A DNA stretch of 59,096 bases, taken from positions 1 to 59,096 of the forward strand of contig JAFTLJ010000007.1 of NCBI GenBank assembly GCA_017456005.1, given 5' to 3'. Positions 1 through 59,096 of the stretch are shown here, one piece after another. This DNA comes from Clostridia bacterium (GTDB lineage: Bacteria; Bacillota; Clostridia; Oscillospirales; CAG-272). The translations under genes and the position numbers were made by a program. The notes below the pieces were generated by a model, which saw only the letters and a list, made by a program, of their open reading frames with translations, was not told where the DNA came from and made no database searches. How positions within the stretch are numbered: the stretch's first letter is position 1; each line of letters begins with the position of its first letter.

Positions 1-1535
1 GCTTGTACGATACGTTCGGATTCAAAATCAAGAGAGCTTGTTGCCTCATCGAGAATAATGATCTTAGGATTGCGAAACATAAGACGTGCAATGCAAAGTC
101 TTTGATTCTGACCTCCCGACAAAGACATATTTTTCTTTCCAAGAACAGTATCAAGACCGTTCGGGAGCTTCTCTATTTCGTCTTTCAAATATACCTTTTC
201 AAGAATCGACCATAATTCTTCGTCAGTTGCTTTGCTGCCGAAGGTGATATTATCTCTTACGGTCGTATCAAAAATAATGTTCTCTTGATTGACGATGCCA
301 ACTGATTGTCTGATAGAGGAATAAGTGCAATCACTCAAACATTGTCCATCGATAAGCACTTCACCCTCCCCCGGCTCATAAAATCGCAACAAGATATTTG
401 CCAATGTACTTTTACCTACACCGGATACACCGACAACACCGATTTTCGTTCCCGCCTCGATATGTAAGTCGATATTTTTGAGAACGTCTTTTTTCTCGGT
501 ATAGAAGAAAGAAAGGTTTTTAATATCTATACTTCCGTTACGAACATCAAGCTTTTCAAGATTATTCTCATTTTCCTCATCTTCATCTAAAAGCTTAAAT
601 ACGCGCTCAACGCAGGTCTTACGCTTTTGGTAGTCTACGTTGCCGTGCAATACACGTCTGATGTTCCAAGATACCATTGAAAAATAGGATGCGATAGCAA
701 CGTACTGTCCGATATTGATAGAACGTCTTGCCACAAAGAAAGCACAGATAATATAGAAAACGATGTCTGCAAGGAAATAGATACCGCTAATAATTTGATC
801 GGACTTGAACTGTATGATATCTTGCTTTACTGAGGAATCAATAATATCCTTATTTTTGTTTGTGAAAATCTTGAGTACCGTTTTCTCCGCTACAAAAAGC
901 TTGATTTCTCGCATCCCTTTGAGCATTTCCATAAGCCAAGCAGAATACTTACCTTGCTTGGTACGGATCTCGTCGGATGCTTTTTTCATTTTTGCTTCAA
1001 TCGTCTTACATACTATCGCTGAAATCGGGATGATTGCTACCATCAAAAGCGCGATTTCCCATTTCATAAAAGCAACAATTGTCAACGATACTATCGTACC
1101 GATTCCGGAGTTCAAAATTCTCATACCAAAGCGCTGTATGATATGGTGAAACTCTGCGGTATCGCTATTTATAGTGCGGATCACATCACCCGTTTTTATA
1201 TCGGTCAGCACGCTCGGCTTCATACGCAATACTTTTCTGTAACAAGCGATACGAACGTCGTAAACGTATTTGTTATGTACTCTTTGCCACAATATTAGCT
1301 GAATAAAGCCACAAGCTGCGTAACCGAAAAACACAAGTGCATACCATAGCGTTGCATAGAGGAATCCCTGCATATCCGCTTCATAGACCGCAAAATTGAT
1401 TACGTCCTCCAAAAACAGAGGTATGATCTGATTAAACACAAGCTCCACAAGCAGAACTAAATAACTAATCAGAAATGCCCATTTATATGGCTTTGCAAAT
1501 TGCCATATTCTTTTAATTATTACACTATCCTTCAA
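1..1535 (-). CDS. ABC exporter, fused membrane + ATPase domains (3' end off window)
   Basis: Half-transporter of the lipid/drug/peptide exporter type: an N-terminal six-helix membrane domain (roughly the first 300 codons, 1535 down to about 620), then an ATP-binding domain. Visible in the translation are the Walker A stretch GVSGVGKST (near 405-435), the signature LSGGQNQR (near 85-110) and Walker B IIILDEATSSLD (near 30-60). The reading frame runs off the window just after the D-loop, so the H-loop and C-terminus are missing here. The start is TTG at 1535, preceded by GGGGGTGA five bases upstream; no ATG fits as well. It lies 21 bp downstream of the XRE regulator and is almost certainly cotranscribed. 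Exporters of this type often work as heterodimers; a partner could lie outside the window. The substrate is unknown. Confidence 0.9.
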   Translation of the reverse strand, partial: MKDSVIIKRIWQFAKPYKWAFLISYLVLLVELVFNQIIPLFLEDVINFAVYEADMQGFLYATLWYALVFFGYAACGFIQLILWQRVHNKYVYDVRIACYRKVLRMKPSVLTDIKTGDVIRTINSDTAEFHHIIQRFGMRILNSGIGTIVSLTIVAFMKWEIALLMVAIIPISAIVCKTIEAKMKKASDEIRTKQGKYSAWLMEMLKGMREIKLFVAEKTVLKIFTNKNKDIIDSSVKQDIIQFKSDQIISGIYFLADIVFYIICAFFVARRSINIGQYVAIASYFSMVSWNIRRVLHGNVDYQKRKTCVERVFKLLDEDEENENNLEKLDVRNGSIDIKNLSFFYTEKKDVLKNIDLHIEAGTKIGVVGVSGVGKSTLANILLRFYEPGEGEVLIDGQCLSDCTYSSIRQSVGIVNQENIIFDTTVRDNITFGSKATDEELWSILEKVYLKDEIEKLPNGLDTVLGKKNMSLSGGQNQRLCIARLMFRNPKIIILDEATSSLDFESERIVQ

Positions 1536-1556
1536 ATCGTCACCCCCTTGGGGAAT

Positions 1557-2681
1557 TTACTCTAAGTCGTATTTCTTGAAAAGCTCCTTGATTCTTGTAT
1601 CATTTTCATACTCGGGACGCTTTTTCAAAAACTCCACTGTGTCCTTTACATAACAATCAAGCTGATATTTCGTGTGCATTTGATATTCCACGGAATCGTT
1701 GTTCTCAAACAACAACGAATATTTTCCTTCTTGATTATTAAGGAAATTCAAAAATTCAACTCTGCCTGCAAATAGCATTTCGGCTTTTTCAAGGGCAAGA
1801 TCAAATCGGTTCAGCTTGGTGTGTTTTTTTACCATACCGCAAAGCAGAACGTACTTTTGGAAGGTTTGGCGGCAAGGCAAATAATCACCACCGGAAAGAA
1901 AGACGTTGAGCAACCGGAGCATATATTCCTCGTATTCTATACGCTGTGCCAATCCGTTTTCACTATCCCTCGCTTGATGTATTTCTCCCGCCATACGGAT
2001 GCATCTTGAAATGTATCTTGCTTTCAAAGCAAAGCTTGACCGACACTTCAACATAGCGTCGTCATATTCCTTGTTCGCCTGCGCAATTTCAGCCTCCCAA
2101 TACAATCTATCGCCAAATGTCACGGGAATCTTACCGAGCATCTCTTTTGCTTTCTCATTTTCACCAAGCGCGGCATAACCGCGCGCAAGGACGAAATGGT
2201 TCATGAAAACCGTATCAATGTCGGTTTCGTATTTGAATATACAGTTTGCATACTTTTCGCATTCGGCAATAAGTTCACTTTTTCCTCTGTCTTGTGTTTT
2301 GCCTGCAACGATCATATCCACCAAGCATTTAAGGCACAAAGAAGCTGCTTCGGAATTCTGCGGATGCGCGGAAAAATATGCATTCAACATTTTGTAGTTC
2401 TTAGCCGAATCCCTTTGATCTCTGAAAACCTCTTGTCTGTGATAATCTTTACGTAGTTCTTCAAAATCCTCGGGCTTTGTATAATGCTCATAATCAAAGA
2501 GAGCATCAGTAGAGATATCCAAAGCGGACGCCAACGGAACCACCTGCGATATATCGGGCGCTCCCGTATCTGTTTCCCACTTTGAAACAGCCTGAACGGA
2601 TACGCCAATCAGATCAGCAAGCTCTCTTTGTGTATAGCCTTTTTCTTTTCGATATTTCTTTATATTCTGTCCAATCGACAT
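1557..2681 (-). CDS. XRE-family transcriptional regulator with long C-terminal helical region
   Basis: DNA-binding regulator of 374 aa. Residues about 5-60 form a Cro/CI-type helix-turn-helix (GYTQRELADLIGVSVQAVSKW). The remaining ~310 residues are helix-rich and TPR-like, as in regulators that sense a peptide or protein ligand; this part is inference from composition. The start is the ATG at 2681 with GGGGGTG nine bases upstream; an upstream in-frame ATG at 2747 would place the promoter -10 inside the gene and is rejected. It is the first gene of a two-gene unit with the downstream ABC exporter, so it likely controls export of, or resistance to, a toxic compound. Two direct repeats around the promoter may be its own operator. 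Confidence 0.88.
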   Translation of the reverse strand: MSIGQNIKKYRKEKGYTQRELADLIGVSVQAVSKWETDTGAPDISQVVPLASALDISTDALFDYEHYTKPEDFEELRKDYHRQEVFRDQRDSAKNYKMLNAYFSAHPQNSEAASLCLKCLVDMIVAGKTQDRGKSELIAECEKYANCIFKYETDIDTVFMNHFVLARGYAALGENEKAKEMLGKIPVTFGDRLYWEAEIAQANKEYDDAMLKCRSSFALKARYISRCIRMAGEIHQARDSENGLAQRIEYEEYMLRLLNVFLSGGDYLPCRQTFQKYVLLCGMVKKHTKLNRFDLALEKAEMLFAGRVEFLNFLNNQEGKYSLLFENNDSVEYQMHTKYQLDCYVKDTVEFLKKRPEYENDTRIKELFKKYDLE

Positions 2682-2691
2682 AATCACACCC

Positions 2692-2733
2692 CCATATTTT
2701 GATGTCTGTAGCATAATTATACCATACTTTGAT
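2692..2733 (-). promoter_or_regulatory. Candidate XRE operator: direct repeats
   Basis: On the minus strand ATCAAAGTATGG (2722-2733) and ATCAAAATATGG (2692-2703) are direct repeats differing at one base, 30 bp apart (about three helical turns). One lies in the -35/-10 spacer and the other just before the ribosome site of the XRE gene. This placement fits autoregulation; no binding has been shown. Confidence 0.45.
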
Positions 2734-2744
2734 CTTACAGTAAA
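2716..2744 (-). promoter_or_regulatory. Sigma-A promoter of XRE/ABC exporter unit
   Basis: Minus-strand -35 TTTACT (2739-2744) and -10 TATAAT (2716-2721) separated by 17 bp, about 35 bp upstream of the XRE start codon. Confidence 0.7.
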
Positions 2745-2792
2745 CAAACCATTTGGAAATAATCATTCCACGGAGCGTGGAATTTTCAAAAA

Positions 2793-2828
2793 AAGATAGC
2801 CGAGAGCGACCAAACGGTTACTCTCGGC
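2793..2828 (-). terminator. Intrinsic terminator after the long sigma factor gene
   Basis: On the minus strand, arms CCGAGAGTAACC and GGTCGCTCTCGG close a short loop and are followed by CTATCTTTTTTT. It lies 12 bp past the sigma-factor stop codon. Confidence 0.75.
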
Positions 2829-2839
2829 GGTGGTTTTAT

Positions 2840-4429
2840 TTAGGGATTGATGCTTTTTCCTTCGACACAGAACACTCCGTTCGTCAAAGGCTTTTCAAAG
2901 TCGGGCTTATCTAAAATCCCTCTACGAATCAATTCATCGGTAACATATCCGATAATCTGATACAGATAACAGTTTACCCACTGATTGATTTGATCGTGCA
3001 GATGGTTCGGCACAAAACTTTCAAAATTCTTACGCACAGACATAATCCAGTCGGCAAGAATGTCGTTTATCTTTTCATCGGTCATATCGAACAGCGAAGC
3101 AAACTTAGCAAATTGTTCTTCCGTAAAATAAGGGATATTAAGACAATATCCATCCTCGGAGAGCGTGATCAAATTGTTTTCTATAAAGCGTGCTGCGTTT
3201 TCTTCGGTCAGAGTTTCTTTAGATATAACTCCACTGTTAATGTATTGCGATACACCGCTCTTGCACATCCAGCGCGTTCCGTTATTATGATAAATATTAT
3301 AATCAAAATACTTATTGATCCAATAATAGTATATTTGCGGTGACGGGTTGTTTTCATCGTTTGCTACATTACAACCGGAATTGTATTCAGAGCTATTTTC
3401 AGTTTTGTCTACGGTTTCTTCTACGATAAACCAACCATAGCCTCCGTCCTTTCTCGGAGGATACGGACCATTTTCAAACTTTAAGCGATTATTCTTTACA
3501 TCGCGAATTTTTCGTCTAAGCAGATATGGAACGATAATATAACCAAGCCTGCCTATACCAAAATTGTTACCGTAAAAATCAATTGCGCTGATCTTTGTTT
3601 CCGTTTCTTTTAAAATCGCTTCAAGTTTATCTGCAAGCATATTGACCACCGATACGGAAACATCCTCGGTTTGTTTTCTGTCTTTCAAGCGGAAAATAAT
3701 AAAATCAGTGGCGTATTTATTACCAACCTTACAGATAGCATCGCCGTATTCAAGTCGAGGAAGTTCGTCTTCGATATACATTGTAGGAACACCCGTGCCC
3801 ATACTAATTTCCTCTACTGTCAAAGGTTTCTCGTAAGCCGCAAGACAGATTGCTCGTGCGATTTGCGAGGATAAATATTGATGCGTATTTGCATGACCAT
3901 TGCATACAATCGTATTCCAATTGATTCTTTGATACACCTTATCCATTTTGTCTTCTCCTATCCTATCTCTGATTTTTTGGCGTCCTACATTCAGACGCCA
4001 TTTGATTGTGGTTTCGGGGAGTGAATATTTTTTTGCAAGACTTCTGACCGGTAATTCTCCAATATAGTAGTCTACAAAAATATTCCTGTACTCGGAAGAT
4101 AACGTATGTAAATACCTAAACACCATTTCATATTGCTCTTGTGTGTTGTCTTCATCAATATCGGAATAATCCGCAATATCAAAGAGTTCGTTTTCGCACG
4201 ACAGTACGATTTGATTTTTATTTCGAGCGTCAATGAAGCGCGCATATCGATTATGAGCAATTCGCCAAACCCAAGCGTCAAGCGATTCGATTTGATACTT
4301 GTTCATTCCTTCAAGAATGTGACAAACAATTTCGCTTGCAAGATCCTCAGCATCATAACGATTTGATAGCCGTTTGCAACAGAAACGAAATATTGGTTCG
4401 ATATATGGGATGATTTTGTTCTCGTCCAA
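2840..4429 (-). CDS. Sigma-70 family RNA polymerase sigma factor with ~350-aa C-terminal extension
   Basis: The first ~165 residues form a compact ECF-type sigma factor: region 2 (RLSNRYDAEDLASEIVCHIL, then DAWVWRIAHNRYARF) and region 4 (LSSEYRNIFVDYYIGELPVRSLAKKY, then SLPETTIKWRL). The remaining ~360 residues have no counterpart in ordinary ECF factors. They begin with a stretch that reads like a winged helix (TVEEISMGTGVPTMYIEDELPRL), followed by a domain I do not recognise. The start is TTG at 4429 because AGGAGG lies eight bases upstream; the upstream ATG at 4459 has no ribosome site. Large C-terminal extensions in sigma factors often act as built-in sensors or anti-sigma domains; that role here is inference. 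It is transcribed divergently from the LexA-like repressor operon. Confidence 0.85.
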   Translation of the reverse strand: MDENKIIPYIEPIFRFCCKRLSNRYDAEDLASEIVCHILEGMNKYQIESLDAWVWRIAHNRYARFIDARNKNQIVLSCENELFDIADYSDIDEDNTQEQYEMVFRYLHTLSSEYRNIFVDYYIGELPVRSLAKKYSLPETTIKWRLNVGRQKIRDRIGEDKMDKVYQRINWNTIVCNGHANTHQYLSSQIARAICLAAYEKPLTVEEISMGTGVPTMYIEDELPRLEYGDAICKVGNKYATDFIIFRLKDRKQTEDVSVSVVNMLADKLEAILKETETKISAIDFYGNNFGIGRLGYIIVPYLLRRKIRDVKNNRLKFENGPYPPRKDGGYGWFIVEETVDKTENSSEYNSGCNVANDENNPSPQIYYYWINKYFDYNIYHNNGTRWMCKSGVSQYINSGVISKETLTEENAARFIENNLITLSEDGYCLNIPYFTEEQFAKFASLFDMTDEKINDILADWIMSVRKNFESFVPNHLHDQINQWVNCYLYQIIGYVTDELIRRGILDKPDFEKPLTNGVFCVEGKSINP

Positions 4430-4515
4430 GTTTTTCTCCTCCTTTCTTCGGCGGTGCAATCATGATTACACCCTTATAGTGCATCAATATCAATTTGGAT
4501 AGGTGGTTTTATAAA

Positions 4516-4544
4516 ATTATATCATAAATTTATGAATTAGTCTA
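4516..4544 (-). promoter_or_regulatory. Promoter of long sigma factor gene with palindrome in spacer
   Basis: Minus-strand -35 TAGACT (4539-4544) and -10 TATAAT (4516-4521) are 17 bp apart. The spacer contains the perfect 14-bp palindrome TCATAAATTTATGA (4522-4535), a natural operator position for a dimeric repressor. Confidence 0.65.
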
Positions 4545-4559
4545 TACACTTCATTGCTT

Positions 4560-4601
4560 CACAAAATATTTTCATTTTACCCTCTTGACAAATATTTTGT
4601 G
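4560..4601. promoter_or_regulatory. Perfect 12-bp inverted repeat around the LexA-like promoter -35
   Basis: CACAAAATATTT (4560-4571) and its exact reverse complement AAATATTTTGTG (4590-4601) are separated by 18 bp. The right arm begins on the last base of the -35 box. A repressor or activator site is likely; it could also be read from the divergent sigma promoter 40 bp away. Confidence 0.55.
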
Positions 4602-4613
4602 CTATGTTATAAT
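4585..4613 (+). promoter_or_regulatory. Consensus sigma-A promoter of the LexA-like operon
   Basis: TTGACA (4585-4590), 17-bp spacer, TATAAT (4608-4613): a perfect consensus promoter, so the operon must be held down by repression. The -35 TTG could be mistaken for a start codon, but it has no ribosome site. Confidence 0.9.
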
Positions 4614-4617
4614 TAAA

Positions 4618-4631
4618 GAACCAATTGGCTC
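4618..4631. promoter_or_regulatory. Palindrome at predicted transcription start, probable auto-operator
   Basis: GAACCAATTGGCTC is a 14-bp palindrome with one mismatched pair. It begins 5 bp after the -10 box, where bound repressor would block initiation. The adjacent LexA/S24-type gene is the obvious candidate regulator. Confidence 0.5.
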
Positions 4632-4653
4632 ATTATATTTCGGAGGGCATTTT

Positions 4654-5271
4654 ATGAGAAGCAGAGATGAATCGCTGTTCGGCAAGATCATCGATTTTGT
4701 AAATGAATACTTTGAGGATTACGGCAGGTCTCCCTCCACTCGGGAGATTGAGCAAGGTATTGGCGCATCCCGCCCCACGATTCAGCGTTATCTCAAAACT
4801 ATGCAGGAGCAAGGCGAGATCGAATACGACGGACACCGTGGTATCATCACAAAATATATGCGAGAACTGATGGACACCAATCGTGTGCAGATGGGCAATT
4901 CCATTCCTTGCGGACCACTCACCGAGGTGACCGATGCGGAGCTTGAGCATATTCGTTTGCCCATGGCTTTGGCGGGTAGCGGAGATTTCTTCCTTCTGCG
5001 TGCAAGCGGTGATTCGATGATAAACGCAGGTATTGACAGCGGTGACCTTGTTCTTATTCGCAAACAAGAAACGGCGCGTGAGGGTCAGATCGTTGCCTTT
5101 CTCTATCAAAGTGATTGTACAACTCTCAAGCGTTATCATCGTGAGAGCGAAAGCGAGGTACACCTTATCCCCGAAAACGATTCAATGAAGCCAATTATTC
5201 TGAAAGGCGAACAGCTGAATGCTTTGAAGATCCAAGGCGTTGCCACCATGGTGATGAAGGATCTCGAATAA
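4654..5271 (+). CDS. LexA-like / S24 self-cleaving repressor
   Basis: A 205-aa repressor. Residues about 5-65 form a LexA-type winged helix (GRSPSTREIEQGIGASRPTIQRYL), and residues about 80-205 are an S24 peptidase/latch domain. The predicted self-cleavage bond is Cys86-Gly87 (SIPCGPLTE) instead of the usual Ala-Gly. The catalytic dyad is Ser121 (ASGDSM) and Lys159 (TTLKRYH). Start ATG 4654 has GGAGGG eight bases upstream. It heads a plus-strand operon whose next gene starts 14 bp later. By analogy with prophage and island repressors, DNA damage would trigger RecA-assisted cleavage and release the downstream ATPase, ART and HEPN genes. It may be the cell's only LexA, but the island setting and Cys-Gly site favour an element-specific repressor. 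Confidence 0.85.
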   Translation: MRSRDESLFGKIIDFVNEYFEDYGRSPSTREIEQGIGASRPTIQRYLKTMQEQGEIEYDGHRGIITKYMRELMDTNRVQMGNSIPCGPLTEVTDAELEHIRLPMALAGSGDFFLLRASGDSMINAGIDSGDLVLIRKQETAREGQIVAFLYQSDCTTLKRYHRESESEVHLIPENDSMKPIILKGEQLNALKIQGVATMVMKDLE

Positions 5272-5285
5272 AGAAAGGAAATGCA

Positions 5286-7466
5286 ATGAAAGAACTTATT
5301 TTTAAGAAAATCGAGAATTCTACTATCTTTGCCACAGATTATCGTAATTTTTGCATTAATAATACAATACAGTTTTCTGATAGTGGCATGGCAGTTGTAT
5401 ACGGTCCTAATGGTACTGGAAAAACCAGTTTTATAAATGTGCTTGCAGAAAACGATAACACGTCCTTTATAGCTGAACATGACGGAATACAAATACAGGA
5501 TAATTCATCTGGATTCTTCCACGTTATACTTGATCAGAACAATCGACATATCATTAGTGGAACAACAAAGGATTTTTTTCTTGGTGATAATATCCAGAGA
5601 GAATTTGAACTAAAGGAATATATAGACGAAGAAAGAACTCGTATACTCGGAGTAGTTGCCAATAATCTGAAAACCTCTTTCGGCATATCCTCTTCATCAA
5701 GCAAAATACTGAACTATGTTCAAAATTCGGATTTCAAAAAACTATTAACAGACATTTCGAACGCTCGCTCAAAAGGTGCAAAATACAAAACCGAAGAATT
5801 AATTAATATAATAAATGCGCTTCCGGCATCGGTCGTTGGAGAATATGCGGAAGAAAAACTGTCATTTGTTATCAAAGATATAAATGAAAAAGAATCCATA
5901 ATAAAAAAGATCAAGGATATCCCGCTGGATGATATAGTTGTAAATACCCATGTGCACGAAATAGAAGAAAACACCGAGGCTATAAAAATTCTTGAAAGAT
6001 TTCATACCAAAACGCAGTGCATTGTTTGTGATACTTTGGGTATTGATTCGCACCGTTTGATTGAGAAAAAGAATGCAAATCGTGAAAATGTTATGCAATC
6101 TATTAGTGACACTGTGCGTGCTGCAATAGAACATGTTATCAGCATTACCGGCATGTATGATCCATTTGAAATAAAAAATGCATTACTTGAGGCACTCAAT
6201 ACCGGAAACGCATCTCCTATTATTCGATTGCGTGAAGAATTTGAAACCTATATCTCCATTTACAATACGAAACTAATTGCAACATTGCAGGATGTCGTGA
6301 ATACGAGCGATATTGGTAACAAACTTTCGGAGTATAATCGAATTATTGCTGAACGTCCTGAAATCACTGAGGAAGATATGCTTTACATTGAAAATATCAT
6401 AAGTAATAGCATGAACAAATCTTTCAGAATTGATCGTGACGAGAATAACACCTTGAAGATTCAGCTCGCCAATGAAGATTTTCTCAACATTGACAGAAAA
6501 GAACTTCCTCTAAGCACCGGAGAGCAAAATTTCTTGTCTTTGACATTTGAATTTTTGAGAGCAAAAAATTCGAACTGCAAAATTGTGGTAGTTGATGATC
6601 CTATCTCCAGCTTCGATTCTATATACAAAAACAAAATTGTATTTGCTATGGTTAGAATCCTCAGAGAAAAGCAACGCATTATATTGACTCACAACACAGA
6701 TGTGCTTAGATTGCTGGATAGCCAATATCCTAATTGTTTTAACCTATATATTATGAACAACAAAGAGGGTGAAAGTAACGGATTTACAAAATTATCATTC
6801 AAAGAAAAGAATATGCTTATTAACCTCAAAAACTTGTTAGATGCTTTTAGAGGGGACGTATTGCGCCATATTTGCAATGTAGAAGAGTTTTTGATTTCTC
6901 TAATTCCATTTTGTAGAGGGTATGCGGGACTCATTAATGAAGCAACTATTGAGAACCAGTTGTCACAAGTAATGCACGGATACAAAAACGAAAATGTAGA
7001 TATTGCAGATATTTATATTACATTATTCGGTAATGCTCACAACACGCTCCCGACCAGCTATATTGTTAACGTTTCAGACATACTGAGAAAAAATGTTGAC
7101 ACCTTGGATATAGTTGATCCTATTGAGTATCCAGTCCTAAACAAAACACTAAAACATTCATTCTCTTATTTGCAACTTAGATTGTGGGTGGAGAAAACAT
7201 TGGTTGATAAAAAAGGTTTGAATATAACCCATCACATGCAGCTTGGCAAAATAATTGATTTGGCTTTTCCGAACGCAACAGATCCTGCAAGTATTCGCGC
7301 AAGGGTCAATCTCACTTCAAAGAAAACTTTGATAAACGAGTTCAACCATTTTGAAGGAAACCTTAGCATATTCCAACCAGCAATAGATATAACCGATACC
7401 GCTTTGTCAGATGAGAAAAATAAAATTTTGCAAATCATAGGTGCTGTAAATAGAGGTGAAATATAA
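5286..7466 (+). CDS. Zinc-hook AAA/ABC ATPase (AAA_13, RloC-like architecture)
   Basis: A 726-aa SMC/Rad50-like ATPase. Walker A GPNGTGKTS is at residues 40-48, signature LSTGEQ at 409-414, Walker B and D-loop KIVVVDDPISSFD at 432-444 and H-loop His at 469. Between the two halves lies a helical insertion whose apex carries Cys245-Ile-Val-Cys248, the CxxC of a zinc hook. This layout (short coiled coil, zinc hook, ABC head, ~250-residue C-terminal effector region) is that of RloC/PrrC-like anticodon nucleases and related AAA_13 proteins. The C-terminal part has helices with LRLWVEKTL and NEFNHF that faintly recall a HEPN fold; I cannot confirm a nuclease site. Fourteen bp follow the repressor and 18 bp precede the ART gene, so all are probably co-expressed. 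Likely role: sensing damaged or foreign DNA and triggering an effector. Confidence 0.8.
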   Translation: MKELIFKKIENSTIFATDYRNFCINNTIQFSDSGMAVVYGPNGTGKTSFINVLAENDNTSFIAEHDGIQIQDNSSGFFHVILDQNNRHIISGTTKDFFLGDNIQREFELKEYIDEERTRILGVVANNLKTSFGISSSSSKILNYVQNSDFKKLLTDISNARSKGAKYKTEELINIINALPASVVGEYAEEKLSFVIKDINEKESIIKKIKDIPLDDIVVNTHVHEIEENTEAIKILERFHTKTQCIVCDTLGIDSHRLIEKKNANRENVMQSISDTVRAAIEHVISITGMYDPFEIKNALLEALNTGNASPIIRLREEFETYISIYNTKLIATLQDVVNTSDIGNKLSEYNRIIAERPEITEEDMLYIENIISNSMNKSFRIDRDENNTLKIQLANEDFLNIDRKELPLSTGEQNFLSLTFEFLRAKNSNCKIVVVDDPISSFDSIYKNKIVFAMVRILREKQRIILTHNTDVLRLLDSQYPNCFNLYIMNNKEGESNGFTKLSFKEKNMLINLKNLLDAFRGDVLRHICNVEEFLISLIPFCRGYAGLINEATIENQLSQVMHGYKNENVDIADIYITLFGNAHNTLPTSYIVNVSDILRKNVDTLDIVDPIEYPVLNKTLKHSFSYLQLRLWVEKTLVDKKGLNITHHMQLGKIIDLAFPNATDPASIRARVNLTSKKTLINEFNHFEGNLSIFQPAIDITDTALSDEKNKILQIIGAVNRGEI

Positions 7467-7484
7467 GGTTGGAGGTTGATTATT

Positions 7485-8276
7485 GTGCTAAATAGAATTC
7501 GAAAAAACATTCAATCCAATTATACCTATTGTGATATCATATACAAGCCCACCGCGAAGCAAATTTCATTTTTAGATGAAAAAATAATGGCACCGATACT
7601 TGAGGATAAGAATGAATACCGACTTTATTATCGTATCTTAAAAGCCGAAGAAGCAATGTTATGCGGAGAATGGGAATCAGTTAGTCAATATATTTGCGGT
7701 TATGCGGAAACGGGTGCTATTGTTTTGCAAATCGGAAAACACATTATTCCCAAACCGATGCAATATCAAATTGCGATTGATCTATATACAGACAAAGGTG
7801 ATATGTATAGCGAAATAATGGATATTGTAAAAAATGGAAAGGCGTATCGCCCGGACGATTGGAACAAAGAAATGCCGGAATGTGTGCGTAACGATACCAC
7901 CTTCACCGTTTATCGGGCTGGGGGAGAAAATATCGATAATGCAGCCGAATGTATGTCGTGGACACTGTGGCGTGATGTCGCCGAGTGGTTTGCCGAGCGA
8001 CATGAGTATTACAGGCAAGGAACACAGCACTTATATAAGGCGACTATTTCCGCCGATGATGTAATAGCGTTTACAAATTCAAGGCAGGAGTTTGAGATCA
8101 TACAATATCGTGGAGTCAAAGATATTGAGGAAATCCCTCGTTTAGGTGTGTCTGATAAATACAAGGACTTGACCGCTGTGTCAACTTTCAATTTGGATGA
8201 GATAGATGAAAAAAGCAGTCTTGCCGTTGACCTATTTTCACGTTGGTATTGGCAAAACAAAAACGGCGAAGCATAA
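7485..8276 (+). CDS. Putative ADP-ribosyltransferase (R-S-E class)
   Basis: A 263-aa protein with a C-terminal half that reads like a mono-ADP-ribosyltransferase. Visible are Arg144 (TFTVYRAG), the Ser-Trp-Thr motif at 158-160 (CMSWTLWRDVAEWFA, where the ART fold places S-T-S), and Glu202-Phe-Glu204 (SRQEFEII), matching the ExE motif whose second Glu is catalytic. Spacing and order R, S, ExE fit the family. Residues 1-130 have no motif I recognise. I place the start at GTG 7485 because GGAGG ends nine bases upstream; a TTG at 7476 abuts the ribosome site. The gene sits in the operon between the zinc-hook ATPase and a sigma-4-like HTH gene. It would transfer ADP-ribose from NAD+ to an unknown protein or nucleic acid; function is inferred from motifs only. 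Confidence 0.62.
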   Translation: MLNRIRKNIQSNYTYCDIIYKPTAKQISFLDEKIMAPILEDKNEYRLYYRILKAEEAMLCGEWESVSQYICGYAETGAIVLQIGKHIIPKPMQYQIAIDLYTDKGDMYSEIMDIVKNGKAYRPDDWNKEMPECVRNDTTFTVYRAGGENIDNAAECMSWTLWRDVAEWFAERHEYYRQGTQHLYKATISADDVIAFTNSRQEFEIIQYRGVKDIEEIPRLGVSDKYKDLTAVSTFNLDEIDEKSSLAVDLFSRWYWQNKNGEA

Positions 8277-8294
8277 ATAGAGGAGGTAAAACTA

Positions 8295-9167
8295 TTGGCA
8301 GAAGAAAGAACTATTCAACAAAACGCGGATGAATTTGTAACCGCACTTATAAATACCATCGGCAGCGGAACTGTGCAGGAGGTAGTAGATAAAAACCGCG
8401 ACGATGCGCTTGACATTTCAAATATTGCGGTCAATCTTCCCCTCAAAGAAATGCCGCCCGAAGTGGTAAAGTATCTCAAAGACCTCACGCAGACCGATAA
8501 AGGCACAAGTATGTATACACGCCACGATCTTAGCTTGGCGTTTCAGCCCTCTCATTTTTCGGGCGAAGATAATCCGCTAATGTTGTTTTATAAGGCGTTT
8601 TACGATACCGTTACTTATTACACTACCCTTATCCAAGGCACACCCGAGGTTCGTGATGCGCTGATAAAGGCAATGGCAGATAAGGGGTATAATGAGGATA
8701 ATATTGATGAGTTCTTAAAACGAGAATGGGATATCAATGCTTATTTGATGAACCTTCCGCAGATTGCTGAGATTTTCAAAGAGTTACCCGATTATTCCGA
8801 TTACAATCACGGAAAACCTAACAACTATTCTTTGCAAAACGCTAAACGCAAAATCGAGCATATGAGTGGCGGTCAGCTTGTAGAAAATGCATCCATTGAG
8901 CGCGGCGGTCCCAAAGATGCAAGCGGTCAATACACACCATATCCTTTGGATGATGCAACCGACGTTACCTCAGAGGTCATCGACAAAGTGTATCTTGAAC
9001 AATGTCTTGCTCTGCTTTCGCCCGAAGATCGTGAACTTTTGGTACGTCATGCTAACGGTGAGACCTTTACCGCGCTTGCAAAGGACTATGGATATGCCAA
9101 TGCAAGCGGTGTTAGAAAACGTATTGAGAGAATTAAAAAACAGATAACTAATGCATTTGCTGAATAG
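8295..9167 (+). CDS. Unknown protein with C-terminal sigma-region-4-like HTH
   Basis: A 290-aa acidic protein. The last ~60 residues (LSPEDRELLVRHANGETFTALAKDYG and following) resemble the region 4 helix-turn-helix of sigma-70 factors, but no region 2 is present, so it cannot act as a complete sigma factor. The N-terminal ~220 residues are helical and unrecognised. Start TTG 8295 is supported by GAGGAGG about nine bases upstream. It lies 18 bp after the ART gene and 9 bp before the HEPN-like gene. Possible roles are a DNA-binding antitoxin or co-regulator for the operon; neither is proven. Confidence 0.75.
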   Translation: MAEERTIQQNADEFVTALINTIGSGTVQEVVDKNRDDALDISNIAVNLPLKEMPPEVVKYLKDLTQTDKGTSMYTRHDLSLAFQPSHFSGEDNPLMLFYKAFYDTVTYYTTLIQGTPEVRDALIKAMADKGYNEDNIDEFLKREWDINAYLMNLPQIAEIFKELPDYSDYNHGKPNNYSLQNAKRKIEHMSGGQLVENASIERGGPKDASGQYTPYPLDDATDVTSEVIDKVYLEQCLALLSPEDRELLVRHANGETFTALAKDYGYANASGVRKRIERIKKQITNAFAE

Positions 9168-9176
9168 GAGATAAAT

Positions 9177-9848
9177 ATGGCAATTAATAGTATCAGTAGT
9201 GATGTAAAATTTCCGGATATGAATTTTTACAATATGAGCAATCCCGGTGAGATGGCATTGTATCTTGCTCACTGTGATTTTTATCCGTTCCAAAGCGTAT
9301 TAAGGAACAATCAACTTGCATTAGATGCACTATCACAAGGATATATAGAAATGCTACAAAAGGCGCAAGCCAACGATGATTTCTATACAGAATCTTTTGC
9401 TATGACAAGTGGGACATTACACAATTCTCGTGTCAGTTTGCTAACTTATTATTCCTTGGTTTTAACTATGGTATCAATCTTGGAAGAATCAGTAAATACG
9501 TTATGTAGAGTATATTACAATATGCTAACGCTGGATAAACAGCTTAGTGAAACAAAGGGGCGAGGATTAGAACGTGCAGCAGAATACTTAAAAAAAGAAG
9601 TAGGTATTGAAGGGTTTACTTCAGACCCCCAATGGGAATATATTACAACTATTCGTGATGCAAGAAATATGATTGTTCATAACGGCGGACGAGTAATCAA
9701 AGATTTTGATAAATTTGATAAATTCAAAATTGGATATAGAGAAGAAGACCACCAATTATATTTTGAATACAGCGATATTGAAAAAATGTATAATGCCATT
9801 CTTGAATATATCGACAGGGCTTTCAGACTTGTTCCCACAAAAAAATAA
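9177..9848 (+). CDS. HEPN-like protein, candidate RNase toxin
   Basis: A 223-aa, all-helical protein. Near residues 158-170 is TTIRDARNMIVHNGG, containing RNMIVH (Arg163 to His168), which fits the R-x4-6-H catalytic motif of HEPN ribonucleases; the typical polar residue after Arg (Asn164) is present. AGGAG overlaps the stop codon of the preceding gene, showing translational coupling. HEPN proteins are common as toxins and as effectors in defence islands, which fits this setting next to a zinc-hook ATPase and a putative ART. Some HEPN proteins are non-catalytic scaffolds, so RNase activity is inference. A small hairpin follows the stop codon. Confidence 0.65.
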   Translation: MAINSISSDVKFPDMNFYNMSNPGEMALYLAHCDFYPFQSVLRNNQLALDALSQGYIEMLQKAQANDDFYTESFAMTSGTLHNSRVSLLTYYSLVLTMVSILEESVNTLCRVYYNMLTLDKQLSETKGRGLERAAEYLKKEVGIEGFTSDPQWEYITTIRDARNMIVHNGGRVIKDFDKFDKFKIGYREEDHQLYFEYSDIEKMYNAILEYIDRAFRLVPTKK

Positions 9849-9849
9849 T

Positions 9850-9872
9850 TCTCGCACATTTGCGAGATTTTC
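9850..9872 (+). terminator. Short hairpin after HEPN gene, weak terminator
   Basis: TCTCGCA, loop CATT, TGCGAGA then TTTTC. The right arm overlaps the -35 box of the recombinase promoter, so it may separate the operon from the recombinase gene. Confidence 0.4.
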
Positions 9873-9888
9873 ATCACTGTGTTAAAAT
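9860..9888 (+). promoter_or_regulatory. Candidate promoter of serine recombinase
   Basis: TTGCGA (9860-9865), 17 bp, TAAAAT (9883-9888), 21 bp upstream of the recombinase start codon. Confidence 0.5.
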
Positions 9889-9909
9889 GAGAGCGAAAGG
9901 GGTGATTAT

Positions 9910-11382
9910 ATGACAGGGGTTATTTACGCACGATATTCTTCGGACAACCAACGTGAGGAATCAATAGAAGGTCAGCTTCGTGAATGCACGGCGTTTGCAC
10001 AAAAGAACGATATAACGATTATTGAGCATTATATAGACAGAGCATATTCAGCAAAGACGGACAACCGTCCTGAGTTTCAAAGAATGATACGCGAGAGTGC
10101 ACGAAAAGCATATGATGTGGTAATCGTATGGAAACTCGACAGATTTTCAAGAAACCGTTTCGACTCCGCAAAATACAAAGCCGCTTTAAAAAAGAACAAA
10201 ATTCGCGTGATTTCCGCTACCGAAGCAATTTCAGACGGTGCAGAAGGAATAATTCTTGAATCTGTATTGGAAGGCATGGCAGAATATTATTCGGCCGACC
10301 TTTCTGAAAAAGTTACACGAGGTCATACGGAAAATGCGCTCAAATGTCAGTTCAACGGCAGCGTTGTTCCTTACGGCTATGTAATTGATAAAGAAAAGCA
10401 TTATCAACTCGATCCCGAAAAAGCGCCCATCGTTCTTGAAATCTTCAAACGATACACAAGTGGTGAAACAATTACCGCTATTATAAAAGACCTCAATGCA
10501 CGAGGATTGCGAACAGCTAAAGGAAACGAATTCAACAAAAACAGCCTTCACCATATGTTGAAAAATCGTAATTATATCGGTGAATATCGCTACAAGGATT
10601 TCGTTACACCCGGTGGGGTACCTGCTATTGTTCCCGAAGACATCTTCAATCGCGCAGTTGCACTTATTGAAAGCAATAAACACGCTCCCGCGAGGAAGAA
10701 AGCAAAAGAGGATTATTTGCTCACCACAAAGCTTTTCTGCGGAAATTGTCTTGCCATGATGATTGGCGAGAGCGGTCAGAAAAGCAACGGGAATATTTAT
10801 CGCTATTACAAGTGCGCAGGTGCCAAGAAGCATGTTTGCGACAAGAAAACCGTTCGCAAGGAATGGATAGAGGATATCGCGCTGCAGTTGACGATGAAGA
10901 TATTGATGAGTGATGAGGATCTTCAAAAAATCGCTGATAGAATTATGGAACTTCAAAAGAGTGAAAATACGCTAATCCCCGCACTTGAACGACAACTTGA
11001 AGATGTTCGTGCCTCCATTGATAATATTCTTAAAGCTATCGAAATGGGGGTCTGCACACGTTCCACAAAATCCCGTCTCGAAGAACTTGAGGCGGAGGAA
11101 GAACGTATCAAAGGGGATATTTGCCGTGAGCAGTTGGATTCCCGACTTGTCACCGAAGATCAGATTTGGTATATCTTTGATAAGTTCCGTCAAATGGATT
11201 TATCAATGCCCAAGCAACGCCAACGTCTGCTTGACAGTTTCCTGCAATCTATCGTTCTTTTTGATGATAAACTCATTATCTCGTTTAACTACCGTAGTCA
11301 ACCCGTTACCATTATGCTCGATCAGTTGGTCGATTTTATTAACGGTAGCGGTTCGGATTTGGTAAGTGCTGCTTCACCATAA
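9910..11382 (+). CDS. Large serine recombinase (site-specific integrase)
   Basis: A 490-aa member of the large serine recombinase family. The N-terminal resolvase domain (1-150) has YARYSSDNQ with nucleophile Ser10, and VWKLDRFSRNRFD with the conserved Arg residues. The Recombinase domain (about 155-260) is followed by a zinc ribbon (CGNC near 275 and a second Cys pair near 300-312), a coiled coil (about 335-400) and a C-terminal tail. Start ATG 9910 has GAAAGGGGTG upstream. Such enzymes integrate and excise phages and mobile elements at short att sites normally next to the gene, so it probably mobilises the island to its left. The change of base composition after 11,420 is consistent with one island end being just downstream. 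Confidence 0.92.
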   Translation: MTGVIYARYSSDNQREESIEGQLRECTAFAQKNDITIIEHYIDRAYSAKTDNRPEFQRMIRESARKAYDVVIVWKLDRFSRNRFDSAKYKAALKKNKIRVISATEAISDGAEGIILESVLEGMAEYYSADLSEKVTRGHTENALKCQFNGSVVPYGYVIDKEKHYQLDPEKAPIVLEIFKRYTSGETITAIIKDLNARGLRTAKGNEFNKNSLHHMLKNRNYIGEYRYKDFVTPGGVPAIVPEDIFNRAVALIESNKHAPARKKAKEDYLLTTKLFCGNCLAMMIGESGQKSNGNIYRYYKCAGAKKHVCDKKTVRKEWIEDIALQLTMKILMSDEDLQKIADRIMELQKSENTLIPALERQLEDVRASIDNILKAIEMGVCTRSTKSRLEELEAEEERIKGDICREQLDSRLVTEDQIWYIFDKFRQMDLSMPKQRQRLLDSFLQSIVLFDDKLIISFNYRSQPVTIMLDQLVDFINGSGSDLVSAASP

Positions 11383-11384
11383 AC

Positions 11385-11416
11385 AAAAGCAGATGCGCAA
11401 GCATCTGCTTTTTTGT
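11385..11416 (+). terminator. Intrinsic terminator of serine recombinase
   Basis: AAAAGCAGATGC, loop GCAA, GCATCTGCTTTT followed by TTGTTT, two bases after the stop codon. Confidence 0.85.
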
Positions 11417-11555
11417 TTATATATAGGATAAGCAGGGAATCGAACAGAGTGCGTTTTTTTATTTTTTGAAACTTTTTATGATTGATATGTCAAAATTCAA
11501 CAAAAAACGATTATTATTTTTGTTATCCAACTTCCAAAAAAATACAATATAAAAG
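11417..11555. other. Probable right-hand junction region of the island
   Basis: A 139-bp AT-rich non-coding stretch between the recombinase terminator and the serC promoter. A serine-integrase att site is expected about here, but no repeat partner is visible in the window, so the exact edge cannot be fixed. Confidence 0.35.
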
Positions 11556-11584
11556 TTGACAAAGATTGTATTTTGGTATACAAT
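11556..11584 (+). promoter_or_regulatory. Promoter of serC operon
   Basis: TTGACA (11556-11561), 17 bp, TACAAT (11579-11584). The leader to the start codon is about 30 nt and has no visible riboswitch. Confidence 0.85.
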
Positions 11585-11622
11585 CAAGAATATCTTTTTT
11601 ATTTTTGCAGGAGGAAATAATT

Positions 11623-12705
11623 ATGGCAAGAATATACAATTTCAGTGCAGGCCCTTCTATGCTCCCCGAAGAGGTGCTAAAGACAGCGGCGGCAGAAATG
11701 CTTGAATACGGCGCAACGGGTCAATCCGTTATGGAAATGTCCCATCGCTCCAAGGAATATCAAGCAATAATCGATGAAGCGGAAGCAGATCTCCGCGAAA
11801 TAATGAACGTTCCCGAAAATTACAAGGTGCTCTTTTTACAGGGCGGCGCTTCAACACAGTTTGCAATGGTTCCGATGAACCTTATGACGAAGAACGGGAA
11901 AGCAGACTATATTGTAACAGGTCAGTGGGCTAAGAAAGCATATAAAGAAGCCGCACGCTATGGCGCGGCACGCGTTATTGCCTCCTCAGAAGACAAAACA
12001 TTTTCTTATATCCCCGAAGTTACCCCCGATATGGTAGACCCCGAAGCAGATTACGTTCACATTTGCATGAACAATACAATATACGGCACAAAATGGCAGA
12101 GCCTGCCCGAAACGGGCAACGTGCCGCTTGTGGCGGACATTTCCAGTTGCATTCTTTCAGAGCCCATAGACGTTTCTCGCTTTGGTGTGCTCTATGCCGG
12201 TGCACAGAAGAACGTAGCTCCCGCAGGTCTTACAATAGTTATTATAAGAGAGGACCTTATCGGCAATGCTATGGATATAACCCCCACTATGCTCAATTAC
12301 GCGACACATGCGGAAAACGGCTCTATGTTCAACACGCCCCCTTGCTACACCATCTATATCGCAGGGCTCGTGTTCAAATGGATAAAGAGCCTCGGCGGGC
12401 TTGAAGAAATGAAGAAGATCAACGTGGAAAAAGCAAAGCTTATCTATGATTTTCTCGATTCCTCCAAGCTTTTCAAGGGCACTGTCGTGCCCGAAGCACG
12501 CTCGCTTATGAACATTCCGTTCGTAACAGGAGATGCAGAGCTTGACGCAAAATTTGTGGCAGAGGCAAAAAAAGCGGGCTTTGTAAACCTCAAGGGCCAC
12601 CGCAGCGTGGGCGGCATGCGCGCCTCTGTATATAACGCGATGCCTGTGGAGGGTGCACGCGCGCTCGTTGAATTTATGAAAAAATTTGAAGAGGAAAACC
12701 TGTAA
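11623..12705 (+). CDS. serC: Phosphoserine aminotransferase
   Basis: PLP enzyme converting 3-phosphohydroxypyruvate and glutamate to O-phospho-L-serine (serine pathway step 2). The 360-aa length is that of the family. The N-terminus MARIYNFSAGPSMLP is diagnostic, GGAST at 74-78 contacts the cofactor phosphate, Asp172 (LVADISS) holds the pyridine nitrogen and Lys196 (YAGAQKN) forms the internal aldimine. ATG 11623 is preceded by GGAGG; an upstream in-frame TTG lies within the promoter. Its stop codon overlaps the serA start (TAATG), giving translational coupling. Confidence 0.97.
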   Translation: MARIYNFSAGPSMLPEEVLKTAAAEMLEYGATGQSVMEMSHRSKEYQAIIDEAEADLREIMNVPENYKVLFLQGGASTQFAMVPMNLMTKNGKADYIVTGQWAKKAYKEAARYGAARVIASSEDKTFSYIPEVTPDMVDPEADYVHICMNNTIYGTKWQSLPETGNVPLVADISSCILSEPIDVSRFGVLYAGAQKNVAPAGLTIVIIREDLIGNAMDITPTMLNYATHAENGSMFNTPPCYTIYIAGLVFKWIKSLGGLEEMKKINVEKAKLIYDFLDSSKLFKGTVVPEARSLMNIPFVTGDAELDAKFVAEAKKAGFVNLKGHRSVGGMRASVYNAMPVEGARALVEFMKKFEEENL

Positions 12706-13868
12706 TGTACGCAATAAAAACATATAACAAAATTTCCGCTGTAGGGCTTGACCTGCTCGATAGAACAAAATATACCGTTTCCGATACAGCGGAAGAGCCC
12801 GTTGGCGCTATAGTTCGCTCTGCGGCGCTCCATGAAGAAAAATTTGCCCCCACGCTCCTTGCCATCGCAAGAGCCGGCGCGGGCACAAATAATATACCCA
12901 CAGACAGATGCAGCGAAGAGGGTATTGTGGTATTCAACACACCCGGCGCAAACGCAAACGCTGTTAAAGAGCTCGTGCTTGCGGGGCTTTTCCTTTCCTC
13001 GCGTAAGATAGTGCCCGCTATAGAATGGGCTAAAACTCTTAAAGGCAACGGCGACGCTGTAGGCAAGATGGTGGAAAAGGGCAAATCTGCTTTCGCAGGT
13101 CCCGAAATAAAGGGAAAAACGCTCGGCGTAATAGGCCTTGGTGCCATAGGCGTGCTTGTGGCAAATGCCGCGCTCGAGCTTGGCATGAAGGTCTACGGCT
13201 ATGACCCGTACCTTTCCTTGCATAACGCATGGAACCTTTCCCGCGAGGTGCAGCACGCCGCAGAAATGAAAGAAATTTTCGAAAAATGCGATTATATCAC
13301 GCTTCACATTCCGCTTAATGCGAATACCAAGGGCTTTATAAATGCTGCCGCGTTCGCTTCCATGAAGGATGGCGTGCGCATACTTAATTTCGCACGCGAC
13401 GGTCTTGTAAACAGCAACGATATGCTCGCCGCACTCGCAAGCGGCAAAGTGGGCGCATACGTTGTGGATTTCCCCACGGACGAAATGATCGGCGCAGATG
13501 GTGTTGTTTGCATACCCCACCTCGGCGCGTCCACGCCCGAAAGTGAAGATAACTGTGCTGTTATGGCGGCAGAGGAGCTTATGGATTATATCGAAAACGG
13601 CAATATCAAAAATTCCGTTAACCTTCCCGACGTTTCTATGCCCAGGGGCGCAGACGTTCGCATCTGCGTTGTGCACAGAAATATACCCAATATGCTTACG
13701 TCCATCACGTCTGTTCTTGCAAAAGATAACGTAAATATCGAAAATATGCTGAATAAATCAAAGGGCGAATACGCCTATACCGTGCTCGACGTTAACAAGT
13801 GCGACGTAGACGCCGTTAAGGCACATATAAGCGCGGTAGAGGGTATCATTCGCGTTCGCATAATCTAA
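12705..13868 (+). CDS. serA: D-3-phosphoglycerate dehydrogenase
   Basis: NAD-dependent oxidation of 3-phosphoglycerate, first step of serine synthesis. 387 aa: substrate-binding halves flank a Rossmann domain with GVIGLGAIG (about 140-148), catalytic Arg in NFARDGLVN and catalytic His in PHLGAST. Residues about 315-387 form a C-terminal ACT domain (VRICVVHRNIPNMLTSITSVLA), the usual site for serine feedback. It lacks the extra ASB domain of the longest SerA types. The start overlaps the serC stop by one base. A PHP phosphatase follows 41 bp later. Confidence 0.96.
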   Translation: MYAIKTYNKISAVGLDLLDRTKYTVSDTAEEPVGAIVRSAALHEEKFAPTLLAIARAGAGTNNIPTDRCSEEGIVVFNTPGANANAVKELVLAGLFLSSRKIVPAIEWAKTLKGNGDAVGKMVEKGKSAFAGPEIKGKTLGVIGLGAIGVLVANAALELGMKVYGYDPYLSLHNAWNLSREVQHAAEMKEIFEKCDYITLHIPLNANTKGFINAAAFASMKDGVRILNFARDGLVNSNDMLAALASGKVGAYVVDFPTDEMIGADGVVCIPHLGASTPESEDNCAVMAAEELMDYIENGNIKNSVNLPDVSMPRGADVRICVVHRNIPNMLTSITSVLAKDNVNIENMLNKSKGEYAYTVLDVNKCDVDAVKAHISAVEGIIRVRII

Positions 13869-13909
13869 AAAGCGAGCGGTTTTCGCCGCACGCCGAAACA
13901 GGAGCTAAT

Positions 13910-14710
13910 ATGAGATTTTCAAATTTACATACGCATACCACCTTTTCAGATGGCAAGGGCACCGTTCGCGAAAACATAGAATCGGCTATTGCCAAAAACA
14001 TGCTTTCACTCGGCTTTTCCGACCATAGCTTCACCGCTTGCGACACGAGCTACTGTATGATGCTCTCGGATTACGAAAAATACTGTACCGAGGTAAAAGC
14101 ACTCGCAGAGGAATATAAAGAAAAGCTGCCTGTTTTTCTTGGCATAGAGAAGGACTACTATTCCGAAATAGAAAAAGGTATGTTCGATTACGTTATAGCT
14201 TCCGTGCATTACATCGTGCGCGGCGGCGTTTGCTACCCCATAGACCATACGGCAAAGCAGCAGGAGACTTGCCGCGACGAGGCTTTCGGCGGAAATATGC
14301 TCGATATGGCAAAATGCTACTATGAAATGGTGGCAGAGCACGCGGCGGCTTGCAAGCCCGATGTCATAGGGCATTTCGATGTGCTGAATAAATTCAGCAT
14401 TATGCCCGAGGCCGACGAAAGGTATATTGCCGTAACTGAAGAGGCGATGAAGGAAGCCTTCAAGCATTGCAAGCGCTTCGAAGTAAATACGGGCGGCATT
14501 TCGCGCGGCTGGCGCAAAAATCCGTACCCCTCGCTCTACTTGCTGGAGTTGCTGCGCGATCTGGGCGGCGAGGTGGTTATAAACAGCGACTCCCACCACC
14601 CCGACAACCTTGATTTCCATTTTTGCGAATCTGCCGAGCTTTTGAAAAAAGCGGGATTTGAAACATTCTCCGTTTTCAACGGCAATGGCTTTGATAAGAT
14701 AAAGCTTTAA
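13910..14710 (+). CDS. PHP-domain phosphatase, histidinol-phosphatase-like
   Basis: A 266-aa metal-dependent phosphatase of the PHP/HisJ group. Metal ligands are visible: HTHTTFSDG near residues 7-15, FSDHS near 36-40, Glu near 78 (GIEKDY), SVHY near 98-101, GHFDVL near 145-150 and NSDSHHPD near 223-230. HisJ-type enzymes normally hydrolyse L-histidinol phosphate. No other his gene is nearby, whereas serC and serA lie directly upstream in the same orientation (gap 41 bp, ribosome site AGGAG). The context suggests phosphoserine phosphatase activity, completing serine synthesis in place of SerB. That is inference; a moonlighting or true HisJ role is possible. Confidence 0.85.
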   Translation: MRFSNLHTHTTFSDGKGTVRENIESAIAKNMLSLGFSDHSFTACDTSYCMMLSDYEKYCTEVKALAEEYKEKLPVFLGIEKDYYSEIEKGMFDYVIASVHYIVRGGVCYPIDHTAKQQETCRDEAFGGNMLDMAKCYYEMVAEHAAACKPDVIGHFDVLNKFSIMPEADERYIAVTEEAMKEAFKHCKRFEVNTGGISRGWRKNPYPSLYLLELLRDLGGEVVINSDSHHPDNLDFHFCESAELLKKAGFETFSVFNGNGFDKIKL

Positions 14711-14715
14711 AAAAT

Positions 14716-14752
14716 AAAACGCTCTTTTTCCTCGGGAAAAGAGCGTTTTTGC
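14716..14752. terminator. Bidirectional terminator between PHP phosphatase and sialidase
   Basis: AAAACGCTCTTTT and GAAAAGAGCGTTTTT form a strong hairpin with A and T tracts on both sides. It serves the two convergent genes. Confidence 0.85.
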
Positions 14753-14754
14753 GT

Positions 14755-15759
14755 TTATATTTCGTTTTTGTCTATCGTGGCGAGGTACAGCTCCGCACCG
14801 AAGTTGTTTTCGTACAGAACATATATCTTGCCAGACTTTATATCTGCCGCTATATCGGCATATCCCCCGCGGTTTTTATCTATAACAAGACTTTTTGTCC
14901 AGCTTTTTCCGCCGTCATCGCTTATTTTAAGCGTTATATTTTTGCGGTTTTTCGCATGCTCACAGTTCACGAAGAGCAGCTTTTCGCCGAATGATGCGGA
15001 AGAACCGAAGCAGACGGGGTCTTTATGCGCTCTGTCGGGGGCATATTCGGAAAAAGAGCTGAAGTCGTTTTTCAGCACGGCGTATGCGCGTGCAGGTGCG
15101 TTCTGCCGTATGGCGAGGTATATTTCTCCGCCGGGAAGCTCTGCCGCCACGGTTTCGTTTGGGGAAACTATATCCTCGCTCGCAGGGAGAAGCGGAGTGG
15201 TGCACCACGTTTTGCCACCGTCGCGGCTGTAAAGCACGCCCACCTCGCTCGGTGCGTGAGCGTCTTCGGGCTTGCCAAATTTTTTCGGCACGAGCCAGAA
15301 GGGGAAGACGAGCGTGCCGCCGGATGTACATATTCCGTGCCCGGGGCCGAGCGCGAAAACATTTCTGTACCCCGGCAAGGTTGCGGATGTTATATCGAGC
15401 GCATGGCTGAAGGTCCTGCCGCCGTCTTTGCTCGTTCTATACAGCACTTTGCCGCCGCGCGTGGCATAGTCTTCGCAGTATAGAAAGTGGAGCGTACCGT
15501 GTGCGTCTTCTGCCATAACGGGATTGTTTACCGTAGGGTGTTCTTCTGTGCCGTGCACAAGCACAGTGGGTGCGGAAAAAGAAGCGCCGCCATCCCGGCT
15601 TTTGCGCATTACTATATCCATAAGTGCCCAATCGCTCGCGCTTTTGCGTGCCTCGCCGTATATTATTATTTCGCCGCAAGAGGTTATTATAATACCCGGT
15701 ATGCGCATAAGTGAATATTCGTTTTGCTCCGTTTTATCCCATATCTTGCGTATTTCCAT
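14755..15759 (-). CDS. Intracellular sialidase-like protein (BNR/Asp-box, GH33-like)
   Basis: A 334-aa six-bladed beta-propeller. RIPG near residue 19 supplies the first Arg of the sialidase triad, and four Asp-box copies are visible (SRDGGASF, SKDGGRTF, SRDGGKTW, SDDGGKSW). NETVAAEL and AIRQ near 205-222 match the Glu and second Arg region. No signal peptide or membrane segment is present, so it acts on imported sialo-sugars. Start ATG 15759 has GAGGTG upstream. It lies nine bases after the N-acetylneuraminate lyase stop, forming a two-gene sialic acid unit. The final Tyr region reads GYADIA, slightly different from the family's usual form, so hydrolase activity is likely but not certain. 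Confidence 0.85.
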   Translation of the reverse strand: MEIRKIWDKTEQNEYSLMRIPGIIITSCGEIIIYGEARKSASDWALMDIVMRKSRDGGASFSAPTVLVHGTEEHPTVNNPVMAEDAHGTLHFLYCEDYATRGGKVLYRTSKDGGRTFSHALDITSATLPGYRNVFALGPGHGICTSGGTLVFPFWLVPKKFGKPEDAHAPSEVGVLYSRDGGKTWCTTPLLPASEDIVSPNETVAAELPGGEIYLAIRQNAPARAYAVLKNDFSSFSEYAPDRAHKDPVCFGSSASFGEKLLFVNCEHAKNRKNITLKISDDGGKSWTKSLVIDKNRGGYADIAADIKSGKIYVLYENNFGAELYLATIDKNEI

Positions 15760-15768
15760 ATTGTCACC

Positions 15769-16650
15769 TCACGCAAGAAGCGGCATGACCTTGGCGATCA
15801 GAGCATTTTTCTTTTCTTCGGGAATTTCGCCGAAGGGCGCGCGCATTTTGCCGAAATCGAGCCCCATAGCGCATAGTATTGCCTTTTCGCCCTGCATTAC
15901 GCCTACTTCGCAAAGTGCGGCGATTATCACGTTTATTTCTTTTTGAAGCTCCTGCGCCTCTGCCATTTTGTTTTCTCTAAAGAGAGCGAGCAGCTTTATG
16001 AATTTTTCCGCCATAAAGTTGTACGTGCTGCCTATACCGCCGTCTGCGCCCATAGAAAGCCCGCCGAGCATCATTTCGTCGAACCCGTTGAACACGACTT
16101 TTTCCGGGAAAGCGGTTTTTATACGGGAAAGCGCGAATGTGTCTGCAGAGGTATGCTTAAGGCCGATGAAGCGTTCGTCCGCGAAAAATTCGCCTATCTG
16201 CTCTGCGGAAAGCGTAACGCCCGAAAAATTCGGGAAGTTATACACTATCATAGGAAGAGAAACTGCGGAAACTATATCGAAATAATACTTTTTGATTTCC
16301 GCAAAAGAGAATTTATAGTAGAATGGCGCAACCGCCGAAACGGCATCGTAGCCGAGAGCTTCCGCAAGGCGAGCGTATTCTATCGCTTTATCTGTGGAAA
16401 TATCGCCGACGTGTGCGATAAGCGTTACTCTTTCGCCCGCTATTTCTTTTACGAGGCGGTAGAGCGTTTTTCTTTCTTCTTCCGAAAGCAAAAAAACCTC
16501 TGCCGTGCTTCCGCATACGTAGAAGCCCGAAACTCCTTTTGCGATGTTCATTTCGATAAGTTCGGCGAGCGCTTTTTCGTTTATTTTGCCGTCTGCGCCG
16601 AAAGGCGTGAGAAGCGCGGGAAATATGCCCTTGAATTTTCTTGTGTCCAT
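15769..16650 (-). CDS. nanA: N-acetylneuraminate lyase
   Basis: TIM-barrel class I aldolase splitting N-acetylneuraminate to ManNAc and pyruvate. 293 aa. Schiff-base Lys165 lies in GLKHTSAD and Tyr137 in VYNFPNFSGV. The substrate loop GSTAEVFLLS (48-57) and FNGFDEMM distinguish the lyase from DapA, which appears elsewhere in this window with GTTGEAST. The start is ATG 16650 with GGAGG six bases upstream; an in-frame ATG at 16662 overlaps no ribosome site. First gene of the nanA-sialidase unit; wecB diverges from it. Confidence 0.9.
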   Translation of the reverse strand: MDTRKFKGIFPALLTPFGADGKINEKALAELIEMNIAKGVSGFYVCGSTAEVFLLSEEERKTLYRLVKEIAGERVTLIAHVGDISTDKAIEYARLAEALGYDAVSAVAPFYYKFSFAEIKKYYFDIVSAVSLPMIVYNFPNFSGVTLSAEQIGEFFADERFIGLKHTSADTFALSRIKTAFPEKVVFNGFDEMMLGGLSMGADGGIGSTYNFMAEKFIKLLALFRENKMAEAQELQKEINVIIAALCEVGVMQGEKAILCAMGLDFGKMRAPFGEIPEEKKNALIAKVMPLLA

Positions 16651-16682
16651 AAATGCCTCCATAAGATCATTACTATAGTGTA

Positions 16683-16711
16683 ATTATAAAGTGAAATTTT
16701 AAAAATGTAAA
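16683..16711 (-). promoter_or_regulatory. Promoter of nanA-sialidase unit
   Basis: Minus-strand TTTACA (16706-16711), 17 bp, TATAAT (16683-16688), 32 bp upstream of the nanA start. Confidence 0.75.
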
Positions 16712-16766
16712 TATAAAAAGCCGCTTTTTTGCCTATACTTACAAAAAAACAGAACGAAGGTGGCTT

Positions 16767-17867
16767 ATGAAAAAAATATTGCTTGTTTTCGGCACACGCC
16801 CGGAGGCAGTGAAGATGTGCCCGCTTGCGCTGGAGCTGAAAAAGCACGCATCTTTTTGCGTGCGCGTGCTTTCCACGGGGCAGCACAGGGAAATGCTTTC
16901 TTCCGTTATGGAGCTTTTCGGTGTTGCGCCCGACTACAGCCTGGAAATAATGGCAAAGGGGCAAACGCTTTTTGAAATAACGGAAAAGGTACTGCGCGGT
17001 ACGCGCGGCGTGCTGGAAAAGGAGAGCTTTGACCTTGTAATGGTGCACGGCGACACTACTACGGCGTTTGCCGCCGCGCTCGCCGCGTTTTATGCGCGCG
17101 TGCCCGTTTGCCACGTGGAGGCGGGCTTGCGCACGCACGATATATACGCGCCTTACCCCGAGGAATTTAACCGCGTGGCGGTAGATGCGCTTTCGCATAT
17201 TTGCTTTGCGCCAACGGAGCGTGCGGCAGAAGCGCTGATGGCAGAGGGGAAAAGAGAAGATCTCGTTTTTATTACGGGCAACACGGTTATCGATGCTTTC
17301 CGCTACACTGTGCGGGAAGATTTTGCGCATGAGGTACTTGATTTTGCACGCGGCAAAAAGCTTGTGCTTATAACGGCGCACAGGCGCGAAAATTTGCCCG
17401 TGCTGGGGCGAATGCTGCGCGGCATCTCCCGCGCTCTTGCGGAATTTCCCGATGTATGCGCCGTTTACCCCGTGCACCCGAACCCTGCCGTGCGCGCGGC
17501 GGCAGAAGCGGCTTTTGGCGGCAATGGGCAGGTAAAGCTGACAGAGCCGCTTGAAGTTTTTGCGTTTCATAATCTGCTTTCGCGCGCGTATCTTGTGCTT
17601 ACGGACAGCGGCGGCGTGCAGGAGGAAGCGCCGCATTTCGGCGTGCCTGTGCTGGTCATGCGCAACACGACGGAACGGCAGGAGGGGGCACAGGCAGGCA
17701 CGGCTCGCCTTATAGGCAACACAGCGCAAAGTGTGTATACGGGTATATGCGAGGTATTGGGAAACAGAGAGGTTTATATGAAAATGGCGCACGCGGTAAA
17801 TCCATACGGGGATGGGCATGCGAGCGAGAGGATAGCGGATATTTTAGAGAGAGCTATAGAGGTTTAG
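16767..17867 (+). CDS. wecB: UDP-N-acetylglucosamine 2-epimerase (non-hydrolysing)
   Basis: Interconverts UDP-GlcNAc and UDP-ManNAc for wall or capsule polymer synthesis. 366 aa, GT-B fold. Family motifs: FGTRPEAVKMCPL at the N-terminus, HGDTTT near 95, HVEAGLRT near 115, PEEFNR near 128, HRREN near 208 and the nucleotide site TDSGGVQEEAP near 285. Noticeably GC-rich in codon third positions compared with the flanking island genes. It diverges from nanA; the link to ManNAc metabolism is suggestive, but it makes a biosynthetic UDP-sugar rather than a catabolic one. It ends with TAG. Confidence 0.95.
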   Translation: MKKILLVFGTRPEAVKMCPLALELKKHASFCVRVLSTGQHREMLSSVMELFGVAPDYSLEIMAKGQTLFEITEKVLRGTRGVLEKESFDLVMVHGDTTTAFAAALAAFYARVPVCHVEAGLRTHDIYAPYPEEFNRVAVDALSHICFAPTERAAEALMAEGKREDLVFITGNTVIDAFRYTVREDFAHEVLDFARGKKLVLITAHRRENLPVLGRMLRGISRALAEFPDVCAVYPVHPNPAVRAAAEAAFGGNGQVKLTEPLEVFAFHNLLSRAYLVLTDSGGVQEEAPHFGVPVLVMRNTTERQEGAQAGTARLIGNTAQSVYTGICEVLGNREVYMKMAHAVNPYGDGHASERIADILERAIEV

Positions 17868-17928
17868 TATGTTTTTTCAAATTTTTCAAAAAATCTGCTT
17901 TTTTCGGGAATTTTTATTTATAAAAATA

Positions 17929-17958
17929 TTGACATAAGCAATATCTTTATGATAAAAT
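17929..17958 (+). promoter_or_regulatory. Promoter of lysine operon
   Basis: TTGACA (17929-17934), 18 bp, TAAAAT (17953-17958), immediately upstream of the lysine riboswitch. Confidence 0.8.
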
Positions 17959-17962
17959 GGTT

Positions 17963-18140
17963 TATCAAATAATAGAGGCGCACTTGATTATGAGTAGCGA
18001 GGCTGAAAATGGTACCTGTATACCGAGCCGCGCGGAAGGAGTCGGTGCCGAGGTGCGGTATGTACGGGGTGCCGTTGCCGGTTCTGCGGAATAAGATCTT
18101 CAGAATTGTCGCTTTTTGGCGGAGAGCTATTGATAGAAAA
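17963..18140 (+). ncRNA. Lysine riboswitch (L-box) aptamer
   Basis: The leader carries L-box hallmarks in order: AATAGAGGCGC...ATGAGTAG at the 5' side, GGAAGGAGTCGGTGCCGAGG in the middle, GGGGTGCCGTTGCCGG, and GGCGGAGAGCTATTGA at the 3' side, which closes P1 with AATAG (17971-17975) against CTATT. Lysine binding stabilises P1 and lets the following terminator form, reducing transcription of dapA-dapB-lysA-lysC. Gene content downstream agrees with the ligand. Confidence 0.92.
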
Positions 18141-18176
18141 AGATGCGGAAAAACGTATCCGTAGTTTCGATTTTGC

Positions 18177-18205
18177 AATAGCCGCGTCTGTCGGCTATTT
18201 TTTAT
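18177..18205 (+). terminator. Riboswitch-controlled terminator
   Basis: AATAGCCG, 7-nt loop, CGGCTATT then TTTTTATT. Its 5' arm includes CAATAGC (18176-18182), exactly complementary to GCTATTG (18126-18132) in the 3' strand of P1, so the antiterminator is formed by these two stretches when lysine is absent. Confidence 0.9.
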
Positions 18206-18254
18206 TGTTTGAAAATAAATCACAATCATATATGACCAAAAGGAAGGTAGAAAA

Positions 18255-19145
18255 ATGGAAAAGAAAACAGTTTTTAAAGGTGTTGCTACAGCCCTTATCA
18301 CTCCCCTTGACGAAAACGGTATAAACTATGAAAAATTCGGTGCTCTCATCGATGACCAGGTAAAAAGAGGCGTAAACGCGCTCGTTATCTGCGGCACTAC
18401 GGGCGAGGCATCCACACTCAACGATAAAGACCATATCGGCGCTATTGCATACGCTGTGGAAAAGGTAGGCGGCAGAATCCCCGTTATCGCGGGCGCCGGC
18501 AGCAACGACAGCGCACACGGCCTCGAGCTTGCAAAAGAATCCTGCAGAGTAGGCGCAGACGCGCTTCTCGTTGTTACACCCTACTACAACAAAACAAGCC
18601 AGAAAGGCCTTATCAAGCTCTACAACGACGTTGCAGATGCAAGCGATAAACCCATTATCCTTTACAACGTGCCCTCTCGCACGGGTGTTAATATAGAACC
18701 CGCAACTTATGCCGCACTTGCAGAGCACGAAAATATCGTGGGTATAAAGGAAGCTAACGGCAACCTCGAAAAGATCGTGGAAACGATGACTCTCGTCGGC
18801 GACAAGCTCGACCTTTACTCCGGTAACGACGACCAGGTAGTTCCGCTTATGTCCCTCGGCGGCAAGGGCGTTATTTCCGTTGTTTCCAACGTTTTGCCCG
18901 AAGATATGGTTGAAATGTGCGCGAGATACTTCGCAGGCGACGTAAAGGGCGCGGCAGAAATGCAGTTTAAGCTCCACAAGATAACAAAAGCTATGTTCTC
19001 CGACGTTAACCCCATCCCCGTTAAAGCGGCTATGGCGGCGCTCGGCTATTGCGACAACTTTGTTCGCGGTCCGCTTGTTCCTATGGAAGGCGAGCCCTAT
19101 GAAAAAATGCTTTCCGTTATGAGAGAATACGGCTTGAACGTTTAA
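18255..19145 (+). CDS. dapA: 4-hydroxy-tetrahydrodipicolinate synthase
   Basis: Condenses pyruvate with aspartate semialdehyde, the entry step to diaminopimelate and lysine. 296 aa TIM barrel. GTTGEAST (47-54), Tyr137 (LYNVPSRTG), Arg142 and Schiff-base Lys165 (VGIKEANGN) are all present. Ribosome site GGAAGG precedes ATG 18255. It is the first gene behind the lysine riboswitch; dapB follows after 13 bp. Confidence 0.97.
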   Translation: MEKKTVFKGVATALITPLDENGINYEKFGALIDDQVKRGVNALVICGTTGEASTLNDKDHIGAIAYAVEKVGGRIPVIAGAGSNDSAHGLELAKESCRVGADALLVVTPYYNKTSQKGLIKLYNDVADASDKPIILYNVPSRTGVNIEPATYAALAEHENIVGIKEANGNLEKIVETMTLVGDKLDLYSGNDDQVVPLMSLGGKGVISVVSNVLPEDMVEMCARYFAGDVKGAAEMQFKLHKITKAMFSDVNPIPVKAAMAALGYCDNFVRGPLVPMEGEPYEKMLSVMREYGLNV

Positions 19146-19158
19146 TCGGAGGCGTAAA

Positions 19159-19896
19159 ATGATAAAGGTCATTGTTCACGGCGCTCTCGGCCGAATGGGC
19201 AAAGAGGTTACCCGTTTTGTTACCGAAAGCGAAGATATGGAAGTTGCCGCGCTTGTTGATATAAACGGCGACGGCGCGGAAGTGCTCACAAGCCTTTCTG
19301 CTTTCACAGGCGAGGCAGACGTTATTATAGATTTTTCCCACCACGCGGCTGTACCCGGCGTGCTTGAATATGCAAAAGCACGCGCGCTTCCTGCAATAAT
19401 CGCCACGACCGGTTGCACAGATGAAGAAAACGCCGCTATACGCGAAGCAGCAGAGGTTATTCCCGTTTTCGCTTCGGGAAATATGTCCATAGGCGTTGCA
19501 GTGCTTGCGGCATTCGCGGCGGAAGCGGCGCGCATTATGAAGGATGCAGACATTGAAATTGTGGAAACACACCACAAAAACAAGCTCGATGCCCCCAGCG
19601 GCACGGCGCTCCTTATAGCAAACGAAATCAAAACAAACCGCCCCGACGCGCAGTTCGTGCTCGGCAGAAGCGGTATGAGAAAAAGAGAAAAAGAGGATAT
19701 CGGCATAAACTCCGTACGCTGCGGCAATATTGTAGGTATCCACGAGGTTATAATCTCCACGGAATCGCAGACAATCACACTCAAGCACGAAGCGCACACA
19801 CGCGCACTCTTTGCGGAAGGTGCGGTTGCCGCCGCAAGATTTATCTGCGGCAAGGGCGCGGGTCTTTATAACATCAAAGATATGGTGAGAAAATAA
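19159..19896 (+). CDS. dapB: 4-hydroxy-tetrahydrodipicolinate reductase
   Basis: NAD(P)H-dependent second step of diaminopimelate synthesis. 245 aa. Rossmann start VIVHGALGRMGKEV (residues 4-17), catalytic ETHHKNKLDAPSGTA near 135-149 with the His-His-Lys set, and the dimer loop. Ribosome site GGAGG lies eight bases before ATG. An unusual ~100-bp repeat-like spacer separates it from lysA. Confidence 0.96.
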   Translation: MIKVIVHGALGRMGKEVTRFVTESEDMEVAALVDINGDGAEVLTSLSAFTGEADVIIDFSHHAAVPGVLEYAKARALPAIIATTGCTDEENAAIREAAEVIPVFASGNMSIGVAVLAAFAAEAARIMKDADIEIVETHHKNKLDAPSGTALLIANEIKTNRPDAQFVLGRSGMRKREKEDIGINSVRCGNIVGIHEVIISTESQTITLKHEAHTRALFAEGAVAAARFICGKGAGLYNIKDMVRK

Positions 19897-19912
19897 GGAA
19901 TAAGGGTTAACC

Positions 19913-20003
19913 CATCGGAAGAAACTTCTCGATGTCGCTTTAACTCCTTCCGTCATTTGCTCAGCTTAACGCTTCGCAAATGCCACCTTCCTCGAGAGGG
20001 AGG
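19913..20003. repeat. REP-like palindromic repeat inside the lysine operon
   Basis: The stretch contains GGGTTAACCC (19913-19922), CATTTGC/GCAAATG arms (19954-19960 and 19976-19982) and CCTTCCTCGAGAGGGAGG (19986-20003), a nearly perfect palindrome. Base content and layout are those of dispersed intergenic hairpin repeats of gut Firmicutes. No second copy occurs in the window. The GGGAGG at its right end can act as a ribosome site for lysA. Confidence 0.55.
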
Positions 20004-20036
20004 CTTGAAATGCAAAAAACGAAAGAAGTGATAAAA

Positions 20037-21332
20037 ATGCTTTATTCCAACCTTACTGTAAACGCGCAGGGGCATCTCGCTATTGCGGGGTACGACACGG
20101 TTGAACTCGCAAAAAAATACGGCACGGCGCTCTTTGTGCTCGACGAGGACAAGCTCCGCGAAAACTGCGCTGTTTACGTAAATTCCATGAAAAAATATTT
20201 CGGTGAGGATGCTTTGCCCCTCTTTGCCTCCAAGGCGCTTTGCTTCACGGGGCTGTACCGCCTTATCGCAGAATGCGGTATGGGCACGGACATTGTTTCC
20301 GCAGGCGAGCTTTACACGGCTATAAAAGCGGGATTTCCGCTTGAAAAGGCGTTCTTCCACGGCAACAACAAGACAGATGCCGATATAGAATACGCTATTG
20401 AAAACGGCCTGGGCTACTTTGTGGTAGATAACGAAGAAGAGCTTGCCGCTATAAGTGAAATCGCGGGCGAACACGGCACCATGCAGAAAATTTTGCTCCG
20501 CATTACCCCCGGTATAGACCCCCACACGCACAAAGCCGTTGTAACGGGCAGCGTGGATTCCAAATTCGGTTCTGCTATAGAAACGGGCAGGGCATACGAA
20601 ATGGTGGAAATGGCGCTTGCTTCCAAAAACATCGTGCTGGAGGGCTTCCATTGCCACATAGGCTCGCAGATATTCGAGTGTGAGCCCTTCTGCGATGCGG
20701 CAGACATTATGCTCGGCTTTATCGCCGACGTAAAAGAAAAATACGGTTTTAACACGAAAATACTCAACCTCGGCGGCGGTTTCGGTGTGAGATACACGGA
20801 AAACGACCCGCAAATAGACATTGAAGCGAACATACGCGAGGTTGCCGCGCACGTAAAAGCACGCGCAGAGGAGCTTTCCGTGGCTATGCCGAAAATACTT
20901 ATGGAGCCCGGAAGAAGCATTGTGGCAAACACGTGCATAACGCTCTACACCGTAGGCTCTGTAAAAGAAATAGGCGATATTAAAAATTACGTTTCCGTAG
21001 ACGGCGGTATGCCCGATAACCCGAGATACGCTCTTTACGGTTCGGCATATACTATAATGCTGGCAAACAGAGCGGCGGAAGCGGCAAGCTTCAAATGCTC
21101 CATAGCCGGCAGATGCTGCGAAAGCGGCGACCTTTTGCAGGAGGACGTTATGCTGCCACGCCCCAAACGCGGCGATATACTCGCCGTGCTCGTAACGGGC
21201 GCATATAACTACTCTATGGCATCTAACTACAACAGGCTCCCAAGACCCGCAATAGTTATGGTAAGTACAAAAGGCGAAAAAGTTGCGGTAAAACGCGAAA
21301 CGTTTGCCGACCTTTGCCTTTGCGACGAATAA
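20037..21332 (+). CDS. lysA: Diaminopimelate decarboxylase
   Basis: PLP enzyme forming L-lysine from meso-diaminopimelate. 431 aa from ATG 20037 (MLYSNLTVNAQGHLAIAGYDTVELA, the usual family N-terminus). Alternative ATG 20010 has a better ribosome site (GGGAGG, spacing 6) but adds nine residues next to the repeat element. PLP Lys is in FASKALCF near residue 63; HCHIGSQIF, LNLGGGFGVRY, EPGRSIVAN and the CCESGDLL motif bind cofactor and substrate. It is the third gene of the riboswitch operon. Confidence 0.95.
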   Translation: MLYSNLTVNAQGHLAIAGYDTVELAKKYGTALFVLDEDKLRENCAVYVNSMKKYFGEDALPLFASKALCFTGLYRLIAECGMGTDIVSAGELYTAIKAGFPLEKAFFHGNNKTDADIEYAIENGLGYFVVDNEEELAAISEIAGEHGTMQKILLRITPGIDPHTHKAVVTGSVDSKFGSAIETGRAYEMVEMALASKNIVLEGFHCHIGSQIFECEPFCDAADIMLGFIADVKEKYGFNTKILNLGGGFGVRYTENDPQIDIEANIREVAAHVKARAEELSVAMPKILMEPGRSIVANTCITLYTVGSVKEIGDIKNYVSVDGGMPDNPRYALYGSAYTIMLANRAAEAASFKCSIAGRCCESGDLLQEDVMLPRPKRGDILAVLVTGAYNYSMASNYNRLPRPAIVMVSTKGEKVAVKRETFADLCLCDE

Positions 21333-21378
21333 AACTTAAATTACAATATATTTTCATCAATAGAACGGAGAAAAACCA

Positions 21379-22692
21379 ATGATAGTTACAAAATTCGGCG
21401 GAACATCTATGGCAAGCGCTGAACAGTTCAGAAAAGTTAAGAGCATCATAGATGAAAACCCCGCAAGACAGGTCGTTGTTGTTTCTGCAGCAGGCAAGAA
21501 AAACAGCAGCGACATCAAGATAACAGACCTTCTCTATACGCTGCACACACACCTTATTTACGGCGTGCCTTACGACGATATCTGGGGCATGATATCCGGC
21601 AGATATATCGAAATAAAGGAGGAGCTCGGGCTGGACTGCGATATAGAAGCAGAGCTTGCAAAAATCAAAGGCGAGCTTAACAAAAACCTCGACCAGAATT
21701 ATCTTATAAGCCGCGGCGAATATCTTTCCGCAAAGCTTATGAGCGCTTACCTCGGCTTTGATTTCGTGGACGCCAAGGATATAATCCGCTTCACATACAG
21801 CGGCACGGTAGATATAGAAAGAAGCGAGCAGAACGCAAAAAAAGCATTTTCCCGCAGAGGAAATATCGTTGTTCCCGGTTTCTACGGCTCATATCCCAAT
21901 GGCGAGATCTGCCTCTTCTCCCGCGGCGGCTCCGACATAACAGGTTCCTACCTTGCAAGATTTTTGAATGCGAGAGTTTACGAAAACTGGACAGACGTTC
22001 CCGGTACGCTCACGGCAGACCCGAGAATTGTAGATAACCCCAAAACTATCTCCCAGATCACTTATACAGAGCTCCGCGAGCTTTCCTATATGGGCGCAAA
22101 CGTGCTCCACGAGGACAGTATCACTCCCGTGCAGGAAAAGAACATTTCCATTAACATCAGAAACACCAACGAGCCCTCTTGCCCCGGCACGATAATCAAG
22201 CGCGAATGCAACGACGACAGCGCACTTATCACGGGTATTTCCGGCAAAAAGGATTTTGTTTCCTTCGATATTCTTAAGGACCATATGTCTACGGAAATAG
22301 GCTTCACACGCCGTGTGCTCGGCATTTTCGAGGATTATAAGATAAACGTAGAGCATATACCCACGGGTATAGACTCTGTGAGCGTTATCGTTTCCGGCTC
22401 CTCTGTAGGCAGCAATATGTACGATATCGTGGCAAGAATCGAAGAAGAGCTCGGCGCGAAAGTAAGAGCGAAGAAAGAACTTGCTCTTATCGCTATCGTG
22501 GGCAGAAATATGGTTGGTAAGAACGGTATCTGCGCAAGAGTGTTCGCGTCCCTTTCCGCTGTGGGCATCAACATCAAGATGATAGCACAGCCGCCGGATG
22601 AAACGAACATCATCGTAGGCGTAGACAACAGCAACTACCAGAAGGCTATAAAGGCACTCTACGAAGATTTTGAAAAAGCAAACTGGATTTAA
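21379..22692 (+). CDS. lysC: Aspartate kinase
   Basis: Phosphorylates aspartate, the first step toward lysine, threonine and methionine. 437 aa: kinase domain with KFGGTSMA (5-12), SRGEY near 117 and FSRGGSDITGSYLA near 178, then two ACT domains (about 310-437; RVLGIFEDYKINVEHIPTG and IVGRNMVGKNGICARVFASL) for amino acid feedback. Ribosome site CGGAG precedes ATG 21379. It is the last gene of the lysine operon; a repeat with a terminator hairpin starts three bases after the stop. Confidence 0.96.
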   Translation: MIVTKFGGTSMASAEQFRKVKSIIDENPARQVVVVSAAGKKNSSDIKITDLLYTLHTHLIYGVPYDDIWGMISGRYIEIKEELGLDCDIEAELAKIKGELNKNLDQNYLISRGEYLSAKLMSAYLGFDFVDAKDIIRFTYSGTVDIERSEQNAKKAFSRRGNIVVPGFYGSYPNGEICLFSRGGSDITGSYLARFLNARVYENWTDVPGTLTADPRIVDNPKTISQITYTELRELSYMGANVLHEDSITPVQEKNISINIRNTNEPSCPGTIIKRECNDDSALITGISGKKDFVSFDILKDHMSTEIGFTRRVLGIFEDYKINVEHIPTGIDSVSVIVSGSSVGSNMYDIVARIEEELGAKVRAKKELALIAIVGRNMVGKNGICARVFASLSAVGINIKMIAQPPDETNIIVGVDNSNYQKAIKALYEDFEKANWI

Positions 22693-22695
22693 GAG

Positions 22696-22912
22696 AAAAG
22701 CTATGGCATATGCGTAGTGTTCTTAAGGACACTACGCAACTAAGTTTGCCCCGGAGCAAGCGAAAACTTCACTAAATTCGCGCTTGTGGCTACGAAAGCA
22801 GTGCTTGCAAATAAAAGAGGACGAGGAGTTTTTACAACTCTTCGTCCTTTTCCTGTCGATAGGTAACGTACTTTATTTAATTTCAAAAACTGTCCTTAAA
22901 AACACAATGTAT
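22696..22912. repeat. MITE-like repeat, left copy, with terminator hairpin
   Basis: About 215 bp between the convergent ends of lysC and the oxidoreductase gene. Over about 22,709-22,904 it is roughly 90% identical, in the same orientation, to the copy at 25,155-25,377. The left end (22,696-22,731) is intact and contains the imperfect palindrome GCGTAGTGT...ACACTACGC. The right end (TGTCCTTAAAAACAC) is a decayed inverted copy. AGGACGAGGAGTT (22,818-22,830) and AACTCTTCGTCCT (22,836-22,848) form a strong hairpin followed by TTTCC, usable as a terminator. No transposase is encoded. Confidence 0.8.
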
Positions 22913-22925
22913 ATCTTTGCGTTTA

Positions 22926-24224
22926 TCAGTCGTTGACCAATCCGAAGGAGGTGAAGTATTCGTCTATACTCTCGACCGTATCCTCACGTCTCGATTTTTC
23001 GGCCGCAAAGCCGATAAGATGGTTTCTGACGGAAATATCGATATCTGCCGCACAAAAGCCGCTGTAATTTCCGCTTAAATAATCGTAAAGCTCACAGATG
23101 AGGCCTCCATCGCCTCCGCCGTGACCGCTCAAAATGCTTCCGTCACTTGAAGTTATCGGTATCTCGGTACTCTTGCTATCATCAAAGGTGTATACGTTTA
23201 TCTTATCGCTATCCATATAAGCAAAGAGTTCGCCCTTAGTGCCGAAGATTCTGATATATCTGCCGCCTTTATTAAACGCATTCATAGTGAGCGTTACGTT
23301 CGCACCGCTCTTGAACTGCATATTGACGGTCTGATGGTCGACGACATCGTTGTTGGCATGATAAACACACAGCCCGTAATCGGTGGTCTTCAGCGCTGTC
23401 ATAACCTCTTGGTCTGTCGGTATATCCGCCTTGGAGATACCGCGCGTGCAGGCGGGCCTGAACCAGGTGTTGTCCTTGCTCTCGTAATAAAGCTTTCTGC
23501 AGTTATACGGACAGCTATCCTCTATCGGACAATTGCCGTCAATGCATCTTTTCGGTGCGCCTTCGGGCGCATATTTGGGCGTAAAGTACGTGAGCTTTCC
23601 GAAGGACTGTATCTTATCGCAAGGCTCGTCTAAAAGCCACTGCAGAATATCCAAGTCGTGACAGCATTTGGCAAGAAGCATGGGCGATGTTTCCTTTTCG
23701 CTGTGCCAGTTACCGCGGACATAGCTGTGGCTTTGGTGCACGTTTCCCACTCCCTCAACGTGAAGAACGGACATAATGTCACCTATCGTGCCATCCATTA
23801 TTATGCTTTTGACCTTCTTAAAAAAGAGCGTATACCTCAAAACGTGACAAACAAGGATCTTCACGCCTTTTTTCTCTGCCGCCAAAAGAATATCCGCGCA
23901 CTCTTTCGGAGTCGGTGCCACAGGCTTTTCAAGAAGAATATCGTAACCGAGCTCGATGGCTTTCATAGCAGGTTCATAATGCATTTCGTCCATCGTAGCG
24001 ATGACCGCAATATCTGCCATTTTAGGCCTTGAGAGTATTTCCTCCCAGCCGTTAAAGCACATATCGTCAGGTATGCCGTGCTTGTTTTTGATATTATTTC
24101 TTCTGTTTTCAATAGGCTCCGCCACACCAACAACCTTAAACTGATCCTTCAACGCAAGCATTTTGTTTGTGTAAGTTGTGCCTCTGATCCCTGCTCCTAT
24201 CAAAATTACCGAATATTTCTTCAT
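22926..24224 (-). CDS. Gfo/Idh/MocA-family NAD(P)-dependent oxidoreductase
   Basis: A 432-aa sugar or inositol dehydrogenase-like enzyme. N-terminal Rossmann fold starts VILIGAGIRGTTYTN; the catalytic-lysine motif LEKPVAPTPKEC lies near residue 99. The C-terminal substrate domain has a Cys cluster (CIDGNCPIEDSCPYNC near 235) seen in one subgroup of this family, whose role is unknown to me. Start ATG 24224 has AAGGAGAG upstream. Divergent from an AraC regulator with a 113-bp shared promoter region, so its expression is probably sugar-responsive. Both genes lie between two MITE-like repeats. Substrate unknown. Confidence 0.9.
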   Translation of the reverse strand: MKKYSVILIGAGIRGTTYTNKMLALKDQFKVVGVAEPIENRRNNIKNKHGIPDDMCFNGWEEILSRPKMADIAVIATMDEMHYEPAMKAIELGYDILLEKPVAPTPKECADILLAAEKKGVKILVCHVLRYTLFFKKVKSIIMDGTIGDIMSVLHVEGVGNVHQSHSYVRGNWHSEKETSPMLLAKCCHDLDILQWLLDEPCDKIQSFGKLTYFTPKYAPEGAPKRCIDGNCPIEDSCPYNCRKLYYESKDNTWFRPACTRGISKADIPTDQEVMTALKTTDYGLCVYHANNDVVDHQTVNMQFKSGANVTLTMNAFNKGGRYIRIFGTKGELFAYMDSDKINVYTFDDSKSTEIPITSSDGSILSGHGGGDGGLICELYDYLSGNYSGFCAADIDISVRNHLIGFAAEKSRREDTVESIDEYFTSFGLVND

Positions 24225-24337
24225 AAATATCTCTCCTTGCCATTGATTTTTATCTATATTTATTTTATCATAATACTATACATAATAACAAGGATAAATA
24301 TGCTGTTTTTTAGCACATTATTGATTTTGGAGATAAA

Positions 24338-25147
24338 ATGGAAAGCATAACGAAGGAACTTACGAAAGTCAAGTACAGTGCCGCGGCAGTAAAGACGCTG
24401 CACTTTTACATAGAGCCGAACTCCTCCTGTTTTAGGATGCACTGGCACGACCGATTGGAGATCATTCGTGTAAAAAGGGGCAGTATGACCGTGTTATTCG
24501 GCGGCAGCTCCGATTGCCTGAAGCAGGGCGAGATGAGCGTTTTTTTGCCTCGGACTGTCCACAAGGGCTATACGACAGACTCATTCGTTGAATACGATGT
24601 TATTATGTTTGACGTCAGAAGCTTTTATAACGAATCCGCCGTCTGCCGCAATAAGCTACCGCAGATATATAACGGCAATGCAAAATTCGAAACGATCATT
24701 TCAAAAGGAGAGACTCTGCGCTGTGCAGACGAAATATGTGCCGCCGAGGATTCCGACTCTCTTAAGATGACCTCACTCGTTTACGAGCTTTTATATCTGT
24801 TGTTCGAGTATCACTTAACAGAGCTTCACACCGAGTTAAAGAGCAGTGTTATGAAGATCATAGACTATATGGAAGAAAACTTCGCACTCGATCTGAACAC
24901 CGAAACGCTATGCCGAAAATTCAGATACAGTACCGGGCATTTTTGCAGAAAATTCAAGCGTGCGACGGGCGTTACACCTATGACCTATCTTAAAATTTAC
25001 CGCTTGGAGCAAGCACTTCAAAAGCTCAAGGAAGGGAATCAAAGCATAGGCGAGATCGCCGCACTGTGCGGTTATTCCGATGCCAATTATTTTACAAGGT
25101 GCTTCAAAGCACATTACGGCGTACCTCCGAGATATTATAAAAAGTAA
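24338..25147 (+). CDS. AraC-family transcriptional regulator
   Basis: A 269-aa regulator. Residues about 25-110 form a cupin-like ligand domain (SCFRMHWHDRLEIIRVKRG), and the C-terminal ~100 residues hold the double helix-turn-helix (LNTETLCRKFRYSTGHFCRKFKR and IGEIAALCGYSDANYFTRCFK). Ribosome site GGAGAT lies upstream of ATG. It likely activates the divergent oxidoreductase gene in response to a carbohydrate. The stop codon abuts the right repeat copy. Confidence 0.92.
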   Translation: MESITKELTKVKYSAAAVKTLHFYIEPNSSCFRMHWHDRLEIIRVKRGSMTVLFGGSSDCLKQGEMSVFLPRTVHKGYTTDSFVEYDVIMFDVRSFYNESAVCRNKLPQIYNGNAKFETIISKGETLRCADEICAAEDSDSLKMTSLVYELLYLLFEYHLTELHTELKSSVMKIIDYMEENFALDLNTETLCRKFRYSTGHFCRKFKRATGVTPMTYLKIYRLEQALQKLKEGNQSIGEIAALCGYSDANYFTRCFKAHYGVPPRYYKK

Positions 25148-25154
25148 AATATCG

Positions 25155-25377
25155 GCGGGATATGCGTAGTGCCATTAAGGAGACTACGCAACCGAGTTTG
25201 CCCGAGGCAAGCGAAAACTTCACTAAATTCGCATTTGTGGCTACAAAAGCAGTGTTTGCAAATAAAAGAGGACGATGAGTTTTTACAACTCTTCGTCCTT
25301 TTCTTGTCGGGAGGGAACGTACTTTATTTAATTTCAAAAAATGTCCTTAAGAACACTACGCATATGCCATAGCTTTT
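25155..25377. repeat. MITE-like repeat, right copy, with terminator hairpin
   Basis: Same orientation as the left copy. Its right end (25,342-25,377) is the exact 36-base reverse complement of the left copy's left end (22,696-22,731), while its own left end is diverged. The central hairpin is AGGACGATGAGTT (25,269-25,281) and AACTCTTCGTCCT (25,287-25,299). It separates the convergent araC-like gene and the beta-propeller gene, ending nine bases from the latter's stop codon. Confidence 0.8.
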
Positions 25378-25386
25378 TTGTATTTT

Positions 25387-26334
25387 TTAAAATTCAAGCC
25401 CTACAATTTTGTCGGCAAAGAAGAATTTGCCAAAGATATATTTGTCGGAAGCGCTTTCCGTAAGCGTTATTACTTTGCCGTCGTAGTAGTCAAGTCCCTC
25501 GGACATAGCGGGGCCTTTTAAAACCTTTATGGGGTTGCAGAGGTAGTAGAGCGGTGCGCCGTCGAGCGTGAGCCCGGAATCTATGGCTTCGCTTTCGTTA
25601 TAAACGTAATAGAAGCTGTCTGCAAGACCGTAGGATGTGGAAAGCACCACCTTTCCATCTGGCGTTATGCAGGCACCCTGAACCTGATTCGTTATAGAAT
25701 AAACCTTGTTGGGCTTTGTGAGGTCGTCGAAGGAATAGCGGCACATTATGGAATAGTACGTGCCGTCGGGCGTTTCATACGGGTGGTTCATTATGTAGTT
25801 TGTGCCGTTGTGGAATTCGCCTACGTAAAGGTAATTGCCGTCGGTATAAACGAAAGCACCGCCGTTGTTAACGGGTATAACCTCTTGAATTTCCACAGTG
25901 CCGCCGTTTTCCGCGTTCAAAATATCGGAAAGGGAAAGGATGTGAATTGCACCGTCGCAAACGAGGTATGCCGTGTTGTCTTTATAAGCTATACCGTCTG
26001 CGTGGCCGGCGAAAGGCTTGCCTTCGAGCGTGATGGAAACGTAGTAGGATTTGTTTTCTTTGTCGGTAACGTAAATGCGGCTTGCGCTCACACCGTCTTT
26101 CATATAGCCGGAAACGAGGAATTTGCGGTGCTCTTCAACCGCGCAAACATCCTGGCAAACGAAGCCGTCGGAAAGACCCGGGTTTTTGCATATATTCGTT
26201 TTTATCGCATAATAATCGGAATAAATACCGAATTTTGCGATATTGAGCGTCGCAAGGAATAGTATTATAAGAGCCAGAATGGAAGCGAGCACTATAAGGC
26301 AAACTTTGCCCGTGATTTTTAAAGCTTTTTTCAT
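25387..26334 (-). CDS. Membrane-anchored protein, beta-propeller-like, unknown function
   Basis: A 315-aa protein with one N-terminal membrane segment (about residues 10-33, VCLIVLASILALIILFLATL) and no lipobox, so the rest faces outside. The outer part is rich in repeated beta-strand patterns (GHADGIAYKDNTAYLVCDG, GGAFVYTDGNYLYVGEF, QGACITPDGKVVLSTSYG), each resembling a propeller blade. I recognise no catalytic motif. AAGGAG precedes ATG 26334. Monocistronic; it could bind a ligand or wall component. Confidence 0.75.
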   Translation of the reverse strand: MKKALKITGKVCLIVLASILALIILFLATLNIAKFGIYSDYYAIKTNICKNPGLSDGFVCQDVCAVEEHRKFLVSGYMKDGVSASRIYVTDKENKSYYVSITLEGKPFAGHADGIAYKDNTAYLVCDGAIHILSLSDILNAENGGTVEIQEVIPVNNGGAFVYTDGNYLYVGEFHNGTNYIMNHPYETPDGTYYSIMCRYSFDDLTKPNKVYSITNQVQGACITPDGKVVLSTSYGLADSFYYVYNESEAIDSGLTLDGAPLYYLCNPIKVLKGPAMSEGLDYYDGKVITLTESASDKYIFGKFFFADKIVGLEF

Positions 26335-26424
26335 AAAAACTCCTTAATTTTTATTTGTTATATAGTATTATACTATATAATTGTGAACAAATCAAGATTC
26401 TGTAGCAAAAATAGCGAAAAAAGC

Positions 26425-26453
26425 AAAATCTCGCCCTCGAAAGGCGAGATTTT
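26425..26453. terminator. Intrinsic terminator
   Basis: AAAATCTCGCC and GGCGAGATTTT with a 7-nt loop, just past the stop codon of the small membrane protein on the minus strand. Confidence 0.8.
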
Positions 26454-26467
26454 ATTGATAAGAAAAA

Positions 26468-26698
26468 TTATTCAGCTTTCTTTTCTACGAAGTCTTCGTC
26501 TTTCATAACGAGAAGGAGGATGCCTGCAACGATGTTAACGAAGAGAAGAACAACAACTGCCCAACCTGTAGAGAAGTCTGCTTTCTTTTCAGCTTTTTTG
26601 AGTTTGCTGAGAGCGATGAAGCCGAAGATGAGGGGAAGGATTGTGTAGAAACCGAATACCATGCCGAGGATGATGAAAATTTTTGCTGCTAATTTCAT
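26468..26698 (-). CDS. Small two-helix membrane protein
   Basis: A 76-aa protein with membrane segments at about residues 5-28 and 45-64 and a charged tail (KDEDFVEKKAE). The pattern GFYTILPLIFGFIALSKLKKAEK recalls DUF4190-like small membrane proteins, which have no known function. ATG 26698 has AAGGGT upstream; a longer frame from 26794 lacks a ribosome site. Own terminator follows. Confidence 0.75.
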   Translation of the reverse strand: MKLAAKIFIILGMVFGFYTILPLIFGFIALSKLKKAEKKADFSTGWAVVVLLFVNIVAGILLLVMKDEDFVEKKAE

Positions 26699-26823
26699 AA
26701 TAAACCCTTTCTTATGTATAAATACAATATTTTTTTGATAAGCATTTTGCCTATCTTCGATTTTATTATACAATAGGGATATATGCTTTGTCAATGAGCA
26801 TTATGAATAAATTATGAATAAAA

Positions 26824-27567
26824 TCAGCGGAAAATTCTTGCATTTATACAAAGTCTGCCTTTTTTCGTGGTTTTTGCCACGCCCGAATATATAAATCTGC
26901 CGTATCCGCGCACGGAAACTGTCGCGCCCTCGGGTATATGCGTATCGGGGTCCATGCAAAGCTTGCTGTTTATAAAAACGAGCTTTTGCCCGAAAAGCTT
27001 TTGGCTTTCGCTCCTCGAAAGCGAGAATATTGCCGAAACAACGCCGTCGAGCCTCTCCGATGCCACGAAAAACGCGCGCTCCTCGGGCAGTGCGAGCGTT
27101 TCTGTAGGCGGAGAAGGCACGCGCTCGCATTTAACGTCTGTTCGGCGCACCTTGGTTAAGTTTTCCGCTATAAAATCTGCAATGCGCTCGAGGCAGAACA
27201 TATAACCGACGTTTTCGTGTATGATAATATCGCCCGTTACGTCGCGCTCCAGCCCCAAGCCTATAACAGAACCGAGAAAATCGCGGTGGGAAAGCGCATC
27301 TGCATATTTTTGCATACGCGGCTCTATTTTTAGGCACACTATCGGCGCTTCCTCTGCATATCCAAAATCCTCTTCGCTGCCGAAAACAGCTATTTTGCGT
27401 TCTGCGTTTTCATATCCGCCGAAAAGGCTTTTTTGCACGGCGGTTTTTGTTTTCAGCAGCATATCCTGCTCCGCAAGGGAAAGAAAGCCGGAATAGGTAT
27501 AATATCCGCCGCTTGCTTTTTCGGCAAGGTCTAAAAAGTGGTTTTGCAAAATTTTGTCGTCTTCCAT
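26824..27567 (-). CDS. YlmH-like S4-domain RNA-binding protein
   Basis: A 247-aa protein. Residues about 10-165 match the YlmH N-terminal region (FGGYENAERKIAVFG and HRDFLGSVIGLGLERDVTGDI), and the S4 domain follows at about 180-245 (LDGVVSAIFSLSRSESQKLF, VFINSK). YlmH acts in ribosome rescue and quality control and is usually in the sepF-divIVA cluster; here it stands alone. Start ATG 27567 is preceded by AAAGGATC. Confidence 0.88.
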   Translation of the reverse strand: MEDDKILQNHFLDLAEKASGGYYTYSGFLSLAEQDMLLKTKTAVQKSLFGGYENAERKIAVFGSEEDFGYAEEAPIVCLKIEPRMQKYADALSHRDFLGSVIGLGLERDVTGDIIIHENVGYMFCLERIADFIAENLTKVRRTDVKCERVPSPPTETLALPEERAFFVASERLDGVVSAIFSLSRSESQKLFGQKLVFINSKLCMDPDTHIPEGATVSVRGYGRFIYSGVAKTTKKGRLCINARIFR

Positions 27568-27591
27568 AGTTGAAGATCCTTTCTAGGGGGC

Positions 27592-27623
27592 GTATAAAAG
27601 GGCGCGTGCGCGCCCTTTTATAC
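27592..27623. terminator. Large palindromic terminator
   Basis: GTATAAAAGGGCGCG and CGCGCCCTTTTATAC are perfect 15-bp arms with a 2-nt centre, 15 bp past the stop of the FtsX-type ABC gene. Confidence 0.8.
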
Positions 27624-27637
27624 TGTAATTTGATAGA

Positions 27638-30589
27638 TTATTCTGTTCTGAGCGCTACCACAGGGTCCTTCTTCGCTGCAATTTTGGAGGGGAAAAGACC
27701 TGCGATAAGCGTAAGACCCATGCTGATAAGCACGAGTATCACGGCGCCCTGCCAAGGCAAAGCGGCGATACCGCCTATATCTGTTATTGCTTTGATTATG
27801 ATGTTTATCGGAATATTCAAGATCACCGTTACCAAAATGCCTATCATACCGGATGTGAAGCCGACGATAAGTGTTTCTGCGTTGAATACGCGGCCAACGT
27901 CTTTTTTGGAGGCACCTATTGCGCGGAGAACGCCTATTTCCTTTGTTCTTTCCAAAACGGAAATATACGTGATAATACCTATCATAATGGAAGAAACTAT
28001 AAGGGAAATGGAAACGAACGCTATAAGGATATAGCTTATTGCGTTGATGATGGTGGTAATAGAGGACATCATGAGCTTGATGTAGTCTGTGTATGTTATT
28101 TTGTCTTCCTCTGAAACGCTCTTGTTATATTCTTCTATAAGCGCGGCAATCTCGTCTTTTGCCTCGAACGTTGCGGCGTAGATGCTTATGGTGCTTGGCT
28201 CGTCTATATCGAAAACGCTGAGTATTCTTTCGTTTTTCTCATATGTGCTGTCGGAATAGAGAGAGGGGAGATGCTCGTCGTATATTACCGCAAGGGCTTC
28301 ATCCGTTGATCTGCCTATGTGAGCATCGAGCGCTGCGGCAAGCTGAGGAACGGTGAGACTTGCAAGCTGTTGTTTTACATATGCCGTATACTGTTCCTTT
28401 GCCTGCATAGCGATCATTTCCGAAAGTGCGTTTGCCACTTCCTCGTCGCTCTTTTCTCTGAGATACGCTTCCGCTTTTTCTGCGGGGATATTCTGCGCGG
28501 CGAAGATCTGCTTCAGCATCTCTGTCTGCGCTTCGCGAGTGGGGAACTGCGCCATCTGCGCCTCAACTGCCGCGTCGAGCTGTGCTTTAGGCATTTCAGT
28601 CATTATCGCAGAGTAAAGCACTGCTTTTTCCGCCTCGGAAAGCGTGGCAACGTAATCGCGTACTGCCTGCGCCTTTTCTGCCGCCGTGGGCTCTGTAAAA
28701 TCGTCTCCCTTGAAGGGAAGCCCCGTGAAAACGTCTACGTCGGGGTTAGCTTTCTGCTCTATTACTATTTTGCTTTCGTTGATCTTTTTTTCAATATGCT
28801 CTGTGAGCGCGTATGTGTAGCCGATAGTGCCGGAGATAGACTGTGCTACGGCGTCCTCGTTCGGGCGGATGATACCTACTATCTTGAGCTCCTCTGCACC
28901 GGAAAGCACCGTTTTCATATAAGTTTCATCTTCGCTTCTGTCTTCCCACACGCCCGCGCTGTTTTTGTAGTAATAGTCGGAGGGGATAACGAGCTTGAAC
29001 GTGGTGGAGAGCACCTCTTCATACGTCCAGGAGTCCTGGTCTGCGGGCAACTCCTCGCCCTTCATGGCGGCGTTTATTATCTCGTTCATATCCTCTTCGC
29101 TTTTAAAGCCGAGCATGCAAAGCACAAGGTCGGATATTTCGTTGTTTTTGTCTACAACTATAACAAGCTCATTGTATTTTGTGGGCCAAGAGCCTTCTAC
29201 CAGATCGTATTGCTCTTTGATAAGACCGTTTACATATTCGCCTTCCTTGCCCGCCATCATTTCTTCCCATATCTTAAAGCTGCCCATGCTGATCATGGAA
29301 GAAGACGAGGATGCGCCTGCACCGCCCGTGAGCGAGTTTATAAAGTCGGAGGGGTTGAGCTTTCGTATGGAGGAAAGGTCGGAGGAATAGATATTTAGCT
29401 CCATATCGTAGCCGTAGATCACGGAAGATATGGCTTCGTTTGAAAGATTATTATCGAGGAAGGTCTTGAAATCCTTCAGGTTGTTTTCTATAATTTCCGC
29501 GTTGATGAGTGAGTTCATCATATCGTAGAAAATAACGTTTGCGTATATCTTGTCAAGCTCGTGCTTGTTTACGGGTGTGCCGCTTTCGCCCGTGGCGGAC
29601 ATGAGCGATTCGATAAGCGAGCCCATATCCATAGATTCCTTCTGGATAGTTACGGGGTAGGAAGAAAGCGTATCCTCCTGCACGCGGTTTATATAGAGCT
29701 GCAAGCCGTTTGAAATAGAAAGAATGAGCGCGATGCCTATAATACCTATAGAGCCGGCAAAGCTTGTGAGGAACGTGCGCGCTTTCTTTGTCATAAGGTT
29801 GTTGAGCGAAAGGGAAAGGGCAGTGAGGAAGGACATGGAAGTTTTCTTTTCGCCTTTTGCTTTTTTTGTCTTTGCCTCTTTTTTCTCTTCAGTTTCCTTT
29901 TCGGGCTCGTATTTAAAGGGGGCTGTGTCGCTTGTCATAACACCGTCGAGGAAGCGCACTATACGTGTGGAATATTTTTCGGCAAGCTCGGGGTTGTGCG
30001 TTACCATAATAACGAGCCTGTCTTTGGCTATTTCTTTAAGCAGGTCCATTATTTGCACGCTTGTGGCGGAATCGAGCGCGCCCGTGGGCTCGTCGGCGAG
30101 CAAAATTTCGGGGTCGTTTACGAGCGCACGCGCTATTGCCACGCGCTGCATCTGACCGCCGGACATCTGGTTCGGCTTTTTGTTTATCTGGTTTTCAAGC
30201 CCCACCTTGCGCAGGGCTTCCTTTGCGCGTTCGCGGCGTTCTGCCTTGGAAACGCCTGAAAGCGTGAGCGCAAGCTCTACGTTTGCAAGCACCGTTTGAT
30301 GGCCTATGAGGTTGTAGCTCTGGAAAACGAAGCCGACCTTGTGGTTTCTGTAGGTATCCCAATCTCTGTCGTTAAATTCTTTTGTGGATTTGCCGTCGAT
30401 TATAAGGTCGCCGTCTGTATACTGGTCCAGACCGCCTATGATGTTGAGAAGCGTTGTTTTGCCGCAGCCGGAGGGGCCTAGCACGGAAACAAACTCGCTC
30501 TGGCGGAAATCTATATTTACGCCGCGCAAAGCGTCTACCACTTCATCGCCTGTGCGGTATTGCTTTACAATATTTTTTAGTTGAAGCAT
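27638..30589 (-). CDS. MacB-like ABC protein: ATPase fused to FtsX-type permease
   Basis: A 983-aa single-chain mechanotransmission transporter. ATPase at residues 1-225: Walker A LGPSGCGKTT near 37-46, signature MSGGQMQR near 143, Walker B ILLADEPTG near 162. A charged Lys/Glu linker (about 228-250) leads to the first membrane segment (about 270-295). A very large external domain (about 300-820) follows, including an Ala/Glu-rich helical stretch about 640-780, then three closely spaced C-terminal segments with the FtsX core (SVLERTKEIGVLRAIGASKKDV). ATG 30589 has AGGAGT upstream. Monocistronic. Such systems export peptides or drive wall hydrolases; substrate unknown. Confidence 0.92.
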   Translation of the reverse strand: MLQLKNIVKQYRTGDEVVDALRGVNIDFRQSEFVSVLGPSGCGKTTLLNIIGGLDQYTDGDLIIDGKSTKEFNDRDWDTYRNHKVGFVFQSYNLIGHQTVLANVELALTLSGVSKAERRERAKEALRKVGLENQINKKPNQMSGGQMQRVAIARALVNDPEILLADEPTGALDSATSVQIMDLLKEIAKDRLVIMVTHNPELAEKYSTRIVRFLDGVMTSDTAPFKYEPEKETEEKKEAKTKKAKGEKKTSMSFLTALSLSLNNLMTKKARTFLTSFAGSIGIIGIALILSISNGLQLYINRVQEDTLSSYPVTIQKESMDMGSLIESLMSATGESGTPVNKHELDKIYANVIFYDMMNSLINAEIIENNLKDFKTFLDNNLSNEAISSVIYGYDMELNIYSSDLSSIRKLNPSDFINSLTGGAGASSSSSMISMGSFKIWEEMMAGKEGEYVNGLIKEQYDLVEGSWPTKYNELVIVVDKNNEISDLVLCMLGFKSEEDMNEIINAAMKGEELPADQDSWTYEEVLSTTFKLVIPSDYYYKNSAGVWEDRSEDETYMKTVLSGAEELKIVGIIRPNEDAVAQSISGTIGYTYALTEHIEKKINESKIVIEQKANPDVDVFTGLPFKGDDFTEPTAAEKAQAVRDYVATLSEAEKAVLYSAIMTEMPKAQLDAAVEAQMAQFPTREAQTEMLKQIFAAQNIPAEKAEAYLREKSDEEVANALSEMIAMQAKEQYTAYVKQQLASLTVPQLAAALDAHIGRSTDEALAVIYDEHLPSLYSDSTYEKNERILSVFDIDEPSTISIYAATFEAKDEIAALIEEYNKSVSEEDKITYTDYIKLMMSSITTIINAISYILIAFVSISLIVSSIMIGIITYISVLERTKEIGVLRAIGASKKDVGRVFNAETLIVGFTSGMIGILVTVILNIPINIIIKAITDIGGIAALPWQGAVILVLISMGLTLIAGLFPSKIAAKKDPVVALRTE

Positions 30590-30884
30590 GGTTTCACTCC
30601 TAATAATTATAGTTATAGATACATTATATACCTTATTTATGAACGAAGTATAAACAAAATATAATTTTTGCTAAAATTTTTATGATAAATTTTTACGATA
30701 TTACGCCTGATATATTGTATTTTTTTATAATATCACAAAAGCACCGCGCTGTCAAAGGTTTGCGCGAAAACGAAACTTGATTTTTGCTTAATCTTTTTTT
30801 GCAAAAAATTCTACCCCCGTTGACTTTTTCGTTTTATAATGATATACTATGTCAGTAAATTTATTTTCACAAGAAGGTTTTATT
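30590..30884. other. Intergenic region between ABC gene and asnA
   Basis: AT-rich, about 295 bp between divergent genes. It holds the asnA promoter at its right end; I see no riboswitch or repeat. Confidence 0.6.
30820..30848 (+). promoter_or_regulatory. Promoter of asnA
   Basis: TTGACT (30820-30825), 17 bp, TATACT (30843-30848), about 36 bp before the start codon. Confidence 0.75.
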
Positions 30885-31892
30885 ATGAGTAAGGTTATTA
30901 TTCCCGAAGGCTACAAACCGTGCCTCGGTATGTATCAGACGCAGATGGCTATAGGTCTGCTAAAAAGAATATTTGAAAACAAGCTTTGCGATGCGCTCAA
31001 TTTGAAGCGTGTTTCCGCCCCCCTTTTCGTAGACCCCGACACAGGCCTTAACGACGATTTAAACGGCATAGAACGCCCCGTTCGTTTCGATATTAAAGAA
31101 ACGGGCACAGACGCTGTTGTAGTTCACTCTCTTGCAAAATGGAAGCGTATGGCGCTCCACACATATAAATTTTCTGCAGGCGAAGGCCTTTATACGGATA
31201 TGAACGCTATCCGCCGCGACGAGGAGATGGACAACCTCCATTCCATCTACACCGACCAGTGGGACTGGGAAAAGATCATCACGCGCGAGGACAGAACGAT
31301 AGAATACCTCAAAGCCACGGTGCAGAGCGAGGTAGACGCCATGTGCGATACGCTCGATATTCTCAAGGCGCAGTTCCCCGAGCTTACCACAAAGCTGGAA
31401 CGCAACGTAAAATTCGTAACGACACAGGAGCTGGAGGATATGTACCCCGGTAAAACGGGCAAGGAACGCGAAAATCTTTTGCTTAAGGAATACAAAACGG
31501 CGTTCATTATGCAGATAGGCTGCAAGCTCCGTTCCGGCGAAAAGCACGATGGCAGAGCGCCCGACTACGACGACTGGATGCTCAACGGCGACATTATGTT
31601 CTGGAACGACCTGCTCGGCTGTGCTTTTGAAATCTCCTCTATGGGCATTCGTGTAGACCAAGAGGCGCTCGAGCGCCAGCTTCGCGAGGCAGGCTGCGAG
31701 GATAGAAAGACTCTTCCTTTCCACAGCGCGCTCCTTCGCGGCGAGCTTCCGCTTACAATGGGCGGCGGCATAGGTCAGTCGCGCCTTTCCATGCTTCTTT
31801 TGCAGAAAGCGCACATTGGCGAGGTTCAGGTTTCTATTTGGGACGAAGAAACGAAGCGCATTTGCAAAGAAAACAACATTATTTTGCTTTAA
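30885..31892 (+). CDS. asnA: Aspartate-ammonia ligase (asparagine synthetase A)
   Basis: Makes asparagine from aspartate, ammonia and ATP. 335 aa, class II aminoacyl-tRNA-synthetase-like fold. Signature stretches: VSAPLFVDPDTGLNDDLNG, VHSLAKWKRMAL, DMNAIRRDEE, YTDQWDWEK, and the C-terminal GGGIGQSRLSMLLL. ATG 30885 has AAGAAGG upstream; the longer frame from 30849 overlaps the promoter. A small lipoprotein gene follows 14 bp downstream. Confidence 0.96.
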   Translation: MSKVIIPEGYKPCLGMYQTQMAIGLLKRIFENKLCDALNLKRVSAPLFVDPDTGLNDDLNGIERPVRFDIKETGTDAVVVHSLAKWKRMALHTYKFSAGEGLYTDMNAIRRDEEMDNLHSIYTDQWDWEKIITREDRTIEYLKATVQSEVDAMCDTLDILKAQFPELTTKLERNVKFVTTQELEDMYPGKTGKERENLLLKEYKTAFIMQIGCKLRSGEKHDGRAPDYDDWMLNGDIMFWNDLLGCAFEISSMGIRVDQEALERQLREAGCEDRKTLPFHSALLRGELPLTMGGGIGQSRLSMLLLQKAHIGEVQVSIWDEETKRICKENNIILL

Positions 31893-31906
31893 GCGGGCGG
31901 TGCTGT

Positions 31907-32293
31907 ATGAAAAGAATCGTTTCTTGCGTTTTGATATGCGCGTTGCTCGTGCTTGCGCTGGGCTCCTGCGGCAAAACGAAAATGCGCGTAGACGGTATGA
32001 CCTTCACGTTTGCCTATGCGGAAAAATCGCTTGACATCGTGGCTTGCTCTGCGCAATACGCAGATAGATTCCAAAAGACGGAGTTTACAGAATATTCGCT
32101 TGCGGCGCAGGACGGAAAGCTTACATTTACCGGTGCTTCCTCTACGGCAGAGGGGACATACGAAATTTCCAAAATCGGCAAGGATTACGTTATATACAAC
32201 GTGGTTATAGGCGAATATAGCGGTGTTGCGGCGCTTACGGAGGGCTCTTTGCTCTTCACGCTCGGCGAATATACGGTGTTTTTTAAAAATTGA
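31907..32293 (+). CDS. Small predicted lipoprotein, unknown function
   Basis: A 128-aa protein with a signal sequence and lipobox LALGSC (Cys21), so membrane-anchored outside the cell. The mature ~107 residues look like a small beta-rich domain with no motif I recognise. GGGCGGTG precedes ATG 31907. It lies 14 bp after asnA and may share its transcript; a strong terminator follows. Confidence 0.75.
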   Translation: MKRIVSCVLICALLVLALGSCGKTKMRVDGMTFTFAYAEKSLDIVACSAQYADRFQKTEFTEYSLAAQDGKLTFTGASSTAEGTYEISKIGKDYVIYNVVIGEYSGVAALTEGSLLFTLGEYTVFFKN

Positions 32294-32302
32294 GTTAAAG
32301 AA

Positions 32303-32337
32303 AAATGCGGGTGCATGACATGCACCCGCATTTTTTG
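32303..32337. terminator. Bidirectional terminator
   Basis: ATGCGGGTGCATG (32305-32317) and CATGCACCCGCAT (32319-32331) around one unpaired base, with A and T tracts outside. It serves the convergent lipoprotein and anti-sigma genes. Confidence 0.88.
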
Positions 32338-32343
32338 ATATAT

Positions 32344-33636
32344 TTATTTGTGTTCGCTTTCCAAGCCTTTGAAGTACTCCTCGTAGCCGTAAAGCTCTAT
32401 TGCCGGTACGTATGTGCGCGCATATATCGTGTTGCCGTTATTTGCCGTGCCGATTTTTTTACAGAACTCATAAAAAGGGAAGTATTCCGTTGCTTTTCCG
32501 TTTTCATCATAACCGTTGAGATACGTAAAACCGACAAAGTCGTAGCTGTGGAAATCTACCTTATTCTGTTGAGCCATACAAATCGGGCAGGAATGACCTC
32601 CAAAAACATAGCCTTTATACAGCAACGCCTCTGCATCTGCAAGGGAGATGGCTTTTAACTTTTTCGTTTCTGTAATGGTATTTTGCGCTTTAGTACGGTT
32701 TTGTCGATAGTAGACATCTGCAACGGAAAGAATATTGTCGCTTACAATATCGCCGTTCCAATTAAGGCTATTATCAAACGATATACAGATATGGTCGGAA
32801 ACCGGTGTTTCGAGTATGCTATTGAGCTCGTGTTCGTTTTCATTGTAGAAATAGATTCGAAGAAATGTGACGCCGTGTGAGCTGTATTCATCGTATTCAC
32901 GTATAATTTTTGCGTTTTTGAATTCTTTACCGAATATACGGAAAAGGCTTTCCTTTGTCTTTTCGAACGATGCAAGTATTTCTTCGTCTGTTTTTGTTTG
33001 GTCGGCGGTGATTTTTGTCCCGTCCAATGTTATGGTCATTTCGGGATTTTCGTGACGCGAAGAAGTGAATATTATATAGTTGTAATATTCGTTTTGCGAA
33101 GCATTTAAGAAATATTTTTTGATTTTTTTAAGCTCGATATTTAAATATCCGCGCGATGATTTCGAAACGTAGTATTCAAAAGCTTCTTCACCGGCCGCAC
33201 TTGCAAAACGTGAAATTATTGGATCGGCAAAAGCTGAAAATTCTATTCTGCTAAGCCATTTTTTTGTATCTGATGCATTGTATATCGAAAAATACTGCTC
33301 TTGAGGAAAAGGCTTAAGGCACGGGGAATACTTCGGGGGGAGACAGAATGTTTGATATGAGGATGTGGCGTAATCGTTCTTTATATCAAAAAGTCCCCCT
33401 ATATATTCTGCGCTGTATACTGCATTTTCATATGTTGGCACGGGAAGATGAAAAAGGGTGCCCACAAGCCGTGCCGAAAGCGCCAGCACAAAGCAAAAGC
33501 ACGCCGCCAGAGCGGAGAAGCGCAGAATAAGCCTTTTTCGCAAACGGTGCATTTTTTTTGCGTTTTCAGGGTTTGCCTCTTCCACAAATTTTTCGTCTAA
33601 AAGCCCGAAAGCTTCTATGATTTTGTTCTTGTTCAT
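32344..33636 (-). CDS. Putative anti-sigma factor, single-pass membrane protein
   Basis: A 430-aa protein with a short cytoplasmic N-terminus (MNKNKIIEAFGLLDEKFVEEA), one membrane segment (about 38-60, LRFSALAACFCFVLALSARLVG) and a ~370-residue external domain. The external part has beta-rich stretches and a CPIC pair near residue 355 (GHSCPICMAQQ), but no domain I recognise. Its start codon overlaps the stop of the ECF sigma gene by four bases, the classic coupling of a sigma factor with its membrane-bound inhibitor. The anti-sigma role rests on this context and topology. Confidence 0.7.
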   Translation of the reverse strand: MNKNKIIEAFGLLDEKFVEEANPENAKKMHRLRKRLILRFSALAACFCFVLALSARLVGTLFHLPVPTYENAVYSAEYIGGLFDIKNDYATSSYQTFCLPPKYSPCLKPFPQEQYFSIYNASDTKKWLSRIEFSAFADPIISRFASAAGEEAFEYYVSKSSRGYLNIELKKIKKYFLNASQNEYYNYIIFTSSRHENPEMTITLDGTKITADQTKTDEEILASFEKTKESLFRIFGKEFKNAKIIREYDEYSSHGVTFLRIYFYNENEHELNSILETPVSDHICISFDNSLNWNGDIVSDNILSVADVYYRQNRTKAQNTITETKKLKAISLADAEALLYKGYVFGGHSCPICMAQQNKVDFHSYDFVGFTYLNGYDENGKATEYFPFYEFCKKIGTANNGNTIYARTYVPAIELYGYEEYFKGLESEHK

Positions 33637-34187
33637 ATAATGAAACCTTCTTTCAAAAGATGTTCTCTGAATTTTTTTCGCGTGCGTGACAAAATGGATT
33701 TAACCGTACCTTGCGGAATACCGTAATCTTTGGCGATATCTTGTACACGGCTCATATACCAATATCTGCGTACAAAAATAATTCTCGTTTCACTTGGAAG
33801 CGCATAGACGAAGGAATCTATTGCTTGGCGCAGGGCAAGTTCTTCCACTGCTGTGTCTGATGTGGTACAAAGCGTGCCAATGCTGTCTGCTTCTTCAAAA
33901 ACGGCCGATGCGCCGTTTCTTTTTTTAGCGTGATCTCTCCTATATCGGTTTATAGCAATATTTCGCGTGATTTTTCCGAGAAAAACAGAAAATTTTTCCG
34001 GATTTTTTGGCGGGATAACACCCCACGCTTGTACATACGTATCGTTTACACATTCTTCGGCATCTTCTTCGGAATAAAGTATATTATACGCTATGCAGTG
34101 GCAGTATTTGCCGTATTTTGCCGCGGTTTCTGCAATAGCGTTTTCGTTCCGCGCAAAGTACAGCTCTATGATTTTACAATCTTCCAT
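33633..34187 (-). CDS. ECF-type RNA polymerase sigma factor
   Basis: A 184-aa sigma factor. Region 2 (residues about 10-80) includes LYSEEDAEECVNDTYVQAW and FLGKITRNIAINRYRR. Region 4 (about 120-175) is ALPSETRIIFVRRYWYMSRVQDIAKDYG, then PQGTVKSILSRTRKKFREHL. GGAGG lies upstream of ATG 34187. Cotranscribed with the overlapping membrane protein gene, its likely regulator. Confidence 0.93.
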   Translation of the reverse strand: MEDCKIIELYFARNENAIAETAAKYGKYCHCIAYNILYSEEDAEECVNDTYVQAWGVIPPKNPEKFSVFLGKITRNIAINRYRRDHAKKRNGASAVFEEADSIGTLCTTSDTAVEELALRQAIDSFVYALPSETRIIFVRRYWYMSRVQDIAKDYGIPQGTVKSILSRTRKKFREHLLKEGFII

Positions 34188-34232
34188 AGGTTACCTCCAA
34201 ATTGTTGTTGAAAAAAGGCCTTTCACTATAAT

Positions 34233-34276
34233 AAACACAAATCAGAGGCAAAAGGTTGCATCTGATTTGTGTTTTT
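34233..34276 (-). terminator. Terminator after GH20 gene
   Basis: AAACACAAATCAGA (34,233-34,246) and TCTGATTTGTGTTT (34,261-34,274) are perfect 14-bp arms. On the minus strand it follows the GH20 stop; it may also act as insulator before the sigma operon. Confidence 0.75.
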
Positions 34277-34287
34277 ATTATTTATTT

Positions 34288-35886
34288 TTAAATAATATTA
34301 GCGCTTGCTATACGTTGCCATTCAGGCACGTTGCCGTCGGTGAAGGGTAAAACCTCTTCACAAAGCTCGGCTATTTCGCCTATTTCGCCGTTTGCATAGG
34401 AGATAAGGCGCTCGCGGCAGCTTTTAAGCCTTTGTATAAGACCGCCCAGGCGTATATCTTGCACCTCGAAGCCATAGGTCTTGTTTACCGCGTACCATTG
34501 CGTGCGCAAAGCCGCATGGAATTTTTCTGTGCGGTTTATTGCTTCCGTATAGTCGTTTTCCGCCAGAGCAAGGAGCGCGGCTTTATCGCCCGCGGTGTAA
34601 AGCGCGCGTGTGCGTTCGGCAAGGTCGAATTTTATTTCCAGACACTCGCATAGCGTAGCCGCCGTTTCGAATAGGGAGGCAAAATTCGGGCTTTCTTCTG
34701 CACGTTTGCGGAGCATAGAGGCGTACTCCGCAAAAACTTTTGTTTCAACCTCGTGCTGCGCGTTCGTGCTTAAAATGCCGAGGAAGGGGTCGTCGTAAAG
34801 TCGGTTTTTGCTGTAATTTGATGTGCCCACGGTGGTGCTTTTGCCATAGATGAAATTGGGTAGCTCCAGCTCCATAAAAGCATCGTATTCTTCGCCTGTT
34901 ATTTCCTTAAAGCGAGCGCGCATTTCCTCTTCGGAAAGCCCCTCTGCTATAGCCGCAGCCTTCATAAGCATAGCGAGCGCAGAGAAGTATGGGCATTCGC
35001 CGCCGTTATCGCCCCACATTGTGAAGATGGCGTTTTTCACTCCGCCGTCTATGCAGGCGGGGATAGCTATGCTGTTGCGTCGGTTGCTGAGGGTATTGTG
35101 CGGCATAAATCCGCCCCATATCCACGCGCCGCCCGCAAACCATACGTTATCCGAAAGCTTGTAAGAGGAGGCTATCATGGCGTCGTATACCTCGCGCTTT
35201 TCACCGTAGTAATCCCAATATACCATAGTGCAGTTTTTGGGGATCTTTTCTGTGATTTCCTTTGGAAAATCCACAACTTTATCTGTGCGGTAATCGCCGT
35301 TTTGCATAAGGCGGAAGAACATATCTTCCCACATAAGAACCTCGTAGCCGTATTTTTTTGCTATTTCGCAAACTCTGTTAAGGTGCTTTAAAAGTATTTC
35401 GTAGCGGTTGCAGAAGCCGTGGCGGTCGAGATATTTGCCAAGACCCACGTAATGTGCCTCGTCCATACCTATGTGCAGCTTGCGGGAGCTTACCGTTTTG
35501 GCAAGGGAAGATATCATGTTTTCTATAAACTCGTACGTGCGTTCATCGTCTATCATAAGGATATCGGCGATATCTTTTATTTTGTCGTATTTCGGCCAGC
35601 GGAAGATAGCGTTGAGGTGCGCAAGAGTCTGTATGCAGGGGATAAGCTCTATGCCCCTGCTTTTTGCGTACTCATCGAGCTCGCGAAGCTCGGAAGGGGA
35701 GTATCTGCCGCGTTTGTAGCCGAAAAACGGCTCGCCCTCTACCTCGTACGTATCCTCGGTATAGAGCATAGCGCAGTTATATCCCATTTTCGAGATGAGG
35801 TCGAAGAACTTTTTAAGCCCCGACACGCTCGGCACGGCATTCCGCGAGCAATCTATCATCACGCCGAAATAATCGAAATTTTTCAT
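34288..35886 (-). CDS. GH20-like beta-N-acetylhexosaminidase, cytoplasmic
   Basis: A 532-aa TIM-barrel glycosidase. KLHIGMDEAHYVG near residue 140 contains the Asp-Glu pair of GH20 (HxGxDE); ELIPCIQTLAHLN and EVLMWEDMFFRL are further conserved strands. GH20 enzymes remove terminal GlcNAc or GalNAc by substrate-assisted catalysis. There is no signal peptide, so it works on imported oligosaccharides. The C-terminal ~180 residues are helical. GGAGG lies three to eight bases before ATG 35886, which is preferred over ATG 35898. Divergent from a sialidase-like gene, forming a glycan-use locus. Confidence 0.85.
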   Translation of the reverse strand: MKNFDYFGVMIDCSRNAVPSVSGLKKFFDLISKMGYNCAMLYTEDTYEVEGEPFFGYKRGRYSPSELRELDEYAKSRGIELIPCIQTLAHLNAIFRWPKYDKIKDIADILMIDDERTYEFIENMISSLAKTVSSRKLHIGMDEAHYVGLGKYLDRHGFCNRYEILLKHLNRVCEIAKKYGYEVLMWEDMFFRLMQNGDYRTDKVVDFPKEITEKIPKNCTMVYWDYYGEKREVYDAMIASSYKLSDNVWFAGGAWIWGGFMPHNTLSNRRNSIAIPACIDGGVKNAIFTMWGDNGGECPYFSALAMLMKAAAIAEGLSEEEMRARFKEITGEEYDAFMELELPNFIYGKSTTVGTSNYSKNRLYDDPFLGILSTNAQHEVETKVFAEYASMLRKRAEESPNFASLFETAATLCECLEIKFDLAERTRALYTAGDKAALLALAENDYTEAINRTEKFHAALRTQWYAVNKTYGFEVQDIRLGGLIQRLKSCRERLISYANGEIGEIAELCEEVLPFTDGNVPEWQRIASANII

Positions 35887-36106
35887 ACAATCCTCCAAAA
35901 AACGAATAGATTTGTTACTTTAAGTATAATAAAAAATAAATATCTGTGTCAGTTATCATCATTTTAACACAAAGACTTCCCAAAATCCACATAAAATTCG
36001 GAAAAATTCATAAAAAAATTGATAAAATTAAATTTTTCCTATGGATTTGCTTTTGAAAATATGGTAGAATATGTTTGCAAAATACTTTTGTAAAGGATAT
36101 TTCGGT

Positions 36107-37321
36107 ATGGCAGAGCTTAAGGATATTACATTTATAGAAAACCAGATAAGCTTTACAGACCCCGATTACCGCCTGTACGTTCCCAAAAATACGGAATATG
36201 AATATAACAACGTTCATCTGTACGTTGTAGAGCATAGCCGCAGCGGAATGCTTATAGCGTTCTGGACGCAGAGCACCTGCGAAAACAACGGCGATAACCA
36301 CGTGGTTACGGCCAAAAGCGGGGACGGCGGAAAAACTTGGTCGAAGCCCGATTTTGTCGTGGGGTGCCGAAATTTCGATAAGGAAACGGGCAAAAGAGAT
36401 GCCCAGGCAAGCTGGGGCTTTCCGATAGTTTCCGCATCGGGCAGGATATATTTGTTTTATTACCGTGAAATTCCCGGCGTAAAGGATTGCTCCGCGCAGA
36501 TAACGGGCGCGTTTTCCTGCATATATTCCGACGATATCGGCGAAAGCTGGAGCGAAAGCGGAGATATACCGCAGAGAAAGACTCCCTACGATTTCAGAGA
36601 GAATATTCAGGATAATATCGTGTTTGAATTACCGATGAAGCTGCCCGACGGAACGCACCTTGCGGGCTTTACAAAATTCGCAAGCCGCTATATAAGCTTA
36701 CCGAAGCGAAGCTGTGTGGGCGTATATTTTTATCGCTTCAAAAACATCGACGATGACCCAGAAATAAAAGACCTCGAGATAGAAATTTTACCCGATGACG
36801 AGGGCTTGCATGTTTTTCAGCCGAACGGCAATATGGGCAAAATAGAGGAGCCGTCTATGGTCACGCTGCCCGACGGCAGGATATTCTGCTCTATGCGCAC
36901 CAACCTCGGCGGAATATTTTATTCCGTTTCCGCAGATATGGGCAAAACGTGGACAGAGCCTATGCCGCTTGCCTTTTCGGACAATACTTTTTTTACGCAT
37001 CCGCTTTCCCCTTGCCCCATCTTCGACCTGAAGGACGGACGCTTTATGCAGCTTTACCACGGGGCGTGCGACGTGAGCCGACCGTACCACCCGCGCAATA
37101 CCTTGCGGAAGGCAATAGGCTATTTTGACCCCGACGGCAAACAGCCCATACGCTTTGATAAAGAAAACGATTCGCTATATATGCGTTTGGAGCCGGAAAA
37201 AGTAATGCTCGGCGACGATGTACAGATAGCCGTATACGGCTCTATGACGTATATGAACGGCAAAAAGATACTTTGGTACCCCGACCGTAAATTTTTCTTG
37301 CTCGGCAAGGACGTTGAGTAA
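36107..37321 (+). CDS. Sialidase-like beta-propeller protein (BNR family)
   Basis: A 404-aa propeller. Asp-box-like repeats are visible (SGDGGKTW, SDDIGESW, SADMGKTW). PDGRIFCSMRT resembles the Arg strand of sialidases, but a clear N-terminal RIP motif is not seen, so the substrate may not be sialic acid. No signal peptide: intracellular. ATG 36107 (MAELKDITF) follows AAAGGA, whereas the upstream in-frame ATG 36071 lacks a site. A CE4 deacetylase follows after 51 bp, apparently in the same operon. Confidence 0.8.
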   Translation: MAELKDITFIENQISFTDPDYRLYVPKNTEYEYNNVHLYVVEHSRSGMLIAFWTQSTCENNGDNHVVTAKSGDGGKTWSKPDFVVGCRNFDKETGKRDAQASWGFPIVSASGRIYLFYYREIPGVKDCSAQITGAFSCIYSDDIGESWSESGDIPQRKTPYDFRENIQDNIVFELPMKLPDGTHLAGFTKFASRYISLPKRSCVGVYFYRFKNIDDDPEIKDLEIEILPDDEGLHVFQPNGNMGKIEEPSMVTLPDGRIFCSMRTNLGGIFYSVSADMGKTWTEPMPLAFSDNTFFTHPLSPCPIFDLKDGRFMQLYHGACDVSRPYHPRNTLRKAIGYFDPDGKQPIRFDKENDSLYMRLEPEKVMLGDDVQIAVYGSMTYMNGKKILWYPDRKFFLLGKDVE

Positions 37322-37372
37322 CCCGAATATTCAAAAAATTACAAAAATATAATATAAAAAGGAGATTTTACG

Positions 37373-38206
37373 ATGATTTTATTCGATAGATACCCCGGCG
37401 GCAAAAAATATGCCTGCACCTTTAGCTACGACGATGGCTGTAAGCAGGACAGACGCCTTGTAGAGCTTTTCAACAAATACGGCATGAAGTGCACGTTCAA
37501 TATGTTCTCCGGCTCTATGATGAGCGACAGCGGCGAGGGCATAAAAATGCGCGAGCTTTCCACGCTTTTTGCAGGGCACGAGATAGCGGCGCACGCGCAC
37601 AACCACCCTCACCTGGAAAGAATGCCGCTTACCGCGCAGTATGAACAGATAATAAAAGACAGGGAACTGCTCGAGCCGCACTACGGCAAGATAATACGTG
37701 GGCTTGCTTACCCATTCGGCACTTATTCCGAAGATACTTTTACGGCTATGAAGACGGCGGGAATAGTTTACGGCAGAACGGTTGCTTCCAACTCCTCTAC
37801 CTTCGCGCCCCCCGCGACAGACAGAGAGTTTCTTACATGGGCACCCACGACGCACCACAACGAAGCGGCAATGCCCATCAAACGTTTCCTGTATAACGTA
37901 GAAAAAGCACCGTGGCGTGCCGGCGGCTTGCTCTATATTTGGGGGCACTCATACGAATTTGACAACGCCGCTTCCCCTGTACACTGGGAAGAATTTGAGG
38001 AGTTTTTGAAACAGCTTGCGGCACATGCAGACAACATCTGGTTTGCTACAAACATCGAGGTTTATGATTACATAAAGGCAACGCAGTCTATACGCACGTC
38101 TGCAAACGGCAAGATACTCTACAACCCCACAGACACGGACGTTTGGGTGTCTGACGGGGAAAAGGATATAAAAATCCCTGCGGCGGCAGATGTCGTACTT
38201 CCTTAA
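37373..38206 (+). CDS. Polysaccharide deacetylase (CE4/NodB)-like protein
   Basis: A 277-aa enzyme with the NodB fold. FSYDDGCKQD carries the catalytic and metal Asp pair, and EIAAHAHNHPHL the H-x3-H metal site. RGLAYPFGTYSE and GGLLYIWGHSYEFD are the later conserved loops. No signal peptide, unlike wall-modifying deacetylases, so it may deacetylate imported sugars. AAGGAG precedes ATG 37373. Cotranscribed with the sialidase-like gene. Confidence 0.88.
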   Translation: MILFDRYPGGKKYACTFSYDDGCKQDRRLVELFNKYGMKCTFNMFSGSMMSDSGEGIKMRELSTLFAGHEIAAHAHNHPHLERMPLTAQYEQIIKDRELLEPHYGKIIRGLAYPFGTYSEDTFTAMKTAGIVYGRTVASNSSTFAPPATDREFLTWAPTTHHNEAAMPIKRFLYNVEKAPWRAGGLLYIWGHSYEFDNAASPVHWEEFEEFLKQLAAHADNIWFATNIEVYDYIKATQSIRTSANGKILYNPTDTDVWVSDGEKDIKIPAAADVVLP

Positions 38207-38220
38207 AACGGAAAAATTAA

Positions 38221-38252
38221 AAGCAACGATGGAACCATCGTTGCTTTTTTTT
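38221..38252 (+). terminator. Intrinsic terminator of deacetylase operon
   Basis: AAGCAACGATGG, two-base loop, CCATCGTTGCTT followed by a T tract. Confidence 0.88.
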
Positions 38253-38294
38253 GCGTACTTGTATACAATTCCTTAATTTTTTTTGCAAAAAGTA

Positions 38295-38324
38295 TTTACA
38301 AATATAACAAATGTGTGGTACAAT
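38295..38324 (+). promoter_or_regulatory. Promoter of the sodium/solute symporter gene
   Basis: TTTACA (38295-38300), 18 bp, TACAAT (38319-38324). Confidence 0.65.
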
Positions 38325-38381
38325 AGGCAATATTCGTTTGAAACTTATAAACAATCAGAAAATTTGGAGGTAAAAAATCAA

Positions 38382-39953
38382 ATGGATAGCAAAACAACCC
38401 AAATTCTGATTGCAATGGTCATATATATGGCAATAGTTATTGCAATCGGTATTATTTTCGCAAAAAGAGCAAACAAAAGCTCGGAGGATTATTTCCTCGG
38501 TGGCCGTTCGCTCGGTCCTTGGGTAACGGCTATGAGCGCAGAAGCTTCCGATATGAGCGGCTGGCTGCTTATGGGCTTGCCCGGTGTGGCTTACTGGTGC
38601 GGTCTTGCAGATGCGGCATGGACAGCCATCGGCCTTGCAATCGGTACATACTTCAACTGGCTCATCGTTTCCAAACGCTTGCGCCGCTACAGCGTAAGAG
38701 CAAACAACTCTATCACGCTCCCCGACTTTTTCTCTAACAGATTCCGCGAGAAAAACAAGATAATCATGACGCTTTCCGCGCTCTTTATTCTCATTTTCTT
38801 CACGGTTTACGCGGCAAGCTGCTTTGTAGCCTGCGGAAAGCTTTTCGCAACGCTCTTCGGCGCGCCCTACGTGGCTATGATGATAGTGGGTGCTGTGTTC
38901 GTGCTTCTCTACACAATACTCGGCGGCTTCCTCGCAGAGAGCGCTTCCGACTTTATGCAGGGTATAGTTATGTTTGCGGCTCTTGTTGTTATCGTTATTA
39001 TCGGTACCGTTAACGCAGGCGGTCTCGGCGCGGTTATGGAAAACGCAAATTCCATTCCCGGCTTCTTTGAATTCTTCGGTATGGCACAGCCGAGCCTTGA
39101 CGCAAACGAGGTTCAGCAGGTTGTAGACGGCGTTCCTCAGTTTGGCGAGGCTGCCCCCTACGGCGTTCTTAAGATCTGCTCTATGCTTGCTTGGGGTCTC
39201 GGTTACTTCGGCATGCCTCAGGTTCTTCTCCGCTTTATGGCTATTCGCCATGAAAACGAGCTTAAACGCTCCCGCCGTATCGCTATGATATGGGTAGTTA
39301 TCTCTCTTGCCGTTGCCGTATTCATCGGTATCATGGGCAGAGCGGCGTTCCCCACAGCGCATCTTACGGCTTCCGATGCGGAAAACATATTTATCACTCT
39401 TGCTACAAACTCCTTGCCCGCGATACTCGCAGGCTTTGTAATGGCAGGTATCCTTGCGGCTACCATCAGCTCCTCCGACTCCTATCTGCTTATAGCGGCC
39501 TCCGCTGTGGCAAAGAACATCTTCCAGGGTGTTGTTAAGAAGAAGGCAACGGACAAACAGGTTATGCTCGTTACGAGAATCACGCTTCTTACAATAGCTC
39601 TTATAGCTATCGTTATCGCGCTAAATGAAGACAGCGTTATCTTCGATGTGGTTTCCTTCGCTTGGGCAGGCTTTGGCGCAACGTTCGGCCCGCTTATGAT
39701 CTTCTCCCTCTTCTGGAAGAGAATCAACCGCGCAGGCGCTGTTGCGGGTATGGTAAGCGGCGCTTCCATGGTATTTATCTGGAAGCTTGGTATAAGCAGG
39801 CTCGGCGGCGTGTTTGCTATTTACGAGCTTTTGCCAGCATTCATAATTTCCTCTATCTGCATAGTTGTGGTTTCCTTGCTTACGAAAGCTCCTTCCAAAG
39901 AAATAGAAGAAGATTTCGAGGCTGCCAAAAACGGTGTAGGTGTTGAAGGCTGA
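38382..39953 (+). CDS. putP: Sodium:solute symporter, PutP-like (proline)
   Basis: A 523-aa member of the SSS family with about 13 membrane segments. The N-terminal EDYFLGGRSLGPWVTAMSAEASDMSGWLLMGLPG is the proline symporter signature, and SSSDSYLLIAASA in segment 9 holds the sodium-site Ser/Thr/Asp. Start ATG 38382 is preceded by TGGAGGT; the longer frame from 38283 covers the promoter. Imports proline with Na+. Monocistronic. Confidence 0.9.
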   Translation: MDSKTTQILIAMVIYMAIVIAIGIIFAKRANKSSEDYFLGGRSLGPWVTAMSAEASDMSGWLLMGLPGVAYWCGLADAAWTAIGLAIGTYFNWLIVSKRLRRYSVRANNSITLPDFFSNRFREKNKIIMTLSALFILIFFTVYAASCFVACGKLFATLFGAPYVAMMIVGAVFVLLYTILGGFLAESASDFMQGIVMFAALVVIVIIGTVNAGGLGAVMENANSIPGFFEFFGMAQPSLDANEVQQVVDGVPQFGEAAPYGVLKICSMLAWGLGYFGMPQVLLRFMAIRHENELKRSRRIAMIWVVISLAVAVFIGIMGRAAFPTAHLTASDAENIFITLATNSLPAILAGFVMAGILAATISSSDSYLLIAASAVAKNIFQGVVKKKATDKQVMLVTRITLLTIALIAIVIALNEDSVIFDVVSFAWAGFGATFGPLMIFSLFWKRINRAGAVAGMVSGASMVFIWKLGISRLGGVFAIYELLPAFIISSICIVVVSLLTKAPSKEIEEDFEAAKNGVGVEG

Positions 39954-39979
39954 AGCGTAATAATTGAATAACGTAAAAA

Positions 39980-40024
39980 AGATAGAACGTATCGGCATAA
40001 GCCGAGAAGTTCTATCTTTTTTTG
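39980..40024. terminator. Bidirectional terminator
   Basis: AGATAGAAC...TCGGC, loop ATAA, GCCGA...GTTCTATCT then a T tract. It lies between the convergent symporter and ZnuA-like genes. Confidence 0.85.
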
Positions 40025-40034
40025 AAAGTAAATT

Positions 40035-40988
40035 TTATTTCAGCGCTTCGCGCAGGGCAGCTGCATTTTCACGCATAAGCTCTATATAAGTTACACCTGC
40101 ATCGAAATCTGCTTTGGCAACGGTTTCGCAGGCGTGAAAAGCAAGCTTTTTTGCCCCCGTTGCATCGCAGATAGCGTTTGCTATATTACCTGTGGAAAGG
40201 GAAATATGGAATACGGCAGGGATGTTTTCTTCCGATACGTGCGTTATAAGCTCGGCGAGGGTTGCGGCGCTGGGCTCTGTATTTCCGGCGCAGCCGGGGA
40301 ATGCGGCGTGGTAGGAAAGCCCGTATGCCTCTGTGAAATATATAAGAGGGAAGCGGTCGCCGAAAACAAGCTCGCGGCGCGCGCCGCCCGCCACGATCTC
40401 TTTAATTTCGGCATCTACGGCAGAAAGCTCTGCTCTATATGCCGCGAGGTTTTCGCGGTAAAGAGCCTCGTTTTCTTTGTCAACCTCGCACAGGGCCTCT
40501 GCTATCGCTTCGCAGGCGAGCGCGGCGTTGCGCGGGCTTGCCCAGACGTGCTCGTCATATTCGCTGTGGGGGTGGCTGTGGTCGTGTTCGCCGCCATCGC
40601 CGTGCTCATGGTGGTGCTCCGAGCAGATGAGCCCCTCTGTATGCTCCATAAGCTTTATTATCTTCATATCCGGGTTTTCCGCGGCGGCTATTACGTTTTC
40701 CACCCAAGCGTCTGCCGCGCCGCCAACGTATATGAATATATCGCATTTGCTTACAACCAGCATATCGCGCGGCGTGGGGTCATAGGAGTGGCTGTCTGCA
40801 CCGCATGGCAAGAGCATCGTGACTTCCGCATTTTCGCCTGCCAGCGCACGAGAAAAATCGTACGGCGCGAATATCGTGGTCACTATGGATATTTTTTCTT
40901 CGCCCGAAGTATTTCCGCAGGAGCAAAGCGGAAGCGCGGATATGGCAAAAGCCAAAAAGCATATTATTATTTTTTTTGTTAATTTCAT
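40035..40988 (-). CDS. Zinc/manganese-binding lipoprotein, ZnuA-like
   Basis: A 317-aa solute-binding protein of the TroA/ZnuA group. Signal sequence with lipobox PLCSC (Cys near 23). Metal ligands fit: SHSYDPTPRD (first His), His-rich acidic loop HHHEHGDGGEHDHSHPH near 125-142, EHVWASPRN (second His), YHAAFPG (third His). The His-rich loop is typical for zinc. No permease or ATPase gene (znuB/znuC) lies next to it, so it must work with a transporter encoded elsewhere. Confidence 0.88.
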   Translation of the reverse strand: MKLTKKIIICFLAFAISALPLCSCGNTSGEEKISIVTTIFAPYDFSRALAGENAEVTMLLPCGADSHSYDPTPRDMLVVSKCDIFIYVGGAADAWVENVIAAAENPDMKIIKLMEHTEGLICSEHHHEHGDGGEHDHSHPHSEYDEHVWASPRNAALACEAIAEALCEVDKENEALYRENLAAYRAELSAVDAEIKEIVAGGARRELVFGDRFPLIYFTEAYGLSYHAAFPGCAGNTEPSAATLAELITHVSEENIPAVFHISLSTGNIANAICDATGAKKLAFHACETVAKADFDAGVTYIELMRENAAALREALK

Positions 40989-41170
40989 TATTTATTTTCG
41001 TCTTTCTTATGTGTATATAATAACATAATATCATATTTTGCGGAATTTTCAATATAAAAAATAAAATAAATCTTGCCAAAAGCGGTTTACTTTTTCTTTC
41101 GCCTATGTTATACTAATTTTGAATTTATTGCCTTTTGGGCAAAAAACATAAACTCGGAGGTTTAAAAATT

Positions 41171-41440
41171 ATGAAAGCAGTTATTTCTGTTACAGGTAAA
41201 GACGGTGTTGGCATCGTTGCAAAGGTTAGCGCAAAATGCGCTGAATGCGGAGCTAATATTATAGATATTTCTCAGACTGTTCTCGGCGGCTATTTTGCCA
41301 TGATCATGATCGCAGACGTCAGCGCGCTCAACGTTCAGTTCGGCGATTTTGTAGACTATATGGCGGCAGCAGGCAAGGAGAGCGGCCTTCAGATAAATAC
41401 AATGCACGAAGACATCTTCAATTCCATGCACAAAATCTGA
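41171..41440 (+). CDS. ACT-domain protein (UPF0237)
   Basis: An 89-aa single ACT domain (MKAVISVTGKDGVGIVAKVS, then a hydrophobic strand QTVLGGYFAMIMIADVS). Such proteins bind amino acids or partners and regulate other enzymes. It is paired with DUF711 (17-bp gap), an association found in many Firmicutes. CGGAGG precedes ATG 41171. Confidence 0.93.
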   Translation: MKAVISVTGKDGVGIVAKVSAKCAECGANIIDISQTVLGGYFAMIMIADVSALNVQFGDFVDYMAAAGKESGLQINTMHEDIFNSMHKI

Positions 41441-41457
41441 CTCTGCGGAGGTAAATT

Positions 41458-42822
41458 ATGTCCATCGTAACTACAACAGATATTCTTGAAACTATAAATA
41501 TGATACAGCACGAAAACCTTGACGTGCGTACCATTACAATGGGTATTTCTCTTTACGATTGCGTTTCCGACGATATAGGCAGACTTTGCGATAATATTTA
41601 CGATAAAATCACAAAAAGAGCCGAAAATATCGTTAAAGTTGGCGACGGCATCGGCAAAAAATACGGTATTCCAATAGTAAACAAGCGTGTTTCCGTAACA
41701 CCTGTGGCGCTTATCGGCGGTAAATCTTCTGCAGATGATTACGTTAAGATAGCAAAAACGCTCGACCGCGCCGCAAAAGAGATCGGTATAAACTTTATAG
41801 GCGGTTATTCCGCACTCGTTCAGAAGGGCATGTCCCGCGGAGGCGAAGAGCTTATAAAGTCCATTCCCCAGGCGCTCACGGAAACAGATTTCCTTTGCTC
41901 CTCGCTCAATGTTGCCTCTACAAAAGCGGGCATCAATATGGACGCGATTTATATGGCAGGCAAGGCTATAAAAGAGCTTGCTTACCTCACGAAAGACAGA
42001 AACTCCATAGGCTGTGCTAAATTCGTAGTGTTTGCCAACGCTCCCGAGGATAACCCCTTTATGGCGGGCGCTTTCCACGGTATAGGCGAGCCCGAATGTG
42101 TAATAAACGTGGGCGTTTCCGGCCCCGGTGTTGTTGCGGCGGCTATTAAACGCGCGGGTAACTGCGATTTCGGCGAGCTTGCAAACATCATAAAGAAAAC
42201 AGCATATAAAATTACAAGCGTAGGTCAGCTCGTTGCCACAGATGCTGCGGCAGAGCTCGGTGTGCCCTTCGGCATAGTAGACCTTTCGCTTGCCCCCACC
42301 CCCGCTATAGGCGACAGCGTTGCAAGAATACTCGAAAATATGGGTCTTGAACGCTGCGGCACACACGGCACGACAGCCGCGCTCGCTATGCTCAACGATG
42401 CCGTTAAAAAAGGCGGCGTAATGGCAAGCTCCTCTGTGGGCGGTCTTTCCGGCGCATTTATTCCCGTTTCCGAGGATGAAGGTATGATAGAAGCGGTCAA
42501 TGTAGGCGCGCTCCACCTCAACAAGCTCGAAGCGATGACGGCGGTTTGTTCCGTTGGCCTCGATATGATAGCTATCCCCGGCGACACCCCCGTAGAAACT
42601 ATCTGCGGTATTATTGCAGACGAAATAGCCATAGGCGTTGTAAACACTAAGACAACGGCGGCACGCCTTATACCCGCATACGGCAAGAAGGTTGGCGACA
42701 GCGTGGACTTCGGCGGCTTGCTCGGCACAGCACCCATTATGGAAGTAAGCCCCTATTCCTCCTGCGAATTTATTCACCGCGGCGGTCATATTCCCGCGCC
42801 CATGCACAGCCTTAAGAACTGA
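41458..42822 (+). CDS. UPF0210/DUF711 family protein
   Basis: A 454-aa protein of a conserved family of unknown function (DUF711), whose known structure resembles glycyl-radical-enzyme barrels although no glycyl-radical motif is visible. Conserved features here are [12 protein letters not shown] at the N-terminus, [13 protein letters not shown] and [23 protein letters not shown]. Ribosome site GGAGG upstream of ATG. Cotranscribed with the ACT-domain gene, which may regulate it. Confidence 0.92.
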
Positions 42823-42834
42823 GTGCGAGGGAAA

Positions 42835-43788
42835 ATGAAAAAAATGGTTTCTCTTATAGCAATAATTTTTGCGTTCGCGCTCACACTAGCTTTTATTACG
42901 GGCTGTGAAGCCCCCGCAGGCGGCGAAACTTCGGGCGAAAGCACGAGCGCAAGCGTTACCACAAGCGCCGAGGCAGGCACTACGGGCACCACTGCGGCGA
43001 CAACAACTGCTACCACAAGCAAAACAACGGCAAATACCACCACGAAGAGCACCACAAAGGTGACGACAACAGCCACGACAACGGCGACAACAAGGGTTAC
43101 CACAAAGGCAACCACAAAGGCAACCACTACCGCCACAACGGTAACGCCGAAGAACGTGACCATATTCCTCGACCCCGGCCACGGCGGCAGCGACCCGGGC
43201 GTTATAAGAACGTACGAGGGCGTTACATACGAGGAAGCGGACATAAACCTTTCCGTTGCCCTCAAAGCAAAGGAAGCGCTCGAAAAGCGCGGCTATACCG
43301 TGGTTATGTCCCGTGAAACGGACAAAACCGTTGCGCTAGACAGCCGTACGCCTATGGCACAGAAGGCGGGCGCAGATATGTTTATCTTTATCCACGTAAA
43401 CTCCTTCAGCGATTCTTCCGTTGCGGGCACAAGAATGTACTATACGCACCGCACGGGGCTTTCCTACGATGCGCGTGATTTTGCCACGTATTTCGCAGAG
43501 GAATTCGACGACATACGCGAGGTGCCTTTGAGCTCTAACCCCGATAAGCTGGCATATCCGCATATGAAGCCCTCGCGCGTGTGCAGCGACAAGGACCTTT
43601 ACGGCAGCGGCAGATACCTCGCCGTGCTCGCCGCGAAGGAAATTCCCTCTGTTCTCATAGAGCTCGGATTTATAACGAACGACAACGACCTTGTTATGCT
43701 AAAAAGCCAGTGGTGGCAGGGTTATGTTGCCACAGCCATTGCAGATGCGGTGGATTCTGCATACTACGATATTTCCTACGGTGAATGA
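42835..43788 (+). CDS. N-acetylmuramoyl-L-alanine amidase, lipoprotein
   Basis: A 317-aa cell wall hydrolase. N-terminal signal with lipobox FITGC, then a ~75-residue Thr/Ala-rich linker, then an Amidase_3 domain: FLDPGHGGSDPG (zinc His), EEADINLSVALK (zinc Glu), FIHVNSF (zinc His), and VLIELGFITN with the catalytic Glu. The low-complexity linker (repeats such as KATTKATTT) spans the wall. ATG 42835 with GAGGG upstream. The SGNH hydrolase gene starts one base after its stop. Confidence 0.9.
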   Translation: MKKMVSLIAIIFAFALTLAFITGCEAPAGGETSGESTSASVTTSAEAGTTGTTAATTTATTSKTTANTTTKSTTKVTTTATTTATTRVTTKATTKATTTATTVTPKNVTIFLDPGHGGSDPGVIRTYEGVTYEEADINLSVALKAKEALEKRGYTVVMSRETDKTVALDSRTPMAQKAGADMFIFIHVNSFSDSSVAGTRMYYTHRTGLSYDARDFATYFAEEFDDIREVPLSSNPDKLAYPHMKPSRVCSDKDLYGSGRYLAVLAAKEIPSVLIELGFITNDNDLVMLKSQWWQGYVATAIADAVDSAYYDISYGE

Positions 43789-43789
43789 T

Positions 43790-44803
43790 ATGTTTGAAAA
43801 CTTAAAAAACAAGGGAGAATTTCGCATAGTATACCTCGGCGGCTCTATAACCGAGGGCGCGGGCGCGAGCGATAAAACGCGCCGCTGGTCCACGCAGATA
43901 ACGGCGTACCTCAACTCCCTTGCGCTCGGCAATACCGTTTTCCGCGAGATCAATGCAGGTATAGGCGGCACAAACTCTGCCTACGGCATGCTTCGCCTTT
44001 CGCGCGATGTGATCTCGCAAGACCCCGATGCCGTATTTATAGATTTTTCGCTGAACGATATGGATAGGGACGATGATTTTTCTGCGCGTATGTACGAGGG
44101 CATTATAAGAAAGCTTATGTCGCTTTCCAAGGTGCCGTACGTCATTTGCATAGGCGTTGTGCCCAATAATGAAATTGTATTTAAAACGGAGCTTCACAAA
44201 AAAATAGCCGCACACTACGGCATTCAGTACATAGACGTGAAGGCGGCTATGAACGAGGCATACGGAAAGGGCGAGCCCGGCGTGAACACCGCGCGCGACG
44301 CGCTTTTCCGCCCCGACAACACTCACCCTGTGGAAGCGGGTTATGATTTCTATACAGAGGTTATAAAAAACAATCTTTCGGACGAAAGCTTCAGGCAGCC
44401 GTGCGGCGAGCCTATGTGCGAGGATTTCGAGAAGCGTTGCGGTAAATTTATAAACGCACGCGATTTCGAGCGCATCGGTGCTTGGCGCGAATGCGGCGAG
44501 GGCGATTGGAACGCCCCCAACCCCGGAAGAAGCGGCCCGAGCCTTGCCGTAAGCGAAGCGGGCGCGGAGCTCTGCCTCAAATTTTTCGGCGATGCAGTTC
44601 TCTTGGGCGCACGGTTCGACAGAAACGCAGGTAAAGCGGAGATTTCGCTAGACGGCAAGAGCGAAACGCGCGACCTTTGCTACGCCACTGATAACCAACC
44701 CGTTATCGTGCTGGAGCGCTTCGGGCTCGGCGAGGGCGAGCATACGCTTGCCGTGCGCACACTCGGCGGCGAGGTTAAATTTGATTTTGCAATAATCCCC
44801 TAA
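43790..44803 (+). CDS. SGNH/GDSL hydrolase with C-terminal beta domain
   Basis: A 337-aa esterase-like protein. SGNH blocks are visible: YLGGSITEGAG (Ser), GIGGTNSAYG (Gly), DFSLNDMD (Asn) and RPDNTHPVEAG (Asp and His). Residues about 225-337 form a beta-rich domain, perhaps carbohydrate-binding. No signal peptide. It starts one base after the amidase stop, so the two are coupled; it may deacetylate wall or glycan sugars. Its 3' end is next to the TIR-bounded element. Confidence 0.85.
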   Translation: MFENLKNKGEFRIVYLGGSITEGAGASDKTRRWSTQITAYLNSLALGNTVFREINAGIGGTNSAYGMLRLSRDVISQDPDAVFIDFSLNDMDRDDDFSARMYEGIIRKLMSLSKVPYVICIGVVPNNEIVFKTELHKKIAAHYGIQYIDVKAAMNEAYGKGEPGVNTARDALFRPDNTHPVEAGYDFYTEVIKNNLSDESFRQPCGEPMCEDFEKRCGKFINARDFERIGAWRECGEGDWNAPNPGRSGPSLAVSEAGAELCLKFFGDAVLLGARFDRNAGKAEISLDGKSETRDLCYATDNQPVIVLERFGLGEGEHTLAVRTLGGEVKFDFAIIP

Positions 44804-44918
44804 TAAAAAAAACAGGCTTTTAAAGGCTCCTTCTCATAAGGAAGTTTATTTTCTCTTGTAGGGACCGGCGTCCGCGACGGTTCATTAAGATATATTTACA
44901 CCGCAGAAGGCAAAGAGT

Positions 44919-44949
44919 AACCCCGACAGATTTTTAGTCTGTCGGGGTT
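44919..44949. terminator. Hairpin after zinc-ribbon gene
   Basis: AACCCCGACAGA and TCTGTCGGGGTT, loop 7 nt. Strong stem; the T tract on the minus side is poor. Confidence 0.6.
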
Positions 44950-44965
44950 CTCTATTTATTTGAGT

Positions 44966-45400
44966 TTATATATTTCGTTCCATTTCGTCGGTAGGGCCAT
45001 AATTAATATGCCAATCAAGATATGACGCCAAAACTCCACAATTTGTGCAGCGACTGCCAATATATACCCACTCTACATCACCATTTTCTCTGCGTATAAA
45101 GCCCACTTTTACATTGTGTTCTTTTGATGTTTTACAAACAACACACTTTCGCAGTCTCGGTTTGGCTTCTTCCCATATATCTTGGCAATCCAACAAAATT
45201 TTCTTTTCTCCGCATTTTGGACACTTAATCTGAATAGCTTCCTCATTGCTATCGATACGCATTATCAATGCTTCACTTCCACAAGAATTGCAAACCACAG
45301 GTTTTATGTCTATGTCAGCCTCTTCAGTGTATTCTTTCAAGAACTCATCAATATCATCAGCACAATTTCCATACCAATATTTTCTTGACTTATCGATCAT
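44966..45400 (-). CDS. Zinc-ribbon protein of the TIR element, unknown function
   Basis: A 144-aa protein with four Cys pairs: CNSCG (near residue 37), CPKCG (near 61), CVVC (near 87) and CTNCG (near 118), enough for two zinc ribbons. No catalytic motif is visible. ATG 45400 has GTGAGGAT upstream. AT-rich codon use unlike its neighbours marks it as cargo of the surrounding inverted-repeat element. It may bind nucleic acid, for instance the element's own hairpins; this is speculation. Confidence 0.75.
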   Translation of the reverse strand: MIDKSRKYWYGNCADDIDEFLKEYTEEADIDIKPVVCNSCGSEALIMRIDSNEEAIQIKCPKCGEKKILLDCQDIWEEAKPRLRKCVVCKTSKEHNVKVGFIRRENGDVEWVYIGSRCTNCGVLASYLDWHINYGPTDEMERNI

Positions 45401-45498
45401 ATTATAATCCTCACTTAAAATCAAAGTTATCGTTCCGTTTTATCGCCAGTTTCGCCTTTGTATTACAAAGGCATAGGGCAAAGCCCACACCCCTATTC

Positions 45499-45527
45499 AT
45501 TATATAACAAATCAGCAGAGAAAGCAA
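45499..45527 (-). promoter_or_regulatory. Promoter of zinc-ribbon gene
   Basis: Minus-strand TTGCTT (45,522-45,527), 17 bp, TATAAT (45,499-45,504). The leader contains hairpins GCCTTTGTA/TACAAAGGC (45,453-45,471) and GGGC/GCCC. Confidence 0.65.
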
Positions 45528-45536
45528 GAGTTATAT

Positions 45537-45729
45537 TCCGACTTCGTCGGAGTGATATTATTGCTACCGCAATAGTGATATTGAAGCCTTGCGACTTCAG
45601 TGATATTTTATTCGCCTCCAAAAACTTGCGAAGCAAATACCACTCGGCGTGAGCCGAATACCACTGCGAAGCAATATCACTCGCCGCAGGCGAATAAAAC
45701 TGCCCAACTTCCTTATGAGAAGTTGGGCA
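45537..45729. repeat. Array of seven short hairpins with conserved 7-nt linkers
   Basis: Hairpins in order: TCCGAC/GTCGGA, TATTGC/GCAATA, TGAAG/CTTCA, TTGC/GCAA, TCGGC/GCCGA, TGC/GCA, TCGCC/GGCGA, ending with a 10-bp stem TGCCCAACTT/AAGTTGGGCA. The first three are joined by GTGATAT (45,552; 45,575; 45,600); later linkers are ATACCAC (45,637; 45,658), ATATCAC (45,674) and ATAAAAC (45,694). ATATCAC is the reverse complement of GTGATAT, so polarity flips near 45,610. The weak fourth stem is counted together with its flanks. The whole 45,401-45,927 gap otherwise holds two promoters. Confidence 0.8.
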
Positions 45730-45775
45730 AAGCCTGTTTTTTTATGTAATTAGCCGGAAAGTGATAAAAATAATG

Positions 45776-45804
45776 TTGACAGTTAAGTGTTATCATGTTA
45801 AAAT
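45776..45804 (+). promoter_or_regulatory. Promoter of ADP-ribosylglycohydrolase gene
   Basis: TTGACA (45,776-45,781), 17 bp, TAAAAT (45,799-45,804). It leaves a ~120-nt leader before the start codon. Confidence 0.8.
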
Positions 45805-45927
45805 AAAATATATGATAAATATTGCACGAAAAAAACCGCAACTGTTGTGAAAAACACACAAAATCAACACGAATTTACGTTTCGGGGGAAGCGATATTTA
45901 TACACTCACGATAAAGGAGAAAAGACA

Positions 45928-47310
45928 ATGTCTTACAGCACAAAGTACAACATACAGCCCGATCCGAGCGGCTTCCGCGATTGGGACGATTACTCAAGGC
46001 AAATCGATATTGAGTACAGGCAATCCATCGAGGAAGGGCTTGACATTGAAAAGTACAAGCCTCTTTTTGACGTAGCGCAAAGTCTCGATTTCGATCAGTA
46101 CAAGCTGGAACTTACAAATATTCTTTACAACATCGTAAAGAATGCGGAAACAAGAGCTGATTATAAGTACAACGAGCCTTCCTCGCTCGAAGAGATAAAG
46201 GAGCTTCGCAAGCCCTACAGCTTCAAGGCGAATATACCCGCGAGCAAGGAAGCTTTCAGGGAAAAAATAAGCGGCGCCTGGTACGGCAGAATTTGCGGTT
46301 GCTTGCTAGGCAAAGCGGTTGAGGGCATCAAGGTTCGTGAATTTTGGCCATTCCTCAAGGAAACGGGCAACTACCCCATGCACCGTTACATCTACAAAAG
46401 CGATATCACCGAGGAAATTCAGGCAAAATATGAATATAACTTTATGGCTTCCTGCTTTGCGGACGATATCACCTGCGCTCCCATCGACGACGATACCAAC
46501 TATACCGTTATGGCGATGAAGCTCATTTCTAAATACGGAAAGGATTTTACACCCAAGGACGTTATCGAGTGCTGGATCGAAAGGCAATATAAAAACTCCT
46601 ACTGCACGGCAGAGCGCCTTGCTTACATAAACTATATCCAGGGATATTTGCCCCCCGCCTCCGCGGTCTACAAAAATCCCTACCGCGAATGGATAGGTGC
46701 GCAGATACGCGGAGACTACTTTGGCTATATCAACCCCGGCAACCCCGAGCTTGCGGCTGAAATGGCATTCAGGGATGCCTGCATTTCTCACGTTAAAAAC
46801 GGTATCTACGGCGAAATGTTTGTGGCGGCGATGATTGCTATTGCGGCTGTAAACGATGACATAAAGGATATAATCCTCGGCGGTCTTGCCGAAATTCCCG
46901 CAACGTCGCGCCTTTACGAAGCGATAATGCGTCTTGTGGAAAGATATGACGCAGGCGTTACGAAAGAGGAGGCCTTTGCCGATATCCACGCGGAATGGAA
47001 CGATGAGGATGCGCACGATTGGTGCCACACCATTTCCAATGCGCTTATAGTTGTTGCTTCTCTGCTTTATGGCGAGGGCGACTACAGCAAGTCTATCTGT
47101 ATGTCCGTTGAAACGGGCTTTGATACGGACTGCAACGGCGCGACAGTCGGCTCTGTGCTTGGTATGCGCGGCGGAGAGAGTTCTATTGACGAATACTGGA
47201 AAAAGCCTCTGAACGGTACACTCGAAACGACAATAAGATGGGCAAATAAAATGCCTATAGCATCTCTTGTGAAAAACACACTCGAGCATTTGCCCGAAGA
47301 CCTTTTCTGA
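45928..47310 (+). CDS. ADP-ribosylglycohydrolase family protein
   Basis: A 460-aa protein. After an N-terminal helical extension of ~105 residues comes the DraG/ARH fold: GAWYGRICGCLLGKAVEG near 113, PIDDDTNYTVMAM near 165 with the metal-binding Asp residues, and ETGFDTDCNGATVGSVLG near 410 with the second metal site. These enzymes remove ADP-ribose from proteins, but many bacterial members act on small molecules such as ADP-ribosyl or nucleoside substrates. ATG 45928 has AAAGGAG upstream. Monocistronic. It is 38 kb from the putative ART gene, so no direct link is claimed. Confidence 0.9.
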   Translation: MSYSTKYNIQPDPSGFRDWDDYSRQIDIEYRQSIEEGLDIEKYKPLFDVAQSLDFDQYKLELTNILYNIVKNAETRADYKYNEPSSLEEIKELRKPYSFKANIPASKEAFREKISGAWYGRICGCLLGKAVEGIKVREFWPFLKETGNYPMHRYIYKSDITEEIQAKYEYNFMASCFADDITCAPIDDDTNYTVMAMKLISKYGKDFTPKDVIECWIERQYKNSYCTAERLAYINYIQGYLPPASAVYKNPYREWIGAQIRGDYFGYINPGNPELAAEMAFRDACISHVKNGIYGEMFVAAMIAIAAVNDDIKDIILGGLAEIPATSRLYEAIMRLVERYDAGVTKEEAFADIHAEWNDEDAHDWCHTISNALIVVASLLYGEGDYSKSICMSVETGFDTDCNGATVGSVLGMRGGESSIDEYWKKPLNGTLETTIRWANKMPIASLVKNTLEHLPEDLF

Positions 47311-47356
47311 GGGAGAATGAGATGCGTATATCTCGTTAAAGCAAGTTCCAAAAGCA

Positions 47357-47389
47357 AAAAATCGTGAGCCTCGGCTCACGATTTTTTTT
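47357..47389. terminator. Intrinsic terminator
   Basis: AAAATCGTGAGCC and GGCTCACGATTTT with a T tract, following the ADP-ribosylglycohydrolase gene. Confidence 0.88.
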
Positions 47390-47463
47390 CGGGAAGGAGA
47401 GCCTGCGGCTTTCCAAACGATTATACGAACTTTTTCTTTAAACAAGAAAAAGAGGATCATTTT

Positions 47464-47910
47464 TTATTTTGTTCCTGTAGAGCCGAAGCCGCCTTCGCCG
47501 CGTTCCGTGCCCGAAAGCTCGGTTCTTTCGGTAAATTCCGCCGTGAAGTATGGTGCGAAAACCATCTGTGCCACGCGCTCGCCGTTTTCTATGACCACGT
47601 CCTCTGCGCTGTGGTTGTGCAAGCATACGATGATTTCGCCGCGATAGTCGCTGTCGATAACGCCGACCTTGTTTGCAGGTGCTGCACCGCGCTTGCAAGC
47701 CATGCCGCTGCGCGCGTATATAAGCCCTACAACGCCCTCCGGTATTTCCAGCGATATGCCCGTGTGTATAAACTCCGTGCCGCCTGCCGCTATTGTTACG
47801 GCATCGTCGCACAGCGCATAGAGGTCTGCCCCCGCGGAATATGCAGAGCCGTACGTGGGCACTTTTGCGCGTTCATCGAGCTTTTTAAACATTACGTTAA
47901 TTTTATTCAT
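47464..47910 (-). CDS. dut: dUTP diphosphatase
   Basis: Trimeric dUTPase hydrolysing dUTP to dUMP. 148 aa with all five motifs: AGADLYA, ARSGMACK, GVIDSDYRGEI, RVAQMVFAP and the C-terminal GEGGFGSTG arm. The Asp of GVIDSDY is catalytic. CGGAG precedes ATG 47910. Located alone; not obviously phage-linked. Confidence 0.96.
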   Translation of the reverse strand: MNKINVMFKKLDERAKVPTYGSAYSAGADLYALCDDAVTIAAGGTEFIHTGISLEIPEGVVGLIYARSGMACKRGAAPANKVGVIDSDYRGEIIVCLHNHSAEDVVIENGERVAQMVFAPYFTAEFTERTELSGTERGEGGFGSTGTK

Positions 47911-47997
47911 AATACTTTACTCCGTGAAATTATTGTGTTAATATGAGAATATGTTAACACGAATTATGCGAAAAATCAAGGAATAAAGGGGAATGTT

Positions 47998-48246
47998 ATG
48001 AAGAAATTTACGGCTGTTTTGCTCGCTGTACTTGTTTTGGTGCTTGTTTTTGCGCAGGCGGCGTTTGCCGCTGTTGTGACAACTGAGGCGCAGGGAAGCG
48101 CCGCCGCAACGAAAGAGGGATACGAGGATGGTATGGTGCGTGGGCTGAATGTGGATATGCCTATAATAACCTGCATTATCATCGTGTGTGCGTGCATAGT
48201 ATACGGTATAGCAGAGCTTCGCAAGCACAAAAACGATACTCTTTGA
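47998..48246 (+). CDS. Small exported or membrane protein
   Basis: An 82-aa protein with an N-terminal signal (cleavage likely after AQAAFA, residue ~24), an acidic middle and a second membrane segment at about 54-70 (MPIITCIIIVCACIVYGIAEL) before a basic tail. AAGGGG lies upstream of ATG. I do not recognise the family. galE starts 99 bp later from its own promoter. Confidence 0.65.
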   Translation: MKKFTAVLLAVLVLVLVFAQAAFAAVVTTEAQGSAAATKEGYEDGMVRGLNVDMPIITCIIIVCACIVYGIAELRKHKNDTL

Positions 48247-48265
48247 AAAAACGTGCTTGTTATTG

Positions 48266-48295
48266 TTGACACGGCGCGTGGATATGTGGTAAAAT
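48266..48295 (+). promoter_or_regulatory. Promoter of galE
   Basis: TTGACA (48,266-48,271), 18 bp, TAAAAT (48,290-48,295). Confidence 0.8.
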
Positions 48296-48345
48296 ATAAG
48301 AGTAAAATATATAAATCATATCATTCACGAAAGGAAGGAAAAAAT

Positions 48346-49362
48346 ATGAAAATTTTGCTTACGGGCGGTGCGGGTTACATCGGTTCTCACACAGCCATTG
48401 AACTTATGAGTGCTGGCTATGAAATCGTTATCTGCGATAACTTTTCCAACAGCAAGCCCGAAGCTCTCAGAAGAATCAAAACCATCTCCGGCAAAGAATT
48501 CCCCTTCTACGAAATAGACGTTGCGGACAAAGCGGCTCTTTCCGAAGTTTTCGCAAAAGAGGAAATCGGCGCGGTTATCCACTTTGCAGGCTACAAGGCT
48601 GTAGGCGAATCTGTGGCGAAGCCTATTGAATATTACAGAAACAACCTTGATACTACCCTCACACTCCTTGAGGTTATGAAGGAATACGGCTGCAAAAACC
48701 TTATTTTCAGCTCCTCCGCTACGGTTTACGGTGCACCCGATGAAGTTCCGATAAAAGAAACTGCCGTTGTGGGCAGATGCACGAACCCCTACGGCTGGAC
48801 AAAATATATGATAGAACGTATTTTGGAGGGCGTTTGCATTTCCGACCCCACGTTCTCTGCGGTAATTTTGCGCTATTTCAACCCTGTTGGCGCACACATT
48901 TCGGGCCTTATAGGCGAAGACCCCCAAGGCATACCGAACAACCTTATGCCCTATATTTCCCAGGTTGCCGTGGGCAAGCTCAAACAGCTCGGCGTTTTCG
49001 GCGACGATTACCCCACGAAGGACGGCACGGGCGTGCGCGACTACATTCACGTTGTAGACCTTGCCAAAGGCCACGTTGCCGCCGCACGTTACATCGAAAA
49101 GAACGATGGGCTTGAGGTATTCAATCTCGGCACGAGCGTTGGCTATAGCGTGCTCGATATGGTTCACGCTTTTGAAGAAGCAAACGGTATAAAGATAAAC
49201 TACCGCATAGCGGAACGCCGCCCCGGCGATATTGCGGAATGCTATGCAGACGCCACGAAGGCGAAGGAAAAGCTCGGCTGGCAGGCAGAGCTCGGTGTTG
49301 TTGATATGTGCCGCGACGCTTGGAGATGGCAGAAAAACAACCCCAACGGCTACGGGGAATAA
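48346..49362 (+). CDS. galE: UDP-glucose 4-epimerase
   Basis: Interconverts UDP-glucose and UDP-galactose (or the N-acetyl forms). 338 aa short-chain dehydrogenase: TGGAGYIGSH NAD motif (residues 6-15), catalytic Ser in FSSSATVYG and the YGWTK Tyr-x3-Lys pair near 150, and RYFNPVGAH. GGAAGG precedes ATG 48346. Supplies sugar nucleotides for wall polymers or the Leloir pathway. Confidence 0.97.
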   Translation: MKILLTGGAGYIGSHTAIELMSAGYEIVICDNFSNSKPEALRRIKTISGKEFPFYEIDVADKAALSEVFAKEEIGAVIHFAGYKAVGESVAKPIEYYRNNLDTTLTLLEVMKEYGCKNLIFSSSATVYGAPDEVPIKETAVVGRCTNPYGWTKYMIERILEGVCISDPTFSAVILRYFNPVGAHISGLIGEDPQGIPNNLMPYISQVAVGKLKQLGVFGDDYPTKDGTGVRDYIHVVDLAKGHVAAARYIEKNDGLEVFNLGTSVGYSVLDMVHAFEEANGIKINYRIAERRPGDIAECYADATKAKEKLGWQAELGVVDMCRDAWRWQKNNPNGYGE

Positions 49363-49374
49363 AATAAAGTTAAG

Positions 49375-49401
49375 AAAACGGAGCGTAAGCTCCGTTTTTT
49401 T
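49375..49401 (+). terminator. Terminator of galE
   Basis: AAAACGGAGC, loop GTAA, GCTCCGTTTT then T tract. Confidence 0.88.
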
Positions 49402-49432
49402 GCCGATTTTTCAAAAAAATGCACAAAAAATA

Positions 49433-49461
49433 TTTATTTATTCACAAATATAGTGTATAAT
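49433..49461 (+). promoter_or_regulatory. Candidate promoter of glpK
   Basis: TTTATT (49,433-49,438), 17 bp, TATAAT (49,456-49,461), 35 bp upstream of the start codon. Confidence 0.55.
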
Positions 49462-49496
49462 TTAAATAACAAATGTAGAAAACGGAGGAAACGGCA

Positions 49497-50987
49497 TTGA
49501 AAAAATATATAATAGCGCTCGATGCGGGCACCACAAGCGTGCGCGCGATAATATACGATAAGAACTTAAATTCCGTGGGCTGTGCCCAAAAGGAGTTTAC
49601 GCAGATATACCCGAAGCCCGGGTACGTGGAGCACGATGCACAGGAAATTTTCGCCTGCGCATACTCTGTTATGACAGAGGTTTTACTCATCTCGGGCATT
49701 ATGCCATCGGAAATAGCCGGCATAGGCATAACCAATCAGCGCGAAACTACCGTTGTGTGGAGCCGCGAAACGGGCGAGCCCGTGTGCGGAGCCATAGTGT
49801 GGCAATGCCGCAGAACTGCGTATATCTGCCGCGAAATAGAGGCGGCAGGGCATGCGCCGTATATAAAGGAAACCACAGGCTTGCCTATGGACGCATATTT
49901 TTCTGCCTCCAAAATAAAATGGATACTTGATAACGTGCCGCACGCGCGCGAGCGTGCAGAGGCAGGCGAGCTTCTTTTTGGCACTATAGATACCTGGCTT
50001 ATCTGGCGGCTTACGGGCGGCAAAGCGCACGTTACAGACAGAACTAACGCTTCCCGAACCATGCTCTACGATATAAACAAGCTTTGCTGGGATAAAAAGC
50101 TTATGGATATTTTCGGCGTGCCCGAATGTATGTTGCCGAAGGTATGCTCCTCGGGCGAGGTATACGGCGAATTTGCGCTTATGGGCGAAAATATTCCTAT
50201 TTGTGCTATCGCGGGCGACCAACAGTCGGCACTTTTCGGTTCTTGTTGCTTTTCAGCGGGAGAGGCGAAGAATACTTACGGCACGGGTTGCTTTTTGCTT
50301 ATGAACACGGGTGCGGAACGCCCGCGCGGCGAAAGCGGACTCATAGCTACCGTTGCGGCGGGAATTGCCGGCGAGCCCGTGCAGTATGCGGCAGAGGGCA
50401 GTGTTTTTGTGGGCGGAGCTGTGGTAAAGTGGCTGCGCGATGAGCTCGGCTTTATAAAAAGCTCTGCCGATACGCTTGAAATAGCGCGCAGCGTGACGGA
50501 TAGCGGCGGTGTTTACGTTGTGCCTGCCTTCACGGGTATGGGTGCGCCGTATTGGAGCATGGATGCGCGCGGCACGATTTTTGGGCTTACGCGCGGCAGC
50601 GGCAGCGCTCACATAGTGCGTGCGGCGCTTGAATCTATAGCATACCAGAGCGCAGACGTTATAAGCGCCATGGAAAAGGACGTGGGCGTAAAGCTTGGCA
50701 CGCTAAAGGTGGACGGCGGTGCTTCCGCAAACGATTTTCTTGTGCAGTTCCAGGCGGATATTTCCGAGCTTACGGCGGTTCGCACGGCATCCTGCGAGGC
50801 TACGGCGCGCGGTGCGGCGGCGCTCGCAGGGCTTACGCTCGGCTTCTATAAAAACAGGGAAGAGATAGCCGCTTTGCCCACAAATATGGAATTTTTTGCG
50901 CCGAAAATGGCGGCAGAGGAAAGGGAAGCGCGCCTTTGCGGTTGGCACAAGGCGGTAGATGCGGCACTTTACTGGGCGGAAAAATAA
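49497..50987 (+). CDS. glpK: Glycerol kinase
   Basis: Phosphorylates glycerol to glycerol 3-phosphate. 496 aa, FGGY fold: DAGTTSVRAI (9-18), GITNQRETTVVW near 79, WQCRRT near 101, GTIDTWLIWRLTGG near 162, AGDQQSALFG near 240, YGTGCFLLMNTG and DGGASANDFLVQFQADI. Start is TTG 49497 with GGAGGAAAC upstream. A lipase-like hydrolase follows 54 bp later, which could deliver glycerol from monoacylglycerols. No glpF or glpD is in the window. Confidence 0.96.
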   Translation: MKKYIIALDAGTTSVRAIIYDKNLNSVGCAQKEFTQIYPKPGYVEHDAQEIFACAYSVMTEVLLISGIMPSEIAGIGITNQRETTVVWSRETGEPVCGAIVWQCRRTAYICREIEAAGHAPYIKETTGLPMDAYFSASKIKWILDNVPHARERAEAGELLFGTIDTWLIWRLTGGKAHVTDRTNASRTMLYDINKLCWDKKLMDIFGVPECMLPKVCSSGEVYGEFALMGENIPICAIAGDQQSALFGSCCFSAGEAKNTYGTGCFLLMNTGAERPRGESGLIATVAAGIAGEPVQYAAEGSVFVGGAVVKWLRDELGFIKSSADTLEIARSVTDSGGVYVVPAFTGMGAPYWSMDARGTIFGLTRGSGSAHIVRAALESIAYQSADVISAMEKDVGVKLGTLKVDGGASANDFLVQFQADISELTAVRTASCEATARGAAALAGLTLGFYKNREEIAALPTNMEFFAPKMAAEEREARLCGWHKAVDAALYWAEK

Positions 50988-51041
50988 AATGCAGAATGAA
51001 GAGCGCAGAATGCAGAATTATATAATTGAATGGAGGATTTT

Positions 51042-51968
51042 ATGTTTTATAACGTATTTACAAAGCAAGTGCCGTCGAGCGACGGCGTGAACACTCTTTG
51101 CGGCAAGGTGTACGTGCCGTTGGGCGAAGTAAAGGCGCTTTTTCAGGTAGCGCACGGCATGGCAGAGCATATAGAAAGATATGATGAATTTATGGGCTTT
51201 ATGGCAGACAACGGGTACGTCGTTTTTGCGTATGACCACGTGGGGCACGGCGAAACGGGTGCGAAAGCAGGGCATTTCGGTTATATTTCGGACAAGTTTG
51301 GCTATAAAACTCTTGTAGACGACATCCACGTATTCGCAGAAGCCGTGAAGGCGGATTTCCCCGGCAAAAAGCATATTCTTATGGGGCACAGTATGGGTTC
51401 TTTTGTAGCGCGTATATACGCGGCGAGATACGGCAAAGGGCTTGCCGGGCTTATACCCATGGGCACGGGCGGCTATAACCCCGTGGCGAAGGTGGGTATA
51501 TTGCTCACGAAGACGATAAAGGAAAAGTTCGGAACCACGTACGTTTCCGATTTCGTAAACAAGCTCGTTTTCGGCTCGTACAACGCACGCACGGAAAAAG
51601 GAAGCAATTTTGCTTGGCTTTCCGAAAACAAAGAAAATGTTGAAAACTACGAGGCAGACGAATTTTGCGGTTATCCTTTCACCGTAAGCGCCATGCAGGA
51701 CCTTATAACGCTCACTTATCTTGCAAACACCAATACGGTAGCGCGCGAAACGCCGAAGAATTTGCCCATTTATCTTGTGGCGGGTGCAGAAGACCCCGTG
51801 GGCGCATACGGCGAGGGCGTGAAGCGCGTTGGCTTTAAGCTGCATCAAAAGGGCGTGAAGGACGTTAAATTCAAGCTCTACAAGGATGCGCGCCATGAAA
51901 TTTTGAACGATTTTTGCAAGGAAGAGGTTTTCTGCGATATTTTAGCGTTTGCGGAAAGAGTTATTTGA
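51042..51968 (+). CDS. Alpha/beta hydrolase, monoacylglycerol-lipase-like
   Basis: A 308-aa serine hydrolase. VAHGMAEHIERYDEF is the oxyanion strand, LMGHSMGSFVAR holds the nucleophile Ser (GxSxG, near residue 114), AGAEDPVG the acid and DARHEILND the His. This sequence order matches monoacylglycerol lipase and lysophospholipase. ATG 51042 has GGAGG five bases upstream; the ATG at 51030 overlaps that site. It follows glpK in the same direction, separated by a short repeated GCAGAATG stretch. Confidence 0.88.
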   Translation: MFYNVFTKQVPSSDGVNTLCGKVYVPLGEVKALFQVAHGMAEHIERYDEFMGFMADNGYVVFAYDHVGHGETGAKAGHFGYISDKFGYKTLVDDIHVFAEAVKADFPGKKHILMGHSMGSFVARIYAARYGKGLAGLIPMGTGGYNPVAKVGILLTKTIKEKFGTTYVSDFVNKLVFGSYNARTEKGSNFAWLSENKENVENYEADEFCGYPFTVSAMQDLITLTYLANTNTVARETPKNLPIYLVAGAEDPVGAYGEGVKRVGFKLHQKGVKDVKFKLYKDARHEILNDFCKEEVFCDILAFAERVI

Positions 51969-51974
51969 AATAAA

Positions 51975-52004
51975 GAAAAAACTCCGTGAAAACGGAGTTT
52001 TTTT
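51975..52004. terminator. Bidirectional terminator
   Basis: AAAAACTCCGT, loop GAAA, ACGGAGTTTTT, between the convergent hydrolase and permease genes. Confidence 0.88.
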
Positions 52005-52005
52005 G

Positions 52006-52764
52006 CTAAATGATATCTCTTTTTTTCGCCCAGAGCCTGTAGAGGTATTTGAGCAGTGTTTCAAATATGAGGCTGAGTGCTATTACCGTGGCGGTGAGCG
52101 CGAATACCTCTGCCGATTCAAGGTAGTTTTTCGCGCTGGCGAGCATGCCGCCTATAGAGTCTGCCGGGCGGCAGATGACCTCTGCCGCGATGCCCGATTT
52201 CCACGCAAAGCCAAGCCCCGTTACCGCAGAGGAAAGGAAGGCAGGCGCAAGGTTTGGCAGAATTATGTATATTATCTGTCCCCATTTACCTGCACCGTCG
52301 ACAGATGCCGCCTCCAGCGCGGGCTTATCCACGCCGCGCATACCGTGGAGCATATTATCCCATATAATGGGCAATACCATAAAGAATGATATGAAAACGG
52401 GCAGCTCGTTTGTTTTTATCCATACGAGCGCGAGTATTATAAACGATGCCACGGGCACTGCGCGAACAAGGTTTAAAAGAGGGGAAGTGAGCTCTTCGAA
52501 AAAGCGGAAACGATAGGAAAGCACAGCACCTAAGCACCCAAAAACGAGCGCGAGGATATAGCCTGTGAGCACGCGCAAAAGCGAATGTGCCACAGCGGCG
52601 TGGAAACGCTCCGTTCCAACAAGGGAAATGAACGTTTCGAACGTTTTCTGCGGTGATGGCACGAGAATTTCGCGATTTACGTATGCACTTATCAGATACC
52701 AAACAAATATCCAAAAGGCGGCAACGAGTGCCGCCTTTATTACGTTGAGAAGCTTAGCCTTCAT
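52006..52764 (-). CDS. ABC transporter permease, NitT/TauT (SsuC-like)
   Basis: A 252-aa membrane protein with about six segments. The EAA loop ALEAASVDGAGKWGQIIYIILP (near 165-187) couples to an ATPase. Start ATG 52764 lies inside the end of the binding-protein gene (11-bp overlap). Substrate of this family: sulfonates, taurine, thiamine precursors, bicarbonate or others. No ATPase gene follows; the next gene is convergent. Confidence 0.88.
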   Translation of the reverse strand: MKAKLLNVIKAALVAAFWIFVWYLISAYVNREILVPSPQKTFETFISLVGTERFHAAVAHSLLRVLTGYILALVFGCLGAVLSYRFRFFEELTSPLLNLVRAVPVASFIILALVWIKTNELPVFISFFMVLPIIWDNMLHGMRGVDKPALEAASVDGAGKWGQIIYIILPNLAPAFLSSAVTGLGFAWKSGIAAEVICRPADSIGGMLASAKNYLESAEVFALTATVIALSLIFETLLKYLYRLWAKKRDII

Positions 52765-53782
52765 AGCCCATATAGTAGAGGCTGTCTGCCGGCATCTTGC
52801 CACCGATGGAGGCGGGGTTTGCCGTGTGGAGCACCGTGAAGTAGCCCGTGAGCTTCGCTTTCATTTCAGCGCCCGTAGCAAACGTGAGGTTGCATTTCGG
52901 AATAGCCTGCTTTGCGATGGGAGCTTTAGCAATAATACCATGCTTTTCGCAGAGAGCAGCTGCTGCATCAACGTCAGCGAGAACTGCCTCGATAGAAGCC
53001 TTGTATTCTTTGAGGAAGAGGTTTACCTTTTCTTTGTTGGCGTTAAGATATTTGCTTGTGGTAACAACGCAACCCATCATAAGTGCGCTGTCGCTCTCGC
53101 CGGCGATCTTTTCCCATTCCGCGTTCATATCGATAACGGGGGCTATGGTTTTGCCTGCGTTTTTGCCCTGAACAACTGTAGCCGTTGCAACGGGCTGGGG
53201 GAGCATGGCGATCTCTATACTGCCGTCTACCATACCTGCGGAAATAGCTGCTGCTTCTTCCATAAAGTTGATGGTGACATTTTCAACGCCGTTTTCTGCG
53301 AGAACGTATTTGAGAATGTATTCGGGGTTGGAACCCTGACCTGTGGCTGTGATTGTTTTGCCCTCAAGATCGGAAATGTTTTTAACTGTGCCGGTAGCGT
53401 CCATAATGTAGAGCACGCCGAGCGTGTTAACTGCGAGTATAACAACGTCTTCGCCCTTGTTGAGGAGCATGGACGCCATATTCGTGGGCATAGCTACGAT
53501 GTCTGCTTCACCGTTGAGGAAGGCAGCTTTTGCTTTTTCCTGGTTTTCTGCAAGAACGAAGTTATATTTGCCCTCTGTTGTGCCTGCGGCAGCCTTTTCC
53601 ATAAGGGAAACAGCGCCTACGCCCGTGGGACCGCTTATAACGTATACGTTTGCGGGGTCTGTGTTTGCGGGTGTGCTTGCGCCGCCCGTTGTGCCGCCTG
53701 CGCCCGTGCCGCCGCAAGATGCGAGCGCCAAAACGGAAAGCGCCATAACAAGCGCAAGAGCTACTATTCTTTTGATTTTCAT
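52754..53782 (-). CDS. ABC transporter substrate-binding lipoprotein (NMT1/SsuA-like)
   Basis: A 342-aa solute-binding protein. Lipobox LALASC (Cys 23) followed by a Gly/Thr-rich linker. Mature domain has the NMT1/TauA pattern: FLNGEADIVAMPTNMASMLL, LGVLYIMDATGTVKNISDLEGKTI (strand after the hinge) and IEIAMLPQPVATATV. The ligand cannot be told from sequence. Its start overlaps the Crp-like regulator stop by four bases (ATGA), so regulator, binding protein and permease are one operon. Confidence 0.88.
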   Translation of the reverse strand: MKIKRIVALALVMALSVLALASCGGTGAGGTTGGASTPANTDPANVYVISGPTGVGAVSLMEKAAAGTTEGKYNFVLAENQEKAKAAFLNGEADIVAMPTNMASMLLNKGEDVVILAVNTLGVLYIMDATGTVKNISDLEGKTITATGQGSNPEYILKYVLAENGVENVTINFMEEAAAISAGMVDGSIEIAMLPQPVATATVVQGKNAGKTIAPVIDMNAEWEKIAGESDSALMMGCVVTTSKYLNANKEKVNLFLKEYKASIEAVLADVDAAAALCEKHGIIAKAPIAKQAIPKCNLTFATGAEMKAKLTGYFTVLHTANPASIGGKMPADSLYYMGYEG

Positions 53783-54444
53783 TGTGAGATTTCTCCTTTG
53801 TTTACTGTAAATTTATTGCCATCCCTTAAAATATGCCCACCCGACGCAAGGTCTTCCAGCGCACGGTAGAGGCTGGAGCGCCCGATATTCAGCGTTTTCG
53901 CCAGCACCGACATATTAGGTGCGCGGAAAACGCCGTCTTCGCCCGCGTTCTTTTTGATATATTCAAAAACGCGTGCGCTTGCCCCGTGCATTGAAATTTC
54001 CGCGATCTTGCGGTTGAGGTAGCGTATTTTCGAGGAAAGGAAAGCTATGTAATTGAGCGCGGCGGTGGGGTAAACGGAAAAAAGCTTTTCCAGCGTGGCT
54101 TCTTCTATAAAAACCACCGTACAGGTGCTTTTTGCGCATATTTCGCTTACGTAACATTCGCCCGCACCGAAAACAGCCGCCGCGCCGAAGGTTTCGCCCG
54201 CGCCCATATCGCGCAAGAGTATGTGGTTTTCCGCATCCGAGGTGCTTATGCGCACCGTTCCGCTTACAATTACGCCGAGGGCGTGGCGGAAGGCAGAGCT
54301 TTTATAAACACATTCTCCTCGCGCAAATTCCGCAGTGCCCGAAAACATTTCGTTTTCAAGTTCTTCGGAAAGTTCGCTTATACCGCGGAAAAGGAAAGAG
54401 GAAAGAAAGCATTTTTTCATTTCTTCCGTGATTGTTCCAGCCAT
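53779..54444 (-). CDS. Crp/Fnr-family transcriptional regulator
   Basis: A 221-aa regulator. Cyclic-nucleotide-binding-type beta barrel at about 15-130 (LGVIVSGTVRISTSDAENHILLRDMGAGETFGAAAVFG), long dimer helix, then the HTH at about 170-215 (MSVLAKTLNIGRSSLYRALEDLASGG). No Cys cluster for Fe-S is evident, so the signal is probably a small molecule. ATG 54444 is six bases from AAGGAG; ATG 54447 is also possible. It controls the overlapping transport genes and very likely itself, through the palindrome over its transcription start. Confidence 0.9.
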   Translation of the reverse strand: MAGTITEEMKKCFLSSFLFRGISELSEELENEMFSGTAEFARGECVYKSSAFRHALGVIVSGTVRISTSDAENHILLRDMGAGETFGAAAVFGAGECYVSEICAKSTCTVVFIEEATLEKLFSVYPTAALNYIAFLSSKIRYLNRKIAEISMHGASARVFEYIKKNAGEDGVFRAPNMSVLAKTLNIGRSSLYRALEDLASGGHILRDGNKFTVNKGEISQ

Positions 54445-54459
54445 CATTTGCTCCTTGAT

Positions 54460-54477
54460 GTGTGCCAAATGGGACAC
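54460..54477. promoter_or_regulatory. Probable Crp/Fnr-type operator
   Basis: GTGTGCCAAATGGGACAC is an 18-bp imperfect palindrome (arms GTGT-CC and GG-ACAC), the size of a Crp/Fnr site. It is placed just downstream of the predicted start of transcription, a repressing position. Confidence 0.65.
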
Positions 54478-54486
54478 TTTTTCTTT

Positions 54487-54515
54487 ATTATAACTCGCGC
54501 AAAAGGAAAAATCAA
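54487..54515 (-). promoter_or_regulatory. Promoter of the Crp-like regulator operon
   Basis: Minus-strand TTGATT (54,510-54,515), 17 bp, TATAAT (54,487-54,492). Confidence 0.75.
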
Positions 54516-54803
54516 GTGCTTTGGTATATTTTTTTTGAAAAAATTTTAAAAAATAAAACAATGCAAGATGAAAATCGGCATCGTCAAAATAGACAAAAAC
54601 AACGCAGTAGGCTTTGTTGCTGTTGCTGAAAATGCAAAAAAAACGCAAAAAAAATGCAAGTTTTTTTGGAAAAGATATAGACTTTTTTTCTTTATTTGAT
54701 ATAATGTATCTGTTATAATATTATTTAAACCTATTTTGTATATCACATCAGATTCAGCGCAAACAAATATGACCAAAATTCGTTTAAGAAGGGAGTTCCA
54801 AAA
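54516..54803. other. AT-rich intergenic region upstream of hydrogenase operon
   Basis: With the promoter side above this forms a ~360-bp gap between divergent operons. It holds several A and T tracts and the hydC promoter; no Rex-type palindrome or riboswitch is recognised. Confidence 0.5.
54678..54705 (+). promoter_or_regulatory. Candidate promoter of hydCBA operon
   Basis: TAGACT (54,678-54,683), 16 bp, TATAAT (54,700-54,705). A second TATAAT at 54,714-54,719 could act instead. Confidence 0.55.
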
Positions 54804-55295
54804 ATGAAAAAGAAAATGACAACGGTGACATTCACCGGTACGCCCGAACAGGAGCAGAAGCTTGATGCCATTATTGCAAAATATGGCAAAGATGAGGGCG
54901 CGATAATGCGCATTCTTCAGGACGCGCAGGAAGTTTACGGTTATCTTCCCATAGAAGTACAGAAGATGATTTCCATTAAAACAGGTGTTCCGCTTGCAGA
55001 AATCTACGGCGTCGCGACATTCTATTCTCAGTTCTCGCTCAACCCCAAAGGTAAGGTTGCCATTTCCGTTTGCCTCGGCACGGCTTGCTACGTAAAAGGC
55101 TCCGGCCCCGTTATGGAAAAGATCTGCGAATTGCTCGGCGTTCAGCCCGGCGAAACAAGCGCAGACGGCAAATTCAGCGTTGACGCTACACGTTGCCTCG
55201 GCGCGTGCGGTCTTGCCCCCGTTATCACAATTAACGAGGACGTTTACGGCAAACTTCAGCCCAAAGACGTTGCAGACGTACTTGCAAAATATTGA
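54804..55295 (+). CDS. hydC: Bifurcating [FeFe]-hydrogenase, NuoE-like subunit
   Basis: A 163-aa thioredoxin-like [2Fe-2S] subunit (HydC/HndA). Helical N-terminus (AIMRILQDAQEVYGYLP), then Fe-S ligands in CLGTACYVKG (C-x4-C) and CLGACGLAP (C-x3-C). Electrons pass between the flavin subunit and the hydrogenase. GGGAG precedes ATG 54804. First gene of the three-gene operon, 41 bp before hydB. Confidence 0.93.
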   Translation: MKKKMTTVTFTGTPEQEQKLDAIIAKYGKDEGAIMRILQDAQEVYGYLPIEVQKMISIKTGVPLAEIYGVATFYSQFSLNPKGKVAISVCLGTACYVKGSGPVMEKICELLGVQPGETSADGKFSVDATRCLGACGLAPVITINEDVYGKLQPKDVADVLAKY

Positions 55296-55336
55296 TTAAA
55301 AAAACCGACAAGTTATTCAGAAAGGAATGTTGAAGT

Positions 55337-57205
55337 ATGAAATTATCAGAACTTGCCGCTATTAAAGCGAAAATGGAAAGCGTGGTTTCCGTTCGTTCCG
55401 GCGAAGAAGCAACAGACGGCGTTCGCAAACACGTTCTTATTTGCGGCGGTACAGGCTGTACATCCAGCAACAGCGTTACAATCAGCGAAACTATGAAAGC
55501 TGAGCTTGAAAAAGCGGGCATCGCAGACGAAGTTAAAGTTGTTCTTACAGGTTGCTTCGGTCTTTGCGCTCTCGGCCCCATTATGATAGTTTACCCCGAA
55601 GGCGTATTCTACTCTGCAGTTAAGGTAGAAGACGTTCCCGAAATCGTAAAAAACCACCTTGTAAACGGAGAAGTTGTAACAAGACTCGTTTATAAAGACG
55701 AGATTACGGGCGAACACGTTCACTCTCTTATGGAAACAAGATTCTACAAGAGCCAGAAGCGCGTTGCTCTTCGTAACTGCGGCGCTATCGACCCCGAAGA
55801 TATTGAAGAATATATTGCAAAAGACGGCTATGCCGCACTCGGCAAAGTACTTACAGAGATGACACCCCAGGGCGTTATCGATACAATGAAGGAATCCGGC
55901 CTTCGCGGTAGAGGCGGCGGCGGCTTCCCCACAGGCAACAAATGGCAGTTTGCCGCAAACAGCGTTTCCGACAAGAAATACGTTGTTTGTAACGCGGACG
56001 AGGGCGACCCCGGCGCGTTTATGGACCGCTCCATTCTCGAGGGCGACCCCCATGCAGTAATCGAAGCAATGGCTATCGCAGGCTATGCTATCGGAGCAGA
56101 CGAAGGCTACGTTTACGTTCGTGCGGAATACCCCATCGCCGTAAGACGCCTTCAGAAGGCTATCGATCAGGCGCGCGAATACGGCTTGCTCGGCAAAGAC
56201 ATTTTCGGCACAGGCTTTAACTTTGACCTTAACATCCGCCTTGGTGCAGGCGCTTTCGTATGCGGCGAAGAAACAGCTCTTCTCACATCTATCGAAGGCA
56301 AGCGCGGCGAACCCAGACCCCGTCCTCCTTTCCCTGCGGTAAAAGGTCTTTTCGGCCAGCCCACTATCATCAACAACGTTGAAACATATGCAAACGTACC
56401 CCAGATCATACTCAAAGGCGTAGAATGGTTCACGTCTATGGGTACAGAACGCTCCAAGGGTACAAAGGTATTCGCTCTCGGCGGCAAGATCACAAACACG
56501 GGTCTTGTTGAAGTTCCTATGGGTACTACACTCCGCACGGTTATCGAAGAGATAGGCGGCGGTATCCCCGGCGGCAAAAAATTCAAAGCAGCGTAGACGG
56601 GTGGCCCCTCCGGCGGTTGCATCCCCGCGCACCTTATCGATACACCTATCGACTACGATAACCTTATCGCTATCGGCTCTATGATGGGTTCCGGCGGTCT
56701 TATCGTTATGGACGAAACAGACTGCATGGTAGACATCGCTAAATTCTTCCTTGAATTCACTGTTGACGAATCCTGCGGTAAATGCACGCCCTGCCGTACA
56801 GGTACGATGCGCCTTCTCGAGCTTCTCGAAAAGATCACATCCGGCAACGGCGAAATGGAAGACATCGACCGCCTCGAAGAGCTTTGCGATTACATAAAAT
56901 CCGCTTCTCTCTGCGGTCTCGGCCAGACAGCCCCCAACCCCGTTCTTTCCACACTCCGTTACTTCCGCGACGAATACGTTGCGCACGTTAAAGAAAAGAG
57001 ATGCCCCGCAGGCGTATGCAAAAAGCTTCTCAGCTTCTCCATCGAAGCAGACAAATGTAAAGGCTGCACGGCTTGTGCAAGAAAATGCCCTGTTGGCGCT
57101 ATTTCCGGCAAGGTTAGAGAAGCTCATACGATCGATACGTCCAAATGTATCAAGTGCGGCGCTTGCATAGCTACATGTAAGTTCGGCGCTATCAAAAAAG
57201 GCTGA
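55337..57205 (+). pseudogene. hydB: Bifurcating hydrogenase NuoF-like subunit, interrupted by in-frame TAG at codon 420
   Basis: The frame is 622 residues long with one TAG at 56,594-56,596. Order of domains: N-terminal [2Fe-2S] thioredoxin-like (CGGTGCTSS, then CFGLCALG), NAD site GRGGGGFPTGNKW near 192, FMN site NADEGDPGAFMDRSILEGDP, GAGAFVCGEETALL, SLBB, then after the stop [10 protein letters not shown], the [4Fe-4S] motif [11 protein letters not shown] near 478, and a C-terminal 2[4Fe-4S] ferredoxin domain ([28 protein letters not shown]). Family members read FKA(V)[11 protein letters not shown] here, so CAG to TAG is the likely change. No other damage is seen. It may be a recent loss, an assembly or sequencing error, or require suppression. 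A 419-aa truncated product would lack the Fe-S tail. Confidence 0.85.
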
Positions 57206-57222
57206 GGAGGAGAATCTAAACA

Positions 57223-58968
57223 ATGAATAACGTAAATGTAAAAATAAACGGTCGTGAATACGCCGTTCCCGCAGGCTCCACAATCCTCGATGCAGCAAGA
57301 GTTGCAGGTGTGGAAATACCCACACTTTGCTACCTCAAAGACATCAACGAAATCGGCGCTTGCCGCCTTTGCCTTGTAGAAGTTAAAGGCGCGCGCGGTC
57401 TTATGGCTGCTTGTGTAACACCCGTTACAGAGGGAATGGAAGTTCTCACAAACACAGAAAAAGTTCAGAAAATGAGAAAGACAAACCTCGAGCTTGTTCT
57501 TTCCACACACGAAAGAAAGTGCCTTTCCTGCATCAGAAGCCAGAACTGCGAGCTCCAGAAGCTCTGCCGCGACTACGGTGTAGAAGACGAAGAACACTTC
57601 AAGGGCAAGGTTAACCATATGCCCAAGGACGAAAGCACACCTTTCCTCGTTCGTGATAACGATAAATGTATTCTTTGCCGCCGCTGTGTAGGCGCGTGCA
57701 AGAATATGCAGGGCATCGGCGCTATCTCCGCGCTCGACCGCGGCTTCGATACACACATCGGCTCCGCTTTCGAATTGCCCCTTAACACAACATCCTGCAT
57801 CGGTTGCGGCCAGTGCGTTGTTGCTTGCCCCGTTGGCGCTCTTTACGAAAAAGACGATACAGCTCCTATTTGGGAAGCGCTCAACGACCCCACAAAGCAT
57901 GTTGCTATCTGCGCAGCACCCTCTGTTCGCGCAACAATAGGTGAATGCTTCGGCTATGAACCCGGCACAGACGTTGAAGGCAAAATGGTTGCCGCTATCA
58001 AGCGCCTTGGCTTTGACGGCGTATACGATATGAACGTTACAGCCGACCTTACTATCCTCGAGGAAGCACACGAATTTATCGAAAGATTCACAAAGGGCGA
58101 AAACCTTCCCCTTATCACATCTTGCTCCCCCGGTTGGATTAAGTTCTGCGAACATTATTTCCCCGAATTTACAGACAACCTTTCTTCCTGCAAATCTCCC
58201 CAGCAGATGTTCGGTGCACTCTACAAAACATACTACGCTGAAAAGCACGGTATAGACCCCAAAGACATCGTATTCGTTTCTGCAATTCCTTGCACAGCGA
58301 AGAAATTTGAGGTAAGACGTCCCGGTCAGTGCGCTGCGGGCGAAGGCATCTACGACGTAGACTACGCTATCACAACACGCGAGCTTGCAAGAATGATCGA
58401 AAAAGCGGGCGTTAACTTCCGCGCTCTTCCCGATGAAGAATTCGATACACCTTTTGCAACACGTTCCGGCGCGGGCGAGATCTTCGGCGCTACGGGCGGT
58501 GTTATGGAAGCGGCTCTCCGTACGGCTGCAAACGCTATCCTCGGCACAAACCTTGAAAAGGTTGAACTCGGCGAGGTTCGCGGCACGGCTCCCATCAAGT
58601 ACGCTACATACAAGCTCGGCGACATCACGGTTAACGTTGCTGTTGCTTCCGGCACAAAGAACGCACGCGAGCTCCTCGAAAAGGTTAAAGCAGGCGAAGT
58701 AAAAGTTGACTTCATCGAAATTATGGCTTGCCCCGGCGGTTGCGTAAACGGCGGCGGTCAGCCCGTTCAGAGCGCGGCTACAAAAGCTACTGTAGACCTC
58801 AAAGCAAAACGCGCGGCTGTTCTTTACAATTCCGATGCAAACAATGCTATCCGTTGCTCTCACGACAACCCCGTTGTTAAAGAGCTCTATGAAGAATTCC
58901 TCGAAAAACCCGGCAGCCACAAGGCTCACGAAATTCTTCATACATTCTACATCAAACGCGGTCTTTAA
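57223..58968 (+). CDS. hydA: [FeFe]-hydrogenase catalytic subunit
   Basis: A 581-aa catalytic subunit. N-terminal [2Fe-2S] (Cys36, 47, 50, 64), His-ligated [4Fe-4S] (His96, Cys100, 103, 109), two [4Fe-4S] (Cys149-159 and 192-202), then the H-cluster domain. Loop 1 is TSCSPGW (299-305), loop 2 AIPCTAKKFE with Cys357, loop 3 MACPGGCVNGGGQP with Cys503 and Cys507. Loop 1 has Ser where textbook enzymes have a second Cys; I believe this variant is common in NAD(P)-linked clostridial HydA. Small C-terminal domain. GGAGG precedes ATG. The maturases HydEFG are not in the window. Produces H2 from NADH and reduced ferredoxin (confurcation) during fermentation. Confidence 0.96.
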   Translation: MNNVNVKINGREYAVPAGSTILDAARVAGVEIPTLCYLKDINEIGACRLCLVEVKGARGLMAACVTPVTEGMEVLTNTEKVQKMRKTNLELVLSTHERKCLSCIRSQNCELQKLCRDYGVEDEEHFKGKVNHMPKDESTPFLVRDNDKCILCRRCVGACKNMQGIGAISALDRGFDTHIGSAFELPLNTTSCIGCGQCVVACPVGALYEKDDTAPIWEALNDPTKHVAICAAPSVRATIGECFGYEPGTDVEGKMVAAIKRLGFDGVYDMNVTADLTILEEAHEFIERFTKGENLPLITSCSPGWIKFCEHYFPEFTDNLSSCKSPQQMFGALYKTYYAEKHGIDPKDIVFVSAIPCTAKKFEVRRPGQCAAGEGIYDVDYAITTRELARMIEKAGVNFRALPDEEFDTPFATRSGAGEIFGATGGVMEAALRTAANAILGTNLEKVELGEVRGTAPIKYATYKLGDITVNVAVASGTKNARELLEKVKAGEVKVDFIEIMACPGGCVNGGGQPVQSAATKATVDLKAKRAAVLYNSDANNAIRCSHDNPVVKELYEEFLEKPGSHKAHEILHTFYIKRGL

Positions 58969-58978
58969 TAGATAGAAA

Positions 58979-58998
58979 AAACACCCGAAAGGGTGTTT
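58979..58998 (+). terminator. Terminator of hydCBA
   Basis: AAACACCC, loop GAAA, GGGTGTTT. Confidence 0.75.
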
Positions 58999-59027
58999 CC
59001 GTAAAGCAGGTTTGCCTACTGAAAAAC

Positions 59028-59063
59028 AAAAGGAGTACGAGCATTTTTGTTCGTACTCCTTTT
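59028..59063. terminator. Second terminator hairpin near window end
   Basis: AAAAGGAGTACGA and TCGTACTCCTTTT with a 10-nt loop. Possibly serves a convergent gene beyond the window. Confidence 0.7.
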
Positions 59064-59096
59064 CACACGCCTTGCCCTGCAAGGTATAGTGTGTTA

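What the first reader, a model, noticed from the sequence alone, without database searches (positions are those of the whole stretch)
4430..9848. Candidate new defence/conflict operon: LexA-like switch + zinc-hook ATPase + ADP-ribosyltransferase + sigma-4-like HTH + HEPN
Five plus-strand genes spaced 9-18 bp apart (14 bp after the repressor) combine a damage-responsive repressor, an RloC-like zinc-hook ATPase, a putative R-S-E ART, a partial-sigma HTH protein and an R-x4-H HEPN protein, next to a large serine recombinase. ATPase sensor plus two different candidate effectors under a LexA-type switch is not a combination I know. Motifs are seen; system-level function is inference.
Basis: partly seen in the sequence, partly recalled or inferred. 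Interest (0 to 1): 0.88.

Follow-up and report, generated by a model that had tools for sequence, protein, structure and literature searches.

The report
LexA-gated RloC tRNA-nuclease island
A small, probably mobile gene island in a bacterium of probable class Clostridia puts a predicted tRNA-cutting, DNA-break-sensing suicide enzyme, plus three further possible defence genes, behind a switch that looks built to open when DNA is damaged.

Summary
The five tightly spaced plus-strand genes are real: perfect sigma-A promoter at 4585-4613, terminator at 9850-9867. The main correction is that the "sensor ATPase" carries its own effector. It meets every RloC feature I could test: split ABC ATPase, CX2C, 726 aa and R632-x3-E636-x51-H688. 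R/E/H and CxxC are kept in 19 of 19 near-full-length sequences (window included). RloC is a known DNA-break-activated anticodon nuclease.

The five-gene set is not conserved. Among 23 homologous loci the LexA-like gene recurs once (L005). ART, HTH and HEPN recur at none (18 of 23 hold at least 1 kb downstream). RloC relatives sit in type III R-M loci, beside an XRE-IrrE gene, in prophage-like contigs, or alone.

ART (R-S-ExE, 6 of 6) and HEPN (RNxIVH, 10 of 10, five nearly identical) motifs are conserved, but no fold could be tested. The LexA-like protein keeps a Cys-Gly cleavage site and Ser/Lys dyad. A 12-bp inverted repeat overlaps the -35; one arm recurs upstream of the L005 lexA.

Most likely: a mobile LexA-RloC module that accreted extra cargo, a new variant of a known kind. 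I found no report of LexA-linked RloC in the papers searched.

The parts
4560..4601 (.). Candidate operator: perfect 12-bp inverted repeat CACAAAATATTT (4560-4571) / AAATATTTTGTG (4590-4601), second arm overlapping the -35/spacer
   Evidence: only exact 12-bp inverted repeat (gap up to 40) in 4441-4654; 12 of 5000 first-order Markov simulations gave one; in the 641,263 bases of loci held then, the 12-mer occurs otherwise only in copies of this locus (L001, L036, L043, L050) and once in L005 (position 1075), upstream of its lexA-like gene. Post hoc.
4585..4613 (+). Promoter TTGACA-17-TATAAT, extended -10 TG
   Evidence: 12 of 12 consensus, the only such site in 4400-11650
4654..5271 (+). LexA-like repressor (205 aa): wHTH + S24 autopeptidase; cleavage site C86-G87, S121, K159
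   Evidence: Peptidase_S24 5.6e-20; TIGR00498 100.7 bits, below cut-off 110.95; alignment with L005, L047 and the genome's own LexA; LexA structures
5286..7466 (+). RloC-family ATPase/anticodon-nuclease candidate (726 aa): Walker A GPNGTGKT (40-47), CIVC zinc hook (245-248), LSTGEQ signature (409-414), VVVDDPISSFDS (434-445), R632-x3-E636-x51-H688
   Evidence: motif definition from PMC2610378 (passages)
7485..8276 (+). Putative R-S-ExE ADP-ribosyltransferase (263 aa): R144, S158-W159, R200-x-E202-x-E204
   Evidence: these residues invariant in 6 of 6 aligned sequences (window plus five at 20-33% identity); no Pfam ART match, no meaningful PDB match; fold not tested
8295..9167 (+). Protein with C-terminal sigma-region-4-like HTH (residues about 218-288), N-terminal 210 aa unassigned
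   Evidence: TIGR02989 6.4e-5, sigma70-ECF 0.0051; one relative near a serine recombinase in G827; two Mycobacteroides plasmids match residues 218-288 at 4e-3
9177..9848 (+). HEPN protein, R163-N-M-I-V-H168
   Evidence: PF18735 0.0034 (below cut-off); PADLOC RTasHEPN 7.5e-4; motif in 4 of 4 rows and 6 of 6 viral-contig relatives
9850..9867 (+). Intrinsic-terminator-like stem-loop closing the operon
9910..11382 (+). Large serine recombinase with terminator-like stem-loop 11385-11412; probable mobility gene of the island
   Evidence: Resolvase 2.8e-29, Recombinase 3e-17; phrog_95 integrase 1.1e-114
11413..11535 (.). Right edge of the island; homology to the serC locus of relative G005 begins at 11535
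4460..4546 (.). Left edge: homology of the divergent sigma-like gene to relatives ends at 4535-4546
   Evidence: L062 4535, L063 4537, L065 4545, L066 4546; L064 ends at 4444; L067 matches only 4179-4285

Best explanation
A small island, probably mobile, carries a two-tier, DNA-damage-gated tRNase defence. Tier 1 is transcription: a LexA-like repressor (Cys-Gly cleavage site, Ser/Lys dyad) sits first in the operon, binds an inverted repeat over its own promoter and keeps the operon low until damage or phage replication activates RecA and the repressor cuts itself. Tier 2 is post-translational: the operon's main product is an RloC-family protein whose zinc-hook ABC ATPase senses DNA ends and releases its own C-terminal HEPN-type anticodon nuclease, stopping translation. 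ART, HTH and HEPN are co-transcribed accessory cargo: two further candidate toxins and a regulator, recruited into this copy and not required for the core pair. Shown: gene order, motifs and their conservation, promoter-like site, inverted repeat, lack of conservation of the five-gene set in what was searched. Inferred: RecA-triggered cleavage, operator function, tRNA as target, mobility, roles of ART, HTH and HEPN.
For: RloC defining motif, CX2C and size met (for the definition); R/E/H with spacing 50-52 and CxxC in 19 of 19 sequences (window, 16 of the 23 loci, L032, L033; L012 lacks its N-terminus); of the 7 partial loci, 3 reach back far enough and keep the triad, and 7 keep the H block. 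Purified G. kaustophilus RloC needs its ATPase and linear DNA, and the DNA-break inducer NAL activates A. baylyi RloC in vivo (PMC3874168, passages). S24 catalytic residues conserved, with a Cys-Gly site unlike the genome's own LexA. LexA-RloC pair recurs in L005, which also holds a MobL relaxase, with a TTGACA-17-TATAAT promoter and one copy of the 12-mer. The window and L005 ATPases group together, support 89/77, inside a 99/98 set with L006. Another member, L017, lies behind an XRE plus IrrE-peptidase gene, a different regulator type. Own-genome parallel: a LexA-like gene directly ahead of a UvrD-like helicase (by eye). The operon is low in GC (ATPase 0.346, HEPN 0.341) against 0.478 for window 12706-59096.
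Against: LexA-like gene upstream at only 1 of 15 other loci with a full-length ATPase and upstream DNA, so LexA control is not a family trait. L047 lacks the 12-mer and L005 holds one arm only, 70 bp above its -35. INEFNHFE, around H688, was one of six seed words of the scan, so H-block conservation is partly by construction; R632, E636, CxxC and the viral-contig copies (seeded elsewhere) are free of this. No ACNase activity or RecA dependence tested. The best Pfam AAA_13 stretch is residues 407-503, not the C-terminus. The two LexA-like proteins share only 31-32% identity. ART/HTH/HEPN could instead be the functional unit.
Confidence: 0.58

Rival explanations
1. Accretion only: RloC, ART, HTH and HEPN are independent cargo genes that happen to share a promoter in a mobile island, and the LexA-like gene is the element's own mobility regulator. 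There is no system beyond each part.
For: ART, HTH and HEPN are absent next to the other 23 ATPase loci as far as their DNA is held. Each is found without the others elsewhere: ART in L080, L081, L083; HTH near a serine recombinase in L084; HEPN on plasmids, by annotation, in one Bacillus phage and in what look like prophage cargo spots, by eye. GC differs gene by gene, 0.34 to 0.48.
Against: One promoter-like and one terminator-like site, 9-18 bp spacing, and LexA-RloC recurring at 61% (ATPase) and about 31% (LexA) identity in another element.
Confidence: 0.3
2. Five-gene integrated defence: ATPase senses, ART and HEPN execute, HTH regulates.
For: Operon anatomy; conserved catalytic motifs in ART and HEPN.
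Against: No second example in any search made; the ATPase has its own effector triad.
Confidence: 0.1
3. R-M guard: this RloC lineage is a backup effector of restriction systems and acts in trans with the genome's R-M enzymes. The LexA link is incidental.
For: Same family between DUF4391 and a DNA methylase, with RhuM and type III res, in L021; DUF4391 also in L007, L009, L018; HNH endonuclease before it in L010, ResIII helicase before it in L014. An hsdR-like gene exists in the own genome (L047, by eye).
Against: No R-M gene was recognised by eye among the window ORFs listed (above 14 kb only ORFs of 240 aa or more). In A. [quoted passage not shown]
Confidence: 0.12

Closest known systems
RloC (Davidov and Kaufmann 2008; Klaiman et al. 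2013)
   Same: ABC ATPase split by a CX2C insert, C-terminal R-x3-E-x36-52-H, 658-897 aa, some members (8 of 73) linked to type I or III R-M loci (PMC2610378, passages)
   Different: Here the gene is second in a LexA-like-led operon with three extra genes; its C-terminus (SKKTLINEFNHFEGN) is near invariant in the relatives found; tRNA cleavage untested
PrrC / EcoprrI
   Same: ATPase plus the same nuclease triad (PMC2610378, passages)
   Different: PrrC lacks the zinc hook, is 341-416 aa and is held by type Ic R-M; none of that here
LexA / UmuD-type S24 regulators
   Same: wHTH plus S24, Ser/Lys dyad, autocleavage site
   Different: Cys-Gly instead of Ala-Gly; scores under the LexA equivalog cut-off; the genome has a separate true LexA at 203.6 bits
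Damage-linked regulators of defence loci (CapW/BrxR WYL, CapH-CapP; recalled; WYL paper PMC9122601 seen in search listings only)
   Same: A stress-responsive repressor in front of a suicidal defence gene (recalled)
   Different: Repressor here is of the S24/LexA class and the effector is RloC-like
RiboL-PSP-type HEPN proteins
   Same: R-N-x3-H motif, about 220 aa, weak PF18735 hit
   Different: Below family cut-off; stand-alone

Membership tests
RloC | ABC ATPase motifs (Walker A, signature, Walker B/D-loop) | tested here: met
   GPNGTGKT, LSTGEQ, VVVDDPISSFDS; GTGK, S410-x-GEQ and D437-D438-P invariant in 17 of 17 aligned
RloC | CX2C zinc-hook in the insert | tested here: met
   C245/C248; CxxC in 19 of 19 (C[IV][IV]CD in 17, CLVC in L032 and L033)
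RloC | C-terminal Arg-X3-Glu-X36-52-His | tested here: met
   R632, E636, H688, spacing 51; 19 of 19 with spacing 50-52; H block partly biased by a seed word
RloC | Size 658-897 aa | tested here: met
   726 aa
RloC | Coiled coil flanking the hook; HEPN fold of the C-terminus | not tested
   Structure prediction switched off; no coiled-coil program run
RloC | Excision of tRNA wobble nucleotide, activation by DNA ends | not testable with these tools
   Bench assay
PrrC | No zinc-hook, 341-416 aa, linked type Ic hsd genes | tested here: not met
   726 aa with CxxC; no hsd gene recognised by eye among the listed window ORFs
LexA equivalog | TIGR00498 cut-off 110.95 bits | tested here: not met
   100.7 bits, 100.4; true LexA elsewhere at 203.6
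S24/LexA-like autoproteolytic regulator | Cleavage site, Ser and Lys residues | tested here: met
   C86-G87, S121, K159; S and K invariant in 4 of 4, Cys-Gly in 3 of 4, the true LexA having Ala-Gly
R-S-E ADP-ribosyltransferase | R, S-x-S/T, ExE motifs | tested here: met
   Invariant R, S and ExE in 6 of 6; that these are ART signatures is recalled
R-S-E ADP-ribosyltransferase | ART fold or profile match | tested here: inconclusive
   No Pfam ART family for any of 6 members; PDB profile search gave two chains of one protein at E about 0.05, outside the motif region
HEPN RNase | Rx4-6H motif with polar residue after R | tested here: met
   RNxIVH in 4 of 4 and 6 of 6 (RN[FMC]IVH was a seed of that scan)
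Sigma-70 factor | Regions 2 and 4 | tested here: not met
   Only weak region-4-like hits, no region 2

The most novel reading that the evidence does not exclude
A mobile module in which a LexA-like autoproteolytic repressor (transcription) and a DNA-end-sensing zinc-hook ATPase (activity) form a two-key lock on an anticodon nuclease, with an ART and a second RNase released by the same signal, so that one damage event triggers three different blocks on the infected cell.
Probability: 0.25. Interest if true: 0.72.

Novelty: new variant of a known kind. Interest (0 to 1): 0.47.

Why it matters
How cells keep suicidal anticodon nucleases silent without an R-M partner is a live question for RloC (an internal ATPase switch is the published answer, PMC3874168 passages). 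A LexA-like repressor as first gene of an rloC operon, seen in two different elements, suggests a second, directly testable layer: transcriptional gating by DNA damage. The relatives come from drafts labelled Bacillota, Bacteroidota, Synergistota, Spirochaetota, Elusimicrobiota, Melainabacteria and others (titles; single contigs of metagenome bins may be misassigned). With their near-invariant C-terminal block they also give a clean family for structure and substrate work.

Tried and rejected
Rejected: conserved five-gene system. Rejected: ATPase as pure sensor. Rejected: LexA-like gene as the host's own LexA. Rejected as RloC: the Chelativorans plasmid ATPase, which aligns at the ATPase core but shows no nuclease triad. 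No empty site found: none of the six fetched sigma-gene neighbourhoods holds serC, and the two serC neighbourhoods looked at (G005 19 kb, G004 4 kb) do not align to the window left of 11535 and 11600; so the left edge may be the end of the sigma unit and not an insertion site. Led nowhere: viral-contig scans with ATPase, HTH, ART, A1 and the L003 ART (0 relatives); plasmid search with the L017 ATPase and phage search with the L009 ATPase at 1e-60 and island DNA against plasmids: no match; degenerate DNA scan for the C-terminal block: 0; HTH in phages: 0. Not done: coiled-coil prediction, any fold, att-site definition, comparison with the G. kaustophilus RloC sequence itself (not looked for by name). 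One genome-contig scan only, seeded by six exact peptides of the window protein, so divergent relatives are under-sampled.
Full report
Observation. The ORFs, strands and spacings are as stated, with Shine-Dalgarno-like stretches by eye. One 12-of-12 promoter (4585-4613) and one stem-loop (9850-9867) bracket the five genes; the recombinase behind has its own terminator-like stem-loop at 11385-11412. The LexA-like protein most likely starts at ATG 4654 and the ART at GTG 7485. GC is 0.484, 0.346, 0.399, 0.432 and 0.341 for the five genes, 0.422 for the recombinase and 0.478 for window 12706-59096, which would fit a mosaic acquired piece by piece (inference).

Place. The window is a whole contig of a 2.12-Mb draft genome of 101 contigs. 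Class Clostridia is inferred: G880, of the same class, has a contig of the same length (32,971) as the Oscillospiraceae record that gave L010. Homology to the serC locus of relative G005 begins at 11535. The divergent sigma-like gene 2840-4459 has 79-81% relatives in G003, G004, G005 and G021, and a 94% match over 344 aa at a contig end of G022. In four of the six fetched neighbourhoods the DNA match runs to 4535-4546; in L064 it stops at 4444 and L067 matches only 4179-4285. The island therefore spans about 4546-11535. No empty site was seen in the neighbourhoods fetched, so the left edge could also be the end of the sigma unit.

The ATPase is RloC. PMC2610378 (passages) describes RloC by ABC motifs, a CX2C hook in an insert, a C-terminal Arg-X3-Glu-X36-52-His and 658-897 aa. 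The window protein has all of these: 726 aa, C245/C248, R632, E636, H688 with spacing 51. A genome-contig scan gave 23 loci. I aligned the 16 that hold (nearly) the whole gene plus the window (L012 lacks its N-terminus) and added two viral-contig copies (L032, L033; the third, L034, nearly repeats L032). R/E/H spacing is 50-52 and CxxC is present in 19 of 19. Of the 7 partial loci, L020, L022 and L023 keep the triad, the other four begin beyond R632, and all 7 keep the H block. Caution: INEFNHFE was one of the six seed words, so the H block is partly conserved by construction; R632, E636 and CxxC were not seeds, and the viral copies were seeded elsewhere (SFDSIYK, KKTLINE). The block LTSKKTLINEFNHFEGNLSIFQPAIDI around H688 is near invariant in the set. 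PADLOC's candidate family PDC-S06 also matches it (1.6e-14). The HEPN review (PMC3710099, passages) files the PrrC/RloC nuclease in the HEPN superfamily and notes R-M operons and RhuM neighbours, which I see in L021. The link to tRNA cleavage is by family, not tested here.

Neighbours. With the window's LexA, ATPase, ART, HTH, HEPN, recombinase and sigma proteins as tblastn queries (E up to 1e-3) against the 23 loci and L003, LexA hit only L005, ART only L003, the recombinase only a short stretch of L010, and HTH, HEPN and sigma nothing. Of the 23 loci, 18 hold at least 1 kb downstream of the ATPase and 15 hold at least 400 bases upstream of a full-length gene; LexA is upstream at 1 of those 15. 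Other contexts: DUF4391 before the ATPase in L007, L009, L018 and L021, with methylase, RhuM and type III res after it in L021; HNH endonuclease in L010; ResIII in L014; XRE-IrrE in L017; DUF1003 in L006. Relaxases lie downstream in L005, L010 and L020. L032-L034 look like P2-like prophages (by eye).

Wider sampling. Genomes with a match, own genome included: ATPase 1 of 146; HEPN 1 of 295; ART 1 of 398; ATPase profile 2 of 391, the second being G880; HTH 2 of 226; ART profile 7 of 226, of which G884 and G767 match only the HD part of the profile; HEPN profile 1 of 226. The neighbourhoods of four ART relatives and the HTH relative (L080-L084, 6 to 14 kb) show, at tblastn 1e-3, none of the other operon genes except a recombinase match beside the HTH relative.

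ART and HEPN. Six ART sequences (window plus five at 20-33% identity) keep R144, S158-W159 and R200-x-E202-x-E204; three are fused to an HD domain. That these are R-S-ExE signatures is recalled; no profile or structure match supports it. The HEPN protein keeps RNxIVH in 4 of 4 rows and in 6 of 6 viral-contig relatives, five of them nearly identical and one with a split frame; the motif was a seed of that scan. Those six sit in prophage cargo positions by eye, which would suit a defence role. Eight plasmid records and one Bacillus phage also hold partial HEPN relatives.

The switch. The LexA-like protein has C86-G87, S121 and K159. The genome has a true LexA (203.6 bits) and other S24 matches. 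One of these (L047) stands directly before a UvrD-like helicase (by eye). The only exact 12-bp inverted repeat in the intergenic region overlaps the -35; 12 of 5000 Markov simulations produced one. In the 641,263 bases of loci held then, the 12-mer otherwise occurs in copies of this locus and once at L005:1075, 70 bp above the TTGACA-17-TATAAT of its lexA-like gene. This is post hoc: L005 has a single arm and L047 none.

Mechanism and rivals. Purified RloC needs its ATPase and linear DNA, and a DNA-break inducer activates it in vivo also in R-M mutants (PMC3874168, passages). A LexA-like first gene adds a transcriptional key turned by the same stress. I rate this two-key LexA-RloC core with accessory cargo at 0.58, pure accretion at 0.30, R-M guard at 0.12 and the integrated five-gene system at 0.10; the figures overlap, since a LexA-RloC core with accreted cargo shares ground with the first rival and does not exclude R-M contacts.

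Print. Searches for RloC with LexA (4 papers; in the three whose passages I searched, no LexA-RloC gene link appeared; the fourth, PMC12452197, was seen in the listing only), anticodon nuclease with LexA and SOS (3 papers, listing only apart from one passage of PMC3978071), ART with HEPN and RloC (1 paper, PMC3710099, passages) and LexA with defence terms (8 listed; 15 of 70 listed; listings only) showed no report of a LexA-linked rloC. RloC itself is an established entry in surveys (PMC12447246, passages).

Noticed in passing
window 2799-4546: The divergent ECF-sigma-like gene belongs to a large paralogous family (9 matches in the own genome, 10 in G005; 32 of 59 genomes searched have one). 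Short conserved stretches (2799-2839 and 4502-4546) also match beside other paralogues in relatives (L063, L065, L066): shared promoter/terminator or mobile-unit ends.
   Followed up: partly
L047 4448-5288 (G000:C35) and L086 1-2420 (G000:C64): Same genome, by eye: LexA-like gene with Cys-Gly site, own promoter-like site, directly followed by a UvrD-like helicase and preceded by an hsdR-like gene and an SprT-like gene; a near-identical end of a second copy begins contig C64.
   Followed up: partly
L029 3611-5068, L068 2198-3661, L070 2018-3538: ART-like domain fused to an HD domain on Paenibacillus and Brevibacillus plasmids, near a plasmid-borne ligA and a 3'-5' exonuclease.
   Followed up: no
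L088-L092 around 4824-5477: HEPN relatives in what looks like a P2-like prophage cargo position (by eye), with differing neighbours (AAA plus HNH-like in L091, P-loop NTPase in L092); the L092 copy has a split frame.
   Followed up: partly
L021 4105-16270: RloC-type gene embedded between DUF4391 and the methylase of a type III R-M operon that also carries RhuM.
   Followed up: partly
L003 1-2431: ART relative downstream of a cytosine-5 DNA methylase-like gene (by eye) on a 4-kb faecal phage-labelled contig.
   Followed up: no
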